Of a stretch of 64,000 nucleotides of DNA, positions 1 through 64,000 are shown in pieces. Position 1 is the stretch's first letter; each line of letters opens with the position of its first letter. The notes beneath the pieces are model-generated. The model ran no database searches, was not told the DNA's origin, and was given only the letters and a program-made list of their open reading frames with translations. Position numbers and translations under genes: made by a program. This stretch comes from Salinivenus lutea (lineage in GTDB: Bacteria > Bacteroidota > Rhodothermia > Rhodothermales > Salinibacteraceae). Where the stretch lies: contig NCRC01000017.1 in NCBI GenBank assembly GCA_002894685.1, forward strand, positions 1-64,000, in the 5' to 3' direction.

Positions 1-120
1 CGCCAGCAGCTTCCACAGCGCCGTCGCGACGGCGAGCCCCGACACCGCCCCCATCGCGCCCACCCCGACCCATCCGGGCCCGTTCATCGAGAAGCTGGGT
101 TGGGACGCAGAGGACGTCAT
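1..120 (-). CDS. N-terminal fragment of a membrane protein, cut by the left edge
   Basis: An ATG at 120 opens a reading frame that runs off the left edge, giving 40 residues. It begins MTSSASQPSF and passes into a Gly/Ala/Val-rich hydrophobic stretch that would make a first membrane segment. A second in-frame Met at residue 12 is an alternative start. There is too little sequence to assign a family. It points the same way as the methyltransferase gene that ends at 263, with 142 bases between them. Confidence 0.5.
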   Translation of the reverse strand, partial: MTSSASQPSFSMNGPGWVGVGAMGAVSGLAVATALWKLLA

Positions 121-262
121 TGCGCAATGAGGATCATAAGAGGAAATAGACAGCCCTCAAACAACGCGGACGGCCCGCAACGATCCGCAAATTATTGACC
201 AAGGCGCTCCGACGTGCCCTCCCGCCCGGTCTCCTGATGGCTGCGGGGGCCGCCTCCGGCGC

Positions 263-922
263 TCATCGGGGCTCCGCGATCAGGACGGCCGAGGGAACGC
301 CCCAGGCCCGTACGACCTCGTGGTGGCGAATGTCCCATTGGGCCTCGCCCAGGAACCGTCGAAGGTCCACCGGGCGACAGCCGCCCACCCACGCCGGCCG
401 TCCCGCGTGCAGCCCCTTCCAGATCGACGACACAAGCCGCGTGACGGGCGTGTCGCCCCACGTGAGGCCCGCCACCACGAGGCGTCCCCCGGACCGGAGC
501 ACCCGGTGCGCCTCCGACAGAAACGCCTGGATGTCGGACGCGGACAGCAGATCGAGCACGTAGGTCGCCATCACACAATCCTGGGATCCGGCCTCCAGGT
601 TAACCGACAGCCGTCCATCGGTCTGCCGTACGCGAGCGCGAGACCGAAACGAGGACAGACGATCCTGGGCAATTGCCACCATCCGGCCGCTGAGGTCCAG
701 GCCAAGGTAGTGGGCCTCGTCGGGGAGATGGGCGCGGAGCAGCCGCTCGGCCAACCGGCCGGTGCCGCACCCGAGCTCAACCATCGACTGGACGGCGCCC
801 CAGTCGGAGTGTGTGCAGAGGGCATCGAACGCCGGGCCGCTATAGAACGAGAGGGTGTCCTGCCGCCGTCCCGTGCGGTCGTAGAGGCGGCGGAGCTGGG
901 AGCGAGAGAGCGAGGCGCCCAT
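263..922 (-). CDS. Class I SAM-dependent methyltransferase
   Basis: This 219-residue protein has the Rossmann fold of class I methyltransferases. Motif I VELGCGTG lies at residues 48-55 and binds S-adenosylmethionine. The acidic loop YLGLDLSGRM follows at about 72-81, and the post-motif VLRSGGRLVV lies near 142. It is probably cytosolic and acts on a small molecule or quinone-like acceptor, but the substrate cannot be read from the sequence. The start ATG at 922 lies just 7 bases after the deformylase stop on the same strand, so the two are probably co-transcribed. The family is certain; the specific function is unknown. Confidence 0.85.
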   Translation of the reverse strand: MGASLSRSQLRRLYDRTGRRQDTLSFYSGPAFDALCTHSDWGAVQSMVELGCGTGRLAERLLRAHLPDEAHYLGLDLSGRMVAIAQDRLSSFRSRARVRQTDGRLSVNLEAGSQDCVMATYVLDLLSASDIQAFLSEAHRVLRSGGRLVVAGLTWGDTPVTRLVSSIWKGLHAGRPAWVGGCRPVDLRRFLGEAQWDIRHHEVVRAWGVPSAVLIAEPR

Positions 923-929
923 GGCGGCA

Positions 930-1517
930 TTACCGGGCCGAGACCCGTTCGTCGCCCTTCATGACAAGCGGATAGTCGGCCTCCACCTCGCCGTTCACCA
1001 TCTCGCGCAGCGGGCGGCGCAGAAGGCGCTTGCGGAAGCTGCTGAGGTAGTCGGTAAAGAGCACGCCGTCGAGGTGGTCACGCTCGTGCTGCAGGACGCG
1101 GGCCAGCACGCTGCCCGTCTCCAGCTCCTGCTCCTCAAAGTTGCGATCGAGGTACCGCATCCGGATGCGATCCGGGCGCGTCACGGCCTCGCGCACCTCG
1201 GGAATGGAGAGGCACCCCTCCTCCATGTCCGTCGTCCCGTCGCTCTCCGCCACAACCTCGGGGTTGATGCACACCAACGGCTGCTCCGGGATCGGCTCGT
1301 CGTCCTCCTGCATCTCGGTCGCCATCGGCGTCACGTCCACCACGAACAGCCGCTCGGTGCGCCCCACCTGCGGCGCCGCCAACCCAATGCCCGAGGCGTT
1401 GCGCATTGTCTCCAGCATGTTGTCGATGAGCGACTGGAGCGCCTCGGAATTCTCAGTGACGGGCTCAGTCTCTTCGCGCAGGGCCTCGTGGCCGTAAACG
1501 TAAATCGGGAGAACCAT
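930..1517 (-). CDS. def: Peptide deformylase
   Basis: Removes the formyl group from the initiator methionine of new proteins; a cytosolic metalloenzyme. All three family motifs are present in the 195-residue form: GIGLAAPQVG (43-52), EEGCLSIP (99-106) and HERDH (144-148). Cys102, His144 and His148 are the expected metal ligands and Glu145 the catalytic base. I chose the ATG at 1517 because the protein then starts MVLPIYVYG, the usual deformylase N-terminus. An in-frame ATG at 1553 would add 12 residues. A highly acidic segment around 70-80 (EDDEPIPE) fits a halophile. The methyltransferase follows 7 bases downstream. Confidence 0.96.
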   Translation of the reverse strand: MVLPIYVYGHEALREETEPVTENSEALQSLIDNMLETMRNASGIGLAAPQVGRTERLFVVDVTPMATEMQEDDEPIPEQPLVCINPEVVAESDGTTDMEEGCLSIPEVREAVTRPDRIRMRYLDRNFEEQELETGSVLARVLQHERDHLDGVLFTDYLSSFRKRLLRRPLREMVNGEVEADYPLVMKGDERVSAR

Positions 1518-1622
1518 GGGGCGGGGGGAGAAGTCGAACAGCTGATCGAGCATTACCGCAACGATTTACTGGAGAAGAAGTGCCGCGCGGGCGGAGGCGA
1601 CCGACGCTGTTCAACTGAAATC

Positions 1623-1967
1623 CTACTCGCGCCCGTAGTCGTCCTCCAATCGGATGATATCGTCTTCGAGGCAGAGGCCCAGCTGCGTTTCGATGAAGAC
1701 GAGCGGCTCGTCTCCGTCGTTCTTAATGCGGTGCACGTCGCCCACGTCGATGAAGCAGGTGTCTCCTTCTTCGACCCGGATCTCTTCCTCGTTGCGGGTA
1801 AACACCCCGGCGCCCTGCACCACGACCCAGTGCTCCTTCCGGTGTTCGTGCTTCTGCAGCGAGAGGCGCTGGCCGGGGTGTACGATGATGCGCTTTACAC
1901 GGTAGCCGGGCTCGTTGAGGTACTCCTCCCAGCGGCCCCAGGGGCGGTTGTCGGCGTCGAGTAGCAT
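1623..1967 (-). CDS. Stand-alone cupin of the mannose-6-phosphate isomerase type II C-terminal family
   Basis: A 115-residue single-domain cupin. It matches the C-terminal isomerase half of bifunctional ManC/AlgA enzymes: PGYRVKRIIVHPGQRLSLQ at about 20-38, metal-binding HEHRKEHW at 40-47, His79 in the second cupin motif, and the ending LEDDYGRE. As a free-standing cupin it may isomerise mannose-6-phosphate/fructose-6-phosphate or only bind a sugar phosphate; no guanylyltransferase half is encoded next to it. I prefer the ATG at 1967 because the alignment with the family begins there; an upstream in-frame ATG at 2012 would add 15 residues of poor character. Confidence 0.82.
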   Translation of the reverse strand: MLLDADNRPWGRWEEYLNEPGYRVKRIIVHPGQRLSLQKHEHRKEHWVVVQGAGVFTRNEEEIRVEEGDTCFIDVGDVHRIKNDGDEPLVFIETQLGLCLEDDIIRLEDDYGRE

Positions 1968-2085
1968 AACAAGAACAGACCGATTCGATGGTGATGAGCA
2001 CGATGGGCCCACAGCATAACCAGCCGGCGGGGCGGGGGCAACGGGGGGACTCCGGTCGCTCCGTGAACTTTGTACGGACCTGCCG

Positions 2086-4047
2086 CTACGCGCTCGCCTC
2101 GGCGCCCACCGGCATCTCCTCTTCGGACGGGGTGTAGGTGTCCACGGGCCGGCCGAAGACGCGGAGGAGCACGCTCAGCAGAAGCGCCCCCACCGGGAGC
2201 AACACCCACCACGGCACCCCAAAGCCCGCGGGGAGGGTGCCCACGAACAGGGCCACCACCCCTACGCTCAGGGCGTAGGGGAGCTGGGTGCGCACGTGCT
2301 CGATGTGGTCGCACCCGCTGGCCATGGACGACAGGATGGTCGTGTCCGAGATGGGGGAGCAGTGGTCGCCCCACACCGACCCGGCGAGCACACACGAGAC
2401 GGACGAGTAGAGGATGTGGTAGTGTGCGGGGGTGGCCATGCCGTTGCCGGCCAGTACGGCCCACGCCAGCGGCACCACCAGCGGCATGAGGATGGCCATG
2501 GTGCCCCAGCTCGACCCCGTCGCGAAGGCGGTGGCCGCCGCCAGGACAAACACGATCCCCGGCACCACGCCGGGCGGGAGCGTTTCGCCCAGGATCGAGA
2601 CCAGGAAGTCGGCCGTGTGCAGCACCTCCGTAATGTTGGACAGGCCCCAGGCCAGCACGAGGATGATCATGGCAAAGAGCATGGACTTCAGGCCCTCGTA
2701 CCACGCCTCCACCGTTTGCTCCAGCGAGAGCAGGCCCTGCCCCAGCGACAACGCCGCGGCGGCGAGCACGCCCAGCAGCGAGCCCCACACGAGCGCCGCA
2801 AACGAGTCCGCCGCGCCGATGATTTCACGCAGGGAGGCATCGGCACCCGTCCCCTCCACGCCCGTGGCGTACAGGCCGCCGAGCACGGTGACGACGAGGA
2901 CGAGGACGGGAATGATGGCGTTCAGGGCCCGGTGGGGCGTTCCCTCGGGCGGGGCCAGCTCCTCCCCTTCGCTGGCCGCCTCGTCGACCTTGGCGTCGGG
3001 CCCCAGCACCTCGCCCGTCTCGCGGGCCCGCGCCTCGGCCTTGTACATCGGCCCGAAGTCGCGCTTCGAGTTGGCCACCACAAACACGAAGTAGAGCGCC
3101 AGGATCGGGTAGAAGCTGTAGGGAATGGAGTTCAGAAAGATGGAGTACGCCCCCTCACTAAACCCCTCAATCCCGGCAACCGCCGTGTTGACCAGCCCCA
3201 CCTGGTACCCGATCCACGTCGTCACGAAGGCAAGGGTGGCGATGGGAGCCGCGGTCGAGTCGACAATGTAGGCGAGCTTTTCCCGCGAAATGCGGAGGCG
3301 GTCGGTGACGGGCCGCATCGTATTGCCCACGATGAGCGTGTTGGCGTAGTCGTCGAAAAAGATCCCGAGGCCCAGCACGCCGGTCGCCACCTGTCCGCGC
3401 CGCGAGTCGCTGGCCCAGCGGGTGATCTGCTCCACGATGCCGAGCGTGCCGCCGTTGCGGGAGATGATGCCCACCATGCCCCCAATCATGAGCGAGAACA
3501 GGATGATGGCGGCGTGGCTCTCATTCGCCATCGCGCCCAGCACATACACCTGCATCGTATCGAGCAGGCCCTGCAGGGCCGCCCACGGCGTATACCCAAT
3601 CGCCAGCACGGCCCCGATCCACACCCCGAAGAAGAGGGCCGGCACCACCCGCCGGTAGAGAAGGGCGAGGGCGATGGCGAGGAGCGGCGGCACGATCGAC
3701 AACCAGCCCGGGATGGCCCGCGTGTCGACCGACCGAAGCACCGTATCGTTCGCCACCACCTCCACGGTCGCCGCCCCGCTGGCGGACACCGTCACCTCGT
3801 CGGCCGTCCACTGCTCGGCCTCGGCGTCGTAGGCGAGCGAGGTGGTCGTGCCGCCCACCCGCACGGCGGGCGGCCCCTGCGCCGCGAGCGACGAGTCGCC
3901 CGGCACGGTCACCGAAAACTCAATGCCGGAGAGCACCGGGTCCGGCACCTCCACCTCGCCCCCGTCCTGCGCCCACCCGGGGGCGGCACAGACGAGGAGG
4001 GCCCCGAGCAGAACGACGATCGTGCGAGTCCGGGAGACGCGAGTCAT
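2086..4047 (-). CDS. NhaC-family Na+/H+ antiporter with an N-terminal extracytoplasmic domain
   Basis: A 653-residue inner-membrane protein. The first 27 residues form a signal peptide ending in GWAQ. About 85 residues (28-112) rich in Val/Thr/Gly look like a small beta domain, and a dozen or so membrane helices follow from about residue 115. Family features include FFDDYANTLIVGNTMRPVTD and FATGSSWGTMAILMPLVVPL. It should exchange Na+ for H+, which suits a halophile. An acidic cytosolic loop of about 40 residues (with EAASEGEELAPPEG) sits mid-protein. The ATG at 4047 is chosen because a signal peptide begins there; an open frame extends to 4245 but overlaps upp. Substrate specificity within the family is not certain. 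Confidence 0.88.
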   Translation of the reverse strand: MTRVSRTRTIVVLLGALLVCAAPGWAQDGGEVEVPDPVLSGIEFSVTVPGDSSLAAQGPPAVRVGGTTTSLAYDAEAEQWTADEVTVSASGAATVEVVANDTVLRSVDTRAIPGWLSIVPPLLAIALALLYRRVVPALFFGVWIGAVLAIGYTPWAALQGLLDTMQVYVLGAMANESHAAIILFSLMIGGMVGIISRNGGTLGIVEQITRWASDSRRGQVATGVLGLGIFFDDYANTLIVGNTMRPVTDRLRISREKLAYIVDSTAAPIATLAFVTTWIGYQVGLVNTAVAGIEGFSEGAYSIFLNSIPYSFYPILALYFVFVVANSKRDFGPMYKAEARARETGEVLGPDAKVDEAASEGEELAPPEGTPHRALNAIIPVLVLVVTVLGGLYATGVEGTGADASLREIIGAADSFAALVWGSLLGVLAAAALSLGQGLLSLEQTVEAWYEGLKSMLFAMIILVLAWGLSNITEVLHTADFLVSILGETLPPGVVPGIVFVLAAATAFATGSSWGTMAILMPLVVPLAWAVLAGNGMATPAHYHILYSSVSCVLAGSVWGDHCSPISDTTILSSMASGCDHIEHVRTQLPYALSVGVVALFVGTLPAGFGVPWWVLLPVGALLLSVLLRVFGRPVDTYTPSEEEMPVGAEASA

Positions 4048-4174
4048 GAGATCGGGGAAGAGAGGTGAGACGCAGGCAAATCGAAGGGAGAATGAGAGTT
4101 TCCAGCCCCCGCCACGGTCCGGCGGCGCAACGCCCACAGTCAATCCATCAAGACACACGAACGACCCCCGACCC

Positions 4175-4813
4175 TCAGGATGCTTCCTCCCGCGTGCCGA
4201 AGATCCGATCCCCCGCGTCGCCGAGGCCGGGCCGAATGAATGCATTCTCGTCGAGTTCGCGGTCGAGCACCGCCGTCACGACGGGCACCTCCGGGTGCTC
4301 CTCGCCGAGGCGCCGCACGCCCTCCGGCGCGGCCACCAGACAGGCGAACGTGAAGGTCTGCCCGCCGTGCTCCTTCAGGTGATTGATGGCAAAGGAGGCA
4401 CTCCCGCCCGTCGCCAGCATCGGATCGACCACGAACACGTGGGCGTCCTCGATGCCCTCGGGAATGTTGCTGTAGTAGTCGACGGGCCGGTACGTCTCCT
4501 CGTCGCGCTGCATGCCCAGGTGGCCCACCCGCGCCTCCGGCACGTAGCGCACGAACCCGTCGACCATGCCGAGGCCGGCCCGCATGATCGGCACCACCAT
4601 CACGTCCTCCGCGAGCTCGTACCCGGTGGTGGCCTCCAGGGGCGTCTCAATCTCCGTCTCCCGGAGGTCGATGTCGCGCATCGCCTCGTAGGCAAGGATG
4701 GCCGCCGCGTTGCTCACCGTCTGCCGAAACTGACCGTGCGGCGTCTCGTCGCGGCGGAGCACCGTCAGGTCGCGCTTCAGGAGCGGGTGATCGACGACTG
4801 TCAGGTTGTCCAT
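4175..4813 (-). CDS. upp: Uracil phosphoribosyltransferase
   Basis: Converts uracil and PRPP to UMP in pyrimidine salvage. The 212-residue length is normal. The PRPP-binding signature VFVVDPMLATGGSA is at about 126-139, the VPIMRAGLGMVDG segment at 74-86, and the family C-terminal GLGDAGDRIFGT is present. The protein starts MDNLTVVDHPLLKRDLTVLR, typical of the family. The NhaC gene lies 127 bases downstream and the symporter gene ends 63 bases upstream, all on the same strand, but they share no obvious pathway. Confidence 0.97.
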   Translation of the reverse strand: MDNLTVVDHPLLKRDLTVLRRDETPHGQFRQTVSNAAAILAYEAMRDIDLRETEIETPLEATTGYELAEDVMVVPIMRAGLGMVDGFVRYVPEARVGHLGMQRDEETYRPVDYYSNIPEGIEDAHVFVVDPMLATGGSASFAINHLKEHGGQTFTFACLVAAPEGVRRLGEEHPEVPVVTAVLDRELDENAFIRPGLGDAGDRIFGTREEAS

Positions 4814-4876
4814 TGGGGAAGGGGATCGAGACCAAACGTACGACGACAGTGGATCATGTGCCCCCAGGCGGCGGCG

Positions 4877-6706
4877 CTACTCCGACGACTCCTTGTCCGC
4901 CCGTCGCTTCTCCCGCGCCTTGCGGGCCGGCTCCACGTTGTCGAGCCACGCCTTCCGCTCGAAGTAGCTGTCGGTAATCTCCTTCAGCTTGTCCGACAGC
5001 AGGAGGACGCCCACGAGATTCGGAATGATCACGAGGCCCAGCGCAATGTCACCAATGGCCCACACGGTGGCCAGCGGCGCGATGCCGCCCAGGAAGTTGA
5101 CCGTGACGAACGCCACCTTGTAGGGCAGCACGGCCCCCTCGCCGAAGAGGTAAATGGCGCAGCGGTCCCCGTAATAGCTCCATGAGATGGATGTGGAGAT
5201 CGCGAACAGGATGACGCTAAGCACCACGATGAGGCCGCCCCAATCGCCGAGCGGGGCGAGCCCCCGCGCGAAGGCCTTCTGCGTTAGCGGGGCGCCCGAC
5301 TCCACGGCGGGCCCGTAGAGCATCCCGTACTCGGTTCCATCCTCCGACACGGCAACGCCCCGCTCCGTATTGAGCGTCCCCGTAAACGGCCGTTGCAGGT
5401 CGCTGGACTGCTCACAGCTCCCCGCACAATCGACAAAGAAGCTATCGACGACCGCCTGATTCCAGGCAAACTCCGGCGTGCCCTCCTCGACCTGCGACTC
5501 GCCATTCACGATGCGAATTTCGGTGGGCGGGTCCTCATTGGCAATGATGCCCCCCTCGTTCTCCACGCGGTAGCTGTGCGCCCCGCCGTCCAGGTCCAGT
5601 TCCTTCGGAAAGGTGTCGTCCCACACGCCGGTCACAACGATGGCGAGCCCGGTAATCGTGCACACGATGATCGTGTCGATGAGCGGCTCCAGGAGCGCCA
5701 CGCTTCCCTCCGACACGGGCTCGTCGGTCTGGGCGGCCGAGTGGGCAATGGGGGCCGACCCCATCCCCGCCTCGTTGGAGAAGAGCCCCCGCTGCACCCC
5801 GTAGATCATGGTGAGCAGAAACACCCCGGCCCCGGTTCCGGCCACCCCCGAGGTTGGACTGAACGCCTCCGTAAAGATGCTCGCGAACGCCCCCGGCACC
5901 TCACTGGCATTCAGGGCCAGGATGAGCAGCCCGCCCAGGACGTAGATGGCCGCCATCACGGGCGCCACGATGCCCGTCACGCGCCCGATGCGGGTCACCC
6001 CCCCGATGATCACGACCGCGACGATTCCGGCGACGATGGCCGCCACAACCACGCTCATGACGAATGGATCGAGCCCCACGAGGCCGCTATAGGCCTCCAT
6101 CGTGTCGGTCACCGTGTTGGCCTGGTTGGCGTTGCCCGTCAGGAACGACGTGATGCCCAGGAGGGCCGCCGAGAGGACGGCCATCCAGGTCCAACTGGAG
6201 CCGAGCCCCTTTTCGATGTAGTACATCGGCCCCCCGGAGACCGTCCCCAGCCAGCCCGGCGTGTCCCCGTCGTCGGTGATCGCCTCGTCCCGGTAGAACT
6301 GCGCCAGGGTCACCTCGCTGAACTTGGTCGCCATCCCGAGCACGGCGGTCACCCACATCCACAGGAGCGCGCCGGGGCCGCCATAGTGAATGGCCAGGGC
6401 CACGCCCGCAATATTTCCGATGCCGACGGTGGCCGAGAGGGCCGTGGTGAGCGCCTGGAAGTGGGGAATATCTCCCGGCTCGTCCGGATCATCGTATTTG
6501 CCCGAGGTCACGGCAAACCCGTGCCATAAGCGCCGAAACTGGACGAACCCGAGCCGCACCGTCAGGTACAGCCCCGCGCCCAGCAACAGAAGCACAACAA
6601 TCGGGATGTCGTTCCCCGTGCCGGTGGGAATACCAAAGCCCCACACGAAGTCAACGAGGAAATTGACCCCATCCGCAAGCGTCTCCAGGAAGGTAGACAT
6701 GAACAC
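4877..6706 (-). CDS. Alanine/glycine:cation symporter (AGCS) family protein with a large loop insert
   Basis: A 609-residue inner-membrane protein. It carries AGCS hallmarks such as ALSATVGIGNIAGVALAI (about 89-106), GGPMYYIEKGLG and RGLFSNEAGMGSAPIAH. It should import alanine or glycine with Na+. Between two late helices, about residues 362-482, lies an acidic insert of roughly 120 residues with a CxxxC pair (CAGSC, near 425-429). It follows VVTGVW and precedes LTQKAFARGL, where ordinary family members have only a short loop. The C-terminus is Lys/Arg/Glu-rich and cytosolic. The start at 6706 (MFMSTF) could equally be the second Met at 6700. Confidence 0.92.
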   Translation of the reverse strand: MFMSTFLETLADGVNFLVDFVWGFGIPTGTGNDIPIVVLLLLGAGLYLTVRLGFVQFRRLWHGFAVTSGKYDDPDEPGDIPHFQALTTALSATVGIGNIAGVALAIHYGGPGALLWMWVTAVLGMATKFSEVTLAQFYRDEAITDDGDTPGWLGTVSGGPMYYIEKGLGSSWTWMAVLSAALLGITSFLTGNANQANTVTDTMEAYSGLVGLDPFVMSVVVAAIVAGIVAVVIIGGVTRIGRVTGIVAPVMAAIYVLGGLLILALNASEVPGAFASIFTEAFSPTSGVAGTGAGVFLLTMIYGVQRGLFSNEAGMGSAPIAHSAAQTDEPVSEGSVALLEPLIDTIIVCTITGLAIVVTGVWDDTFPKELDLDGGAHSYRVENEGGIIANEDPPTEIRIVNGESQVEEGTPEFAWNQAVVDSFFVDCAGSCEQSSDLQRPFTGTLNTERGVAVSEDGTEYGMLYGPAVESGAPLTQKAFARGLAPLGDWGGLIVVLSVILFAISTSISWSYYGDRCAIYLFGEGAVLPYKVAFVTVNFLGGIAPLATVWAIGDIALGLVIIPNLVGVLLLSDKLKEITDSYFERKAWLDNVEPARKAREKRRADKESSE

Positions 6707-6882
6707 ACGAACCGATCAGACAGAGTACGCTCGAAGTAGCGCCGCCAGAACCCCACGGGCCTCGGCGCCCCCGGCAGTCGACGGGTGCACTCCACCGTTT
6801 TCCGTCGCTGCGCAGGGAGGAACGCCGTTGGAATATAGGAGCCGGAGTGGATGTGCGCAAACGCCCCGTCCTCAGCCTCTAT

Positions 6883-6931
6883 CGGACGGCCCGTCCCCGT
6901 CGCTCGGAACCGGGCTGGGCGGGGCCGTCCG
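6883..6931 (-). terminator. Inverted repeat right after the stop of the 6932-7888 gene, possible terminator
   Basis: Nine-base arms CGGACGGCC (6883-6891) and GGCCGTCCG (6923-6931) pair perfectly around a 31-base G+C-rich loop that could fold further. The second arm abuts the TAA stop of the minus-strand gene. There is no T-run after it, so it may act as a 3'-end stabiliser rather than a classical intrinsic terminator. Confidence 0.4.
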
Positions 6932-7888
6932 TTAGCTCGACGACGGGCCGGACGCCGCCTCTCCCTCGTCTTCCACCTCCGGCTCGAGGCCCGGAAGGTG
7001 TTTCTTCTCCACGTTTCGCCGAAGCGACTTCTGGACGGCCGGCGCCACGTAGTTGTAGGCCGCCGCCACGCCCACGTTGAACAGGGCCGCCCCGACCCCG
7101 AGCGCCGCGTCGAGGTAGCGGGGGCCGGCCAGGGCGAGCCGAATCATGACGGTCGCGGCCGCGAACCCCGAGTTCCGAAAGACGACATGGTAGGTGACGC
7201 TGTACCGCAACGACACGAGCACGATGAGCACGTCCGTGAAGATGAGCACCGTGTAGAACGTGTCGAAGAATGGGCCGCCGAGCCCCGCGACAAAGGGCCC
7301 CAGCACCGTGTTCACCCCCAGCCCCACGAGGACCAGCAACAGCCCATTGGCGATCATCTTTTTCCACCGCACAAACCGGCGCTGCTCCTGCACCGACTCC
7401 GTGATGGGCTGGTGGCGCTGGAGGGTATAGAACAACCCCATCGTGACGAAGATGAGGAGCGCCCCGGTCGCATCCACCATCACGAGCTGGACCGCCTCCC
7501 GCCCCACGCCCTCCAGCGTCCACTGGATGGGCTCCTCACTGAAGTTGACCAGCTCCTTGAACGACTGGCGGAGCAGGATCAGGGAAAAGACCTCGAACTG
7601 CTTTCCGGCCGTGTCCGCCACACTCGTCGCCAACCCCACGATGAGCCCCACCAGCTCCACCACCAGAAAGAGCGTAAAGGCGACGTCGATGGCGACGAAG
7701 TGGTTCGTCGACACGGTCGCGGCCAGGTCCGGCGGCAGCCACCCCTGCCGGTTGGCCTCAATCACAAGCAGCGCCGACAGAAACCCTCCCGTGAGCACGT
7801 ACGCGACCATGCGTCGGGCCTCGGGGCCCTCCCACCACGCCGCGAAGGCATCAAAGAAGCGATCGCTGAGACGGAGAAGAATCCCCAT
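6932..7888 (-). CDS. Multi-pass membrane protein of unknown function
   Basis: A 318-residue protein I do not recognise. It has an amphipathic N-terminus, about six hydrophobic segments (near 28-45, 68-90, 140-157, 180-200, 210-232 and 245-290) and an acidic, Ser-rich C-terminal tail (EPEVEDEGEAASGPSSS). A conserved-looking charged patch, FSLILLRQSFKELVNFSEEP, lies between helices 2 and 3. The ATG at 7888 was preferred over the open extension to 7990, which is Cys/Arg-rich and unlike the rest. It lies between the symporter and FtsE genes on the same strand. Confidence 0.65.
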   Translation of the reverse strand: MGILLRLSDRFFDAFAAWWEGPEARRMVAYVLTGGFLSALLVIEANRQGWLPPDLAATVSTNHFVAIDVAFTLFLVVELVGLIVGLATSVADTAGKQFEVFSLILLRQSFKELVNFSEEPIQWTLEGVGREAVQLVMVDATGALLIFVTMGLFYTLQRHQPITESVQEQRRFVRWKKMIANGLLLVLVGLGVNTVLGPFVAGLGGPFFDTFYTVLIFTDVLIVLVSLRYSVTYHVVFRNSGFAAATVMIRLALAGPRYLDAALGVGAALFNVGVAAAYNYVAPAVQKSLRRNVEKKHLPGLEPEVEDEGEAASGPSSS

Positions 7889-8012
7889 GGTGCCTCGTCC
7901 GGTGTGTGGGACACGAGCACGACTCGTAGAGCACAATGAGCACACCCCGAGCGCCGTTTTCTCTTCGGCCAGGCATCGCAGCACTGTCACATTTCGCGCC
8001 GCCCCCGCCGAA

Positions 8013-8696
8013 TCAGAGCGTTTCGGGGTCGATCTCCACGATCTGTCCGTTCATCAGGGCGTAGGTGGTGGCCGGGAAGGACTTGACCAGCCGATAGTCG
8101 TGCGTGGCCGTGAGCAGCGTCATCCCCTGCCGATGCAGGTCCACCAGCAGCTCCTGAATCTCGTCGGCGACCATCGGGTCGAGGTTGCCGGTCGGCTCGT
8201 CGGCCAGCAGCACCCACGGATCGTTGGCGATGGCGCGGGCAATGACGACGCGCTGCTGCTCACCGCCCGACAGCTCGTGCGGGTAGTTGTCCTGCTTGTG
8301 ACTGAGCCCCACCTTCGCCAGCGACTTGAGGACGCGACTCTTCACCTTCGACTCGCGCATGCCGGTGGCGTAGAGCGCGAAGGCCACGTTCTCGTACGCG
8401 CTGCGGTCCGGGAGCAGCTGGAAGTCCTGAAAGACCACGCCGAGCGAGCGGCGCAGGTAGGGAATCTCGTCCTCCTCGATCAGGTCGGACCGGTAGTCGC
8501 CGACGCGGGCCACCCCGGAGTCCGGGAAGAGGTCCATGTAGAGGAGCCGCAGGATCGTGCTCTTGCCACTGCCGGTCGGCCCCACCAGGTACGCGCGCTC
8601 CGACTGGTCGAGGTGCAGGGAGGTGTCCTCCAGCACGGTGCGGCGGCGACCGTTTGGCAGCGGGAACGAAACCGATACGTTGTCGAGGTCAATCAC
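8013..8696 (-). CDS. ftsE: Cell-division ABC ATPase FtsE
   Basis: A 227-residue ABC ATPase. Walker [10 protein letters not shown] lies at about 39-47, the Q-loop [18 protein letters not shown] near 87-104, the signature LSGGEQQR near 142, and Walker [14 protein letters not shown] near 162-174, followed by the H-loop ATHD. The [11 protein letters not shown] segment is typical of FtsE, which works with membrane partner FtsX to activate septal peptidoglycan hydrolases. No ftsX is adjacent here, as is usual when the two genes are split. A generic lipoprotein-type exporter ATPase (LolD-like) is the alternative. Confidence 0.85.
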
Positions 8697-8721
8697 GGAA
8701 ACAGAGGCTCAGGCGCAGGAC

Positions 8722-9483
8722 TCAATCAAACGGGCGGCGCAGCACCCAGTGGATGCGCGGGCTGTCGGCATGGGCGGGGGCGGTCGTCACGCCCTCGTAC
8801 GCGGCCTCCACGGTGAGCGACGAGTCGTCGAGAAGCGCCTGCACTTCCGCCAGGGTGTAGGCCCGTTGCACGTGCCGTTCCGTGACGGACTGCCCATCAA
8901 CCAGGAGGTCGAACGTGGTCTCGTGACGACGCGTCTCGGGGTCGTACTGGTTCTCGCGGACATAGGCAAACCCGTCCACCGCTGCCTCGTCGGCGAAGTC
9001 CTCCTCCCGGTTCTCCGAGTTCGCCGGGGTGCTCTGATCGATGACCGCCACGCCCCCCGGCCGCAGCAGGTCGTGGACGCGGCGAAAGAGCGTGGCGACG
9101 GCGGACGGCTCCAGCAGGTAATTCAACCCATCGTAGACCAGCACCACCGCATCGGCGGGCCCGTCGAGGTGCACTCCCTCGCGGGTGACAGTCGTAAAAT
9201 CGGCCGTGTGGCACCGGATCGGCACGTCGGTCGCGGCCACTTTCTCGCGGGCCCGGGCAATCATGGCGTCCGAGCCATCCGTAAGCACGTAGTCGTAATC
9301 GCCCATCGGCTGGAGGCGGAGGGCGAGCGACCCGGTCCCGCCACCGAGTTCAACGACCCGCGTCGGCGCGTCGGCGTAGCGCCGGAGCAGCATGTGGACG
9401 TACGCCGCCCAGGCGTCGTAGTCGACGTGCTCCATCACCCGGTCGTACCCGGCGGCCAAGGCACTGTAGGGCTCCACGGACAT
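8722..9483 (-). CDS. Class I SAM-dependent methyltransferase
   Basis: A 253-residue protein with the N-terminus MSVEPYSALAAGYDRVMEHVDY, common in small-molecule methyltransferases. Motif I VVELGGGTGSLAL is at about 43-55 and the acidic motif VLTDGSDAM near 66. HTADFTT and LLRPGGVAVIDQST follow. The C-terminal half forms a beta-sheet extension (HETTFDLLVDG). The substrate is unknown. It is 25 bases upstream of ftsE and 48 bases downstream of pdxA on the same strand, so the three may be one transcript. Confidence 0.85.
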   Translation of the reverse strand: MSVEPYSALAAGYDRVMEHVDYDAWAAYVHMLLRRYADAPTRVVELGGGTGSLALRLQPMGDYDYVLTDGSDAMIARAREKVAATDVPIRCHTADFTTVTREGVHLDGPADAVVLVYDGLNYLLEPSAVATLFRRVHDLLRPGGVAVIDQSTPANSENREEDFADEAAVDGFAYVRENQYDPETRRHETTFDLLVDGQSVTERHVQRAYTLAEVQALLDDSSLTVEAAYEGVTTAPAHADSPRIHWVLRRPFD

Positions 9484-9531
9484 GGGACTGGCGCAGTGAT
9501 CGAGAACAGAGCAGGCCCCTGCGGCCGGCGG

Positions 9532-10599
9532 TTACGCCGTCGGGGCCGCCGCCTGCCGATGACGGGCCACCGCCACAGCCACCTCCAGGGCGCTCCGCAT
9601 GCTCCCCGCCAGCGCCATGCCTTTTCCGGCAATGCCGAGGGCCGTGCCGTGATCGGGCGAGGTGCGCACGATCGGCAGGCCCGCCGTGTAATTCACCCCA
9701 TGATCGAAGGCGAGCGCCTTGAAGGGCACCAGGCCCTGATCGTGATACATCGCCAGGACCGCGTCGTAGCCGGCCTCGAGCTGCGTTGCGAAGAAGCCAT
9801 CGGCGGCCACCGGGCCGTCCACCCGGAAGCCTTCCTCCCGGGCGGCCTCCACCGCCGGGGCAATCACCGTTTCCTCTTCCTGCCCAAAGGCCCCCGCCTC
9901 TCCGGCGTGGGGGTTGAGCCCCAGCACGGCCATCTTCGGGTCGTCGATCGCAAAGTCGGTGCGGAGCGACTCGTCGATGACCCGCACCTTCTCCAGAATG
10001 GCTTCTTCCGTCACCAGGGACGGCACCTCGGAGAGGGGCACGTGGCTCGTCACGAGCCCCACGCGCAGGCCCCCCGCCACCATCATCATGGTCGGCTTGG
10101 CCGTGCCGGTCCGCTCGGCGATATACTCTGTGTGGCCCGGGATGTCGTACCCGGCCTTCCGCACGGCCTCTTTCGAGATCGGCGCGGTGGCCATCGCATC
10201 GACGGTACCGGCCAGGCACGCATCCACGGCCCGCTCGACGGCCCGCATGGCAAGGCGCCCGCCGTCCGCCGTCGTGGTGCCAAAGGTTACGGGCGGCTCC
10301 GGCCTTTCCGACACGTCGAGGAGCGCCACGTCGCCCGGCGGCACCTCATCGGGCACCTCGTCGACCACATGAATGTCGAGGTCCGAAAAGCCCAGCACGT
10401 CGGCGTGGACGCGCAGCACGTGCGCCGAGCCGATCAGGACCGGGGTCATCGACGGCACGAGGCCCGGGTCGTGGAGGCTCTTGAGCACCACCTCGGGCCC
10501 GATGCCGTTGGGGTCGCCCAGGGTAATGGCAATGCGGGTGGGCGAGCCATTGGGGGCGGGCGGTTCCGGTCGCTGGAACGTGGGTCGCTGGATGCGCAT
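9532..10599 (-). CDS. pdxA: 4-hydroxythreonine-4-phosphate dehydrogenase
   Basis: Oxidises 4-phosphohydroxy-L-threonine in the DXP-dependent pathway to pyridoxal phosphate; a cytosolic metal-dependent dimer. Family marks in the 355-residue protein are AITLGDPNGIGPEV (about 24-37), TAPISKEAVRKAGYDIPGHT (metal and substrate residues), AMYHDQGLVPFKAL (His of the metal site) and RTSPDHGTALGIAGKG. The first 20 residues (RPTFQRPEPPAPNG) are an extra Pro-rich lead. pdxJ is not nearby. Confidence 0.95.
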   Translation of the reverse strand: MRIQRPTFQRPEPPAPNGSPTRIAITLGDPNGIGPEVVLKSLHDPGLVPSMTPVLIGSAHVLRVHADVLGFSDLDIHVVDEVPDEVPPGDVALLDVSERPEPPVTFGTTTADGGRLAMRAVERAVDACLAGTVDAMATAPISKEAVRKAGYDIPGHTEYIAERTGTAKPTMMMVAGGLRVGLVTSHVPLSEVPSLVTEEAILEKVRVIDESLRTDFAIDDPKMAVLGLNPHAGEAGAFGQEEETVIAPAVEAAREEGFRVDGPVAADGFFATQLEAGYDAVLAMYHDQGLVPFKALAFDHGVNYTAGLPIVRTSPDHGTALGIAGKGMALAGSMRSALEVAVAVARHRQAAAPTA

Positions 10600-11029
10600 G
10601 GAGGAGCCGTCGATTTCTACGGGAGAGCGGGTGGAAAGTCGAAGCCGGGGGCGCGACGCGGGAGCACACCGCCGATCCCCAAGGTACGATGCGGGCGGAC
10701 CGACCCCAAGTCCAGGGCCGGCCGCGGGGCCGCCCCGATTGCTCCGGCCGTATCCAACAGCGGTGTCGACCCGTCTACGCCGTGCCGAACCGCTTCCAGG
10801 GCCGACCCCGCGTGCGTCATCGGAGCGAGACCGTTCAGGAAACGAGCAGATCCAGGCGCCTTCCCTCGTCTACCGTGCATTGTAGCCCCCATGGCTGCCC
10901 CGGAAAGGAAAAGAAAGTTCGGCAACGTCCCCACCTTAGTCGCCGGTGGTGTGAAAGGTCAACCGTTGGGCGCCGGCATTGCGGACACTTCACAGTCAAT
11001 CGACGCCCCGCGGGCCTCCCTGCCCCGGT
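10600..11029. other. 430-base intergenic region without a supported gene
   Basis: This lies between the pdxA start and the nrnA stop, both on the minus strand, and should hold the pdxA promoter. Open frames here are G+C-driven and low in complexity (the longest is at 10617-10934 minus) with no recognisable domain. A purine-rich tract (GGAAAGGAAAAGAAAG) lies near 10900-10915. I see no convincing hairpin, tRNA or repeat. Confidence 0.5.
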
Positions 11030-12097
11030 CTAGTCGGACGTGTCTTCCAGAAGCGTCTCCAGGTAGGCCTGATCCTCGGGCGACAGCTCCCCGTCCGGCC
11101 CGTGCGGGTTGTCGAACTCGATAAAGCGGCCGGCCGCCTCGACAACGTCCTCAATCGCCTCCTCGAACGACGGGCGCTTCACGTAGGCCCCCGCGGCGTT
11201 GCGATGCCCGCCCCCGCCGAAGTGGCGGGCCCATTCGTCCACCCGCACGTCGGCCTCGGAGCGAAAGCTAATCTTGGCCCCGTCGTCAACCTCCGAAAAG
11301 AGAAGCGCCGCTTTCACCCCCTCGATGGACAGGACGTAGTTGACGAAGCCTTGTTTGTCGTCCCAGCTGGCGCCCGTATCCTCCACCATGCGCTGCGTGA
11401 CCGCCGAGTAGCCGAGTTGGCCGTCGTAGCGGAGGCGGATGCGGTTCAGGGTGCGGCCCAGCAGCCGAAGCCCCGGCATCGACTTGCGGTCGTAAATCGT
11501 CTCGTGGATGGGCGCCGGCGAGATTTCGCCCCGCTCCAGAATGTCGGCCACAATGCGGTGCAGCTGCGGCGTGACGCTGCTGTACCGAAACGAGCCCGTG
11601 TCCGTCATGATGGCCGTGTAGAGCCCCGTAGCGATCGTCTCATCGATGAGGTCGGGGTCGATGGCCGCGATCAGTTCGTAAATGAGCTCGCCCGTGGCGG
11701 CGGCCCGGTCGCGCACGAAGGCCAGGTCGAACCACTGCTCCGGCTCCAGGTGATGATCGATGAGGACCGTCGTGGCGGTCGACTCCCGCACCATCGAGCC
11801 CACCTTGCCCAGGCGCTCCTCGTCGTTGGTGTCGAGCACAAAGGCCACGTCGGCGTCCGCGAGGGCCTCGTGCTGGTCGAGGGACCCGTCAAAGACCTGC
11901 ACGTCGTCGGCCCCGGGCATCCAGTCGAGGCTATAGGGCGGCCCCTCGCTGTTGATCATGGCCGCGCGCTTGCCCAGCTTCTGCAGAAATCGGCCGAGGG
12001 CGATCTGCGAGCCGAGGGCATCGCCGTCGGGCCCCAAGTGGGTGACGAGGAAAAAGTCCTCGTTTTCGCGAATGAGCCGTACAACATCATCGAGCAT
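11030..12097 (-). CDS. nrnA: DHH/DHHA1 phosphoesterase, NrnA-like (nanoRNase / pAp phosphatase)
   Basis: A 355-residue cytosolic enzyme of the bifunctional oligoribonuclease/pAp phosphatase family. It trims 2-5 nt RNAs and dephosphorylates 3'-phosphoadenosine 5'-phosphate. Metal-site motifs are seen at THLGPDGDALGSQIALG (about 19-35), VLDTNDEERLG (about 92-102) and the DHH triplet in VLIDHHLEPEQW. The C-terminal DHHA1 signature is HFGGGGHRNAAGAYVK near 300. Normal length. The ATG at 12097 is preceded by about 126 bases up to the galK stop, a likely promoter region. Confidence 0.93.
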   Translation of the reverse strand: MLDDVVRLIRENEDFFLVTHLGPDGDALGSQIALGRFLQKLGKRAAMINSEGPPYSLDWMPGADDVQVFDGSLDQHEALADADVAFVLDTNDEERLGKVGSMVRESTATTVLIDHHLEPEQWFDLAFVRDRAAATGELIYELIAAIDPDLIDETIATGLYTAIMTDTGSFRYSSVTPQLHRIVADILERGEISPAPIHETIYDRKSMPGLRLLGRTLNRIRLRYDGQLGYSAVTQRMVEDTGASWDDKQGFVNYVLSIEGVKAALLFSEVDDGAKISFRSEADVRVDEWARHFGGGGHRNAAGAYVKRPSFEEAIEDVVEAAGRFIEFDNPHGPDGELSPEDQAYLETLLEDTSD

Positions 12098-12223
12098 GCG
12101 TCGCCTCCGGCGCTGCGTGTCAGGGGTGCCGAGAATAGCTTACCCTTTACGTGGGGGGCCCGGAAGGGTTCACGACGGCCCATCGGGTCGGTCCGGACGT
12201 CGCCTCAGTGCGTCTCTGGCCGG

Positions 12224-13372
12224 TTACGACTGCGCGAAGGCGCCCACGGCGGGCCGGCACGCAATCACGTCCAGCTCGGCGTCGAACGCGTCGGCGTACG
12301 CGGCCGCCACGGCGTCGGCCTCGTCCGCCCCGAACCCTTCGCCCGTCCACGCCATGGCCGCGCCCCCAAACCCGGCCCCCGTGAGGCGTCCGCCCAGCAC
12401 CCCGTCCGTGTCGCGGAGCCGGTCCACAACGAAGTCGAGCTCGTCGGTGCTATTTTCGTAGTCGGTGCGCGAGCTGTCGTGGGAGGCGAAGAGCAGATCG
12501 CCCACCGACTCGTACGCCTCGTCGCGCAGGAGCCGCACGGCCCGCTGCACCCGGCGGTGCTCCGTGCTCACGTGGCGGGCCCGGCGGTAGAGCACCTCCG
12601 GGAGCTCCGCCTGCACCTCCGACAGTTGATCGGGCGACACGTCCACGAGGTGGTCGACGCCTCCCAGGAGGTCGTCGAGTCGGTCGCGGGCCGCACGCGC
12701 CTCGTCGTGCCGCTCCTGATAATGCGCATCCGCCAGGGCGTGGGCCTCGTGGGTCCGAAAAATCCAGAGCCCGGTCCGGGGCGGGAATGGCACCGACGTG
12801 ATCTCGTCGGTGCGCGCATCCACCCGCACGAGTCGATCGTCGGCCCCAAACGCCACGACCGCCTGATCGAGAATGCCACACGGCACGCCCACGAACTCGT
12901 TCTCGGCCCGCCGGCACAGCTGGGCCAGCTGCTTCCGGTCCAGGTCGCCCCCCACTGCTTCCACGACGGCGACGGCCGTGGCCAGCTCCAGCGCGGCACT
13001 GCTGCTCAGCCCGGCCCCCACGGGCAACGTGCTCTCAACCCGCAGCTCCATTCCGCGATCCAGGGCCACGCCCGCCGCCCGTAGCTCGACGATCACGCCC
13101 AGGACGTAGTTGGCCCAGGCCCGGGCGCCGGACTGCGCCTCGATCGCGTGCAGCGGGAGGCGAACCGCCGCCTCGGCGTCGGCGCTGCGCAGGACGAGTT
13201 GGTCGTCTTCCCGAAAGCGCACCCCGACCTCCACCCGCCGATCAATCGCCGCGCCCAGCACCCAGCCGCCATTGTAGTCCGTGTGGTTCCCGATGAACTC
13301 GATCCGACCGGGGGCCGAGCCCCACGCATCTACGTCGTCGAAGGGGCAGGCGAGAGAAGACGGGGCGTTCAT
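12224..13372 (-). CDS. galK: Galactokinase
   Basis: Phosphorylates galactose at C1 (Leloir pathway). The GHMP-kinase features are clear in the 382-residue protein: the galactokinase signature GRIEFIGNHTDYNGG (about 22-36), the ATP loop LPVGAGLSSSAALELA (about 122-137) and a C-terminal GRLTGAGFGGAAMAW. The usual signature has GEHTDYNxG; here GNHTDYNGG carries Asn in place of the first Glu, as some other galactokinases do. galT and galE are not adjacent. The protein is strongly acidic. Confidence 0.95.
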   Translation of the reverse strand: MNAPSSLACPFDDVDAWGSAPGRIEFIGNHTDYNGGWVLGAAIDRRVEVGVRFREDDQLVLRSADAEAAVRLPLHAIEAQSGARAWANYVLGVIVELRAAGVALDRGMELRVESTLPVGAGLSSSAALELATAVAVVEAVGGDLDRKQLAQLCRRAENEFVGVPCGILDQAVVAFGADDRLVRVDARTDEITSVPFPPRTGLWIFRTHEAHALADAHYQERHDEARAARDRLDDLLGGVDHLVDVSPDQLSEVQAELPEVLYRRARHVSTEHRRVQRAVRLLRDEAYESVGDLLFASHDSSRTDYENSTDELDFVVDRLRDTDGVLGGRLTGAGFGGAAMAWTGEGFGADEADAVAAAYADAFDAELDVIACRPAVGAFAQS

Positions 13373-13555
13373 GAGATCGGGCCGACGAGCTGTCGAGACA
13401 GAATGCGACGTGTGCTGTGCATAACCTCTGGAGTCGAACTGAGGGACGCAACGGTGCCGAATGAGTTTGCGACGGAGATGCCTCCCGTCCGCTCCTCTTC
13501 TGCCCCAAGGCTCTTCTACGGCCTCTTCCGCCGGCCCCGGCGAGAACCTCAGCGC

Positions 13556-14068
13556 TCAGTTGCGCGAGGGCGGGGCGCGGAGACGTCCCTCCACCTGCAC
13601 GCCGGCATCGCCCCCGCCCCGGTGCATTTGCCCGCGCATCTCGAACGAAAACGTGGCCGCCACCGTCTCCCCCTGCACGCTCTCGACGGTGAGCGTGCCA
13701 CGCTCGGCCGTGAACGCGGCGTCGCTCGTCGTCAAAAACGCCATCGTCCCCGCCGCCTCCAACGTGTCGGCCTGGTTGCCAAAGAGGGGGCCGTCCACGA
13801 TCGTGTAGCGGCCCGGGGCGAGCGGGCGGGGATCCAGTTCGAGGGACATCCCCACCCCGTCCGGCGTACCCAGCTCGATTCCCACGAGGTGCCCGTCGCG
13901 CACCCGGTACTGCACAGGGCCCCGCAGGGTGTCGGTCACGCTGCCGCCGATCTCTATCACAAACTCTCCCGACGGCACGTCCACCGACGCGGACTCCGAA
14001 CAGCCGAGGAGGAGCGCCCCGGCCACAGCACACACGAGCCACGCGAGGAGGGGAGAACGGTCAGGCAT
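13556..14068 (-). CDS. Small lipoprotein of unknown function
   Basis: A 170-residue predicted lipoprotein. Its signal peptide ends in ALLLGC, with Cys23 as the lipidation site, followed by about 145 residues of alternating beta-type sequence. Phrases such as GEFVIEIGGSVTDTLRGPV, YRVRDGHLVGIELG and VAATFSFEMRGQM suggest a small beta-sandwich in the periplasm or on the outer membrane. I recognise no family. It stands alone between galK and the NADH dehydrogenase gene. Confidence 0.72.
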   Translation of the reverse strand: MPDRSPLLAWLVCAVAGALLLGCSESASVDVPSGEFVIEIGGSVTDTLRGPVQYRVRDGHLVGIELGTPDGVGMSLELDPRPLAPGRYTIVDGPLFGNQADTLEAAGTMAFLTTSDAAFTAERGTLTVESVQGETVAATFSFEMRGQMHRGGGDAGVQVEGRLRAPPSRN

Positions 14069-14191
14069 AAACAGGAAGCACCGCGGGCGAAACAGCCGAT
14101 TGTGGGAGGCAGCCTAACGCCATCCCCAGGCAATTGCTCCGCCCCCTCTCCAACGCCCCGCGGCGCTACGACGCCTCCGTCGGGCCTCAGC

Positions 14192-15529
14192 TCATGCTTC
14201 TGCCTGCACCGGCGCCCGCTGCTCCCCTCCACTTTGCTCGGCGGGCACCTGGAGGTCGGGCTTCGACACGTCGTCCAGGATGAGGCGGGCACTGCGGCTG
14301 TACGTGAAGTAGTTGTAGGCCCAGTTCACGAGTGCACTGAGCCGGTTGCGGAAGCCCACCAGCTTGGCGATGTGAATAAAGACCCAGAGGAGCCAGGCAA
14401 AGAGGCCCTTGAAGGTGACTCCCCCCGCTAGCTCGGCCACGGCCGCGTTCCGCCCGATGGTGGCCATCTGACCGTAGTCGCGGTACGCAAACGGCTCGGT
14501 AGACGCTCCCCGAAGTTGGCGCTGGACCTGCGCCGCCGCGTGGCGCCCGCTCTGGATGGCCACCTGCGCAAGCTGCGGCTCGTAGCCGTCCTCGCCCTCA
14601 ATCGCCGCCATGTCCCCCACCGCGTACACGTTCGGCGCCTCCGGCACGCTCAGGTCCCGGTGCACGATGACCCGGCCATCGCGGGCCTGCTCCGTTCCCA
14701 GCAGGTCGGCCAGCGGACTGGCCTTCACGCCGGCGGCCCACACGAGCGTCTGGGCCGGAATCGCGTCCCCTCCCTGCAAATGGATCCGATCCGGCTCCAC
14801 GCGCTCCACGGCGGTTCGGGTCCGCACCTCGACGCCCCGCGCCTCCAGCACCCGGCGCGTGTACTGGCGCAGGGAGGGCTGGTACGGCGGCAACAGATCG
14901 TCCTGCATCTCCAACAGGAGACACTGGGCCTCGGCCCGCGTGTCGAACGCCGCAAAGTCGTCGTTGAGCGTGTCGAAAAGCTCGACCAGCGCCCCCGCCA
15001 TCTCCACCCCGGTCGGGCCGCCCCCCACAATAACGAAGGTCAAGGCCCCCTCGCCCGCGGCCTCCCGGTGCTGGTCGTATCGCTCAAACTGCTTGAGCAC
15101 GTGGTTGCGCAGGGTAACCGCGTCCGGCACGTTCTTCAGCGGGAACGCGTGCTCCTCCACGCCCGGAATGCCGAAATCTGTGCTCACGGCGCCCGCCGCC
15201 AGGATCAGCGCGTCGTAGGACAGGGCCCCGCCCTCCTGCAACTGCACTTCCTGCGCGTCGCGGTCGATGCCCACAACCGTGCCGAGGTGAAACCGAACGC
15301 TCTCGTCCCCCTGAAACACGCTCCGCACGTTGTGGGCAATGTCGTCCGGCTCCAGCCCCGCCATCGCCACTTCGTAGAGCAGCGGCTGAAACTTGTGGTA
15401 GTTGTTGCGGTCGACCAGCGTCACTCGAACGGGGGCGTCCCGCAGGGACTTCGCGGCCTCCAGCCCCGCAAATCCGGCCCCAACGATGACGACGTGTGGA
15501 CGATCGGAAGCAGTATCGGAAATAGACAT
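14192..15529 (-). CDS. ndh: Type II NADH:quinone dehydrogenase (FAD-dependent)
   Basis: A 445-residue peripheral membrane flavoenzyme that passes electrons from NADH to menaquinone without pumping protons. The FAD-binding site is VVIVGAGFAGLEAAKSL (about 15-31), followed by NNYHKFQPLLYEVAMAG, and the NADH-binding site is TFVIVGGGPTGVEMAGAL (about 157-174). The second FAD motif is APNVYAVGDMA. The C-terminal hydrophobic helix FAWLLWVFIHIAKLVGFRN would anchor it in the membrane. I chose ATG 15529 because the preceding in-frame stretch to 15613 is basic and unlike the family. Confidence 0.93.
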   Translation of the reverse strand: MSISDTASDRPHVVIVGAGFAGLEAAKSLRDAPVRVTLVDRNNYHKFQPLLYEVAMAGLEPDDIAHNVRSVFQGDESVRFHLGTVVGIDRDAQEVQLQEGGALSYDALILAAGAVSTDFGIPGVEEHAFPLKNVPDAVTLRNHVLKQFERYDQHREAAGEGALTFVIVGGGPTGVEMAGALVELFDTLNDDFAAFDTRAEAQCLLLEMQDDLLPPYQPSLRQYTRRVLEARGVEVRTRTAVERVEPDRIHLQGGDAIPAQTLVWAAGVKASPLADLLGTEQARDGRVIVHRDLSVPEAPNVYAVGDMAAIEGEDGYEPQLAQVAIQSGRHAAAQVQRQLRGASTEPFAYRDYGQMATIGRNAAVAELAGGVTFKGLFAWLLWVFIHIAKLVGFRNRLSALVNWAYNYFTYSRSARLILDDVSKPDLQVPAEQSGGEQRAPVQAEA

Positions 15530-15652
15530 CGGTGAGGTCGGATGGACGATCAACTCAGCGGAGCGCTTTTTGAATCGCGCTGACAGGATTAGACGCACTC
15601 CGCCGAGAACCATTCCCCCGTTCCGGCTTCGTCCCCAGCTTTGGCGGCTTTA

Positions 15653-17002
15653 TTACACACCTGTTGGATCTCGCTCCTCCACGGGCGGCTGGGGCGAGGC
15701 GGTTCCGTTGGTCGTAAATTCAGGGTACGCCTCCACGTCGTGCTCGTGGCGGTCGAGCCCCTTGTGCTCCGTCGCATCCTCGATGCGCAGGCCGAGCGCC
15801 TGGTCGAGCGCGTAGAAGAGCCCGTAGCTTACCGGGAAGGTCCAGAGGAAGGCGGCGGCCACCCCGAGCGCCTGCACCCCGACCTGGGCCAGGCTGAACC
15901 CGCTCGCGTCGAAGAGGCCGGCGGCCAGAGTGCCCCACGCCCCACACACCCCGTGCACCGCAATGGCGCCTACCGGATCGTCCACGATGCGCTCCAGGCC
16001 CCGCGTGGCGTACACCACGATCGCGCCCGCCACGGCCCCCGTGAGGATGGCGAAGGGGGGCGTGAGGGCGGCACAGCCCGCCGTGATGCCCACGAGCCCG
16101 CCGAGCACCCCGTTCAGCGTCATCGTGGCGTCCGGCGTTCCCCCGTCGATCCACGTGACGGCCATGGCCAGGACCGCCCCCGCGCCGGCCGCCACAAAGG
16201 TGTTCAGCGCAATCTTCGCGATCGCAGTGGAGCCGGCGGTCGTGGACCCGGCGTTGAAGCCAAACCAGCCGAGCCACAGAATGAACACGCCGAGCGCCGC
16301 AAGCGGGAGACTGTGCCCCGGAATCGTTCGCGGCGTGCCGTCCGCTGCGTACTTTTCCTGCCGGGGCCCCACCACCAGGGCGCCCGCCAGGGCCGCCCAT
16401 CCGCCCACGCTGTGCACGACGGTCGACCCGGCAAAATCGATAAACCCGAGCGCCTCCAGCCAGCCGCTGCCGTTGAACAGGCCGCCCCACGCCCAGGCCC
16501 CAAAGACCGGATAGATCACCGCCGTGATCGCCACCGAAAAGAGCAGATAGCCGCTAAACTTGATCCGCTCGGCCACGGCCCCGGACACGATGGTCGCCGC
16601 CGTCGCCGCAAAGACGGCCTGGAAGAAGTAAAACGCGTAGGTCCACGTTTCGGGCTGATCCCCGGTCCCCGTCAGAAAAAACCCGTCGGTGCCGACGACT
16701 CCCCCCCAGGACGTGCCGAACATGAGGCCAAACCCAACGGCAAAGAACGCCAGCCCGCCCGCCGAGGCGTCCATCACGTTCTTCATGATGATGTTCACGG
16801 CGTTCTTCGCCCGCGAAAAGCCGGCCTCCAGCAGCGCAAAGCCCGCCTGCATGAAAAAGACCAGCGCGGCCGCCAGGATCGTCCAGACATAATTCAGGTT
16901 GGTCTGTGTCGTCTCGGCGGACTGTGCCGCCGCCCCGTCGACCCAGACGCCGGAGAGGAGAAGGGAGAAGAGAAGCAGATACCCAGTCGTACGAAGCCGC
17001 AT
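15653..17002 (-). CDS. amt: Ammonium transporter
   Basis: A 449-residue Amt/MEP/Rh channel for NH4+/NH3. A cleavable signal peptide ending in GAAAQ is followed by eleven membrane helices. Marks include FFMQAGFALLEAGFSRAKNAV, FAATAATIVSGAVAER, GFIDFAGSTVVHSVGGWAAL (signature, with the pore His) and a second pore His in AVHGVCGAWGT. The C-terminal tail DRHEHDVEAYPEF is the usual regulatory tail contacted by PII proteins, but no glnB/glnK gene is adjacent. Long AT-rich upstream DNA probably carries a nitrogen-responsive promoter. Confidence 0.96.
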   Translation of the reverse strand: MRLRTTGYLLLFSLLLSGVWVDGAAAQSAETTQTNLNYVWTILAAALVFFMQAGFALLEAGFSRAKNAVNIIMKNVMDASAGGLAFFAVGFGLMFGTSWGGVVGTDGFFLTGTGDQPETWTYAFYFFQAVFAATAATIVSGAVAERIKFSGYLLFSVAITAVIYPVFGAWAWGGLFNGSGWLEALGFIDFAGSTVVHSVGGWAALAGALVVGPRQEKYAADGTPRTIPGHSLPLAALGVFILWLGWFGFNAGSTTAGSTAIAKIALNTFVAAGAGAVLAMAVTWIDGGTPDATMTLNGVLGGLVGITAGCAALTPPFAILTGAVAGAIVVYATRGLERIVDDPVGAIAVHGVCGAWGTLAAGLFDASGFSLAQVGVQALGVAAAFLWTFPVSYGLFYALDQALGLRIEDATEHKGLDRHEHDVEAYPEFTTNGTASPQPPVEERDPTGV

Positions 17003-17306
17003 GGTTCACTTTTAAACAGAGCGAGGGAGCGCGAGCAGTGTGGGCCTCGGGGACCCAAGCCACTCCTCACGGTATCCACCGCTCACCCATAAGGCAAACT
17101 ATTGGGGACTGGAAGCGTTTTTACGCCAAATTATTATTTATACGACTAAATTCATACAAATAAATTCGTCTAGAACGGGCGCTGTGAAGGAAAACAGAAA
17201 TTTTTGGCCCGAGTCCATTCCTTCCGCGTAGGACCGCCCCCCGCGCGTCGGGGTCGGAACTGTGAATTTAAATTAAACCAACCGGCACAGCCCTTTTCCG
17301 CCGTGC
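17003..17306. promoter_or_regulatory. 304-base intergenic region with AT-rich core upstream of amt
   Basis: No gene is supported here. From about 17100 to 17175 the sequence becomes strikingly AT-rich for this genome, with TATA and TTATTTG-type words on the minus strand, and a perfect palindrome AATTTAAATT sits at 17265-17274. This is the expected place for the amt promoter and for regulator binding. I cannot fix a start site. A Bacteroidota-type -33/-7 pair (TTTG / TAnnTTTG) is only loosely matched. Confidence 0.5.
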
Positions 17307-19052
17307 TCAGACCAGTCGGCGGCTGCGGAGGCAGCGCTGAAGCCACTGCTTTTTGCGCTTCAGGAGTTTGAGGCTCATGTCGGACTGCGCTTTGCGAAAT
17401 CGCTCCTTCGCCTTCGCGTGGACGTCCCGGATGTGAACGTCCATGCCCCGGTTTTCGAGGGTGTGGGCCACCTGCGTGGCCAGCTCCGCGCACTCTTTCC
17501 GGAGCTGTTCCTCCTGGGCCGATAGGTCGAGCGTGTCGGGATCCGGTTCCTCGAACGGCTGGCGCTGCACCTGCAGGTTGGCGTCCCGGCTGTTGCTCTC
17601 CAGCTCCAGCCGATGCGTTTCGATGTCACCCTCGTTCACCCCCGTCAGCGCCCACTCCGAGGCCTCGTCGTTCTGCTCGGCCTTCTCAGGCGCGGTCCCT
17701 TCTTCCGTCCGGCGCCGCAGGCCCTCCTGCACCTCGCGCGTCATCCAGTCGAGGGTCTGGGAGAGGCCCAGGTCGCCCGAGGTAAACACGTCGCACACGT
17801 TGGCCGCCTCGTCCCAGCCGTCGTAGTACCGCATGCCGCGGAAGATCTGTTGCAGCGTCTTGGAGCGGGCGCTCACGAGATCCAGCTTGGCGATGACGCT
17901 GATGGTTTTGATGTCGGTGCCCTCGCCAATCATGTCGACCTGCACCATGACGTCCACGTCGCCCTGGCGGTAGGCCTCCAGCCGTTCTTCCCGCTCGTCG
18001 CGCGGCACGTCCTGCCCGATGCGCGTGGTGGTGAACCAGCCGTAGCGCCGCTCCATGAAGTCGAGCACGTCGGCCGCGTGGCGGTTGCTCATGCAGGTGA
18101 CGAGCATCTGGTGATTGCGCTCGTCGCCGGGCCCGAAGTGGCGGGCCCGCTTTTCCTGGAGGCGCCCCACGGCCGGGCCCAGCAGGGTGTCGAGGTATAC
18201 GTCGTGGAAGCGGAGGCTGCGGCGGGCGAAGTAGCGGTCGAGGTGTGCGGTGTCGCGGCCCACCTCGTTTTTCAGTTCAGCGAGGCTCACCTCCACCTCC
18301 TCTCCGGTGTCCTCCTCCACCATCGTAATGGTGTAGTCGACCACGTGCGCCTCGATGCGCTTCAGGATCTGGCCCTCGGCGTGCGCGTCGCGCAGGCTCA
18401 CCTCGTGGAGGGCGCGGTAGTGGAGCTGCTCCTGGCCGCTGTCGGTCGTTTCCACGTCGTGCGGGACCCCAAAGAGCGGCTGGCCGTCGCTGCGGAGGGG
18501 CGTGCCCGAAAGGCCGATAAGCGAGTCGTACGGCAGCCGCCCCACGGCCTGCGACCAGGTGCCCTCCTCGGGCAGGTGGTGGATCTCGTCGAGCACAAAG
18601 AGCGGCGACCCCTGCTGGCAGTAGCGCTGCAGGTCGCTGTTGCCGGATTGCCCGCAGGCGTACTGGTAGGTGGCAATCACGATGGGGATGTCGGGGTTCT
18701 TGACGAACACGCGATCCGAATCGGCCACGCAGAACGGCATGCGGGGCGCCCCGATCCAGCGGAGCATGCGGGCCATCTCGTCCGCGTCGGCGTACTGCTC
18801 CTGCAGGTTGCTGCGGGGCACGAACACCACCAGTTTGTCGCACACGCCCATGGCGCGGGCCACGGCGAAGGAGGCGAGGGCCGTCAGCGTCTTGCCGTAG
18901 CCGGGCACGAAGACGCCGAGGTGATCGGTGCGGCCCTCCTGGTAGGCCCGGGCGAGCTTGGCGAGGAAGGCGAGCTGCCCCTCCCGAAATGAAAAGTCGT
19001 CGGCGGGGGCGAGGCCGGGAAGGTCGGCGGCGTCGATATTGGGAATAGACAT
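17307..19052 (-). CDS. Superfamily II DEAD/DEAH-like helicase
   Basis: A 581-residue SF2 ATPase. Motif I is VPGYGKT (49-55) and motif II is DEIH (155-158). Motif III is LSGTPLR, and the C-terminal RecA domain carries GEGTDIK and a motif VI-like QIFRGMRYYDGW. The N-terminal EGQLAFLAKL supplies a Q-motif-like contact. The last 150 residues are charged, with coiled-coil propensity (EEQLRKECAELATQVAHTL), and end in a basic Lys/Arg patch that could hold nucleic acid. This architecture resembles the helicase subunits of restriction and defence systems, but no nuclease or methylase is present. It lies 171 bases downstream of the jet operon on the same strand. Its higher G+C makes common origin with that operon doubtful. 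Confidence 0.82.
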   Translation of the reverse strand: MSIPNIDAADLPGLAPADDFSFREGQLAFLAKLARAYQEGRTDHLGVFVPGYGKTLTALASFAVARAMGVCDKLVVFVPRSNLQEQYADADEMARMLRWIGAPRMPFCVADSDRVFVKNPDIPIVIATYQYACGQSGNSDLQRYCQQGSPLFVLDEIHHLPEEGTWSQAVGRLPYDSLIGLSGTPLRSDGQPLFGVPHDVETTDSGQEQLHYRALHEVSLRDAHAEGQILKRIEAHVVDYTITMVEEDTGEEVEVSLAELKNEVGRDTAHLDRYFARRSLRFHDVYLDTLLGPAVGRLQEKRARHFGPGDERNHQMLVTCMSNRHAADVLDFMERRYGWFTTTRIGQDVPRDEREERLEAYRQGDVDVMVQVDMIGEGTDIKTISVIAKLDLVSARSKTLQQIFRGMRYYDGWDEAANVCDVFTSGDLGLSQTLDWMTREVQEGLRRRTEEGTAPEKAEQNDEASEWALTGVNEGDIETHRLELESNSRDANLQVQRQPFEEPDPDTLDLSAQEEQLRKECAELATQVAHTLENRGMDVHIRDVHAKAKERFRKAQSDMSLKLLKRKKQWLQRCLRSRRLV

Positions 19053-19223
19053 AGAGATACTGCGAGGCGACAGACACTGCAGAGGGTAACCGGGGCGACG
19101 GCCCCAGGCACAAACACCGACTCCAACGTAGGGGTTACGAGGTGGAGCCGAAAGCAGCCTGGGTAGACGTTTCGGGAAATTGGTTTGCTTGAATGTGGTG
19201 GTTCATTCTGCGTGTGCCCATTT

Positions 19224-20144
19224 TCAATCGTCCTCTTGTAAAGCCTTGTGCAGGAGGATCTCTTGCTCTAGCCCTTGCCCATACCGATGAAGCAGACGCA
19301 GAAGCCGTTGGATGTCTGGATGTGAGGCCTCAGCCAGCCCGTCGAGACGAGCAGCGCTGTCCGCGTAAAGATCGGATTTTCCATACCGATCAAGAAGCAC
19401 TTCCAGTCCATCCGGCCAAAACAGCCGGGCTCGGGCTCCACACGCGTCGTGCAGGCGCTGAAAGTCACTCAGACCTACAGGATCGTAGTCGGGACAGTGA
19501 ATAATGTCACCGGCTCCAATATCAAGCGTACCGAGCCACTCAACCATCCGGGTGGAAAGGACACCCCCTCCGAGACACGCCAGCCGTGCCGTCGTGCCAA
19601 GGTCCTCAAAGCGCAGGAAGGCCTCCCGATTCTCCACAACGGCCAGGGACTCCTCAACGGCAATCGACGTGTCAGAGCCAAGCACCACGGCAGCGACCCC
19701 TGCTGTTTCGGTGAGTTGTCCCACCCGAAACGGAGACCCTTCATAGGTGATCGTCGTACCGGGTGCGCCACGAAACAAGAGCACTTCGTCCCCGGCCGTC
19801 CCTCGTTTTGCATCCCGAAAGTGTGTCACTGCTTCGGAAGCTGGGAGAGCTCCATCGGCTCCACGGTCCGCAGCCGCACGCGCATCGTCGAGCCCGGAGG
19901 GATACTTTTTTTCGGCAAACTGCCGGACCACCTCCTCGTTTTGGACCGCGAGACGTCGGCCGCCTCCAGAACGCTCTACGGTCAACACGCCCGCCTCGCG
20001 AAGAGATCGAAGCTCGTCTCGCTGCTTAGCACTTACGCTGCTCCAAGGCACACTCCCCTGCTCCAGAAGCCGAGCCAGTGTCTGAATCAGTCCGTCCGCC
20101 ATCCCGAAATTCTTTTCAATCACAGATGCCGTGAGCGGGTTCAC
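19224..20144 (-). CDS. jetD: Wadjet JetD-like TOPRIM nuclease subunit
   Basis: A 306-residue protein occupying the JetD/MksG position. The N-terminal 110 residues look like winged-helix DNA-binding sequence (QRDELRSLREAGVLTVER). The C-terminal half is a TOPRIM-type fold, with the conserved Glu in VVENREAF (Glu171) and the metal DxD in CPDYDPVGL (Asp219, Asp221). In Wadjet systems this subunit cleaves circular DNA after extrusion by the SMC complex. The start is uncertain: GTG 20144 is 7 bases after the jetC stop, while ATG 20102 gives 292 residues. The upstream open frame to 20543 overlaps jetC and is rejected. Base composition is less G+C-rich than the flanks. Confidence 0.78.
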   Translation of the reverse strand: MNPLTASVIEKNFGMADGLIQTLARLLEQGSVPWSSVSAKQRDELRSLREAGVLTVERSGGGRRLAVQNEEVVRQFAEKKYPSGLDDARAAADRGADGALPASEAVTHFRDAKRGTAGDEVLLFRGAPGTTITYEGSPFRVGQLTETAGVAAVVLGSDTSIAVEESLAVVENREAFLRFEDLGTTARLACLGGGVLSTRMVEWLGTLDIGAGDIIHCPDYDPVGLSDFQRLHDACGARARLFWPDGLEVLLDRYGKSDLYADSAARLDGLAEASHPDIQRLLRLLHRYGQGLEQEILLHKALQEDD

Positions 20145-20151
20145 ATCCGCA

Positions 20152-22965
20152 CTATCGGCCACTCGCAACGGACGAGCGAGGTCCCCCACTGGCCGTCTCC
20201 TCCTTCTGTCGAAGCTCAACCCGATGTTCGGGTCCGAGATACACCCGCCCGCCATCCGTCTGCAGGTGGTAGATGTGCCGGACGGCCGTCGACTCAGACG
20301 GACTTGCGAGAACGGGAATGAATCCCATCTCAGTTGACGCACGCACGACTCCTTCGAGATTGCTCTCGTCCAGGCTTGACGCTTCGTCGAGATAGAACGG
20401 AAGCCGGAGGGCGTCGTCCCGCAGTAGATCGTTGATGAGCACCAGGTGCACGAGCACCTTGATCGTGATCGACGTTCCGTTGGATTGAATGTTGTCCAGC
20501 CCGTCGTACCGCTCGGTCCCTCCATCGGCGGTCGTGACCGCAAATCCGACGTTGAAAAGATCCGTGAGATGAATCTGCGGATGCCCCTGGAAAAGCTCTT
20601 TCAGTTGCCCGAGGTCCTCTTCAATCTCCCCCTCGCCCCCGAAGAGCGGCATGGTCTCATGCTTCGCGACTCGCTCCAAGAGATTCGTAATCGACTCAAC
20701 GGGCGCGATCTCCAGACGGAGGCGCTCCAAATCCGAAACGGAGGTTTCTCGAAGGCGTCGATTGATTCGGTCGACAACACTCTGGATGGTGTCGAGACTC
20801 GATAGAAGATCGTTGATCTTTCGCCCCAGTCCGGTCATCAGCTCGCCCCACATCTTTTCGAGGGTGCGGCGACGCTCGTCAAGTCCCTCTTTTTGGTCGC
20901 GAAGCTCACCAAGCGTGTTTGTCCTCGTGTCTTTCTTATACTCGCCGTACGTGCCGCTATGAATACGGTCCAGAGTCCTCTGTAGCCGATTTGAGGCACG
21001 TGATTCCCGCTCTCTCTCGTTCTCATACTGGTCCGCGCAGGACAAAATGTCCTCGCCCGTCTTCTGCGGTGCAGTTGGAGGAAAAACGGGCGACCGGTCC
21101 ACCTGAAGGGTGTCGCGCTTGTGGTGCGTGACTGCCAGGTACCGCCCCCACCTTGCGGGGGGTACGTCGAGCCCGCGCATTCGCTTTTTGATCGTCTCCG
21201 TTCGCGTCCGGAGCTGCTCAAATCGAGACTTGAATTCGCGACACTCTCGCTTCAGATTCTGAATTTCTGTCTCCTTCTCGGCCAGGCGTTCCTTCGTAGC
21301 ATTCAACACATCCGTTTGATCATCAATCTGGGACCGTACGGACTTGAGCTCCTTCTCCGCCTCCACTGCGTTCTCGTACGCATCCATCTTCGACCGAAGC
21401 TGCTCAAGTCGGCGTTCGATCGTCTCTGCTTCCTGTCGCCTCGAACTCACATCCCTGGCCACCTCCAGGCGGCGGTCGAGCCGCTCGTACTCGTCACGTC
21501 GCTGCTCCAACTCGTTTCGAATGTGGGCCGGATCTGTATAATCGGCGAGGCCGGGATCTGAAAGGGCCGCAAGTGAAAGGTGCCCGCCCGGAAAATACCA
21601 GCGTCCCTCGTCGAAACGATCGCCGTGAGCCCGTAAGCTCCGGAGCAATTCGTCGAGATCATCGAGGACAATCTCCTCCCCATCGACGTTCAATTCCAGA
21701 AGGTGAGGATTGAGAATTCGGAAGAGTCGCGTCAGCCGATCCTCCCCGAGATGCCTTTTCAATAGCGGCCCCATCAGGTCCTGGAGCCCTTCTAGGCGTT
21801 TTTGAAGACGCATTATCGCATTTTCAGCCCGGTTGCGGCGCTTCTGGATCTCTTCGGGAGCATCGGTGTCTACCGACTTGAGATCGGCAAGAATCTGTGC
21901 CCGCTTGTCTTCGAGCTCATCGATTTGAGAGACGACCTCGTCCGGATTAAAATCGGAAAACTGTTCGATCAGATCATCGAGTTCTTCTTCTTTTCCCATC
22001 AGCCGACCAAGGCGTCGGTTCACCTCGTCCCGTTTTTCTTCGAGCGTCTGCTTTTTCTCCTGCACCTCTTGAAGGGCCGCCCTACTTTGCTGAATCTCGC
22101 GTTGCAGCTTCTGCTGTTTTCCTCGGAGAGATACACTGTGTCGACTGCTCATCCGGAGAAGCTGGGCCCACTTCTCGACCGACCGGCGGCGGAGCTCTGA
22201 TTGCCGGTCCGCTTGACGCAGCGCATCCTCGATATCCGCCTCGTGGTGCTTTAAGTCGGTGATCTCGCGCCGGTGTTGCTTCATTTTTTCGAACTCCTCG
22301 GCGTGAGCCTCTTGCAGGTTGATCTCCAGCGTCTCCATCCCCGATGCATAGGTGCTACACAGGGTTTGCTTCAGAGCACTCTGGTCGAGTCGTCGGAGTC
22401 GGATGAGCCCCTTAAAGAGATCGCGGAATTTTGCGTACCCGTTATGGTCCTGCACCGGAATAAGGCCTAGGCGGAGCCCTTTACTGTCACCAATGCCGGT
22501 AAGAGCGGCCCGGAGGGTTCGGGCCTCCAACTCCCGAAAATCCTTCAAACTGAGGCTCTGTTTTACATCTTCCACCTCTCTGGGCATCAGGCCTTCGTCG
22601 GACGAGGTTAAAAAGTCCGTCTTCTCAAACTCGCCCGAGAAGGCAAATCGCTGAATATCGTGTCCGTCCGTTGGCCCTTTTCCGTAGGCGCCCACCACCT
22701 GCAGGCCCTCCGGGGTGAGGCACTCGAAGAGCACGTAGCTCCGGCGATCGGGGAAGTAGTACGACTTTGTTTCCCGCCAGCTGTATCCGGGAAACGACAT
22801 GTGGCTCTCCTTGTCGACGTAGAGAAGTTGGAGAATGTTGACCAGGGTCGTCTTGCCGATGTTGTTGGGCCCGACAAGATGCAGCGGCCTCGTGAGATCC
22901 ACGTCGGCATAGCTAAATTTCGCCGCGTTGATGAGGATGAGTCGCGTCGGTCCGGTGGTGGGCAT
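20152..22965 (-). CDS. jetC: Wadjet JetC-like SMC/MukB-type ATPase
   Basis: A 937-residue SMC-like ATPase. The N-terminal head has Walker A GPNNIGKTT (32-40). A very long coiled coil rich in Glu/Arg/Lys/Leu spans about 215-700, with a break near 440-500 that may be the hinge. The C-terminal head has a signature-like QSNGTS (827-832) and Walker B LPFYLDEASSLD (Asp860, Glu861). It should form the DNA-loop-extruding ring with JetA and JetB. The signature departs from LSGGQ. It is somewhat shorter than the type I JetC proteins I know of (about 1,100 residues). A GTG at 23040 overlapping the jetB stop would add 25 basic residues; ATG 22965 is preferred because SMC homology begins immediately after it. 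Confidence 0.85.
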   Translation of the reverse strand: MPTTGPTRLILINAAKFSYADVDLTRPLHLVGPNNIGKTTLVNILQLLYVDKESHMSFPGYSWRETKSYYFPDRRSYVLFECLTPEGLQVVGAYGKGPTDGHDIQRFAFSGEFEKTDFLTSSDEGLMPREVEDVKQSLSLKDFRELEARTLRAALTGIGDSKGLRLGLIPVQDHNGYAKFRDLFKGLIRLRRLDQSALKQTLCSTYASGMETLEINLQEAHAEEFEKMKQHRREITDLKHHEADIEDALRQADRQSELRRRSVEKWAQLLRMSSRHSVSLRGKQQKLQREIQQSRAALQEVQEKKQTLEEKRDEVNRRLGRLMGKEEELDDLIEQFSDFNPDEVVSQIDELEDKRAQILADLKSVDTDAPEEIQKRRNRAENAIMRLQKRLEGLQDLMGPLLKRHLGEDRLTRLFRILNPHLLELNVDGEEIVLDDLDELLRSLRAHGDRFDEGRWYFPGGHLSLAALSDPGLADYTDPAHIRNELEQRRDEYERLDRRLEVARDVSSRRQEAETIERRLEQLRSKMDAYENAVEAEKELKSVRSQIDDQTDVLNATKERLAEKETEIQNLKRECREFKSRFEQLRTRTETIKKRMRGLDVPPARWGRYLAVTHHKRDTLQVDRSPVFPPTAPQKTGEDILSCADQYENERERESRASNRLQRTLDRIHSGTYGEYKKDTRTNTLGELRDQKEGLDERRRTLEKMWGELMTGLGRKINDLLSSLDTIQSVVDRINRRLRETSVSDLERLRLEIAPVESITNLLERVAKHETMPLFGGEGEIEEDLGQLKELFQGHPQIHLTDLFNVGFAVTTADGGTERYDGLDNIQSNGTSITIKVLVHLVLINDLLRDDALRLPFYLDEASSLDESNLEGVVRASTEMGFIPVLASPSESTAVRHIYHLQTDGGRVYLGPEHRVELRQKEETASGGPRSSVASGR

Positions 22966-23036
22966 CGGGCTGGATTCACGTAAATGAATGGCGGAGAGAT
23001 TGAAACGCCGGCAGACTCTCCCGGACTGCCGTCTCT

Positions 23037-23627
23037 TCACTCAATTGAGGACGACTCAGCCGGGTCCAGGGAATCGATAGCGGAATCCTGAGACGTTGAA
23101 ACCTCTTCCGCCTCCCCCTCCTCAAGATCTGAGGCCTCGCGGCAGAGGTCCAAAAACCGGTAGGCGGCCCTTCGAAGCATAAAACCAGTGTCGACCCTCT
23201 TCGCGAACCCGAACCGCACCAGGGACCTCACGATGCCGTCCAGGTCGTCGGCATCGTGGACATCAATGGCATTCATGTACTCCTCGTACCGGGCCGTTTT
23301 CAGGTGGGGCAGGTTCTCAATTCGGAACCCCGTGTCGAACAACGAGGGGACAATCGACGAATGGGTTTCGCCAAAGTGCTCAACGAGGATCAGCATGAAC
23401 AGGCCCATCCGTCGTGCTTGCTTACCGGGCTGCACGTTGTCGTTTGCAACCAGGTAAACCACATTCTTCGGATGCTTCTTCAGATCGAGCCCGAGGCTGT
23501 CGAACAAGCGCTGATACTCCTCAAACCGGTCCCAGAGCGTGCGGTAGACCTCGCCGTCCTCCGGGGTGAAGTGATAACCTCGGCGGAGCTTGTTGAAAAT
23601 GGGTTCGAGGTGGGGAAGAGAATCCAT
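23037..23627 (-). CDS. jetB: Wadjet JetB-like (MukE/MksE-type) kleisin-associated subunit
   Basis: A 196-residue acidic protein in the JetB position. The N-terminal part, PIFNKLRRGYHFTPEDGEVY, and the central helical segment read like two winged-helix domains. VVYLVANDNVQPGKQARRMG is a likely strand-turn-helix. The C-terminal 35 residues are a Glu/Ser-rich acidic tail. MukE/MksE-type subunits clamp the kleisin and bind DNA. The TGA stop overlaps a GTG that could start jetC, and jetA ends 63 bases upstream, so the genes are translationally close. Assignment rests on size, order and neighbours more than on strong motifs. Confidence 0.7.
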   Translation of the reverse strand: MDSLPHLEPIFNKLRRGYHFTPEDGEVYRTLWDRFEEYQRLFDSLGLDLKKHPKNVVYLVANDNVQPGKQARRMGLFMLILVEHFGETHSSIVPSLFDTGFRIENLPHLKTARYEEYMNAIDVHDADDLDGIVRSLVRFGFAKRVDTGFMLRRAAYRFLDLCREASDLEEGEAEEVSTSQDSAIDSLDPAESSSIE

Positions 23628-23690
23628 GTCCTCGACGGCCTGGGTGACAGAACGAGCGGCTCAGACTGGTCCGGCGCCAACCATTACAAT

Positions 23691-24920
23691 TTACGGAGAA
23701 GAGAAGCCTTCTTCTACCCTTATTTGAACCGGAACGGCCGACAGTACCGTGTCTCCGAAATCGTATTCCCTTCGCGTGTCTCCGAATGTTGTCGACAACG
23801 TCTCGCTCTGCAGAAGGTAGCGGTAGGCTCGAAGGGTTCGCAGGGGGGCGGCGTCCCGTTCATCAATGAGCCAGGCCATCGCGTCGGGGATCGGACAGGC
23901 CGCGTGCGCATCTGAGATGAGTTCATCCCTGTCGAGCACCGAGGGGACGCGTGACGACGAAGGCTCCTGAATGGGCTCCGGGTCCGGCGGTTCGTATCCC
24001 GCCATGTCGTGCAGATACGCACTGAGGCCCTCCTCCCGAAACACTGTTCGCATTCTGAAGCTCGCGAGCTCCATTTCTTCAATCAACTTCAGCGAATCCG
24101 CCCCCTCGTGGTGAACGCGGTTCAAAAGCGAGGACGCCCCTTCGAGAATGTAACTGCTCGTCTCATGCTGCTCGTACAGATGCATCGTTTCTCGACGGGC
24201 GGCCTCGAAGTTCTCAAGCACGGTTCGCCGAACGCATCGGAGTCGCGCTCTCGTCGATTTGAGATCGCGAACAAGGGAGGGGTCGTCCGAAAAAGCAGTC
24301 TGTGCTTCGCCAAGCATCACCCTGAGTTGGGAAAAACGCTTCTCAAACGGCCCCCGACTCTGAACGATGTTTTGAAGCGGCGTGACGTAGTCGTCGAGCA
24401 GCTCATTAATCATCACAAAGCGCTCCCGAACGGAGTGGGACATCGTTTCGGCCCGGAGCTCGGTTACACGGTTCAGAACCGCCTCCCGGTTCGATCGAGA
24501 AAGCGTGCGAATATTTTCAATTTCGGTATCGATATGTTCGAGCACGCGCTCTACGCCTGGGCCGTTAGACTCCTCGGTGCGGTGATCGAGTCGCTCCATG
24601 AGTTCTTCCAGGCGATCGAGATACGCCTGGATGGCCTTCGGCGTGCTTAGCTTTTGCTTTCGCCGGAACTCTCGAAAAAGCTGACGCACTGGGGGCGTAA
24701 GTTCGAAGGACGCCGTCTCTTCGGGACGGGCCTCGATCAGCCGATGTGTCTGAAACTGTCGGAAAACGTGCCCGGCAGAGGCCGTGTGGGAGGAGTCTTT
24801 GCCCAGTCGGGAGCGGAGTTCAGTCTCCCGCATCCCCTTCCGGGCGTCGAAGAGCGCCTCCAGCGTTTCGAAATGCTGATGCGCCAACCGAAAAAACGTT
24901 TTGATGTCGGGCGTGGACAT
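23691..24920 (-). CDS. jetA: Wadjet JetA-like (MukF/MksF-type) kleisin subunit
   Basis: A 409-residue helical protein in the JetA position. The N-terminus has a winged-helix pattern (ETLEALFDARKGMRETELRS, then GHVFRQFQTHRLIEA). The middle is long amphipathic helices with heptad character (about 100-300, e.g. IQAYLDRLEELMERLDHRTE). The C-terminal part around 355-405 resembles a second winged helix. This is the layout of MukF/MksF kleisins that bridge the SMC heads. It is shorter than the DUF3375 JetA of type I systems as I remember them. It begins 11 bases after the menB stop, so it may be read from the menB promoter. Confidence 0.7.
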   Translation of the reverse strand: MSTPDIKTFFRLAHQHFETLEALFDARKGMRETELRSRLGKDSSHTASAGHVFRQFQTHRLIEARPEETASFELTPPVRQLFREFRRKQKLSTPKAIQAYLDRLEELMERLDHRTEESNGPGVERVLEHIDTEIENIRTLSRSNREAVLNRVTELRAETMSHSVRERFVMINELLDDYVTPLQNIVQSRGPFEKRFSQLRVMLGEAQTAFSDDPSLVRDLKSTRARLRCVRRTVLENFEAARRETMHLYEQHETSSYILEGASSLLNRVHHEGADSLKLIEEMELASFRMRTVFREEGLSAYLHDMAGYEPPDPEPIQEPSSSRVPSVLDRDELISDAHAACPIPDAMAWLIDERDAAPLRTLRAYRYLLQSETLSTTFGDTRREYDFGDTVLSAVPVQIRVEEGFSSP

Positions 24921-24931
24921 AAGACTTCAGT

Positions 24932-25825
24932 CTAATAGTGCCAGGGCACATCGCTCCAGTCCGGCTCCCGCCCCTCCAGAAACGCGTCGCGGCCCTCCTG
25001 CGCCTCGTCGGTCATGTACGCCAGTCGGGTCGCCTCGCCGGCAAAGACCTGCTGCCCCACCATGCCGTCGTCCACCGCGTTGAAGGCGTACTTGAGCATG
25101 CGGATGGCCGTGGGGCTCTTGCCGTTGATCGTCTCGGCCCAGTCGAGGGCCGTCTCCTCGAGCTCGTCGTGCGGGACCGCCTCGTTGGCCATGCCCATCT
25201 CCACGGCCTCCTCCGCGGAGTAGGTCTTGCCGAGGAAGAAGATCTCGCGCGCCTTCTTCTGGCCCACCTGCCGCGCCAGCAGGGCCGAGCCAAAGCCGCC
25301 GTCGAAGCTGGCGACGTCGGGATCGGTCTGCTTGAAGGCGGCGTGCTCACGGCTGGCGAGGGTGAGATCACACACCACGTGCAGGCTGTGTCCCCCGCCG
25401 ACGGCCCAGCCCGGCACCACGGCAATCACCACCTTGGGCATGAACCGGATGAGGCGCTGGACCTCCAGGATGTGCAGGCGTCCCGGACGCGCCTCGTCCG
25501 CCTCGCCTTCCTCGTCCTCGTACTGGTACCCGTCTGCGCCGCGAATGCGCTGGTCGCCGCCCGACGAGAAGGCCCACTTGCCGTGTTTCTCCGAGGGGCC
25601 GTTGCCGGTGAGCAGCACGCAGCCCACATCGGCACTCTGGCGGGCGTGATCGAGGGCCTGGTACAGCTCGTCCACCGTGGGCGGACGAAAGGCATTCAGC
25701 ACCTCGGGGCGGTCGAATGCGATGCGGACCGTGCCGTGGGCCTCGGCGCGGTGGTAGGTCACATCGTCGAACTCGAAGCCCTCAACGGGCGTCCAGGCAT
25801 CGGCGGCAAAAAGATCAGAAACCAC
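24932..25825 (-). CDS. menB: 1,4-dihydroxy-2-naphthoyl-CoA synthase
   Basis: A crotonase-fold enzyme of menaquinone synthesis that closes the ring of o-succinylbenzoyl-CoA. The 297-residue protein has family marks FSSGGDQRIRG, the disordered active-site loop GYQYEDEEGEADEARPG, VVPGWAVGGGHSLHVVCDLT and DPDVASFDGGFGSALLARQVG, plus the C-terminal GREPDWSDVPWHY. It is cytosolic. Other men genes are not in the window. The jet operon follows directly. Confidence 0.96.
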   Translation of the reverse strand: MVSDLFAADAWTPVEGFEFDDVTYHRAEAHGTVRIAFDRPEVLNAFRPPTVDELYQALDHARQSADVGCVLLTGNGPSEKHGKWAFSSGGDQRIRGADGYQYEDEEGEADEARPGRLHILEVQRLIRFMPKVVIAVVPGWAVGGGHSLHVVCDLTLASREHAAFKQTDPDVASFDGGFGSALLARQVGQKKAREIFFLGKTYSAEEAVEMGMANEAVPHDELEETALDWAETINGKSPTAIRMLKYAFNAVDDGMVGQQVFAGEATRLAYMTDEAQEGRDAFLEGREPDWSDVPWHY

Positions 25826-25971
25826 GGGCAGGAGTCGGTTGAATTCAGAAGGAGCACGGGCCTCGCCGAGATCGTTGATCGACGATCCGGCCGCAGAGTT
25901 TCACCACCGGGGCGCACGGGGTGACGGACGGGGTCGTTCGGAGCTTCGCTGCGACTCCCGGACTGCCATCA

Positions 25972-27048
25972 TCACGGACCGGCAAACCACCGCCGAATCA
26001 CACGTTCGGCCGGCTTGTCCTGCGGCGTAAAGCCGGTCGGGTGCTCGACCTCGGCGGTCGGGTGCCATTTCCACACGATGGCCCCGGCCAGCCACGGGGC
26101 CTGCGCCACCGTCGAGAAGAAGGCGCGGTAGCACCGGGCCTGCAGGGCGGGGTCGACGGGCACGTCGTCCTCCTCGGGCCAGCGCCAGGGCGCCGCGGCC
26201 GCACTGGGGGCGCTCCGGTAGCCCACCTCGGTGAGGAGGACCGGTCGGTCGGTGCGCTCATGGACGCGGGCAAGGGCCTCCCGGTGGCGTCGCCAGCCGG
26301 CCCGAAGCGAGTCGAGCGGCGGGTTGTCCGCGTCGCTCAGCGGAAAGTACGCCTGCACCCCTACATAGTCGAGCGCGTCCCAGAAGGCAATCTCGTCGTA
26401 GCTCTCATGCCAGTTGGCGGCATACGTCAGCTCCCCGTCGTACACGGTGCGCACCGTATCGGCCAGGGCGCGCCAGAAGGAGGGGCGCTCGCGGGCGGGC
26501 CGCGTCAGTTCGGTGCCGAGCACCAGCACGTCGGCGTCGACCTCCGCGGCGAGGCGGGCGTACGTCAGCACGAACGCGCGGTAGTCCGCCATCCAGCGTC
26601 GCCACTCGGCCTCCGTGTCGAAGCCGATGTCGCTGCGGTCCTGGGCCTCGTCGTACCCGCCAATCCAGAGGTGCGGCTTCAGGATGACCTCCATTCCCAG
26701 CGTGTCGGCCCGGCGGGCGAGGGCCCGAATGCCGCGGTGCGACTCGCTGTACCAGCCGTCCGACGTGTCGGTGCGCACGCGCGGGTCGTCGGCCGCCCGC
26801 TGCCACCCGAACGAGACGAGCGTGAGGTGCGTGACCCCCAGGGAGCGCAGATGCGGCAACAGGCCGGGTTCTGGGGGATTGCGGGCGTCGAGCGTGACCG
26901 ACCGGATGTCGAACACGGAGTCGGTCGCGGAGGCCGTCGATCCCGCCGCCGGGCCGGACGCCCCCTCCGGATCCGCACACCCCACCAGCAGCCCCGCCGC
27001 TACAATCACGGCCCCCAGGAGCGCACCGGACGGAAATCGAGTCGACAT
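25972..27048 (-). CDS. Secreted lipoprotein with GH113-like TIM-barrel glycosidase domain
   Basis: A 358-residue lipoprotein. The signal peptide ends in AGLLVGC (Cys near 18), followed by a short Ala/Ser linker. A TIM-barrel region follows, with VTHLTLVSFGW, VILKPHLWIGG, VLVLGTEL (probable acid/base Glu) and VLLTEVGYRS (probable nucleophile Glu). These match the pattern of glycoside hydrolase family 113 and related TIM-barrel-like proteins that act on mannan-type or peptidoglycan-like substrates. The ATG at 27048 starts the signal peptide; the open frame above it is Arg-rich. It is divergent from lhgO with a 151-base shared upstream region. Confidence 0.78.
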   Translation of the reverse strand: MSTRFPSGALLGAVIVAAGLLVGCADPEGASGPAAGSTASATDSVFDIRSVTLDARNPPEPGLLPHLRSLGVTHLTLVSFGWQRAADDPRVRTDTSDGWYSESHRGIRALARRADTLGMEVILKPHLWIGGYDEAQDRSDIGFDTEAEWRRWMADYRAFVLTYARLAAEVDADVLVLGTELTRPARERPSFWRALADTVRTVYDGELTYAANWHESYDEIAFWDALDYVGVQAYFPLSDADNPPLDSLRAGWRRHREALARVHERTDRPVLLTEVGYRSAPSAAAAPWRWPEEDDVPVDPALQARCYRAFFSTVAQAPWLAGAIVWKWHPTAEVEHPTGFTPQDKPAERVIRRWFAGP

Positions 27049-27199
27049 GGGACGATGGGGGGCGACAGATAAGAACGCCCGATAAACTCCTATCGCTCCG
27101 GGGTGTTGCCCAGCTCGTGGTCGGGAACGGACCGGTGGGCGTCGGCGATTCATACATTCGGTCTGAGCCCGCGCCTCTCTCCTGACTCCGCGCTCTCTG

Positions 27200-28426
27200 A
27201 TGCCCTCCCACGACGTAGCGATCATCGGCGGCGGCATTGTTGGCCTCGCCACGGCCGACCGCCTCACCAACACGTACCCGGATCTCTCGGTCGCCGTTCT
27301 GGAGAAAGAGGACGCGGTGGCGGCCCATCAGACCAGCCACAATTCCGGTGTCATCCACTCCGGCGTCTTCTACGCCCCCGGCTCGCTAAAGGCGGAAAAC
27401 TGCCGCGAGGGCAAGCACTCCCTGATCGAGTTCTGCGAGCGCGAAGGGGTCGACTACGAGATGTGCGGGAAGGTCGTCGTTGCGACTGAGCCGCACGAGG
27501 TCCCCGAGCTCGAACGCATTCGGGAGAAGGGACGCGCCAACGATGTCGAATGTACGCGGATTGGGCCGGAGCGGCTCCACGAGATCGAGCCCCACGTGCG
27601 GGGCGTGGCGGCGCTGCACGTGCCGGGGGCCGGCATCGTGGACTATCCCGGCGTGGCGGACGCGCTGGCCGACCGGCTCCGCTCTCGGGGCCACGAGATC
27701 CGGACCGGCGCCGAGGTGCTCGACCTGCGCACCGAGCCCGATCACGTGCGGGTGGTGAGCACCGCCGGCGACGTGACGGCCCGGCACGCCGTCAACTGCG
27801 CCGGCCTATACGCCGACCGTGTGGCCCAGATGAGCGGGCAGGAGGGTCTCGACGTGCAGATCGTGCCCTTCCGCGGCGAGTACTACGAACTGGTCCCCGA
27901 GCGCCGGGACCTCTGCCGGAACCTCATCTACCCGGTGCCCGACCCGAACTTCCCCTTTCTCGGCGTCCACTTCACCCGCATGGTCGACGGCCGCGTGGAG
28001 TGTGGGCCGAGCGCCGTCCTGTCGTTTGCGCGGGAGGGCTACCGCCTGACGGACGTGGACTGGGGCGAGCTCTGGGACATCCTCACCTATCCCGGCTTCC
28101 AGAAACTATCGGCTCGTCACTGGCAAAAGGGCACCCGCGAGCTCCTCCAGTCCCTGAGCAAGCGGGTCTACCTGCGGGCGGCCCGCCACCTCATCCCCGA
28201 CGTACAAATGGAGGACTTCGTGCAGTCGCGGGCCGGCGTGCGGGCCCAGGCGCTCCACCCCGACGGCTCGCTGGAAGACGACTTCCTCATCCTGGAAACC
28301 GACCGGGTGGTGAACGTCGTCAACGCCGCCTCGCCCGCGGCCACCTCCGCCCTCAACATTGGCCAGCTGATTACGGAGAACTACCTCGACGACCGCCTCG
28401 ATCAACTGCAGGTGGCGACCACGTAA
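27200..28426 (+). CDS. lhgO: L-2-hydroxyglutarate oxidase
   Basis: A 408-residue FAD enzyme of the DAO family that oxidises L-2-hydroxyglutarate to 2-oxoglutarate and probably feeds electrons to quinone. The FAD site is VAIIGGGIVGLATADRL (about 6-22). The substrate-side motif HQTSHNSGVIHSGVFYAPGS (about 44-63) is diagnostic, followed by PFRGEYYEL and HFTRMVDGRVECGPSAVLS. The ATG at 27200 fits the family N-terminus. The AhpD-like gene begins 82 bases downstream. Confidence 0.94.
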   Translation: MPSHDVAIIGGGIVGLATADRLTNTYPDLSVAVLEKEDAVAAHQTSHNSGVIHSGVFYAPGSLKAENCREGKHSLIEFCEREGVDYEMCGKVVVATEPHEVPELERIREKGRANDVECTRIGPERLHEIEPHVRGVAALHVPGAGIVDYPGVADALADRLRSRGHEIRTGAEVLDLRTEPDHVRVVSTAGDVTARHAVNCAGLYADRVAQMSGQEGLDVQIVPFRGEYYELVPERRDLCRNLIYPVPDPNFPFLGVHFTRMVDGRVECGPSAVLSFAREGYRLTDVDWGELWDILTYPGFQKLSARHWQKGTRELLQSLSKRVYLRAARHLIPDVQMEDFVQSRAGVRAQALHPDGSLEDDFLILETDRVVNVVNAASPAATSALNIGQLITENYLDDRLDQLQVATT

Positions 28427-28508
28427 CGCCCCCTCGCCCCTGCCCACAAAATTCTGCGTTCAGTCCGCCCGTCCGTTTTTCGTTTCCCTACCCTCCCCCA
28501 CCCATACC

Positions 28509-29066
28509 ATGGCCTGGATTGACATCATCGCGCCCGATGACGCCGACGGCGAGCTCGCCGAAATCTACGACGACATTGCCGACTCCCGCGGCGGCGTCGC
28601 GAACATCTTGCAGGCCCACAGCCTGAACCCCGAGGCCCTCCGCGATCACGTCACCCTCTACGAAACGCTTCTGTTCGGCCGCTCCAACCTGAAGCGCGCC
28701 GAGCGCGAAGCCCTCGCCGTCGTCGTCTCCGCCGCCAACGACTGCACCTACTGCGTGCGCCACCACGCCGAGGCCCTGGTCGCCTACTGGGACGACGACC
28801 GCGTCGCGCAACTGGCAGACGACTACACGGCACTAGACGATCTGTCTCCCAAACTCCGGGCGGCCTGCTCTTTTGCCGTGCGCCTCACAACGACCCCCGG
28901 CGACCCCACGGAGGCCGACGTGGACCAGCTGCGGGAAGCCGGCTGGAACGACCGTGATGTGCTCGACATCGCCCTCATCACCAGCTACTTCAACTTCGTG
29001 AATCGGCTCGCCACCGGACTCGGGGTCGAGGTGACCGACGAGGAGGCCGTCGGGTATGACTACTGA
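28509..29066 (+). CDS. AhpD/carboxymuconolactone decarboxylase-like peroxidase-related protein
   Basis: A 185-residue all-helical protein. It has the CxxC peroxidatic motif DCTYCVRHHAEAL (Cys near 79 and 82, with the nearby His) and the C-terminal ISYFNFVNRLATGLGVE-type segment found in peroxidase-related AhpD-like proteins. It would use the two cysteines to reduce peroxides with an unknown thiol donor. It starts MAWIDIIAPDDADGELAEIY, typical of this subfamily. Co-directional with lhgO; oxidases of that type make peroxide, so a scavenging role is plausible. Confidence 0.88.
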   Translation: MAWIDIIAPDDADGELAEIYDDIADSRGGVANILQAHSLNPEALRDHVTLYETLLFGRSNLKRAEREALAVVVSAANDCTYCVRHHAEALVAYWDDDRVAQLADDYTALDDLSPKLRAACSFAVRLTTTPGDPTEADVDQLREAGWNDRDVLDIALITSYFNFVNRLATGLGVEVTDEEAVGYDY

Positions 29067-29441
29067 GGCCCTCTACACACCCGTGATAGAACGTCGCCCC
29101 GACCGTGATGTCCGTCGTCGCCCCCACAAGGGCACGACCATCGGCCCCCGCTACGCTCCTGTAGCGCCGCCGACAACCAATGCCCCCCTCTCCACCCGGC
29201 AGGAGAGCGCCCGTCAAAACTGAGGCCCGCCCCATCACATTACCTCCGGCCTCGCTCCCCTGCCCTTCCCTGCGCCCCTCTCCGCACCCAACCGCCTGTA
29301 CGCAACCGGTCCCGGCGGGACCGTGCGCACGCCTCCGATTCCCTGTCCTCGCTCCCCTGGGCGCGGGGCGCACTTGCGGACCGCCTGTTGGCAAAGCATC
29401 CAGTCATTCCCTATTGTTGACGGTCCCCAGCATTGCAGAAG
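29067..29441. other. 375-base intergenic region upstream of the DUF4249-like lipoprotein
   Basis: No gene is supported. A short hairpin CGCTAC-GCTCCT-GTAGCG near 29151-29168 may mark the 3' end of the AhpD-like transcript but lacks a T-run. A Bacteroidota-style promoter candidate lies at its right end and is listed separately. The rest is C-rich sequence without visible repeats. Confidence 0.45.
29387..29419 (+). promoter_or_regulatory. Candidate Bacteroidota-type promoter before the 29442 lipoprotein gene
   Basis: TTGG at 29388-29391 and TATTGTTG at 29412-29419 are separated by 20 bases. They approximate the Bacteroidota -33/-7 pair (TTTG and TAnnTTTG), with one mismatch in each box. Transcription would begin about 10-30 bases before the start codon. 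Confidence 0.35.
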
Positions 29442-30371
29442 ATGCTTCTGCCCATGGCCGCTCCTCGCCCTCTCCCCAACCGGACCGCTCCACCGGCTGA
29501 CGGCGCGTGGCTTCGTCCCTGTCGCCCCCTTCGGGCCCTGTGCCTCGCGCTGCTCGGCACGCTGCTCCTAACCGCGGGCTGCGACACCTCCGTTGAGGCC
29601 ATCGTCCCGTCGGAGGACAAGCATTACTCGATGTTCGGCGCCCTGAACCCCGCCCAGGACACCCAGTGGGTGCGCGTAGAACCTCTTGCGGCGCCCACCA
29701 GCGACGGCGCCCCCCGCACCCTCGACGTCACCGTCACCCTGCGCAACCAGGCCACCGGACAGTCCTGGACGCTTCGCGACTCGCTCATGGCCGTCTTCCA
29801 GGACGAACTCCAGCACAACTTCTGGACCACGGCCCCCATCCAGCCCGACACCCCCTACCGGATCACCGTTCGGAACGCCGAGGGAGACTCCACCTGGGCC
29901 ACAACCACAACCCCGGCCCTGCCCCCAGACATTCTCGTCGAGTCCCCCCTCCGGATTCCCTGCCTCCAGACCGACGGCGCCAACGTGTTCAACGTCCGGC
30001 TCGAAGACGTAGAGGAGATGGCGGCCCTACAGATCCGCTACTTCCAGACGTTCCAGGGCTTCAACTACACGTTCGACTTTGACTCGTACGACGACGCAAC
30101 CCAGGTTGAGGGCGGATACAACGCTGAGATCAACTACCTGTCGGACCTCGAAACGACCAACCGGACGCAGGACCGACGGTGCATCGTCGACTCGGCAAAG
30201 GTGATCGCCGCCTCCGGCGGGCCCGACTGGCCGGAATGGGCACAGTACAACGATGCGTCGGTCTCGGAGATTGCCCGCCCGGACTCCTTCACAAACGTCG
30301 AAGGCGGCCACGGACTCGTATCCGGCGTGTACACGGACACGGCCGCGGTTCGGATTGAATCCCGGCAATAA
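29442..30371 (+). CDS. DUF4249-like outer-membrane lipoprotein
   Basis: A 309-residue lipoprotein. Its signal sequence ends in LLGTLLLTAGC (Cys near 44), which is long because of a Pro/Arg-rich lead. The mature part is beta-rich, with the early phrase YSMFGALNPAQDTQWVRVEP, the middle YRITVRNAEGDSTWATTTTP and the C-terminal YQ/DF-rich strands. Sequence and position match DUF4249-type lipoproteins encoded beside TonB-dependent receptors in Bacteroidota, where they probably form the surface lid or accessory. ATG 29442 or 29454 are both possible starts; an in-frame TTG at 29433 is less likely. Confidence 0.72.
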   Translation: MLLPMAAPRPLPNRTAPPADGAWLRPCRPLRALCLALLGTLLLTAGCDTSVEAIVPSEDKHYSMFGALNPAQDTQWVRVEPLAAPTSDGAPRTLDVTVTLRNQATGQSWTLRDSLMAVFQDELQHNFWTTAPIQPDTPYRITVRNAEGDSTWATTTTPALPPDILVESPLRIPCLQTDGANVFNVRLEDVEEMAALQIRYFQTFQGFNYTFDFDSYDDATQVEGGYNAEINYLSDLETTNRTQDRRCIVDSAKVIAASGGPDWPEWAQYNDASVSEIARPDSFTNVEGGHGLVSGVYTDTAAVRIESRQ

Positions 30372-30469
30372 GCCCCTCTCCAGAACCAACCGCTTATCTT
30401 CCGTACGAAGCGGGGGACAGCGGGTCCTCTCCCCTCACCGACGCCCTTCTGTACGAACGACTGGGCCTT

Positions 30470-32758
30470 ATGCATATCGATACGCCCACCCTTTCCGTCG
30501 GTCGACTCCTCTTTCTGCTTGTCGGCTGCCTGCTCCTAGCCGGACCGGCCGTCCCGGTTTGTGCGCAGGAGCCTGAGGATGTGGCTATCATTCGCGGGTT
30601 CATTACCGATCGCACCGACGGAGCCCCCCTGCCCGAAGCCAACGTCGTCGTGCGGGACTCGGCCCGCATCGTCCGGGCCGGCGTGTCGGACAGCGACGGG
30701 TTCTACCAGCTCCCCGACGTGCCCCCCGGCACGTACCAGTTTTCGGTACGCTATCTGGGATTCGAAACGTACCGCGACACAATCCGCTTCCGCCCCGGCA
30801 CGCGCACCCTCTCGGTCGCCCTCCGCCCGGCCCCGCAGCAGCTCGACGAGGTGACCGTGGAGGCCCAGCGGGACGCCGTCGAAGACGCCCAGGCCGGCCT
30901 GCGCCGCATCGGCACCGCCGACATTGAGACGCTCCCGACGCCCGGCCCCGGCTCCGACCTCGCGATGTACCTCCGAAGCCTCCCGAGCGTAACCTCGATC
31001 GGGGACCGCGGGGGGCGCCTCTTCGTCCGCGGCGGCACCCCGTCCCAGAACCTGATCCTGGTCGACGGCACCCCCATCAAGAAGCCGTTTCACATCATCG
31101 GCTTCTACTCCGCCTTCCCCGCCGACGTGATCTCCAACGCAAACTTTTACGCCGGGGGCTTCGGGGCGCGCTATCTCGGGCGCCTCTCATCGGTCCTCGA
31201 CGTCAACCTCCGGCCCGGAAACCTCAAAGAGTATCAGGGGCGGGTGGAGGTCGGGCCGTTCGTCACGTCCGTCCAGGCAGAGGGGCCGGTCGACTACGGC
31301 GAAAAGTCCCTGCTGGTGAACGCCCGCCACTCGGTGATCGAGTGGGCCGGGCCCGATCTCTTGGGACAGGAAACCCCCTACCGGTTCTACGATCTCATGG
31401 CGCGGCTCCACACCCAGGGCGACAAGTCGCAGTGTGCCTTCACCGGCATGCGGACCTACGACCGCGGGCGCATCGACGCGTCGCGGCCCTCCAGCTACCG
31501 CTGGTCGAACACCTCCGTCGGCGGAAAGTGTCTCTCGTTCGGCAGCGGCTCCTCGCAGCGAGTGTACGTGAGCTTCGGCACCTCGCACTTCAACAACTCC
31601 GTCCGCACCCCCGATCAGGACACCCGCTCCTCGGGCTCGTGGGATACCCACGCCACCCTGCGGATCGAGCAGCCGTATTCCTGGGGCCGGGTCCGCGGCG
31701 GATTCTGGGGCCGCAGCACGCAGTTCGACTACGATTTCCAGGGCACCTTCCTCGGCGTGCAGGCCGAAGAGAGCTTCGATATTTCCGCCGGGGCATTCCT
31801 GGGGGCCGAGTGGAATATGGGGTCCACCGTCACCGCCTCCCCCAGCATTGGAACGCAGTTCCCCATCTTTTGGGGCACGAACACCATCGAGCCCCGGCTC
31901 CGCCTCGCCTGGCAGCCCCCGTGGGCCGCCCGTACCAAAATCACGGCGGCCGGGGGCCTGTATCGGCAACTGACCGACGCAATTACCGATGAGCGCGACG
32001 CCGGCTCCCCGTTCATCGCCTGGCTCCAAACGCCGCAGGACAAGGCCCTCCAGTCCACCCACGCCATCCTGGGCGTAGATCACCAGCTGACCCCAAACGT
32101 GCGCCTCTCGCTGGAGGGCTACCACAAAACCTTTCGCGACCTGCCCGTCTCCGAGTGGTCCACCCTCGCCGTCTTTAACACGTCGCTCACGCTGGCCGAC
32201 GGATTCGCGTACGGGGGCAGCGCGAGTGCTCGGTTCCAAACGGGCCGTCTCGACCTCCGCGCGAACTACGGGTTCGGCTGGGTGGAATACGAAGCGCCCC
32301 GCGACGAGCTCAACGCCTGGGTCGACGAATCACCGGTCGAGTACAACCCGCCGCACGACCAGCGCCACAAGGTGGGACTCACCGCCTCGCTCGACCTGGC
32401 CCCCTTTTCCGTAAGCGCCCGCTGGCAGTACAGCTCGGGCCGCCCCTTCACCCAGGGGTACGGGACCGACAACTTCCTCGAAATCCGCGGTCTGCGCGGG
32501 CGGCCCCGATCGGAACGGGGCAACAATCGGTTTCTGTACGATCGCCAGTACAATGCCCGGCTGCCCAGCTACCATCGCCTCGATGTATCCATCGAGCGGG
32601 CGTTCACCCTCTCGCCCGACCTCACACTCACCGCGGAGGCGGGGGCCATTAACGCCTACGACCGCAAGAACCTGTTCTACCTCGACCTCCTCACCCGAGA
32701 GCGTGTAGACCAGTTGCCCATCATTCCGCACATCGGCTTCACGCTCGACATTGACTGA
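30470..32758 (+). CDS. TonB-dependent receptor with carboxypeptidase-like regulatory domain
   Basis: A 762-residue outer-membrane receptor. A signal peptide (to about 32, ending VCAQ) is followed by a CarboxypepD_reg-like beta domain, IRGFITDRTDGAPLPEANVVV (about 41-120). The plug (about 125-240) contains GRLFVRGGTPSQNLILVDG, and a 22-strand-type barrel ends in IGFTLDID. It should import a bulky ligand using TonB energy. It lies 98 bases downstream of the DUF4249-like lipoprotein, a usual partnership. The ligand cannot be inferred. Confidence 0.92.
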   Translation: MHIDTPTLSVGRLLFLLVGCLLLAGPAVPVCAQEPEDVAIIRGFITDRTDGAPLPEANVVVRDSARIVRAGVSDSDGFYQLPDVPPGTYQFSVRYLGFETYRDTIRFRPGTRTLSVALRPAPQQLDEVTVEAQRDAVEDAQAGLRRIGTADIETLPTPGPGSDLAMYLRSLPSVTSIGDRGGRLFVRGGTPSQNLILVDGTPIKKPFHIIGFYSAFPADVISNANFYAGGFGARYLGRLSSVLDVNLRPGNLKEYQGRVEVGPFVTSVQAEGPVDYGEKSLLVNARHSVIEWAGPDLLGQETPYRFYDLMARLHTQGDKSQCAFTGMRTYDRGRIDASRPSSYRWSNTSVGGKCLSFGSGSSQRVYVSFGTSHFNNSVRTPDQDTRSSGSWDTHATLRIEQPYSWGRVRGGFWGRSTQFDYDFQGTFLGVQAEESFDISAGAFLGAEWNMGSTVTASPSIGTQFPIFWGTNTIEPRLRLAWQPPWAARTKITAAGGLYRQLTDAITDERDAGSPFIAWLQTPQDKALQSTHAILGVDHQLTPNVRLSLEGYHKTFRDLPVSEWSTLAVFNTSLTLADGFAYGGSASARFQTGRLDLRANYGFGWVEYEAPRDELNAWVDESPVEYNPPHDQRHKVGLTASLDLAPFSVSARWQYSSGRPFTQGYGTDNFLEIRGLRGRPRSERGNNRFLYDRQYNARLPSYHRLDVSIERAFTLSPDLTLTAEAGAINAYDRKNLFYLDLLTRERVDQLPIIPHIGFTLDID

Positions 32759-33169
32759 TAGCATCTCCCCTTCGCGGTCTCCCAACGGGGCGTCCCAACC
32801 CACCTCTGATTATTGCCCGGCAAACGTGAAGGTTTAGAAAAATAGCCGGATCAAGAGAGGTTGAACTCGCGACTCCCGAAAACACCCGTTACACTCAAAA
32901 CTGTGAATAACGGTGAATTTCCGGTCGCCCTCTCTTTTGCAAATGCTTTAGCGAATGGGACGATTGATACAGCCCCTCTAACTTCGGGATGGATGCACAG
33001 TCAGTATCGACGGGCACGTCGTTGATGCATCCACCTGTCTGCTGAGTCGCCTCCCCACTCCGGGGTCTTTTGTCCAAGGACCCCCAAGGTGTGAGACGAC
33101 AGTGGCTGTTCAGTCTTCCTGCAGGCATCTGCGTGTGTCCTCACTCTTACGAGACAATCCCACTTTGTC
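32759..33169. other. 411-base intergenic region upstream of susC
   Basis: This separates the TonB receptor from the SusC gene. It is less G+C-rich than the coding flanks, with AT-rich patches near 32826-32850 and 32900-32960 (TTTTGCAAATGCTTTAGCG). It must hold the SusC/SusD operon promoter and perhaps a long leader. I see no clear intrinsic terminator and no gene; a 77-codon minus frame at 32895-33128 has no recognisable features. Confidence 0.45.
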
Positions 33170-36100
33170 ATGCTAAGAAAGAGCCTCCCTCTCGCGCTGC
33201 TCGCGCTGTTTGCGCTCGCCTCCTTTGCCGGGGATGCCCTGGCGCAAACCGGCACGATCGAAGGCACAGTCATTGACAGCACCACGTCGGCGACACTGCC
33301 CGGCGTAAACGTCGTGGTGTCCGAACTCGGACAGGGCGCTGCGACGGACGCAAACGGCAGCTTCCGCATTACCGACATTCCAGCCGACTCGTACACCCTG
33401 AACGTCTCCTACGTGGGGTACCAGCAAAAGTCGATTCCAGTGGAGGTAGAGCCGGGAGAGACCACAACCATACAGATTGCGCTCGCCCGGAGTCAGGTTC
33501 AGCTGGAAGACGTTGTGGTCACCGCACTGGGCGTAGAGCGTGAGGAGGAATCGATCGGCTACGCCATTCAGCAGGTCGACGGGCAGGACCTCGACCAGGC
33601 CGGCGAGTCGAACTTCATTAGCTCCCTGACGGGCCGTGTATCGGGCGCGCAGATCCAAAACTCAAACGTCATGGGCGGCTCCTCCCGCATCACGCTTCGG
33701 GGGCCGGGCTCGCTTTCGGGATCGGGCCAGCCGCTCATCGTGGTCGACGGCGTGCCAATCGACAATTCGAACTTCAACTCGCTCGGTCAAAACACCGGAA
33801 GCGGCGGATACGACTACGGCAACGCCGCAAGCATGGTCAACCCCTCGGACATCAAGTCGGTCTCCGTGCTGAAGGGCGCCAGTGCTGCAGCCCTCTACGG
33901 ATCCCGTGCCGCGGACGGGGTGATTGAGATCACCACCAAGAGCGGGCAGGACACCGAAGGCATTGGCGTAAGCGTCCAGACCGGCGTCGAGATCAGCGAC
34001 ATTTACGGCTTCCCCGACTACCAGAACGAGTACGGGGGCGGAGCCAGCCCAAACTTCTTCCAGAACGAGGACGGGCAGCTCGTTGCCGACTTCGGAACGG
34101 ACCAGTCCTGGGGACCCGCCCTCGACGGCCGCCAGGTGCGCGAGTGGCATAGCTACGACGACGTGAGCGGGGCTCCGCTGGGACAGACCTCCGCCTGGGA
34201 CGCCCACCCAGACAACGTCGACAACTTCTACAACACTGGGGCGACCTGGAACACCAACGTGGCCTTTTCGCAGGGCAGTGAGGACTACAACTACCGCCTG
34301 AGTCTGAAGAATCAGATGCAGCGCGGCAACTCGGTCGAAAGCGACCTGGAGAAGCGAAATATCAGCTTCAATGGCTCGCTAAATCTGACCGAGGAGCTCA
34401 CGGCCACCGCCTCGGCCAACTACATTGACGAGGAAGCCCGCGGCCGCCCGGGAAGCGGCTACACCAACGCCAACGGCCCGTGGCTGCAGTTTAATCACTT
34501 CGGGCAGCGGCAGGTGGATCTCTCCGATGATGCGCCGATGCGGGACATCGTGCGCCCGGACGGAACGCAGCGCTCCTGGAACTGGGCCAACAGTGGCCTG
34601 GGCAGCGACAACGCCCCGCAGGCAGGCGACATTATCTATGCGAACAACCCCTTCTGGATTCGGGAGCGGAACTACCAGAATGACGATACCGACCGCCTGT
34701 ACGGCAAGGTCGAGCTCTCGTACGACCTGATGTCGAACCTGACGGTGACGGCCAACGCCCGCACCGACTATTACACAACACGCCAGGAGGAGCGGATCGC
34801 GATTGGCTCGGTCGAGCAGTCCCAGTACGAGGAAGACGTCCGCGAAGTCCAGGAGAGCCACGTGGGCGGAACGATTGAGTACGGCGACCAGCTCACCGAG
34901 AGTATCAGCATCGACGCACTGGGCGGCGTGGATTACCGATACAATTCGCTCAGCCGCAACCAGGGCGTGACGCAGGGGGGCTTGAGCACGCAGGGCGTCT
35001 TCACTCTCGAGAACTCCGTGTCGCGTCCGTCCCTCGACGACTTCTTCCAGGAGCAGGCCCTCGTTGGCGTCTACGGCGACGTGACGCTTGGCTACGAGAA
35101 CCTGGCCTACATTGGAGGAACGCTCCGAAACGACTGGTCGTCGACGCTTCCGGAGGACAACAACAGCTACCTGTACCCGTCGGTCAACGGAAGCTTCGTC
35201 TTCACCAACCTCGCGGCCCTGTCCGAGTCCGACGTTCTGTCATTCGGGAAGATTCGGATGAACTGGTCGCGCGTGGGGCGCGACACCGATCCGTACCGCC
35301 TCTCCTTCACCTATCCGATCCAGTCCTCCTTCCGAGGCACGATTGGTCAGGCCCTCCCCGGCGCCCTCCCGAACTTTAACCTGGAGCCGGAGATCAAAAG
35401 CGAGTGGGAGATCGGCACGCAGCTCCAGTTCTTCAACAACCGGGTGGGACTTGACGCCACGTACTACAGCGCCGAGATCGAGAACCAGATCATTCAGGTG
35501 GAGGGATCACGCGCCAGCGGATTCCGGTCGCGTGTGCTGAACGCCGGAACCATCGCGAACAAGGGGGTCGAGCTCTCGATGAACATCACGGCGCTCGAGA
35601 CCGAGAGTGCGTCCTGGGATTGGACGCTCAACTGGTCGCGGAACGTCGAGGAGGTCGTGAGTCTGGCCGAAGGGGTGTCGCGGGTTCCGCTGAACAACAC
35701 CGCCTCGTCTCCTCCCTTTGGCCCCTCCCTCACGGCGAGCGAGGGCGGCGAGTTCGGCGTCTTCTTCGGCCCCGGCTTCGCCCGCACCGATGAGGGCGAC
35801 AAGATCGTGAGCAGCAGTGGCTTCTACCAGTCGACTGGGGCCCAGGAGCTGGGGAGCTACCTGCCCGACTGGCAGGGCGGCGTGTCCACCACGTTCTCCT
35901 ACGAGGGCATTACCGCCTCCGTCCTGGTCGACGGCCAGAAAGGCGGCAACATCTGGTCGCTGTCGAACCTCTTCGGCCTCTACAGCGGCATGTTCGAAGA
36001 AAGCGCCGCGAACAACATCCGCCAGCTCGGCGCCCGCCCGGATGCTGTGCTTGAGGACGGCTCCCCCTATTACGGCGTCGGCGGCACGGCCGACAGTCCG

Positions 36101-36424
36101 ACCACCGCGGCCGGGAATGCCTCCGCGAAGAACGTTTTCCAGACGCTCTTCGGGACCCACGAGGCTCACCTGTACGACGCCTCCTACATCAAGCTGCGTG
36201 AGGTCACGCTCAGCTACTCCCTTCCCCAGCAGTGGTTCGCCGGCACGCGGGTGCAGAACATGACGGCGTCGCTGTACGGGCGGAATCTTGCCACCCTGCT
36301 GAAGTACACTCCGAACTTCGACCCGACCGCCGTGGTGCGGGGCTCCAGCAGCCTTCAGGGCATTGAGGCGGGACAGATGCCGCCGCGACGCACGATCGGC
36401 TTCCGCCTGCGCTTCAACTTCTAA
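33170..36424 (+). CDS. SusC/RagA-family TonB-linked outer-membrane protein
   Basis: A 1,084-residue outer-membrane transporter. The signal peptide ends in DALAQ (about 25). A carboxypeptidase-like domain spans 28-105 (GTIEGTVIDSTTSATLPGVN). The SusC plug has LEDVVVTALGVEREE (about 115-130) and ITLRGPGSLSGSGQPLIVVD, then VSVLKGASAAALYGSRAADGVI. A large barrel ends in IGFRLRFNF. Together with the SusD 56 bases downstream it forms a bipartite uptake complex, probably for an oligosaccharide or peptide. No glycosidase or sulfatase is in the same operon, so the ligand is open. Confidence 0.96.
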   Translation: MLRKSLPLALLALFALASFAGDALAQTGTIEGTVIDSTTSATLPGVNVVVSELGQGAATDANGSFRITDIPADSYTLNVSYVGYQQKSIPVEVEPGETTTIQIALARSQVQLEDVVVTALGVEREEESIGYAIQQVDGQDLDQAGESNFISSLTGRVSGAQIQNSNVMGGSSRITLRGPGSLSGSGQPLIVVDGVPIDNSNFNSLGQNTGSGGYDYGNAASMVNPSDIKSVSVLKGASAAALYGSRAADGVIEITTKSGQDTEGIGVSVQTGVEISDIYGFPDYQNEYGGGASPNFFQNEDGQLVADFGTDQSWGPALDGRQVREWHSYDDVSGAPLGQTSAWDAHPDNVDNFYNTGATWNTNVAFSQGSEDYNYRLSLKNQMQRGNSVESDLEKRNISFNGSLNLTEELTATASANYIDEEARGRPGSGYTNANGPWLQFNHFGQRQVDLSDDAPMRDIVRPDGTQRSWNWANSGLGSDNAPQAGDIIYANNPFWIRERNYQNDDTDRLYGKVELSYDLMSNLTVTANARTDYYTTRQEERIAIGSVEQSQYEEDVREVQESHVGGTIEYGDQLTESISIDALGGVDYRYNSLSRNQGVTQGGLSTQGVFTLENSVSRPSLDDFFQEQALVGVYGDVTLGYENLAYIGGTLRNDWSSTLPEDNNSYLYPSVNGSFVFTNLAALSESDVLSFGKIRMNWSRVGRDTDPYRLSFTYPIQSSFRGTIGQALPGALPNFNLEPEIKSEWEIGTQLQFFNNRVGLDATYYSAEIENQIIQVEGSRASGFRSRVLNAGTIANKGVELSMNITALETESASWDWTLNWSRNVEEVVSLAEGVSRVPLNNTASSPPFGPSLTASEGGEFGVFFGPGFARTDEGDKIVSSSGFYQSTGAQELGSYLPDWQGGVSTTFSYEGITASVLVDGQKGGNIWSLSNLFGLYSGMFEESAANNIRQLGARPDAVLEDGSPYYGVGGTADSPTTAAGNASAKNVFQTLFGTHEAHLYDASYIKLREVTLSYSLPQQWFAGTRVQNMTASLYGRNLATLLKYTPNFDPTAVVRGSSSLQGIEAGQMPPRRTIGFRLRFNF

Positions 36425-36480
36425 ATGCGCCCCGACCTCCTGGCCTCCTCACTGCTTGACGCTCAGAACTCCGTAGACTT

Positions 36481-38040
36481 ATGAGATCTCTTCTTCAGAC
36501 GATCACAATCGCCGGTCTCGCCGCGCTGATGGTTGCGCTCGGGGGGTGTGACATTACCTCCCTGAACGACAATCCGAACCAGCCAACGGACGCTGAGCCG
36601 CCGAAGCTACTCGCAAATGCCCAGGCGGAAATCGCGGACCAGTATTGGCAGGATTACGCCGGGGGCTTCTGGGTTCGGTACGCGCAGTACTGGACGACCA
36701 ACCAGTACACGGATGCCGACCGATACCAGTATGCCTCCAGCCGGCCCGGCGCCCTAAACGGGCTCTGGGAAAACTACTACCTGGCGCTCAACAACCTGCA
36801 GGAAATCATCCGGATCAACCAAAACTCCCCGCAGAGCGCCCAGGCCTTCGGTCCGAACGACAACCAGATTGCGGTCGCGAAAATTATGCAGGCCTGGACG
36901 GTGAAGACCATGACCGACATGTTCGGCCCCATCCCGCTGAGTAGTGCCCTGCAGGGACGCTCCAGCAGCGACGCGTTTACTCCCGCGTACGACGGCCAAG
37001 AGGCCGTGTACGACTCACTGCTCACGATGCTTACCGACGCCAGCCAACGCATCGACACGGGCGCCAGTACCCTTGCCTCCGGCGATAAGGTGTATGGCGG
37101 CGACATGAGCAAGTGGAAGAAATTTGCCAACGCCCTGAAGATGCGGGTGGCCATCACGATTGCGGACCGGAGCCCTGGCGTTGCCGAAACCGCCCTCCAG
37201 GAGGCAATCGATGCGGGCACGTTCGAGAGCAACGACGACAATGCCCTCATGTCGTTCGACACTTCGCCGCCCTTCCAGAACCCGTTCTACGAAAACCGAA
37301 TCGTCTCGGGGCGACAGGACTGGGCGGCCACGGAGTCGATGGTGGAGCCCATGAACGAGACGAACGACCCGCGGCTCCCGGCCTACTACACCGACGCGTT
37401 CCCGGAGGAGGACGGCAATCAGTTCGTCGGCTTCCCCTACGGACTCTCCCAGGGGGACGCCCAGAGCCTCTTTACGTCGTCCTCGTTCTCCATTCCGAGC
37501 GAGCGCGTCGCCTCCGCCCCCGACGCCCCGGCCATCTTCATGCTCTACGATGAGGTGCTCTTCATTAAGGCCGAGGCGGCCCTTCGACCGAACCTGGACG
37601 TGTCGAACATCAACATGTCGGGACAGGCCCTCTACGAAGATGCCATCGAGGCCTCGATGCAGTACTGGGGCGCGAGCGAGTCCGAGATCAACGACTACTT
37701 CGCCCAGAGCGGTGTCCCCGCCCCGGTGACCTCAAGCAACTACGAGCAGGTCCTGGGCACGCAGAAGTGGATTGCGCAGTACCTGCAGGGCGTCCCGGGC
37801 TGGACGACCTTCCGGCGCCTCGACTTCGAAGGGATTCTCTCTCCCCCGGCGGGCAACCCCGGACAGGAGCAGTTTGGGAAAGCCTTTGCCGTGCGCATGG
37901 TGTACCCGAACGATGAGTTCTCCTTGAACGAGGCGAACGTCACCACTGCCATCCAGGACCTCCTCGGAGGAGACGGCGCCGGTGGAGACAATCAAGGCGT
38001 TCGGCTGTGGTGGGATACGGAGGATCCTCCTACCCCCTAA
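36481..38040 (+). CDS. SusD/RagB-like ligand-binding outer-membrane lipoprotein
   Basis: A 519-residue lipoprotein. The signal peptide ends in MVALGGC (Cys near 23). The alpha-helical SusD fold follows, with early DITSLNDNPNQPTDAEPPKL and the middle IAVAKIMQAWTVKTMTDMFGPIPL typical of the SusD-like family. It sits on the cell surface as the lid of the preceding SusC. The C-terminus is rich in Asp/Gly. Co-directional, 56 bases after susC and 63 bases before the FAS1 gene. Confidence 0.93.
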   Translation: MRSLLQTITIAGLAALMVALGGCDITSLNDNPNQPTDAEPPKLLANAQAEIADQYWQDYAGGFWVRYAQYWTTNQYTDADRYQYASSRPGALNGLWENYYLALNNLQEIIRINQNSPQSAQAFGPNDNQIAVAKIMQAWTVKTMTDMFGPIPLSSALQGRSSSDAFTPAYDGQEAVYDSLLTMLTDASQRIDTGASTLASGDKVYGGDMSKWKKFANALKMRVAITIADRSPGVAETALQEAIDAGTFESNDDNALMSFDTSPPFQNPFYENRIVSGRQDWAATESMVEPMNETNDPRLPAYYTDAFPEEDGNQFVGFPYGLSQGDAQSLFTSSSFSIPSERVASAPDAPAIFMLYDEVLFIKAEAALRPNLDVSNINMSGQALYEDAIEASMQYWGASESEINDYFAQSGVPAPVTSSNYEQVLGTQKWIAQYLQGVPGWTTFRRLDFEGILSPPAGNPGQEQFGKAFAVRMVYPNDEFSLNEANVTTAIQDLLGGDGAGGDNQGVRLWWDTEDPPTP

Positions 38041-38103
38041 CCTCCTCCGGAGTGTCCCAAGGTCTTCCCGCCCGTATTTCTCGCTGAGCACACATTGTCT
38101 ATC

Positions 38104-39273
38104 ATGCATATTCGAACGTCTCCTCTTTACTTCCTCCTCGCCGGCCTCCTGGCCATCACCCTGACGGCCTGTGACCAGAGCTCCCAGAACGTAGATCTGG
38201 AGCCCGGCTCGAACCTCACGCTGCTCGGCCCGGATAGCCTGAACATTCCGAATTTCGATTCGACCGCCTCCGGGGAGTATCAGATTCGGGCCTTCACCAT
38301 CGACCAGGAGTACGAGTGGTCCACCTCCGGGGCCATTACGCAAGAGGGCACTCGTCGCGACGGCGAAAACCTCATGGTGTCGTCGAGTTCGCCCGGCCCG
38401 TACACCGTCTCCGTCACGACGACCATCGACGGCGAAGAGTACTCCGGCACCGTAAACGCGGAAGCCGACTACCCGACCGTTGGGGAGCAGGCAACGAAAT
38501 ACAACCAGCTGAGCACGTTCGGCTCCCTCCTCCTGGACACGGGCCTGGTTGGCCCCCTGTCCTCGGACTCGCCCGAGAGTGCCATTAATGGCTGGACGGC
38601 CTTCGCGCCCTCCAACCAGGCCTTCCTCAATGCCCTCGACGCCAGCGGAAACGGGGAGCTCGAAAACGATGAGGTTCCGGCTCCGGGCGTGCTGGCGAAG
38701 GTGCTCCAGTACCACGTCGCCCTCGACTCGCTCACGTCCACGGAGGTGGCCGGGGCCACACCAAGTACCCTCCTGCACCCCGAGGAGACGCTGTCCCTGT
38801 CGGGGTCCGGCGTGGAGGGCACGAATGGAACCGCCGCCTTCGAAACGGTGGACATCGCCACGAACGACGGCGTCGTCCATGAGATTGACGGCGTGCTGCT
38901 CCCGGCTTCCATCGTCTCGATCAACGACCAGACCGTCATCCGGGACACGGACGACAACGTGGATTCGGTCGAGGTCGAGGGCACCTACGTGCAGGACGGC
39001 GGCTTCGTCGCCCTCCACGAGGACAGCCCCTCCGGCGACATCATTGGGGTCTCCGACTACCTGGAGGCCGGCTTTCACGGCAACGCGTCCCCCATCGGCA
39101 TTGAGCTGGACAGCCAGCTGAGCGACTCGACCACCGTGGTCGCCATGCCGCACGAGGACACGAACGGGGATCAACAGTTCACCTTCGATCCCAATCTGGG
39201 GACCGACACTCCATACACCCGAGGCGATAGCAATACGCCAGTGGTCGACTCGGCACGCGTGGCGGTGCCCTAG
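38104..39273 (+). CDS. Lipoprotein with FAS1 (fasciclin) domain and haloarchaeal DUF7282-like C-terminal domain
   Basis: A 389-residue lipoprotein. Its lipobox is LTAC (Cys23). An Ig/PKD-like segment is at about 31-120. A FAS1 domain at about 126-267 has WTAFAPSNQAFLNAL, VLQYHVALDSL and GVVHEIDGVLLP. A final domain at about 285-388 contains DGGFVALHEDSPSGDIIGVS, VVAMPHEDTNGDQQFTF and VVDSARVAV. That last pattern is, as I recall, one of secreted haloarchaeal proteins (DUF7282). FAS1 domains usually mediate adhesion. It is the third gene of the SusC/SusD operon and probably surface-exposed. ATG 38104 is preferred over an upstream TTG. Confidence 0.8.
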   Translation: MHIRTSPLYFLLAGLLAITLTACDQSSQNVDLEPGSNLTLLGPDSLNIPNFDSTASGEYQIRAFTIDQEYEWSTSGAITQEGTRRDGENLMVSSSSPGPYTVSVTTTIDGEEYSGTVNAEADYPTVGEQATKYNQLSTFGSLLLDTGLVGPLSSDSPESAINGWTAFAPSNQAFLNALDASGNGELENDEVPAPGVLAKVLQYHVALDSLTSTEVAGATPSTLLHPEETLSLSGSGVEGTNGTAAFETVDIATNDGVVHEIDGVLLPASIVSINDQTVIRDTDDNVDSVEVEGTYVQDGGFVALHEDSPSGDIIGVSDYLEAGFHGNASPIGIELDSQLSDSTTVVAMPHEDTNGDQQFTFDPNLGTDTPYTRGDSNTPVVDSARVAVP

Positions 39274-39302
39274 AGGAGGTCCTAACTTTTCGATCACTTC
39301 AG

Positions 39303-39334
39303 AGGGCCGGCTGCTCCCGCAGTCGGCCCTTTTT
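39303..39334 (+). terminator. Rho-independent terminator of the SusC/SusD/FAS1 operon
   Basis: A 12-base stem AGGGCCGGCTGC (39303-39314) pairs with GCAGTCGGCCCT (39319-39330), with one G-T wobble. The loop is TCCC, and a run of five T follows directly. It lies 30 bases after the FAS1 gene stop. This is the clearest intrinsic terminator in the window. Confidence 0.92.
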
Positions 39335-39511
39335 CTGTGCCTCCCTCTTTACAGTTTCAGTGAACTTCCCCTCAGGTCGATGATATAAGCCATGGGTTTT
39401 ACCCGGTTCTCCTATCGATCGGTTAAGAGTTTCCCCTCGATGCGACGCTGGCTTTGAGACAGGCCCCTCCACCCCCCTCGCCACTCTTCTGAGCGCATCG
39501 TCCCCATTGCC

Positions 39512-39913
39512 ATGCGAACGTTCCGAACTGTTTTTTCGGCCTCCGCTTTCCTCTTCCTGGCTGCCCTGATGGGGTGTGCCTCCACGGGCCAGAGCGGCGG
39601 CTCCCAGAACGATCCAAACTTCATTTCCCAGTCGGAGATTCAGGAGGTGGGCGAAATCAGTAACGCCTACAACCTGATTCGTCGCCTCCACCCGCAATGG
39701 CTGCAGAAGCGGGGACGCGGAAGCATTAGCAATCCCGGCGACATTGAGGTGTACGTGGAAGGAAGCCGGCAGGGCCCTCCCTCCGTCCTCCGCCAAATCA
39801 GCGTGATCGATGTCGAGAACATCAGATTCCTTCCGCCCGACGAGGCCACCATGCGGTACGGAAGCGGACACGACAACGGCGTAATCCAGGTCAACCTCAA
39901 AGGCGGCGGATGA
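39512..39913 (+). CDS. Small lipoprotein resembling an isolated TonB-receptor plug segment
   Basis: A 133-residue lipoprotein with lipobox AALMGC (Cys22) and a Gly/Ser linker. Its C-terminal 60 residues (VYVEGSRQGPPSVLRQIS, then IDVENIRFLPPDEATMRYG and GVIQVNLKGGG) read like the last part of a TonB-receptor plug, where the pattern is IxxIEVLRGPxAxxxYGxxxxxGVIxVxTK. There is no barrel. It could be a structural remnant put to another use at the outer membrane. It stands alone after the operon terminator. Confidence 0.75.
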   Translation: MRTFRTVFSASAFLFLAALMGCASTGQSGGSQNDPNFISQSEIQEVGEISNAYNLIRRLHPQWLQKRGRGSISNPGDIEVYVEGSRQGPPSVLRQISVIDVENIRFLPPDEATMRYGSGHDNGVIQVNLKGGG

Positions 39914-40023
39914 GCACGACCTCTCTCTTCTAACCGCCTTGTGGTCCCACTCAGGGTCTTGCGCAGTCGCCTGCTGCCCGTCGATCGGGCCGATTCTCCA
40001 GCGACGGCGCCCTACATTCCGCT

Positions 40024-40045
40024 CGTCGGATCGTACGGTCCGACG
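40024..40045. promoter_or_regulatory. 22-base near-perfect dyad upstream of ppc
   Basis: CGTCGGA (40024-40030) and TCCGACG (40039-40045) are perfect inverted arms, and the centre TCGTACGG is itself almost symmetric, leaving a single mismatched pair. It ends 41 bases before the ppc start. It may be an operator for a dimeric regulator or a hairpin in the leader; a T-rich stretch (TGTTTTTC) begins 13 bases later, so a weak terminator for the upstream gene is also possible. Confidence 0.45.
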
Positions 40046-40086
40046 ATTCGCCCCCTCTGTTTTTCTCATATGCGTTCCGACACCTC

Positions 40087-42945
40087 ATGCACAACTGGGA
40101 GGGGCTTGACCTCGACACCGAAGGCACCGGCATTTCCGAACCCCTAAGTCGCCAGGTGCACCTGGTGGGCGGGCTGCTCGGACACGTGACGCGCGAGCAG
40201 ATGGGCGACGACCTCTTCCAGAAGGTGGAGGACCTGCGCGTCCTCTGCAAGCGGGCCGACCGGGAGGACGATGCCTCCCTTCGGGCCGAGGCGGCGGCCC
40301 GGATCGCCGACCTGGATACCGCCACCATCACGCGCCTGCTGCACGTGTACACGACGTTCTTTCATCTGGTGAACCAGGCGGAGCAGCAGGAGATCATCCG
40401 GATCAACCGGACGCGCGCCCGCCGGGCCGGCCCTTCGGACTGGCCGCTCGGGACGGGGACGGATCCGTCCTCCTCCGGGAATGCCCCCCGCCCCGAATCG
40501 ATCGACGGCGCCATCGCGTCCCTTAAGGCCGACGGCTATTCGGTGGAAGAGGTGGTCGACCTTCTCCACCAACTCGACATCCAGCCCACCCTCACGGCCC
40601 ACCCCACAGAGGCCCGGCGGCGCACCGTCCTCCGCAAGCAGACCCGCATCGCCACGCAGCTGGGCACGCTCCGGGGAAGTGAGGCCACGCCGGCGGAGCG
40701 CGCCGATGCCCTCGACTCGCTGTACGCCCAGATTAGCTATCTGCTGGGCACCGACGAAGTCCGGGCCGACCGGCCCACCGTGCGTGAGGAGGTGGAGCAG
40801 GGGCACTACTTCCTCCACGGCCCCATCTGGGACACGATTCCCGCGATCCACCGCGACGTGCAACGCGCCCTCCGCCGACACTACGACACGACGGCGGAGA
40901 TTCCGCCCTTCCTCCAGTATCGCTCCTGGATTGGGAGCGATCGCGACGGCAACCCCAACGTGACTCCGGACGTGACGCGGTGGACGTTTGTCCGCCAGCG
41001 CCGCACGACCCTTGAGCATTACCTCGACGAGCTGGCCGACCTCCGCGACGACCTCAGCCTCTCGAGCCGGCAGGGCCCCGTCCCCGAGGCCCTGCACGAC
41101 GCCCTCGAAGACGACCGTGAGGACGTCTCGCTCCCTCCGGACGTCCGTCGCCAGTATCGCCACGAGCCGTACCGGTTAAAGATCGCCGCGATGGAGGCGC
41201 AACTCCAGCGCCTGATCGACCACCTGGACGAGGCCCCCCTCGCCGAGCAGCCCACCGACTACACCGCCGAGGATGTGCGGGCGGACCTCGACCTCATTGC
41301 GTCGTGCCTGGCCGAGCAGGGCCTCTCAGACCCCGCCCATACCGGGCGGCTCCACCGGATTCGCTCGCTCGTGTCCACCTTCGGCTTCCACCTCGCCGCC
41401 CTCGACGTCCGCCAACACAGTGGCGTCCACGAGGCCACGGTGTCGGCCCTGCTGTCGGCGGCGGGCGTCGCGGACGACTACGCCGCACTGTCGGAAGAGG
41501 ACAAGCTGGACGTCCTGGAGCGTGAGCTCACCAATCCCCGCCCCCTCGTCGCCGACCCCGAGGCCCTCCCCGACCCGGCCGCCGAAATGATGGCCGTGTT
41601 CGACGCCATCCAGTCCATTCGGGCCGTGGACGCCAACGCGGTGGGCAGCTACGTGGTGAGCATGACCCACACCGTGAGCGACCTCCTGGAGCCAATGCTG
41701 CTCGCCAAGGAGTCGGGGCTCGGACGGATGGTGGACGGGACGTACCGGTGCCCGCTGGACATGGTGCCGCTTTTCGAGACGATCGACGACCTCGACGCGG
41801 CCGACGACCGGATGGACACCCTCTTCACCCACCCGGTCTACGCGGCCCACCTCGAGGGGCGCGACCACTTTCAGGAAATTATGCTCGGGTATTCTGACAG
41901 CAACAAGGACGGCGGCTACTGGCGGGCCAACTGGTCCCTCCACCAGGCCATCCACGACCTCGGGGTCGTCTGCGAGGCGCACGACGTGGACCTGCGCCTC
42001 TTTCATGGCCGCGGGGGCACTGTGGGGCGCGGGGGCGGGCGCACCTCCGAAGCCATTCGGGCGCTGCCGCCGGTCGTACACAACGGCCGCATTCGCATGA
42101 CCGAACAGGGCGAAATCATCTCGTTCCGCTACGCCCTGCCCGACATTGCCCGTCGCCACGTCGAGCAGCTCACCAGTGCCACGCTTACCGCCACGGCCCA
42201 CGCCCAATCGTCCGGCGCCCCCCCGGACGCCGGACGGGTGGGCACCGACTCCGAGGCCGCCGACCTCATGAGCCAACTCGCCCAGCACGCCCACGACGCG
42301 TACCGCGATTTCATCGACGCGCCCGAGGGCTGGACCTGGTACACGCAGGTTACGCCCATCGAGCACATCAGTCGCCTCCCAATTGCGTCACGCCCGGTCT
42401 CGCGCGGGGGGAACGAGGTCGACTTCGACGGCCTTCGGGCCATCCCCTGGGTGTTTGCGTGGATCCAGTCCCGCTACATTGTGCCCGGGTGGTACGGCAC
42501 CGGGCAGGGGCTCACCCAACTGCTTGCGGACCGCCCCGAGGCCCTCGACCGCCTCCGCACCTTCTATCGAGACTGGCCGTTTTTCCGCGGGGCCCTCGAC
42601 AGCGTCCAACGGGAGATGGCCCGGGCCCGCCTCCCCATCGCCGCGCAGTACAACGCCCTCGACGACGCGGACCGCCCCTTTAATCAGTCCATCGTAGACG
42701 ATTACGAACAAGCCGAGGACGCCATCCTTCGAATCACCGAGCAGGACGTGCTCTTTGAAAACAATCCGGTTCTCAAGCGCTCCATCGAGCTTCGCAATCC
42801 CTACACCGACGTCCTGAATCTTCTCCAGATTGAGTTGATGCGGCGCTATCGAGCGCCCCAGAACAACACCGACCGCACGCTCCTTGGCGAGGCCCTACTC
42901 CTCAGCCTCAACGGCGTCGCCGCCGCAATGCAGAGCACCGGATAG
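40087..42945 (+). CDS. ppc: Phosphoenolpyruvate carboxylase
   Basis: Makes oxaloacetate from PEP and bicarbonate, an anaplerotic step. The 952-residue length is normal. Signature 1 is LTAHPTEARRR (His near 172). GYSDSNKDGGYWRANW (near 600) and the glycine loop FHGRGGTVGRGGGRT (near 637-651) hold the catalytic Lys/Arg and the second signature. The C-terminus ends GVAAAMQSTG rather than the usual QNTG. Allosteric-site residues were not traced. A strong dyad lies just upstream. Confidence 0.97.
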   Translation: MHNWEGLDLDTEGTGISEPLSRQVHLVGGLLGHVTREQMGDDLFQKVEDLRVLCKRADREDDASLRAEAAARIADLDTATITRLLHVYTTFFHLVNQAEQQEIIRINRTRARRAGPSDWPLGTGTDPSSSGNAPRPESIDGAIASLKADGYSVEEVVDLLHQLDIQPTLTAHPTEARRRTVLRKQTRIATQLGTLRGSEATPAERADALDSLYAQISYLLGTDEVRADRPTVREEVEQGHYFLHGPIWDTIPAIHRDVQRALRRHYDTTAEIPPFLQYRSWIGSDRDGNPNVTPDVTRWTFVRQRRTTLEHYLDELADLRDDLSLSSRQGPVPEALHDALEDDREDVSLPPDVRRQYRHEPYRLKIAAMEAQLQRLIDHLDEAPLAEQPTDYTAEDVRADLDLIASCLAEQGLSDPAHTGRLHRIRSLVSTFGFHLAALDVRQHSGVHEATVSALLSAAGVADDYAALSEEDKLDVLERELTNPRPLVADPEALPDPAAEMMAVFDAIQSIRAVDANAVGSYVVSMTHTVSDLLEPMLLAKESGLGRMVDGTYRCPLDMVPLFETIDDLDAADDRMDTLFTHPVYAAHLEGRDHFQEIMLGYSDSNKDGGYWRANWSLHQAIHDLGVVCEAHDVDLRLFHGRGGTVGRGGGRTSEAIRALPPVVHNGRIRMTEQGEIISFRYALPDIARRHVEQLTSATLTATAHAQSSGAPPDAGRVGTDSEAADLMSQLAQHAHDAYRDFIDAPEGWTWYTQVTPIEHISRLPIASRPVSRGGNEVDFDGLRAIPWVFAWIQSRYIVPGWYGTGQGLTQLLADRPEALDRLRTFYRDWPFFRGALDSVQREMARARLPIAAQYNALDDADRPFNQSIVDDYEQAEDAILRITEQDVLFENNPVLKRSIELRNPYTDVLNLLQIELMRRYRAPQNNTDRTLLGEALLLSLNGVAAAMQSTG

Positions 42946-42981
42946 CCGCCGGCCTCGCCCACCTCCTACTGCTGTCCCATC

Positions 42982-43476
42982 ATGGCCCACGCTTCCTCCA
43001 CGCCGCCCGATCCGCCGACGTCCGTCGCGTTTGACTCCGATGCCTTCGACGACACCCTTCACACGCTCATGGAACAGCGCCCGGACCGGTCGGGGACGGG
43101 ACTCGTCTTTCACGGCGGCACCCGCGAGCAGCGCCAACAAGCCCTAAGCCGCCTCACGCAACAAATTACGGGGACGGTTCACCAGTTCGATGCGTCCTCC
43201 CTCCTTACCGACCGGCGCATGCAGACGCAAAACGAACTGCGGAAGGCATTCGACCACGCGGCCGAGGAGGGGGCGCTCCTTTACTTCGACCGGGCGGATC
43301 CCCTCTTCACCCACCGCCACCCCGATGCGCCCGACGCCGATACGGCCCCCACGACGCTGGAGTACGTGTTCGACCGCGTCGGCGCCTTCGACGGCATCGT
43401 GGTGCTCGGCCTCCAGCAAAAGCACCACGTCAAGCGGGCCCACCGCATCGCCCACCTCGTCGTTCAGTTCGAGTGA
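42982..43476 (+). CDS. Degenerate AAA-like protein without a Walker A motif
   Basis: A 164-residue protein that looks like the large subdomain of an AAA ATPase. The place of the P-loop is taken by FHGGTREQRQQALSRL, with no GKT. A Walker B-like strand LLYFDRADPLFTHR has Arg where AAA proteins have the catalytic Glu (FDEADALF). A sensor-1-like strand IVVLGLQQKHHVKRAHR follows. It therefore probably cannot hydrolyse ATP. It lies 36 bases after ppc and 119 bases before lemA. Role unknown; perhaps a scaffold. Confidence 0.62.
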   Translation: MAHASSTPPDPPTSVAFDSDAFDDTLHTLMEQRPDRSGTGLVFHGGTREQRQQALSRLTQQITGTVHQFDASSLLTDRRMQTQNELRKAFDHAAEEGALLYFDRADPLFTHRHPDAPDADTAPTTLEYVFDRVGAFDGIVVLGLQQKHHVKRAHRIAHLVVQFE

Positions 43477-43595
43477 GAACAGACGTCCATTCGGGGCCCG
43501 CCTCTGCAACTCCCCCTGTCGGCACCCGTTGACTGTGATCGGCTTACCGAACCGGGTTCTCAGTCGTTTTCCTTCACGTTCTCCCCACTCCTCCT

Positions 43596-44195
43596 ATGCG
43601 CAGCAAAGGTGTTATTGCCCTCGTGGTCGGGGTCCTGCTTCTTGGGTTTGCCGGGTGCGGAGCCGCCAGTTCCTACAACACCCTCGTGCAGGCCGACGAG
43701 CAGGTGAGCACGGCGTGGGCCAACGTCGAAACGCAGTACCAGCGGCGGGCCGACCTCATTCCCAACCTCGTGGAGACGGTGAAAGGAGCGGCCGACTTTG
43801 AGCAGGAGACCCTCCAGTCCGTGACGGAGGCCCGGGCCAAGGCCACCTCCATCCAGATATCGGCCGACGACCTCAACAATCCCCAGAGGCTGCAACAATT
43901 TCAGCAGGCGCAGTCCGCCCTTGGGCAGTCGCTGGGTCGCCTGCTGGCCGTGTCCGAAAATTACCCACAACTCCAGGCCACACAGTCATTTAGCGATCTT
44001 CAGGCCCAGCTCGAAGGCACCGAAAACCGCATCGCCGTGGCGCGCCGCGACTACAACAACGCGGTGCGCTCGTATAACACGACGGTGCGCTCGTTTCCAA
44101 CCGTGCTCTTCGCCGGCCTCCTAGGCTTCGAGTCGAAAGCGGCCTTCGAGGCCGAGCAGGGCGCCCAGGACGCACCAGACGTGAACTTTAACTAA
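43596..44195 (+). CDS. lemA: LemA family lipoprotein/membrane protein
   Basis: A 199-residue protein. The N-terminal hydrophobic segment ends in LLGFAGC, which would make it a lipoprotein. Family sequence follows: YNTLVQADEQVSTAWANVET, QYQRRADLIPNLVETVKG and ARRDYNNAVRSYNTTVRSFP. LemA proteins are helical bundles in the envelope often encoded with HtpX or TPM proteins, as here (TPM protein 44 bases downstream, HtpX 2.9 kb downstream). Exact role unknown. Confidence 0.92.
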   Translation: MRSKGVIALVVGVLLLGFAGCGAASSYNTLVQADEQVSTAWANVETQYQRRADLIPNLVETVKGAADFEQETLQSVTEARAKATSIQISADDLNNPQRLQQFQQAQSALGQSLGRLLAVSENYPQLQATQSFSDLQAQLEGTENRIAVARRDYNNAVRSYNTTVRSFPTVLFAGLLGFESKAAFEAEQGAQDAPDVNFN

Positions 44196-44239
44196 CCCTC
44201 CCTCTGCTCTCCTGCGCCTTCGCTTCGTTTCGTCGCGCC

Positions 44240-44917
44240 ATGCGCCCCCGCTCCCTCGTCTTTCTCGCCGTCCTCCTGTGGTGCACAGGCATCGCAGTGC
44301 CGCACGTGCAGGCGCAGCAGTACGATTTCCCATCCCGCCCGGCCGGCCCGGTCCTCGACCAGGCCAACCTGCTTTCCGGTGCCGACCAGGCCCGCCTTGC
44401 CCAGAAGCTGACTGCGTTTGAGGACACGACCTCTACGGCCGTCGTCGTCGTTACGCTTCCCAGCCTCAACGGCGCACCGATCTCGGATTATGCGTTCTCT
44501 CTCGGGCGCGCATGGGGCGTGGGACAGGAAGGAAAGGACAACGGCGTGGTGGTGCTTCTGTCCGAAGGCGACCGGGAGGTCTTCATCGCGACGGGGTACG
44601 GCGTGGAGGGGGCCCTTCCGGACGCCATCGCCAACCGCATCATCGAGGCCGTCATGACGCCGGCGTTCCGGAAAGGGGACTTCTACGCGGGCCTCGACCG
44701 CGGCACGGACGCCATCATTCAGGCCACCAAGGGCGAGTTTGATGCGGAGGCGGCCCGCGCGGCGTCGTCGGAGGACGACGGCATTCCCTATGCCTTGCTG
44801 TTTACCCTCCTGATCTTTGCCTACTTCTTTGGGCAGTCGTTCTTTCGGGGAGGCGGCGGGAAGAAGAGCCGGCGCTCCACCCGGCGCGGCGGGGGCGGCG
44901 CCGGCGGATCCTGGTAG
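44240..44917 (+). CDS. TPM-domain (YgcG-like) membrane protein
   Basis: A 225-residue protein. The signal peptide ends in VQAQ (about 28). A TPM domain follows at about 35-165 (GPVLDQANLLSGADQARLAQ, then VVVLLSEGDREVFIATGYGV). A single membrane helix lies near 185-203 (YALLFTLLIFAYFFGQSFF), and a Gly/Arg/Ser cytosolic tail (RRGGGGAGGSW) ends it. TPM proteins are paired with LemA in many bacteria and are linked to membrane or photosystem protein upkeep; the bacterial function is unclear. Confidence 0.92.
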   Translation: MRPRSLVFLAVLLWCTGIAVPHVQAQQYDFPSRPAGPVLDQANLLSGADQARLAQKLTAFEDTTSTAVVVVTLPSLNGAPISDYAFSLGRAWGVGQEGKDNGVVVLLSEGDREVFIATGYGVEGALPDAIANRIIEAVMTPAFRKGDFYAGLDRGTDAIIQATKGEFDAEAARAASSEDDGIPYALLFTLLIFAYFFGQSFFRGGGGKKSRRSTRRGGGGAGGSW

Positions 44918-44962
44918 TAGAGATTCCACGGTTCGTAACGGTATGCACCAATCGACTCAACG

Positions 44963-45292
44963 ATGTCTATCGACCGACTGGAACAGCTTCAATCGTTTTA
45001 CGAGGAGGACCCGGACGATCCCTTCACGCGATTTGCCCTGGCTCAGGAGCACCTGAAGCGCGACCACCTGGAAAAGGCGCGCTCGTTTTTCGAGGAGCTC
45101 GTGGAAACCGACCCGGACTACGTGGGGACGTACTACCATCTCGGAAAGCTCTACGAGCGGCTCGATCGGGTGGACGAGGCCCTTTCGATCTACGAGCGCG
45201 GGATCGGGGTCGCGCGCGAGCAGGGAGAACAAAAAGCGCTCTCTGAGCTTCAGGACGCGAAACTCAAAGCAGAGGGCGTCGGGTTTGACTGA
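44963..45292 (+). CDS. Small tetratricopeptide-repeat protein
   Basis: A 109-residue cytosolic protein with about two and a half TPR units: DPFTRFALAQEHLKRDHLEK, ARSFFEELVETDPDYVGTYY and LGKLYERLDRVDEALSIYER. It has no signal peptide. It starts MSIDRLEQLQSFYEEDPDDP. Probably a scaffold or adaptor. It sits 45 bases after the TPM gene and 46 bases before the LysM gene, within the envelope-maintenance cluster. Confidence 0.85.
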   Translation: MSIDRLEQLQSFYEEDPDDPFTRFALAQEHLKRDHLEKARSFFEELVETDPDYVGTYYHLGKLYERLDRVDEALSIYERGIGVAREQGEQKALSELQDAKLKAEGVGFD

Positions 45293-45338
45293 CCCGTGCG
45301 TGCGGTGTCCTTGACTCTTCGCGGCTTCCCGCGATCCC

Positions 45339-46295
45339 ATGCGTATTCGCGCCTGTCTTTTCGGACTGCTCCTGGGCCTGCTGGCCCCCGCTCCTGCCTG
45401 GGGCCAGCCGCAAACGGATTCCACGTACACGGTCCAGTCCGGGGACACGCTGTATCGCATTTCCCAAACCGTCGGCGCCTCGGTTGAGTCGATCATGCGC
45501 TGGAACGACCTTGAGGATCCGGGCGCGCTTCAGGTCGGGCAGTCCCTTCGCGTCCGCCCCCCCTCTCCGACGACCGACACGTCCGACGCCCCATCCTCCG
45601 TCGCCCCGCCGCCACGGGACACGGCCACGGCTTCGCCCCCACCCGACACGGCCTCCTCCGGCTCGTACGCCACACACACCGTGGAGCCCGGCGACACGTT
45701 CGTCGGGCTCGCCCTCCGATTGGGCACCACGGCCGATACGCTCTTTGCCCTGAACGACCAGGAGGCCGACACACTCACGGCGGGCCGCTCCCTCCGCGTG
45801 CCCCCGCGCTTCGGACCGCCCACGCATGTCGTCGACTCCAGCGAAACGCTCTACAGCATCGCCGGGCGCTACGGGGTGAGCGTCCGGGCCCTGCGCTCGC
45901 TGAACGACCTCGACACGACCTCCCTGTCGGTCGGACAGCGCCTCCGCCTCCCGGAGCGACCCGACCGATGGCCCCGTGGCACGTATGCCGCCCCCGACAC
46001 CACGGGTGCGGTCGCCGTCTACCCCGACGCCTTCGCCGGGCGACTCATGGCCGGGGGAACGGCGTACGACCCCGACGACTACGCGGTGAGCCATCCGTCC
46101 CTTCCCTTCGGCTCCGTAGTCCTCCTCTCGCGCCCCGACACGACCGCCCACACCTTTGCCCGGGTCCTCGATCGCGGGACGGGTGGGGACGAGGTGGTGC
46201 TCGACCTGTCGGCCGCCGTGGCGCGGCGCCTGGGAATTTCCCCGAACGCCTCGCCCCCCGTCGCCCTCCGCGTGGTGTGGCGGGCCGCCCCGTGA
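45339..46295 (+). CDS. Three-LysM protein with C-terminal RlpA-like double-psi barrel
   Basis: A 318-residue secreted protein. The signal peptide ends in APAWGQ (about 24). Three LysM modules bind peptidoglycan: YTVQSGDTLYRISQTVGASV (about 30), HTVEPGDTFVGLALRLGTTA (about 112) and HVVDSSETLYSIAGRYGVSV (about 165). A linker leads to a C-terminal domain resembling RlpA (SHPSLPFGSVVLL, then ARVLDRGTGGDEVVLDLS), which keeps the His and Asp of the lytic transglycosylase site. It probably cleaves or holds septal peptidoglycan. A Thr/Pro/Ser-rich linker separates LysM 1 and 2. Confidence 0.87.
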   Translation: MRIRACLFGLLLGLLAPAPAWGQPQTDSTYTVQSGDTLYRISQTVGASVESIMRWNDLEDPGALQVGQSLRVRPPSPTTDTSDAPSSVAPPPRDTATASPPPDTASSGSYATHTVEPGDTFVGLALRLGTTADTLFALNDQEADTLTAGRSLRVPPRFGPPTHVVDSSETLYSIAGRYGVSVRALRSLNDLDTTSLSVGQRLRLPERPDRWPRGTYAAPDTTGAVAVYPDAFAGRLMAGGTAYDPDDYAVSHPSLPFGSVVLLSRPDTTAHTFARVLDRGTGGDEVVLDLSAAVARRLGISPNASPPVALRVVWRAAP

Positions 46296-46318
46296 CCTCG
46301 CGCTCTCCCGTCCTCTCC

Positions 46319-47047
46319 ATGGCACACTCTTCGTCCAGCTGGGACACGTACTACGGGGCCACGCGAACGGCCACGTACGGGGTGTGGAGCAGCCTCCCGC
46401 TGTTCGTGTTCTACGAAACCATGATTGTCGCGGTGAACGCCGGCGCCGCGGCGCCCGTGCGGATCGGGGCCGAGGTCTGGATCAAGGACCTGCTGTCGAC
46501 GGCCGGCCTCAGCGGGGGGCTCACGCTCGTCGCCATCGCCGTGATTGCCGCCGGGGCCGCGTACGTCCGCGATCGGGGGCGGTCCATTCCGCTTCGCCTA
46601 CGCTACTTTGCGGGCATTATCGGCGAGAGTGCCCTGTACGCGATCGTCGTGGCCCTGCTGGTCTCCCGGTTCGTCTCGGCCCTCTACGCCGCGGCCCCGG
46701 CCCCGCAGGGCGACCTCTGGACGCAGCTCGCCCTGTCCATCGGCGCCGGGCTCTACGAGGAGTTGCTCTTTCGCGTGCTCCTCGTCGGGGGCCTGGCCCT
46801 CCTGCTGCGTCTAGTGACCGACAATGTCGGCGGCGCCTACGTCCTGGCGGCCCTCATCGGGGCCGGGCTCTTTAGCCTCGCCCACTACGTGGGGCCCCTT
46901 GGCGACCCGTTCGCCCTGCCGTCCTTCACCTTCCGGTTCGCCTTTGGCCTGGCGCTCAACGGCATCTTCCTGTGGCGCGGCTTCGGGGTGGCCGCCTGGA
47001 CCCATGCCCTCTACGACGTAATGGTCGTCACTGGTATGTTCGGGTAG
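46319..47047 (+). CDS. CPBP-family intramembrane metalloprotease
   Basis: A 242-residue protein with about six membrane helices. The CPBP/Abi motifs are present: YEELLFRVLLVGGL (EExxxR), a second histidine in FSLAHYVG, and THALYDVMVV at the C-terminus. Members cleave CAAX-type or membrane proteins within the membrane. ATG 46319 follows the LysM stop by 23 bases and lies 95 bases ahead of the htpX start. Two membrane proteases side by side fit an envelope quality-control role. Confidence 0.85.
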   Translation: MAHSSSSWDTYYGATRTATYGVWSSLPLFVFYETMIVAVNAGAAAPVRIGAEVWIKDLLSTAGLSGGLTLVAIAVIAAGAAYVRDRGRSIPLRLRYFAGIIGESALYAIVVALLVSRFVSALYAAAPAPQGDLWTQLALSIGAGLYEELLFRVLLVGGLALLLRLVTDNVGGAYVLAALIGAGLFSLAHYVGPLGDPFALPSFTFRFAFGLALNGIFLWRGFGVAAWTHALYDVMVVTGMFG

Positions 47048-47142
47048 CCGGGCCCTGCCAGAACGACACGCGGACGAACCGTGGTACCGTCCTTGCTGTA
47101 CAAGAACACGAAGTAGCATCTGGTCAAACGAACCTCCCTTTT

Positions 47143-47973
47143 ATGAACGCCCTCCGCACTACCGCCCTCATGGCGGCCATGCTCGTCCTCTTTGCCCTCA
47201 TCGGGCAGGCCCTTGGCGGCACCGGCGGCATGATGCTCGCCTTCCTCATCGCCGTAGGCATGAACGTGGTGAGCTACTGGTACAGCAGCTCCATCGTCCT
47301 GCGCATGTACGGCGCCGAAGAGGTCAGCCGCGCCGAGGCCCCGGAGCTCTACGACATGGTGGATCGCCTGCGCCAGCGCGCCGACCTTCCGATGCCGAAG
47401 GTTTGCATCGTCCCGCAGGACCAGCCCAATGCCTTCGCGACGGGACGCAACCCCGACAACGCTGTCGTGGCCGTCACCCGTGGCATTATGGACGTGCTCG
47501 ACCGCCAGGAGCTGGAGGGCGTGATTGCCCACGAGCTGGCGCACATCAAGAACCGCGACATGCTCACCTCGACCGTGGCGTCCACCCTCGCCGCCGCCAT
47601 CACGTTGCTGGCGCGGTTCGGGATTTTCTTCGACCGCGGGGAGAACGGCTTCGTGAGCTCGCTCCTCATGATGTTCCTCGCCCCCCTGGCGGCCATGCTC
47701 ATTCAGATGGCCATCTCGCGCAGTCGGGAGTACGCGGCCGACCGCGACGGGGCCGAGATTGCGGGCAGCCCGATGGGGCTCGCCAGCGCCCTCCGACGCA
47801 TGGAGCAGGTGGCCCAGCAGCGCCCCATGCGCAACGCCAATCAGGCCACCTCGCACATGTTCATCGTGAATCCGTTCAGCGGCGCCCTCAGCGGCATGCG
47901 GAAGCTCTTCTCGACCCACCCGCCGACCGAGGAGCGCATCGCGGAGCTGGAGAAGCTGAGCGGGCGCGCCTAG
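47143..47973 (+). CDS. htpX: Membrane zinc protease HtpX
   Basis: A 276-residue M48 metalloprotease that degrades misfolded membrane proteins. Two N-terminal membrane helices precede the zinc motif AHELAHIKNRD (HExxH near 129-133). A downstream SRSREYAADRDGAEIAG supplies the third ligand Glu. The C-terminal FSTHPPTEERIAELEKL is the family ending. ATG 47143 was chosen because the family N-terminus MNALRTTALMAAMLVLFAL starts there; the open frame upstream overlaps the CPBP gene. Confidence 0.95.
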   Translation: MNALRTTALMAAMLVLFALIGQALGGTGGMMLAFLIAVGMNVVSYWYSSSIVLRMYGAEEVSRAEAPELYDMVDRLRQRADLPMPKVCIVPQDQPNAFATGRNPDNAVVAVTRGIMDVLDRQELEGVIAHELAHIKNRDMLTSTVASTLAAAITLLARFGIFFDRGENGFVSSLLMMFLAPLAAMLIQMAISRSREYAADRDGAEIAGSPMGLASALRRMEQVAQQRPMRNANQATSHMFIVNPFSGALSGMRKLFSTHPPTEERIAELEKLSGRA

Positions 47974-48209
47974 CCCGGCCCCCGCCTCACCCGGGACGTC
48001 GGCCGCGATGAAGACGAGACCGTCCCCCATCAGCCGTCCCCTTTGCCCGATCGGGGCGAACGCGCGGTGTTCGATCCCATGCGGATGCCCTGGGGGGGCC
48101 GGTGCGGTTTGGTCCTTCTCAGCACATCTTTTCCCGCCCCCAACTCCCCCATCAGAGCACATCTGTTGAGGGGATTCGCTTCTCTTTTCGGTAGCCCACT
48201 CGTCGCTCC

Positions 48210-49253
48210 ATGGAGCTGGTGTCCTGGGGATCGCTCTCTCTTTCCCTGGTGGCCGTCGTCTTCGGCGTCGCGGCCCTCCTCGTCGCCGTCGTCGGCACGG
48301 ACATGACCCGGACCGCCGACCGGCTGGCCGACGAGACCGGCCTCGGGGAGGCCCTCTTCGGCGCCATCTTGCTCGGGAGTGCAACCTCCATTGCCGGCAT
48401 CACCACGTCCGTCACCGCGGCCGTGAACGCCCTGCCCTCCCTGGCGATTAGCAACGCCATTGGCGGCATTGCGGCCCAGACCGTCTTCCTCGCGGTGGCC
48501 GACATTGCCTACCGCCCCGCCAACCTCGAGCACGCCGCGGCCTCCGTCGAGAATCTGTTGCAGGGGGCCCTGCTGTCAACGATTCTGGCCATTCCGCTCC
48601 TCGCGATGGCCGGCCCAAACCTGGCCCTGTTCGGGATCCATCCGGGCTCTGTGCTCCTGGTCGGCGCCTATCTCTTTGGGATGCACCTCGTGGCGGAGGC
48701 CCGCTCGACGCCGTACTGGATGGCGCGGCAAACGGAGGAGACGCGCCCGGACGTGCCGGAGGACCAGACGGGCGGTTCGTCGTCCCTCCTGCGCCTCTGG
48801 GGGCGCTTCGCCGTATTGGCCCTCATCGTGGGGGCGGCGGGGTACGTGATCGCCAAGACGGGCGGGCAGGTGGCGGCCCGCACCGGCCTCTCCGAAAGCA
48901 TCGTCGGAGGCGTCTTTACGGCTGTCTCCACCTCGCTCCCGGAGCTGGTCACGTCCGTGGCGGCCGTTCGGCGGGGCGCCCTCACACTGGCCGTGGGCGG
49001 CATCATTGGGGGGAATAGCTTCGACGTGCTGTTCGTGGCATTCTCGGATGTGGGGTACCGCGCGGGATCCATCTATCACGCCATGACCGACCAGCAGGTC
49101 TTCATTATCGCCCTCACCCTGCTTCTTACGGGAACCCTGCTCATGGGCCTGCTGCGCCGCGAGCGGTGGGGAATGTTTGGCATTGGCTTCGAGAGCGTTC
49201 TGGTGCTGGTCCTCTACTTCGGGGCCTTCGGCTTGCTGTTTATGGGCGGATAG
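48210..49253 (+). CDS. Cation/Ca2+ antiporter (CaCA family)
   Basis: A 347-residue inner-membrane protein with about ten helices. The two inverted alpha repeats are visible: GSATSIAGITTSVTAAVNAL (about 55-74) and AVSTSLPELVTSVAAVRRGA (about 235-254), the latter with the acidic ion-binding Glu in LPELVTS and followed by GGIIGGNSFDVLFV. The first repeat lacks an acidic residue in the corresponding place (TSIAGITTS), which suggests altered ion choice. It should exchange Ca2+ or another cation for Na+/H+. Its stop lies 2 bases from the convergent hrpB stop. Confidence 0.85.
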   Translation: MELVSWGSLSLSLVAVVFGVAALLVAVVGTDMTRTADRLADETGLGEALFGAILLGSATSIAGITTSVTAAVNALPSLAISNAIGGIAAQTVFLAVADIAYRPANLEHAAASVENLLQGALLSTILAIPLLAMAGPNLALFGIHPGSVLLVGAYLFGMHLVAEARSTPYWMARQTEETRPDVPEDQTGGSSSLLRLWGRFAVLALIVGAAGYVIAKTGGQVAARTGLSESIVGGVFTAVSTSLPELVTSVAAVRRGALTLAVGGIIGGNSFDVLFVAFSDVGYRAGSIYHAMTDQQVFIIALTLLLTGTLLMGLLRRERWGMFGIGFESVLVLVLYFGAFGLLFMGG

Positions 49254-49255
49254 CC

Positions 49256-51784
49256 TCACACATCCGCCTCCATCTGGGCCTTCGTGGTGTGGGTGGCGGG
49301 GGCGGTGAGCGGGTCCTCCGGCCAGTAGTGCTTGGGGTAGCGGCCGCGCATGTCTTTCCGGACCTCGTAGTAGGTGTCGGTCCAGAAGCCTTCGAGGTCC
49401 TGCGTGATCTGGACCGGGCGCTGGGCGGGCGAGAGGAGATGGAGCGTCAGCGGAATGCGCCCGCCGGCGATGCGGGGCGTCTCGGTGAGCCCAAAGAGCT
49501 CCTGCAGGCGGACGGCGAGGACGGGCGTCTCCGGATCCGAATAGTCAATGGGCCGGTCGAATCCGCTCGGCACCTCGATGTGGGTGGGGGCCCACGATTC
49601 CAGCTTGTCGCGCTGGTCGTAGCCGAGGCGGTCGCGGAGGATCTGGGAAAGGTTGAGGCGCTGGAGGTCGTCGGCCCGCTTCATGTCGTAGACGTGAGGC
49701 AGAAGCCAGTCCTCCAGGTCGGTCCGCAGCGCCTCGTCGCTCACGTCCGGCCAGTCGTCGCCGAGGTGGTGGTGGAGAAACTGGATGCGGTGCTGCAGCT
49801 GACGGGCGTGGTCGGTCCAGGGGAGCAGGTCGAGGCCCTCTTCGCGCACGCCGTGCACCATCGCCTCCGCCATCGCGGTCGGATCCGGGTCCGTAATGGG
49901 ACCTTCCTTGAGCACGAGGGCGCCGAGCTCGTCGCGGCGACGGGCGCGAACAAGGCGCGCATCGCCGTCCCACGCCACGTCCGTCGTCGGCTCGATTTGG
50001 TCGCCGAAGTAGTCGATGATCTCCTCCTCGGCAATGGGCGCGGCCAGAAAAATGCGGTTCGTTTGCCGCCGGCCATCCACGTGGGCGGCCACGAGGGCGT
50101 CCTCGTCCGACAGCAGCTGCGGGTTGGGCAGTTCGGCCACTTGCCCGTTGCGGAGGCGAAAGCGGCCGCTCTGCCCGTCGATCCGCTGGGCGATGCGGTC
50201 CGGGTAGGCGAAGGCGGTGAGCAGGCCGCACGCCTCGATGTCGCCGTCTTCCTTCGGCGACACGCCGAGCGTTGAGCGCCAGTGGTCGGCCACCTTGCGG
50301 ACGTGGCCCACGGCGCCGTAGGGGACGACGTAGTTGCGGGCGTGATCGGGCGTGGGGCGGTCGCCGCGGCGGAGGCGGCGGAGGGCTTCGAGGCGGAGGC
50401 GCAGGTCCACGTCCGGCGCCTCGCCCTGCCCCTTGAAGATGTCGCGCTCGCTGAGGAGGGCGGCGAGGTCGCACGCCAGGGCGCCGTGCCCGAGTGTCTG
50501 GGCGTTGATGAGCATGTGCGCGAGGCGCGGGTGGAGGCCCAGATTCGCCATCTCGCGCCCGTGATCGGTAATGGCGCCGTCGGGGTCGAGGGCGCCGAGT
50601 CGTTGCAGGAGGGACTGCGCACGGTCGACGGCGTCGGCGGGCGGCGGATCGAGCCACTGGAGGTCGGCCGGGTCGGGCGTGCCCCAGGCGGCCAGCTCCA
50701 GGGCGAGCGGGGCGAGGTCGGCGTTTTCGATCTCCGGCGGCGTGTGGCGGTCGAGGTGGTGCTGCGTGCGTTCGGTCCAGAGGCGGTAGCAGGTGCCAGG
50801 GGCCACGCGGCCCGCCCGGCCCTTGCGCTGATCGGCGGAGGCCTGGGAAATCTTGACCGTTTCGAGGCGGGTCATGCCGCTGGCGGCGTCGAAGCGGGGG
50901 GCACGGCGGAGGCCGCTGTCCACCACCACGCGGACGCCCTCGATGGTGAGGCTCGTCTCGGCAATGTCGGTCGCAATCACCACCTTGCGCCGGCCCGCCG
51001 GGCTGGGTTCGATGGCCCGGTCCTGTTTCTCGGGCGGCAGGTTGCCGAAAAGCGGGTAGAGGTCCACATCGTCGGGCACGTTGTCTTCCAGCCGCGACCT
51101 GGTGCGGCGGATCTCGCCCGCGCCGGGGAGGAAGACGAGCACGTCCCCGTCCGTCTCGTCCAGCGCCTCCTGCACCTTCGCCGCCACGGCGGGCTCGACG
51201 CGGTCCTTCACGGGCCGGTCGCGGTAGTGCACCTCCACCGGGTAGCTGCGGCCCTCGCTCTCAATGAGGGGCGCCTCCAATAATTCGGCAATCGGACCGG
51301 TGTCGAGGGTGGCGCTCATCACGAGGACGCGCAGGTCGGGCCGCAGCACCTCGCGGGCCTGAAGGGTGAGGGCGAGGCCGAGGTCGGCCTGCAGGTTGCG
51401 CTCGTGGAACTCGTCGAACAGCACGGCGCCCACGCCGTCGAGGGCGGGGTCGTCCTGTAACATGCGGGTGAGCACCCCTTCGGTCACGACCTCGATCCGC
51501 GTCTGGTCGCTCACCTGCGTGTCCATGCGCACCCGGTAGCCCACCGTCTGGCCGGGCTCCTCCCCCATCTGCCTCGCCATGAAGCGGGCGGCAGAACGGG
51601 CGGCGAGGCGCCGCGGCTCCAGCATGAGGATGGTGTCGCCCTCCAGCCAGTCCTCGCCCAGCAGCGCCGGGGGGACGCGGGTCGTCTTGCCGGCGCCGGT
51701 GGGGGCCTGCAGCACCGCCTCCGGGGCGTCGCGGAGGGCGGCCTTCAGGTCCGGCAGAACGTCGTCGATGGGAAGGGTCGACAT
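49256..51784 (-). CDS. hrpB: ATP-dependent helicase HrpB
   Basis: An 842-residue DEAH-type helicase. Motif I is APTGAGKTTRVP (about 27-38), motif II the DEFH in LFDEFHERNLQADL, motif III MSATLD, and motif VI QRKGRAGRVAPGTCYRLW. An HA2-like helical region and the HrpB C-terminal domain follow. It has the normal HrpB length. The bacterial role is poorly known, probably RNA handling. The convergent antiporter gene leaves only 2 bases between stops, so there is no terminator between them. Confidence 0.94.
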   Translation of the reverse strand: MSTLPIDDVLPDLKAALRDAPEAVLQAPTGAGKTTRVPPALLGEDWLEGDTILMLEPRRLAARSAARFMARQMGEEPGQTVGYRVRMDTQVSDQTRIEVVTEGVLTRMLQDDPALDGVGAVLFDEFHERNLQADLGLALTLQAREVLRPDLRVLVMSATLDTGPIAELLEAPLIESEGRSYPVEVHYRDRPVKDRVEPAVAAKVQEALDETDGDVLVFLPGAGEIRRTRSRLEDNVPDDVDLYPLFGNLPPEKQDRAIEPSPAGRRKVVIATDIAETSLTIEGVRVVVDSGLRRAPRFDAASGMTRLETVKISQASADQRKGRAGRVAPGTCYRLWTERTQHHLDRHTPPEIENADLAPLALELAAWGTPDPADLQWLDPPPADAVDRAQSLLQRLGALDPDGAITDHGREMANLGLHPRLAHMLINAQTLGHGALACDLAALLSERDIFKGQGEAPDVDLRLRLEALRRLRRGDRPTPDHARNYVVPYGAVGHVRKVADHWRSTLGVSPKEDGDIEACGLLTAFAYPDRIAQRIDGQSGRFRLRNGQVAELPNPQLLSDEDALVAAHVDGRRQTNRIFLAAPIAEEEIIDYFGDQIEPTTDVAWDGDARLVRARRRDELGALVLKEGPITDPDPTAMAEAMVHGVREEGLDLLPWTDHARQLQHRIQFLHHHLGDDWPDVSDEALRTDLEDWLLPHVYDMKRADDLQRLNLSQILRDRLGYDQRDKLESWAPTHIEVPSGFDRPIDYSDPETPVLAVRLQELFGLTETPRIAGGRIPLTLHLLSPAQRPVQITQDLEGFWTDTYYEVRKDMRGRYPKHYWPEDPLTAPATHTTKAQMEADV

Positions 51785-51880
51785 TCAGGGGCAGGGGGAA
51801 TGGAGAAAGAGTTCGGAGGTTGTAGCCCTGGGGAAAGCCGAGGGTTTCGGATGCAGCCATCTTCACCAGGTCCCTTTCCC

Positions 51881-52505
51881 CTACACGGATTTGAACGATA
51901 CCCGCACCTGCACACCGGGCGTTCCGCTCCGGGGAGACGCCCACGGCTGTACGGACACAGAGGCGGATGCAGATCCGCCGCGGGAGGCCTGCTTTCGCGC
52001 CGACGCGTTGTGCGCCTCGACCGCCCGGGCCGTCGCTCCGAAGCTGTCGTAGAGGCCGTGACCAAGGACGAGACCGGCCCCGCACACTCCCCCGCCCGCG
52101 AGCACCCCCAGCGCCACCCACGACCCGCTGCTCGATTCTACAGCCAATGCGCTCCCGAGGGTCACGAGCCCCGATCGCCGCCCGGATGCCGATTCCGCGG
52201 AGGGCACGATCGGGCGCCTCGGCGTATACGAGACCGGTCGCGGGCCCGAATAGCAGACCGCTCCCGATCAGGATCCATCCCGTCCGCCGATCCAGAGGGT
52301 CGAGCTTCCAGCCCCCTACGCCGACCGTCGCTGCGGTCGTGCCGAACGAGAGCCCCTGAGCCACGGTCTTGCTTTTACGATCGGGCATGGCCGCCCCCGA
52401 GTCGGGCCGGGCCCAAACGGTCTGACCGACCGCCGTCGGGGACTCCAGTCCAAGGGTGAGAAACAAAACTGCGAGGCAGAAGATGCGCGGACGTAAAAAC
52501 GGCAT
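51881..52505 (-). pseudogene. Small secreted protein gene interrupted by a one-base frameshift
   Basis: Two overlapping frames together form one plausible protein. From ATG 52505 the first reads MPFLRPRIFCLAVLFLTLGL (signal peptide), then KLDPLDRRTGWILIGSGLLF, GPATGLVYAEAPDRALRGIG and IRAAIG. The second frame continues LVTLGSALAVE and GLYDSFGATARAVEAHNASA, ending in QVRVSFKSV at 51881. The frames join if one C of the CCCC run at 52169-52172 (GGGG on the coding strand) is removed, giving about 207 residues. Without the shift the first frame runs into sequence overlapping hrpB. It is either a real pseudogene or an assembly/base-calling error. Function unknown; hydrophobic segments suggest an envelope protein. 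Confidence 0.68.
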
Positions 52506-52777
52506 GGCGCGGCGGGATCGAGGAAAGCTCACTGCGTACACCGAGGATATCACCGGGGCAGCGTGAGATACCAGACGTATCGTCGGGAAAATCGGCCGTG
52601 TCCGGCCCTTCTCCCCAGAATGTCCGACGCCTCCCCGCCTCCAGACGTACCGTCCCCCGAGCACAAAAGGACCGAAAGTGCCACCGCCCCTTCAGCCCCG
52701 CCCTCGGGCCGGAAAAGTCTGCCGCGGGCTACGGTAAGAGCGATTGAATCATCTGTCCGTCCACGCGGAGGACGCTT

Positions 52778-55069
52778 ATGGATCTCGACACGCTCTGGAC
52801 GTGGGCCCGGCGCGCCCTCTTCGCCCCGAGCACGATGGAAGAGGATCGCTCCTTCCGGGTGACCCTCGCCCGCATTGCCTCGACCGGGTTGCAGTGGGGC
52901 GGCCTCCTCGGCCTTCTGGTGGTGCTAGGGCTGGTTCTCATCAACAGCCTCGCCCTCGGCCGTCCCACCACCTGGTGGTATCCCCCGTCCCCGGCCCCCG
53001 ACGCCTTTGTGCTGTGGGATAAGGCCGTGGGCGCCGTTCTCTCCGGCCTCGCTATATGGACCGGACGCGTTCGGGGGGGACTGCCGACCGCCCGGAGGGT
53101 GGGGGGCGCCATTGCCCTCACCGTTGTGGCTGTCTCCCTGACGCACGACATGGCCCGTGGCGTTCTGAGCATTGAGTACGTAATCCTGACGTACCTGCTC
53201 GCCGTGGTCGTTATTCCCTACCGTCCCTGGCAGGCCCTTTGTCTCGGCGGGGCGATCCTTACGATTCTCGGGGGGCTCCACGCCGCCGCCTCGCCTCCGC
53301 TGGTCCCGAATGGGGCCCTGGTTCGCATGGGACTCGTCACGCTGGTGCTCACGGGCCTGTCGTCTCTCCTGTACGTGGTGCGCTTTCGGCAACACCGGGC
53401 CCGGCAGGAGGCCGAGCGCCTGCACCGCCGGGTGTCCGAGGTGGAGCAGGCCAAAAGCCAGTTCTTTGCCGACGTGGCCCATGAGTTTCGGACGCCCCTG
53501 ACCCTCATCCTCGGCTCGCTCCGGGAGGCCCTGGACGACCGCTTCGGCTCCCTCTCCCCGGCCCTCCGGGACCGCCTGTCCTCGTTGGACGGGCAGGCGC
53601 GTCGGATGCGGCGCCTGGTGAACCAGCTCCTTGAACTATCGCGGCTCGACGAGGGCCGCCTGTCGTTGTCCCTGCAGCCCCAGCCCGTGGGGGCACTGGT
53701 GGACCACCTCACGATGGCCTTCCGCGACTGGGCCGAAACGAAGGGGCTCACCTTTCAAACCGAAATCGGCGGGCAGGGGCCCAAGGCGTGGATCGACCCC
53801 GACCGATTCGAATCGATTCTGGCAACCCTGCTCTCAAATGCCATCAAGTACACGCCGGCGGGCGGCACGGTGCGGGTGCGGGTGACCTCCTCCGACTCGG
53901 CCGTCAGCATTTCGGTCCGCGATACCGGACCCGGCCTGCCTGAGGCCGTTCGCGCCCGGGTGTTTGAACGGCACACGAGCACCATTCCCGTGGGCCCGGC
54001 ATCGGACGAGGACTCGCCGGACGCCCCGTCCCGCCTTGGGATGGGCATCGGGCTCGCCCACACCAAAGCCCTTGTCGAGCGCCATCAGGGCACGCTCCAC
54101 GTAGAATCCGAGCCGGGCTTCGGCACCGAGTGCACCGTGCGCCTGCCCCTCGGCACCGACCACGTGTCGGACGACGATCGGGCGGCCCTTGCGGACGGCC
54201 CGTCCCCTGTCGACCGCGAGGTGGACGTTGCGTCGTGGACGCCGCCCGAGCTCTCTCCGCCCCCCGAGGAGGCCGACCCTCCTCCCGACAACGCCCCCAC
54301 GGTTCTGGTGGTGGACGACGAGGCCGACATGCGTGCGTACCTCCACCGCCTGCTACGCCCAAACTACCGGGTGGTAACGGCCCCGAGTGGCGACGACGGC
54401 CTGGACTGCCTGCACGAGGAGCACCCCGACCTCGTCATCAGCGACGTGCGGATGCCGGGGCGCGACGGAGTCGACCTGTGCCGGGCCCTCCGTGCGGAGG
54501 AGCAATTTCAGCACCTGCCGGTGATTCTGCTCACCGCCCAAGCCGACGACCAGACCCGCCGCTCCGGCGTGGAGGCGGGCGCCGACGCGTGCGTGGCCAA
54601 GCCGTTCGATCCCGCAGAACTGGAGGCCCGCGTCGAGACCCTCATCGAGATTCGTCGCCTCGTGCAGGAGCGCGTACAGGTCCCCGACTGGGTGGACCCT
54701 CCCTCCTCGTCCCTGCAATCCGAGGAGGCGGACTTTCTGGAGTCGGTCACCACCATCGTCGACGAGCACATCGGCAACAGCAACTTCGGGGTCGACTGGC
54801 TGGCGGACGAACTGGACCTGAGCCCCCGCCACCTCCGGCGTCGCCTCAAGGACGTGACACGGCTCTCCCCCGCGGGCTTCATCCGCACCCGGCGCCTCCA
54901 GCACGCCGCCACCCTCCTGGTCGACGGAGCCGATACGGTGGCGGACGTCGCCGCCGCCGTCGGCTACCGCGACGCGAGCCACTTCTCCCGCCTCTTTCGG
55001 GACACCTTCGGGTGCTCGCCGAGCGAGTACCCGGAGAACGCCCCGGACGCCCCGGACATGGATGCCTGA
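52778..55069 (+). CDS. Hybrid histidine kinase / response regulator / AraC-type transcription factor
   Basis: A 763-residue inner-membrane protein that carries a whole two-component pathway. About five or six N-terminal helices (35-210) form a membrane sensor without a large periplasmic domain. The HisKA H-box FADVAHEFRTPLTL (His near 234), the N-box LLSNAIKYTPAGG, and the G-boxes RDTGPGLP and GMGIGLAHTKALV follow. A receiver (VLVVDDEADM to LLTAQADD, phospho-Asp in LVISDVRMPG near 554) leads to a C-terminal AraC helix-turn-helix (VADVAAAVGYRDASHFSRLF). The stimulus is unknown. The outer-membrane gene 150 bases downstream may be a target. Confidence 0.94.
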   Translation: MDLDTLWTWARRALFAPSTMEEDRSFRVTLARIASTGLQWGGLLGLLVVLGLVLINSLALGRPTTWWYPPSPAPDAFVLWDKAVGAVLSGLAIWTGRVRGGLPTARRVGGAIALTVVAVSLTHDMARGVLSIEYVILTYLLAVVVIPYRPWQALCLGGAILTILGGLHAAASPPLVPNGALVRMGLVTLVLTGLSSLLYVVRFRQHRARQEAERLHRRVSEVEQAKSQFFADVAHEFRTPLTLILGSLREALDDRFGSLSPALRDRLSSLDGQARRMRRLVNQLLELSRLDEGRLSLSLQPQPVGALVDHLTMAFRDWAETKGLTFQTEIGGQGPKAWIDPDRFESILATLLSNAIKYTPAGGTVRVRVTSSDSAVSISVRDTGPGLPEAVRARVFERHTSTIPVGPASDEDSPDAPSRLGMGIGLAHTKALVERHQGTLHVESEPGFGTECTVRLPLGTDHVSDDDRAALADGPSPVDREVDVASWTPPELSPPPEEADPPPDNAPTVLVVDDEADMRAYLHRLLRPNYRVVTAPSGDDGLDCLHEEHPDLVISDVRMPGRDGVDLCRALRAEEQFQHLPVILLTAQADDQTRRSGVEAGADACVAKPFDPAELEARVETLIEIRRLVQERVQVPDWVDPPSSSLQSEEADFLESVTTIVDEHIGNSNFGVDWLADELDLSPRHLRRRLKDVTRLSPAGFIRTRRLQHAATLLVDGADTVADVAAAVGYRDASHFSRLFRDTFGCSPSEYPENAPDAPDMDA

Positions 55070-55219
55070 TTCTCCGGACACGACCGGACATCCGGCCCAT
55101 CCGTCCAGTTTTCCGCAGGCCCGTCCCCCCATCTATGGGGGCACAACATCGCGAAGGGCCTCGTCAGCGGCCCCCGCGGATGGCCTCGCGTTCTCTCGCA
55201 CGTTCCTCTCTCTGCCGCC

Positions 55220-56140
55220 ATGCTTTCCTTGTCTCGTTCCCTCCTGGCCGTGCTCACGGGACTGTGCCTGCTCGCCCCCCTCCCCGCTCACGCCCAGGAC
55301 GCCGACTCGACCGACGCCCCGCCCCTCTACCGAGTCGAGACGACCGACGGGCAAACCCTCCTCGGCACAATCGTGTCCGAAAGTGACGACACGGTGGTTC
55401 TCGACACTCGGGGGGTCGGGGTCGTTCGCCTTCCCCGGGCTGAAATCGAACGCATGACGCGGGTCGATCCCGACCACTTCCGAGACGGGACGTACTGGTA
55501 CCCGAATCCACAGTCGACCCGCTACCTGTTTGCCCCCAATGCGCTCGGGCTTCCCCGCGGCGAGGGGTATTACCAAAACACCTGGATCCTCCTCAACAAC
55601 GTGAACTACGGGCTCTCGGAGAACCTCTCGGTCGGCGCCGGCACCGTCCCGGTCTTCCTGTTCGGTGTGGACGCGCTTCCCCTGTGGGTCCTTCCCAAGG
55701 TGTCGGTCTCCGGCCCACAGGATCGGTATCATGTCGCGGGCGGCGCCGTGCTGGGCGGCGTGTTGGGCCGCGACGGTGGCGGCACGGGCCTCCTGTACAG
55801 CTCCGCCACCGTGGGCTCTCGCGACGACAACCTCACCCTCGGCGTCGGCTACGGCTACACGGACGGCTCCCTTGCCGAGACGCCCCTGTTTAACATTAGC
55901 GGCATGACGCGCATCAGCCCGTCGTTCTACCTCCTCTCGGAAAACTACGTGATCCCGGGCGATGAGGGCGGTACGCTCATCTCAGCGGGCCTCCGGTGGG
56001 CCCCGGAAAACTTCGCGGTCGACTTCGCCCTCGTGCGGCCCCTCTCCGAGAGTCTCGACATCGTGGGCCTGCCGTGGCTGGGGGTCACCATTCCGTTCGG
56101 GAACGGAGGCGCGTCGGCAGCAATCAGGGCAACCGGATGA
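55220..56140 (+). CDS. Predicted outer-membrane beta-barrel protein of unknown function
   Basis: A 306-residue protein with a signal peptide ending in PAHAQ (about 25). A small Sm/SH3-like stretch follows (RVETTDGQTLLGTIVSESDD, then VRLPRAEIERM), and about 200 residues of alternating, Gly/Tyr-rich strands suggest a barrel, with GLRWAPENFAVDFALVRPL and LGVTIPFG near the end. I do not recognise the family beyond its likeness to other Bacteroidota barrel proteins. Its 3' end overlaps the convergent FG-GAP-like gene by 17 bases. Confidence 0.75.
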   Translation: MLSLSRSLLAVLTGLCLLAPLPAHAQDADSTDAPPLYRVETTDGQTLLGTIVSESDDTVVLDTRGVGVVRLPRAEIERMTRVDPDHFRDGTYWYPNPQSTRYLFAPNALGLPRGEGYYQNTWILLNNVNYGLSENLSVGAGTVPVFLFGVDALPLWVLPKVSVSGPQDRYHVAGGAVLGGVLGRDGGGTGLLYSSATVGSRDDNLTLGVGYGYTDGSLAETPLFNISGMTRISPSFYLLSENYVIPGDEGGTLISAGLRWAPENFAVDFALVRPLSESLDIVGLPWLGVTIPFGNGGASAAIRATG

Positions 56141-57314
56141 CGTACACCGTCCCCGCCCGGGTCTCCGGCACGGAGCTGACGAGGGCGACGCCGTCCTCCT
56201 GGTCGAGGGCCGCCCCGAAGGCCACATCGCCCACGTCGATGATGGGGCGCTCGCGCCACGTGCCGTCGACGCGCTCAAAGGCATAGACCACGCGGTCGAT
56301 GTTGAAGTCCTTGCCCAGCTGCTCGTCGTAGCCAGACGCCAGCAGCCGATCGCCCTGGATCGACACGGCCGCGCCGAAGGCGCCCGACTCGTACGGAATC
56401 GACGGGCGGAGGGTGGCGGTTTCCGTCCAGGTCCCGTCCGGCTGCTCGTCGTAGAGCGTCACGCGCCCCCCGGTTTCCTCCCCGGCCCGGTCCTCGCCCA
56501 CCGCCAGCGTCCCGCCGTCCATCGACAGGTCGATAAAAAACGCCTCGATGTCCGGAAGGTGGGCCGCCGGCCGCCACTCATTCGCTGCCGGATTGCGTTG
56601 AAAGACAAAGACGGAGCCGGGGGTGCGCCGGAAGAAGGTAGACGCCGCCACCGCCAGTCGATCGCCGTCCAACGCCACGTCCTGCCCCATGATCCCCGCC
56701 TCCAGGCTGCGGGGGGAGGTGAGGCGGGCCGTCCGCCGCCACTCACCGGAGGACGAATCGCGCTCAAAGATATAGACCGCCCCACTGTATTCGCCCTCCG
56801 GACTGCCCGACGTGCTGACGGCAGCCCGGGGGCCGTCCAGCGCGAGGCCGGCGGCGAAGAGTCCCTCTCGCCGCCCCGTCTCCCCCGTCAGGCGCGCCGT
56901 CTGCCGCCACGCACCGGTGCTGTCGCGGGCGAAAACGTAGGCGGCGTTCGACTCTTCCTCGGCGAAGTACTCGCTGGACGCCCCCACCAGCACGCGCCCG
57001 TCGTCGAGCGCCACCGTCTCGCCGAAGAACATGTTGGCCCGGCAGTCCGCCGGTTCAAGGCGCGCGGCCTGTCGCCAGGCGTTCACGCGGGCCGCGGTGC
57101 GTTCGTAGACATAGGCGGCACCGGCGTTGGGGCCACAGGCCTGCTCGCCGCTGGCCCCCACCACCGCCAGGGAGTCGTCGAGGGCCACAGACACGCCGAA
57201 TGAGGCCGTGTCCGCGCGGGCCGGTCGGGGCAATTCTTCAATCTGCGCGTGGGCCGGGGCACCGCCCAAGAGAGCGAGCGCAGCGACGACACAGGCGACC
57301 CGGAGGTAGTGCAT
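56124..57314 (-). CDS. Secreted FG-GAP-like beta-propeller protein
   Basis: A 396-residue secreted protein. The signal peptide ends in APAHAQ (about 25), and seven or so repeats of about 50 residues follow. Each repeat carries a strand pattern like GVSVALDDSLAVVGAS, with AYVYERTA or VYIFERDS later in the unit. This is the FG-GAP/integrin-alpha-like propeller repeat. The last repeat is VAFGAALDQEDGVALVSSVP. No catalytic residues are expected. ATG 57314 begins the signal peptide. It follows the ABC-F gene by 41 bases and overlaps the convergent gene at its 3' end. Confidence 0.82.
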   Translation of the reverse strand: MHYLRVACVVAALALLGGAPAHAQIEELPRPARADTASFGVSVALDDSLAVVGASGEQACGPNAGAAYVYERTAARVNAWRQAARLEPADCRANMFFGETVALDDGRVLVGASSEYFAEEESNAAYVFARDSTGAWRQTARLTGETGRREGLFAAGLALDGPRAAVSTSGSPEGEYSGAVYIFERDSSSGEWRRTARLTSPRSLEAGIMGQDVALDGDRLAVAASTFFRRTPGSVFVFQRNPAANEWRPAAHLPDIEAFFIDLSMDGGTLAVGEDRAGEETGGRVTLYDEQPDGTWTETATLRPSIPYESGAFGAAVSIQGDRLLASGYDEQLGKDFNIDRVVYAFERVDGTWRERPIIDVGDVAFGAALDQEDGVALVSSVPETRAGTVYVIRLP

Positions 57315-57355
57315 TCGACTGGCGTGGAGTCGATCGGCAAAGCAGTCCGCCCTGG

Positions 57356-59359
57356 CTACTCGTCTTCGAGTGCCATCACGTGTTCGGTGAGGTGCTCCCA
57401 CTCGTCGTAGAGCGACGACAACTCCCGCTTGAGGGCATTGTACTCGTCGGACAGGTCGCGGGCCTGCGCCCCGTCGCCGGCGTAGGCCTCGGGGTTGGCC
57501 ATCTTGGCCTCCAGTTCCTCCTGCCGCTCCTCAATCTCGATGATCTTTTCCTCCGTTTCCTCCAGCTTCTTCTTGAGCTGGTACGAATTGAGGTCGGCAA
57601 ACGGCCCCTCCGCGGCCTGCCGATCCGGGGCGGCCTGCGACTCGGGGTTCGTGTCTGATCCGTCGTGGCCGTTTCGCGACGGCGTGGGCTCGTCCAGCTC
57701 GGCGGCCGCGGGGGTGCCCTCCAGCGGGCGCGCCGAGCCCTCCTCCACCTGCCACCGAAAGTCGGAGTAGTTGCCGAGGAAGGTGCGCACGGTGCCGCCG
57801 CCCACGCGCCAGATGCGCTCGGCCACGGCGTCGAGCACGTGGCGGTCGTGGCTCACGAGGACGAAGGTGCCCTCGTACTGCTGAAGCGCCTCCACCAGCA
57901 CCTCCTTCGACTGGATGTCGAGGTGGTTCGTGGGCTCGTCGAGGATGAGGAAGTTAGCCTCGGAGAGGAGCGTGCGGGCCAGGGCCACGCGGCTCTTTTC
58001 GCCGCCGGAGAGCACGCGGACGTTCTTGAACGCGTCGTCGTCGGTAAAGAGAAATGCGCCCAGGAGGCTGCGAAGCTCGGTCGCGGGCCGGTCGGGTGCC
58101 ACCTCGCGGACGGCGTCGAACACCGTCTGGTCCGGCGCCAGGGTGTCGGCCTGGTGCTGGGCGTAGTACGACATGTTGACCTTGTGCCCCGGCGTGCGCT
58201 CGCCCTCAAAGGCCTCCACGCCGCGCAGGATGCGGGCCAGCGTGGACTTCCCGGCCCCGTTGGGGCCCACCATCGCAATCTTGTCGCCGCGCTCGATGGT
58301 GAGGGGCCCGGCGTTCTGGAAGACGCGCTCCGGACCGCGCTCCGTCTCATAGGACTTGCCAAAGCGCGAAAGCTCCATCACGATCTCCCCGGAGCGGGGC
58401 GGGTCGGGAAACCGGAAGTGCGGCGCCGGATCGTCGTCGGGCGGCGGCGGAATCCGGTCCATCTTCTCCAGCTTCTTAATCCGGCTCTGCACCTGGCTCG
58501 CCCGCGAGGCATTGTAGCGAAACTTGGAGATGAACTCTTCAATCTCCTTGATTCGCTTCTGCTGGTTCTCGTATTCGCGCCGCCAGCGTTCGTATCGCTC
58601 CTCGCGGGCCTGCAGGTAGTCGGAGTAGTTGCCGTCGTAGCGCAGCAGGCGGCCGCGCGTCACCTCGGCGATGGAGGTGACCATGCGGTCGAGCACGGAG
58701 CGGTCGTGACTCACTAGGATGACGGTGCCGGGGTAGCCCTCCAGGTAGCCCTCCAGCCAGTCGATGCTCTCGATGTCGAGGTGGTTTGTCGGCTCGTCGA
58801 GGAGCAGGAGGTCGGGCTCTTCCAGCAGCAGGCGCGCCAGGGCGGCCCGCATGCGCCAGCCGCCGGAGAAGGTGTGGAGGGGGCGGTCGAGCGCGTCGGG
58901 ATCGAAGCCGAGGCCGGTGAGCGCCGCCTCGGCCCGCGGGCGGACGCGGTGCGACTCGTGTTTGTTGAGCCGCTCCTGCACGCGGTGGAGCCGGTCGAGC
59001 AGCTTCGTGTGCTCGCCGCTCTCGTGATCGATTTCGTCCAGCCGTTCGCTAATTCGCTGCTCCTTCTCCTCCAGCGCCAGCACGTCCTCGAAGGCGCGGA
59101 GGGCCTCGTCGCGCACCGTGCGGTGGTCGGGAAGTGCCTGGACGTCCTGCTCCAGGTACCCGATCGAGACGCCCTCCCGCACGATCCGCCCCTCATCGGG
59201 CGTGATTTGCCCGTCGATGAGCTTGAGGAGCGTGGTCTTCCCCGCCCCGTTGGGCCCGACGAGGCCGATGCGGTCGCCGTCCGGGGACAGCGTCCACGAC
59301 AGGTCGTCGAACAGAGGATCGTCCCCAAACCGAATGGAGACGCCGTCGAGCTTGACCAT
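57356..59359 (-). CDS. ABC-F family ATPase
   Basis: A 667-residue cytosolic protein with two ABC modules and no membrane helices. The first has Walker A VGPNGAGKTTLLKL (about 35-48), signature FSGGWRMR and Walker B LLLDEPTNHLD. The second has VGPNGAGKSTLARI, signature LSGGEKSR and FLILDEPTNHLD. An ABC-F linker of helices lies between them (YERWRREYENQQKRIKEIEE). An acidic segment and a C-terminal coiled coil (KKKLEETEEKIIEIEERQEE) end the protein. ABC-F proteins act on ribosomes, as in Uup or EttA, and this length and tail are most like Uup. Confidence 0.92.
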   Translation of the reverse strand: MVKLDGVSIRFGDDPLFDDLSWTLSPDGDRIGLVGPNGAGKTTLLKLIDGQITPDEGRIVREGVSIGYLEQDVQALPDHRTVRDEALRAFEDVLALEEKEQRISERLDEIDHESGEHTKLLDRLHRVQERLNKHESHRVRPRAEAALTGLGFDPDALDRPLHTFSGGWRMRAALARLLLEEPDLLLLDEPTNHLDIESIDWLEGYLEGYPGTVILVSHDRSVLDRMVTSIAEVTRGRLLRYDGNYSDYLQAREERYERWRREYENQQKRIKEIEEFISKFRYNASRASQVQSRIKKLEKMDRIPPPPDDDPAPHFRFPDPPRSGEIVMELSRFGKSYETERGPERVFQNAGPLTIERGDKIAMVGPNGAGKSTLARILRGVEAFEGERTPGHKVNMSYYAQHQADTLAPDQTVFDAVREVAPDRPATELRSLLGAFLFTDDDAFKNVRVLSGGEKSRVALARTLLSEANFLILDEPTNHLDIQSKEVLVEALQQYEGTFVLVSHDRHVLDAVAERIWRVGGGTVRTFLGNYSDFRWQVEEGSARPLEGTPAAAELDEPTPSRNGHDGSDTNPESQAAPDRQAAEGPFADLNSYQLKKKLEETEEKIIEIEERQEELEAKMANPEAYAGDGAQARDLSDEYNALKRELSSLYDEWEHLTEHVMALEDE

Positions 59360-59508
59360 GAAGGTGTCCGTACCAGAAGGATGAGTGACGCGCGCACCTC
59401 CTTGCCACGGTCCCGGCGGGAAAACGTTGCGGAGGCGCCGCAGGATCGACGTGATTTCTCAACTGAGCGCCCGGCGCAGGTCCTCAGGACCGCCTCCCCG
59501 GCCCCTCG

Positions 59509-59820
59509 TTACGCCTCTTCCGAGTCCACGGCCGCCGCGAGACGCTCGCTCAGCCCCTCGAGCGTCCCCTCTACCTTCCCCCGCTCGCCCTCGATCTCGT
59601 CTCGGAGGTCGTGGAGGTCTTCGGCCAGGGCCAGGGCCGTTATGACGGCGGTTGTAAGCTCGGCCTGCTCCGGATGGGCGTCCTTGAACTTCTCCATCCG
59701 GCTGTTCACAAAGGCCGCCACCTCGCGGGTAAACGCCTCATTCTCTTCCTGGACCCGCAGCGCGTACTCCCGGCCCAGGATGTGGACGCGGATGGACTTC
59801 ATGTTGTCGGCGTCGGGCAT
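59509..59820 (-). CDS. zapA: Cell-division protein ZapA
   Basis: A 103-residue protein that bundles FtsZ filaments. The start reads MPDADNMKSIRVHILGREYA, typical of ZapA, with an N-terminal strand domain and a long C-terminal coiled coil (TAVITALALAEDLHDLRDEI). The ATG at 59820 is used; a second Met at 59802 is possible. It follows the coiled-coil gene by 38 bases, and pheT/pheS lie upstream on the same strand, a grouping common in many bacteria. Confidence 0.88.
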   Translation of the reverse strand: MPDADNMKSIRVHILGREYALRVQEENEAFTREVAAFVNSRMEKFKDAHPEQAELTTAVITALALAEDLHDLRDEIEGERGKVEGTLEGLSERLAAAVDSEEA

Positions 59821-59858
59821 GGCGGGGGGCACGTGGTGAGAGACGCAGCACAGGCGCG

Positions 59859-60311
59859 TTAGTCCGCGGACGAGGACGAATCGTCGTCCGACTCGTCCGG
59901 CGCCGTCGCCTCCAGGTAGGCATCGATCGCGTCGATAAAGTTGTCGATGCGGGCGCGGAGCTGCTCGGACTCGTCGTCGAGGGCCAGGACCGTCTTGTCG
60001 TCGGGAAGCACCGGGCGGTCTTTCAGCTTTTGCACACGGGTGCGGAGCCGCTCGTTTTCGGCGCGGAGCCGCTCGATGGTCTCCGTGGCCTCCTGCACGC
60101 GCCGGTACAGCCGGCGGACGGGCTCGCGGTACGCCTCGGGAAGGGAAGAGAGGTCGGGCTCCTCGTCCGCACGGGTCCGATCGGGCCCGTCCTCCGACCG
60201 TCCCTCCTCCGGGGCGGCCTCCGCAGAGGTGTCGCCGTCGGACGATACGGATTCGGGCACGGGCGAGACGGAATCGGGCGAGGGGAGCGACCTGTCGAGC
60301 GCATCGTTCAT
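59859..60311 (-). CDS. Coiled-coil protein, probable ZapA partner
   Basis: A 150-residue acidic protein. Residues 1-55 are Ser/Asp/Glu/Pro-rich and probably disordered, and a coiled coil at about 62-100 (YRRVQEATETIERLRAENER) follows. The conserved-looking segment LDDESEQLRARIDNFIDAID then leads to an acidic Ser tail. Its place directly upstream of zapA and its coiled coil suggest a division-ring accessory comparable to ZapB, but sequence identity is not claimed. ATG 60311 (MNDALDRS) was chosen over 60338. Confidence 0.75.
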   Translation of the reverse strand: MNDALDRSLPSPDSVSPVPESVSSDGDTSAEAAPEEGRSEDGPDRTRADEEPDLSSLPEAYREPVRRLYRRVQEATETIERLRAENERLRTRVQKLKDRPVLPDDKTVLALDDESEQLRARIDNFIDAIDAYLEATAPDESDDDSSSSAD

Positions 60312-60481
60312 GGCGAGCCCGGAGTTGGGTGAGGGCACGAGGGGCCTGAGCGCCCGGTCGGTTCGAGTGTTGGTTGAAGCACCTATGACGAATACGATAG
60401 GGGACAGCGCCCGTCAACTCAAGGCACCACGCCGATTTTCTTCGATCTGTTCCTTCCTCGTCGGCCTTCGCCCCCAGCAGG

Positions 60482-60550
60482 TCAGCTGAAGAACAACAGG
60501 ATCGCGACGATGGCGATTGCGATGTACGGATACTTCCAACGCTTGTCCAT
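60482..60550 (-). CDS. Possible 22-residue single-helix membrane protein
   Basis: An ATG at 60550 opens a frame beginning MDKRWKYPYI and ending in LLFFS, stopping with TGA at 60482. It has a short Lys/Arg/Trp-rich head followed by one run of about 14 Ile/Ala/Val/Leu/Phe residues, the shape of a small membrane peptide with its N-terminus in the cytosol. It lies 21 bases after the pheT stop on the same strand. Short size makes chance likely; only the clean helix and the position argue for it. Confidence 0.35.
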   Translation of the reverse strand: MDKRWKYPYIAIAIVAILLFFS

Positions 60551-60571
60551 GGGCCCAGGATTGGTGGGGGG

Positions 60572-63049
60572 TTACTGTCGGAGGGTCGCGTCGTGATGGC
60601 GCGACAGGGCATCCACAATGGCCGCCATCTGCTCGTCGACCTCCTCGTCGGTCAGCGTCCGGTCGGCGCCGAAGCGGAGGGTAAAGGCCACGCTCTTCTC
60701 GTCGTCGCCGATGCCCTCGCCCTCGTACACGTCGAACACGTCGACGCGGCGGAGCAGCGGGGCGCCGGCGTCCCGGATGGTGGCCTGGAGCGGCCCCACG
60801 GGCTGACTGGCGGGCACGAGCACGGCGAGGTCGCGGTCCACGACGGGGAAGCGGCTCACCGCCGCGTACGAGCGTTTCAGTTGTGGCGAGGCCTGCCCAA
60901 CGAGCGTCGCCCAGTTGAACTCGGCCACGAACACCGGCGCGTCGAGGTCGAAGTCCTCCGCTACGTCGTCGTGGACGCGGGCGATGGTGCCGAGGGGCGT
61001 GTCGCCCGCGGCCACGTCGAGCCGGTGCGTGGTAATGGAGGCGTCGTCCGTGCCCCGCGGCGTCATCGTGAGGTCGGGCAGGCGCAAGTCGTCGAGCAGG
61101 GCCTCGACCGTGCCCTTGAGGTCGAAAATATCCGCCTCGCGAGGGTCGGTGTCCCAGCCCGTCGGCGCGTGCGGCCCACTCAGCCCCACGAGGAGCGCCG
61201 GATGCTCGTCGTAGCCCGGCACGAGGGTGTCGTCGCCCCCCTCGGCCCGACGGTACACGTGCCCCACCTCAAAGAAGCGCAGTGCCTCCTGGCCGTGGTT
61301 GCGGTTGTGCTGCATCACGTCGAGCACGCCGGGAAGCAGGCGCGGGCGCAGCGCCGCCATTTCTTCGGAGATGGGGTTCTTCGTCTCCACGACCGGGCCG
61401 GATTTGCTGCCGGCGGGCCGGTCGTTGAATCGCTCGGCCCGCTCCGTGGGGAGCATGCTGTTCGTGTAGATCTCGCGGTAGCCCTTTCCGCGGAGCAGCC
61501 CGCGCACCTGCCGCTCCAGGGCCGCCGACGGTCGCTGCGTGGGCGCGCGGCTCGGCACCGGCACGCGCTCCGGCTCCGGAATCTGGTCGTAGCCGTGCAG
61601 GCGGGCCACCTCCTCGATCAGGTCTTCTTCAATCGACACGTCGGGGCGCCAGGTCGGCACGGTGCACCGGAGCGCGCCCTCGTCCGCTTCAATGTCGAAT
61701 CCGATGGCCGTAAGCAGGCGGCGGATGTCGTCGGTCGGGACGTCCATGCCCAGCACCTGCCGGACGCGATCGGGGCGGAGCGCCACGGTCCGGGGGGACG
61801 GGGGATCGGGGTGAGCATCCACCATGCCGGGCACGATGGTGCCGTCGCCCAGCTCCGCGATGAGCTCAGCGGCGCGGGCGGCGGCCCACACCTGCCCGTC
61901 GCGGTCCACCCCGCGCTCGAATCGGTAGGAGGAGTCGGTCTGGATGTCGAGCGCTTTGGCCGTGCGACGGATGCTGGAGGGGTCGAAGTACGCACTCTCG
62001 ATGAGCACGTCCGTCGTGTTGGCGGACACCTCCGAGTTGGCACCGCCCATGACGCCGGCCACGGCGACCGGTCCGTCGGCGTCGCAGATGAGGAGCGTGT
62101 CGTCGGGCAGGGTGCGCTCCTCGTCGTCGAGCGTCACGAAGTCCGTTTCCCCGTCGGTGCGGCGCACCACGATGGTGTCGTCGGCAATCGCGCGCCGGTC
62201 GAAGGCGTGGAGGGGCTGGCCGCACTCGTGCAGCACAAAGTTGGTGACGTCGACCACGTGGTTGCGCGGCTGGAGGCCGATCGCGGAGAGGCGGCGGCGC
62301 AGCCAGAGGGGCGAGGGCCGCACGTCCACATCTCTCACGAGCATCGCCACGTACCGCGGGCACCCGTCCGGGTCCTCCAGCCGCACGTCGATCTCGTCGG
62401 CGGCGGTGCCCCCCGCCGCCGGCGTCTCGACCGCCGGGCGCTGCACCTCTGTGCCGGCGAGGGCGGCCACGTCGCGCGCCACCCCGAGGTGGCTGGTGGC
62501 GTCGGGGCGATTCGGCGTGAGGTCGATGTCGAACACCGCGTCGTCGGGCGTAACGTCGTGAGCCGCGAGGTAGTCGGCCAGGGGTTGGCCCACGGTCGCG
62601 TCGTCGCCCAGCACCATGATGCCGGAGTGGTCGTCGGAGAGGCCGAGCTCGTCCTCCGCGCAGATCATGCCCCTGGACGGTTCGCCGCGCAGTTCGCGGG
62701 CCTCCACCGTGAGCTCCTGTCGGGCGTCGGGATCGTCCGGATCGGGGAGCGAAAGGGTGGTGCCGACGGTCGCCACGGGCGCCTTCTGCCCCGCGGCCAC
62801 GTTGGGCGCGCCGCAGGCGATCTGGACGGGCGCGCCGTCGCCAAGGGCCACGTCACAGAGCACGAGCTGATCGGCGTTCGGGTGTTCGCGCACCGCTTCA
62901 ATCTTGCCCACCACCACCCCGTCGAGGTGTCGTCCGAGGGGCGCGACGGACTCCACTTCCAGCCCGGCCATCGTTAATTTTTCGGCCAGGGCGTCGGGGG
63001 ACCAGTCGTGCTCGACGTACCGATTCAGCCAGTTGTAGCTTACGTCCAC
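60572..63049 (-). CDS. pheT: Phenylalanyl-tRNA synthetase beta subunit
   Basis: An 825-residue subunit that partners PheS to charge tRNA-Phe. It starts MDVSYNWLNRYVEHDWSPDA. A tRNA-binding OB domain lies at about 40-150 (VVGKIEAVREHPNADQLVLC). The B3/B4 editing region contains RDVAALAG and LHECGQPLHAFDRRAI. The B5 domain has RPDRVRQVLGMDVPTDDIRR. The catalytic-like core and the C-terminal anticodon-binding (FDX-ACB) domain (SRFPVVDRDLAVLVP) follow. Normal length. The gap to the pheS stop is 150 bases and repeat-bearing. Confidence 0.97.
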   Translation of the reverse strand: MDVSYNWLNRYVEHDWSPDALAEKLTMAGLEVESVAPLGRHLDGVVVGKIEAVREHPNADQLVLCDVALGDGAPVQIACGAPNVAAGQKAPVATVGTTLSLPDPDDPDARQELTVEARELRGEPSRGMICAEDELGLSDDHSGIMVLGDDATVGQPLADYLAAHDVTPDDAVFDIDLTPNRPDATSHLGVARDVAALAGTEVQRPAVETPAAGGTAADEIDVRLEDPDGCPRYVAMLVRDVDVRPSPLWLRRRLSAIGLQPRNHVVDVTNFVLHECGQPLHAFDRRAIADDTIVVRRTDGETDFVTLDDEERTLPDDTLLICDADGPVAVAGVMGGANSEVSANTTDVLIESAYFDPSSIRRTAKALDIQTDSSYRFERGVDRDGQVWAAARAAELIAELGDGTIVPGMVDAHPDPPSPRTVALRPDRVRQVLGMDVPTDDIRRLLTAIGFDIEADEGALRCTVPTWRPDVSIEEDLIEEVARLHGYDQIPEPERVPVPSRAPTQRPSAALERQVRGLLRGKGYREIYTNSMLPTERAERFNDRPAGSKSGPVVETKNPISEEMAALRPRLLPGVLDVMQHNRNHGQEALRFFEVGHVYRRAEGGDDTLVPGYDEHPALLVGLSGPHAPTGWDTDPREADIFDLKGTVEALLDDLRLPDLTMTPRGTDDASITTHRLDVAAGDTPLGTIARVHDDVAEDFDLDAPVFVAEFNWATLVGQASPQLKRSYAAVSRFPVVDRDLAVLVPASQPVGPLQATIRDAGAPLLRRVDVFDVYEGEGIGDDEKSVAFTLRFGADRTLTDEEVDEQMAAIVDALSRHHDATLRQ

Positions 63050-63105
63050 GGGTCAGTTCGTCGGGATGAAGAGAGTCGAATTCAAGGGGCGAGGGTGTTC
63101 TGATA

Positions 63106-63165
63106 GGGCGTGTTGCGCATTTCGCACTGGCGCCCACTCCACGGAATACGCAATACGAAATACGT
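63106..63165. repeat. Hairpin and heptamer tandem repeat in the pheS-pheT gap
   Basis: A hairpin has outer arms GGGCG (63106-63110) and CGCCC (63131-63135) and an inner stem TGCG/CGCA around CATTT. After 9 bases come three tandem 7-base units, AATACGC, AATACGA and AATACGT (63145-63165). The combination of a stem and short tandem units in a non-coding gap looks like a small dispersed element, but only one copy was noticed in the window. Confidence 0.5.
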
Positions 63166-63199
63166 GCTCACGGGGCGGCCCCAAACGCCGGATGACCGG

Positions 63200-64000
63200 C
63201 TAAAACTGTTCAAGAAACCGAACATCATTCTCGTAGAAGACGCGGATGTCGTCGATGCCGTGGCGGAGCATGGCCATGCGCTCGACGCCCATGCCCACGG
63301 CGTAGCCGGTATAGCGCTCGGGGTCCACATCGACGGAATCGAAGACGTTCGGGTGCACCATGCCGCAGCCGAGGATCTCCATCCACTGCCCCCCGTCCTC
63401 CCCCTCGTCGTCCTCCCACCACACGTCCACCTCCGCGCTAGGCTCGGTGAAGGGAAAGTAGCTGGGGCGAAAGCGGAGCGTCACGTCGTCGCCAAAGAGG
63501 GCGCGGGCGAGGCTGTACAGCACCTGCTTCAGCTGTGCCATCGTCACCCCCTCGTCGACGTAGAGCAGCTCCACCTGATGGAAGAGGCAGAACGACTTGT
63601 ACGAGATCGCCTCGTTGCGGTAGACGCGCCCCGGCACGGCCACCCGGATGGGCGGGGTGTTCTCCTGCATGATGCGAATCTGGCCGGGGGAGGTGTGGGT
63701 GCGCAGGACCGGGGGCTCCTCGTCCTCCGAGGCGGCGTCCAGGAAGAAGGTGTCCTGCATATCCCGCGCCGGGTGGTCCGGCGGAAAGTTCAACGCCGTA
63801 AAGTTGTGCCAGTCCGTCTCGATTTCCGGGCCCTCGTAGGTCGTAAAGCCGAGCCCCCGCAGGATGCGCAGGATCTCCTCCATTGTCTGCGTGAGGGGGT
63901 GCGTGGAGCCCTGGAAGTCGCGGCGTCCCGGAAGGGTGAGATCAATGTCGGCGGCCCCGGCCTGCTGCTCGCGCTCCAGGCGCGCACGCGCCGTGTCGAG
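63200..64000 (-). CDS. pheS: Phenylalanyl-tRNA synthetase alpha subunit, C-terminal part
   Basis: Catalytic subunit of PheRS; 266 residues are present and the N-terminus lies beyond the right edge. Reading enters at the edge with [20 protein letters not shown], then the family segment [13 protein letters not shown] and motif-2 region [29 protein letters not shown], the motif 3-like [20 protein letters not shown] and the ending DVRFLEQF follow. About the last three quarters of a usual 340-residue PheS is visible. It is upstream of pheT on the same strand. Confidence 0.96.

What the first reader, a model, noticed from the sequence alone, without database searches (positions are those of the whole stretch)
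19224..24920. Four-gene Wadjet/Mks-like SMC defence operon
Gene order (kleisin-like, MukE-like, SMC ATPase, TOPRIM nuclease), sizes 409/196/937/306 and motifs (Walker A GPNNIGKTT and Walker B YLDEAS in the SMC; Glu in VVENREAF and DxD in CPDYDPVGL in the TOPRIM subunit) together match the Wadjet plasmid-restriction system (JetABCD, also MksFEBG/EptABCD). The family role is established knowledge; the assignment to these genes is inference from motifs and order. The JetA and JetB proteins have no motif I could match exactly to the type I domains, so this may be a divergent or non-type-I branch.
Basis: partly seen in the sequence, partly recalled or inferred. Interest (0 to 1): 0.75.

Follow-up and report, generated by a model that had tools for sequence, protein, structure and literature searches.

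The report
Compact four-gene Wadjet/Mks plasmid-defence operon
A salt-loving bacterium carries a four-gene DNA-looping machine with a built-in DNA cutter that most likely destroys invading plasmids; it belongs to a small-bodied branch of the Wadjet/Mks defence group that defence profile libraries do not recognise.

Summary
Confirmed: four co-directional minus-strand genes encode a kleisin, an MksE-type KITE protein, a compact SMC ATPase and a TOPRIM protein. A type I Wadjet control passes DUF3375, DUF4194, DUF3322, JetD_C and PADLOC JetC1/JetD1; the window proteins pass none of these. They match the Mks condensin profiles instead (MksE 1.8e-23; SMC profile NF040859 3.4e-61, which neither type I JetC nor MukB matches). 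The TOPRIM subunit belongs to the unnamed Pfam family DUF7281; profile comparison aligns it with type I JetD (E = 7e-7), catalytic acids in register. The same cassette occurs in Salinivenus relatives and on plasmids of Salinibacter, Pseudomonas, Polaromonas, Halioglobus and Neptuniibacter. In the window it exactly fills a variable site: relatives have a peptidase, nothing, or a divergent copy there. Most likely it extrudes loops on circular DNA and cuts plasmids. It joins the Pseudomonas-type MksBEF core, described as nuclease-free, to a nuclease. Its SMC has short arms and a roughly half-size hinge, an exception to a published trend. Function is untested, and a 2025 survey of the Wadjet group may already list it.

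The parts
23691..24920 (-). Kleisin subunit (JetA / MksF of the Pseudomonas naming), 409 aa
   Evidence: NCBIfam NF040857 E 4.6e-15; AlphaFold N-terminal winged helix (residues 1-95) best matches E. coli JetA (8q72, 9qxt) and also PA14 JetA, MukF and Wadjet-II JetA at their N-termini, Z 7-8.2, tied with generic winged helices
23037..23627 (-). KITE subunit (JetB / MksE), 196 aa
   Evidence: Pfam PF21980 MksE E 1.8e-23, 84 bits over a cut-off of 27; NF040858 2.5e-20
20152..22965 (-). Compact SMC ATPase (JetC / MksB of the Pseudomonas naming), 937 aa; Walker A at 32-40, signature SNGTS at 828-832, Walker B DE at 860-861; predicted arm about 199-394 and hinge gap about 395-484
   Evidence: NF040859 E 3.4e-61 over residues 5-894; motif residues invariant in the 9-sequence alignment; arm and hinge estimate by composition; no CxxC, so no Rad50 zinc hook
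19224..20102 (-). TOPRIM nuclease subunit (JetD / MksG-like, Pfam DUF7281), 292 aa from ATG 20102 or 306 aa from GTG 20144; catalytic E171, D219, D221, E293, E295 in the 306-aa numbering
   Evidence: hhalign against type I JetD E 7.2e-7 with catalytic residues in register; relatives pass PF23947 (1.8e-11) and score just under the PF09983 JetD_C cut-off; invariant residues in the 11-sequence alignment
19131..24935 (.). Variable genomic site occupied exactly by the operon, between a conserved ResIII helicase gene (17307-19052) and an enoyl-CoA hydratase/MenB-like gene (24932-25825)
   Evidence: Synteny with G147, G195, G199 (S9 peptidase there), G328 (empty) and G410 (divergent mks operon)
24921..24931 (-). 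11-bp gap between the end of the enoyl-CoA hydratase gene and the kleisin start codon, same strand; suggests read-through transcription from the host gene
   Evidence: no sigma-70-like minus-strand promoter found upstream of the kleisin gene (weak negative)

Best explanation
It is a plasmid-restriction SMC complex of the Wadjet/Mks group, of a compact Mks branch. By analogy with Wadjet I: two SMC dimers joined by the kleisin N-terminal winged helix load on DNA, use ATP to extrude a loop in opposite directions and, on a small circle, run out of DNA and stall against each other. The strained, bent DNA is then presented to the TOPRIM dimer, which makes a metal-dependent double-strand cut. Linear DNA escapes off its ends and the chromosome is too large to be fully extruded. 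Shown here: subunit homologies, intact ATPase and TOPRIM active-site residues, the operon behaving as one unit at a variable site, and purifying selection. Inferred: assembly, loop extrusion, cleavage, plasmid targeting.
For: Subunits B, C and A match the Mks condensin profiles at 1.8e-23, 3.4e-61 and 4.6e-15. The TOPRIM domain aligns with type I JetD at E 7.2e-7, with VEN, DxDxxG and LEQE motifs in register; the E. coli JetD E248A mutant appears in the PDB title of 8q72. The same four-gene cassette is found in Salinivenus, Salinibacter, Pseudomonas, Polaromonas, Halioglobus and Neptuniibacter. Its distribution is patchy: 5 of 27 family genomes and about 3 of 394 in the phylum. It comes and goes as a unit at one site. 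Neighbours include a type I restriction-modification operon (G309), GmrSD (pSR76) and a WYL regulator (Neptuniibacter). All compact SMC genes examined had the nuclease alongside.
Against: No functional data exist for any member. The subunits fail the defining profiles of Wadjet I-III, so mechanistic transfer crosses a large sequence gap. The kleisin shares no convincing full-length similarity with type I JetA (hhalign probability 5%). The AlphaFold model of the nuclease is too poor to show its fold. Several copies sit on plasmids, which would need to avoid self-cleavage; most carriers are over 100 kb but pSR76 is 76 kb.
Confidence: 0.75

Rival explanations
1. It is mainly a chromosome or megaplasmid condensin, like P. 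aeruginosa MksBEF, and the TOPRIM subunit is an accessory strand-passage or repair enzyme rather than a defence nuclease.
For: The SMC, KITE and kleisin match the Mks condensin profiles rather than Wadjet I-III; MksBEF organises the P. aeruginosa chromosome (PMC7485682); two related operons are on 0.9-Mb megaplasmids.
Against: It is patchy even within a genus, with an empty site in a close relative, so not needed for segregation. It lies beside restriction systems in two relatives. JetD-type TOPRIM proteins lack the catalytic tyrosine of topoisomerases (PMC10586767); the tyrosine was not tested in this family.
Confidence: 0.13
2. It is an SMC-nuclease defence system whose main target is phage rather than plasmid DNA, for example circularised phage genomes.
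For: Related SMC-like systems such as Lamassu act on phage (PMC10586767); it lies in defence neighbourhoods.
Against: The Wadjet-group systems tested so far restrict plasmids (PMC10586767). No viral contig or phage record carries relatives, although that absence is weak evidence.
Confidence: 0.08
3. It is a Rad50/RecN/SbcC-like repair or AAA-plus-TOPRIM (OLD/Gabija-type) operon that only resembles Wadjet.
For: The SMC has weak Pfam matches to AAA_15 and coiled-coil families; TOPRIM and ATPase pairs also occur in Gabija and OLD systems.
Against: KITE and kleisin genes are present. The SMC matches a condensin profile over its full length, with the MukB-like D-loop DEAxxLDxxN. It has no zinc-hook CxxC.
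Confidence: 0.02

Closest known systems
P. aeruginosa-type MksBEF condensin (NCBIfam NF040857-NF040859)
   Same: SMC, KITE and kleisin match these profiles nearly end to end, with similar lengths (937 vs 926, 196 vs 232, 409 vs 412) and kleisin-KITE-SMC order; the compact SMC model does not match type I or MukB.
   Different: Carries a fourth TOPRIM gene; the P. aeruginosa complex is described as lacking JetD (PMC10586767). Scores are far below the NCBIfam equivalog cut-offs. The PAO1 sequences themselves could not be fetched, and that these NCBIfam models represent the P. aeruginosa type is from general knowledge.
Wadjet type I JetABCD / MksFEBG (E. coli GF4-3, P. aeruginosa PA14, C. glutamicum)
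   Same: Gene order A-B-C-D, subunit roles, TOPRIM catalytic residues including the C-terminal LEQE motif, and the JetA-like N-terminal winged helix.
   Different: Fails DUF3375, DUF4194, DUF3322, JetD_C and PADLOC JetC1/JetD1. The SMC is 937 rather than about 1130 aa, the nuclease about 292 rather than about 390 aa with an N-terminal module that does not align, and the hinge gap about 90 rather than about 175 aa.
Wadjet types II and III
   Same: Four genes with a TOPRIM nuclease; one relative's TOPRIM domain matches the JetD2 profile at 1e-6.
   Different: SMCs of types II/III are about 1360-1470 aa with long arms (PADLOC model lengths, PMC12647877); here the arms are short and no full-length JetC2/C3 match exists.
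E. coli MukBEF
   Same: Kleisin, KITE and SMC plan; the SMC shares the MukB-like Walker B/D-loop spacing.
   Different: MukB is 1486 aa, with a 167-aa hinge domain and no nuclease.

Membership tests
Wadjet/Mks group (SMC + kleisin + KITE, optional MksG/JetD) | Co-directional genes for SMC over 890 aa with Walker motifs, kleisin over 400 aa and KITE over 150 aa (criteria of PMC7617805) | tested here: met
   937, 409 and 196 aa, consecutive, motifs intact
Wadjet/Mks group (SMC + kleisin + KITE, optional MksG/JetD) | KITE subunit of the MksE family | tested here: met
   PF21980 1.8e-23 over cut-off
Wadjet/Mks group (SMC + kleisin + KITE, optional MksG/JetD) | Flanking TOPRIM nuclease homologous to JetD/MksG | tested here: met
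   hhalign E 7.2e-7 with catalytic residues in register; DUF7281 and near-threshold JetD_C in relatives
Wadjet type I | DUF3375 kleisin | tested here: not met
   No match for the window kleisin; control L047 1.9e-103
Wadjet type I | DUF4194 KITE | tested here: not met
   E 0.073, below cut-off; control 1.5e-42
Wadjet type I | JetD with DUF3322 plus JetD_C (DUF2220) | tested here: not met
   Neither for the window protein; one relative reaches 21.6 bits against a JetD_C cut-off of 22; control passes both
Wadjet types I-III | Full-length JetC1, JetC2 or JetC3 match (PADLOC) | tested here: not met
   Only coiled-coil stretches match; control JetC1 E 0
P. aeruginosa-type MksBEF | Profile matches NF040857-NF040859 | tested here: inconclusive
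   Near full-length and highly significant, but 207 (SMC), 73 (KITE) and 55 (kleisin) bits against equivalog cut-offs of 1900, 400 and 750: same broad branch, not an equivalog
Wadjet/Mks group (SMC + kleisin + KITE, optional MksG/JetD) | ATP-dependent cleavage of circular plasmids | not testable with these tools
   needs a transformation or biochemical assay

The most novel reading that the evidence does not exclude
The compact MksBEF + DUF7281 operons form a separate Wadjet subtype. It is the nuclease-bearing sister of the nuclease-free Pseudomonas MksBEF condensins, and it works with both short arms and a small, probably channel-less hinge. It would then have neither of the two proposed ways to pass obstacles, so it should measure plasmid size or protein occupancy differently from Wadjet I-III.
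Probability: 0.35. Interest if true: 0.62.

Novelty: new variant of a known kind. Interest (0 to 1): 0.45.

Why it matters
Reviews propose that MukBEF and MksBEF condensins descended from plasmid-defence complexes (PMC10586767). A compact Mks-type core that still carries a nuclease is the kind of intermediate that idea predicts. It suggests a function for an unnamed Pfam domain (DUF7281) and shows a gap in defence-system profile libraries. Its short arms and small hinge make a published idea about obstacle bypass (hinge channel or long arms, PMC12647877) directly testable.

Tried and rejected
The nuclease N-terminus matches only generic winged-helix proteins; the TOPRIM half was not tested by fold. 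PDB sequence searches (P0001, P0002 and the three profiles) found only chance coiled-coil or weak matches. Viral contigs and phage records hold no relatives. PADLOC JetC2/JetC3 searches of the phylum returned only coiled-coil noise, so no type II/III references for a tree were obtained. PF23947 alone found nothing in the phylum and also missed this operon, so it is a poor detector. hhalign of A1 with A6 and A9 through the tool failed and was rerun in Python. Plasmid carrier size as evidence of self-avoidance was set aside: longer plasmids carry more genes, so the excess of large carriers is expected anyway (not formally tested). RecN/Rad50-type and OLD/Gabija-type readings were rejected. PAO1 MksBEF sequences, the Petrushenko 2011 paper and the supplement of PMC7617805 could not be reached.

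Full report
Observation. Four co-directional ORFs on the minus strand at 24920-19224 encode proteins of 409, 196, 937 and 306 aa in the order given. The last most likely begins at ATG 20102 (292 aa), because relatives start at the conserved MADGL. The SMC most likely starts at ATG 22965: a longer GTG-started frame exists, but its first 25 residues are not conserved (compare the window and L003 ORFs). The quoted motifs are present, and their key residues are invariant or nearly so in distant relatives.

Family tests with a control. The KITE protein is MksE by Pfam (1.8e-23, over cut-off). The SMC, KITE and kleisin match the NCBIfam Mks condensin models at 3.4e-61, 2.5e-20 and 4.6e-15, nearly end to end but well under the equivalog cut-offs. 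These NCBI names swap B and F relative to Pseudomonas usage. Type I JetC and MukB do not match NF040859. A type I Wadjet from the same phylum (L047) passes DUF3375, DUF4194, DUF3322, JetD_C and PADLOC JetC1/JetD1; the window proteins pass none of them. So the operon belongs to the Wadjet/Mks group but not to types I-III as modelled.

The nuclease. The window protein scores only E 0.005 against Pfam DUF7281, but relatives pass (Halioglobus 1.8e-11, Leaf58 4.2e-9) and two lie just under the JetD_C cut-off. Profile-profile comparison with type I JetD gives E 7.2e-7 over 121 columns, aligning E171 with the Glu of the type I EN motif, D219/D221 with the type I DxD, and LEQE with LEQE. Confident homology is confined to the TOPRIM half. 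The N-terminal 90 residues form a predicted winged helix and the type I DUF3322/CAP arm is not detected.

The kleisin. Its predicted N-terminal winged helix has E. coli JetA as its top PDB matches (8q72, 9qxr, 9qxt; Z 8.0-8.2), with PA14 JetA, MukF and Neobacillus Wadjet-II JetA further down, at the same N-terminal position; generic winged helices score nearly as high. This is supportive, not decisive.

Relatives. The same four genes occur in Salinivenus iranica, a Salinivenus MAG, two further family genomes (G410, G309), and on plasmids of Salinibacter ruber (76 kb), Neptuniibacter (172 kb), Polaromonas (190 kb), Halioglobus (156 kb), P. amygdali (972 kb) and Pseudomonas Leaf58 (904 kb). G186 has the order C-D-A-B. 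In an SMC-head tree ten compact members form a clade with 100% support, separate from type I; the tree is unrooted and lacks PAO1 MksB. Among the operons examined, the compact SMC was never seen without the nuclease. Parabacteroides carries a distant three-gene relative with no nuclease.

Genomic setting. The operon exactly fills a variable site between a conserved helicase gene and an enoyl-CoA hydratase gene. Three genus mates have an S9 peptidase there (family shown for G199; the ORFs in G147 and G195 are of similar size and place), G328 has nothing (about 360 bp), and G410 has its own mks operon, with 50-70% protein identity inside and 89-93% in the flanking genes. Only 11 bp separate the hydratase gene from the kleisin start on the same strand, so read-through transcription is likely (inference). 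Against S. iranica, flanking DNA is about 97% identical, but the SMC body falls to 76-90%, with dS about 0.5 against about 0.1 in the neighbouring genes; dN/dS stays at 0.12-0.26. That pattern points to recombination replacing part of the SMC gene rather than relaxed constraint. Neighbours in relatives include a type I restriction-modification operon and GmrSD.

Mechanism. By established Wadjet I knowledge (PMC10586767, PMC10123090, PMC13040014), the complex should extrude loops, complete extrusion on small circles and trigger the TOPRIM dimer to cut bent DNA. Subunit identities and active sites are shown here; everything dynamic is inferred.

Shape. A composition-based estimate puts the N-terminal arm at about 195 residues with a hinge gap near 90 (52-120 in relatives), against about 235 and 175 in type I and about 418 and 180 in MukB, whose known hinge domain is 167 aa. 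PMC12647877 reports that channel-less hinges tend to go with long arms. If this small hinge is channel-less, which is not shown, the family breaks that trend.

Novelty. The survey in PMC7617805 used criteria this operon meets and may list it. The distinct features are a nuclease on a Pseudomonas-type compact Mks core, the DUF7281 assignment, and absence from PADLOC profiles. I rate it a new variant of a known kind.

Noticed in passing
L043:2735-8826 and L044:5501-11623: A further uncatalogued Wadjet-like four-gene operon: kleisin 437-456 aa, KITE 215-224, SMC 1056-1080, TOPRIM-like 305-317 aa with CEN, CDWDYxGL and EES motifs. PADLOC gave no match for any of the four L043 proteins.
   Followed up: partly
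L040:5169-11778 (Photobacterium damselae p1_508): Shuffled operon on a 599-kb plasmid: JetD-like gene first, then SMC (958 aa), a DUF5406 gene, two unknown genes, then a KITE-like gene.
   Followed up: no
L036:9700-10869, L037:9703-10902, L035:9674-10144: Fifth genes overlapping the end of the nuclease gene on Pseudomonas megaplasmids (about 390 aa) and in Neptuniibacter (156 aa); the Pfam scan gave nothing credible for the two tested. Possible extra subunits.
   Followed up: partly
window 20401-22800: The middle of the SMC gene is 76-90% identical to S. iranica while the flanks are about 97%, suggesting recombination within the SMC gene.
   Followed up: partly
L083:2182-6360 and 12325-16982 (G309): The mks operon lies next to type I restriction genes (HsdM, HsdS) and, on the other side, DUF4145 and MotA/ExbB-like genes: a likely defence island.
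   Followed up: partly
L042:2248-7678 (Parabacteroides distasonis): Three-gene Mks-like operon (about 395, 189 and 1209 aa) with no nuclease, followed by a convergent NAD synthase gene: a possible nuclease-free condensin.
   Followed up: no
NCBIfam NF040857 and NF040859 (hits on window 20152-24920): Model names appear swapped relative to Pseudomonas usage: the 926-aa SMC model is called MksF and the 412-aa kleisin model MksB.
   Followed up: no
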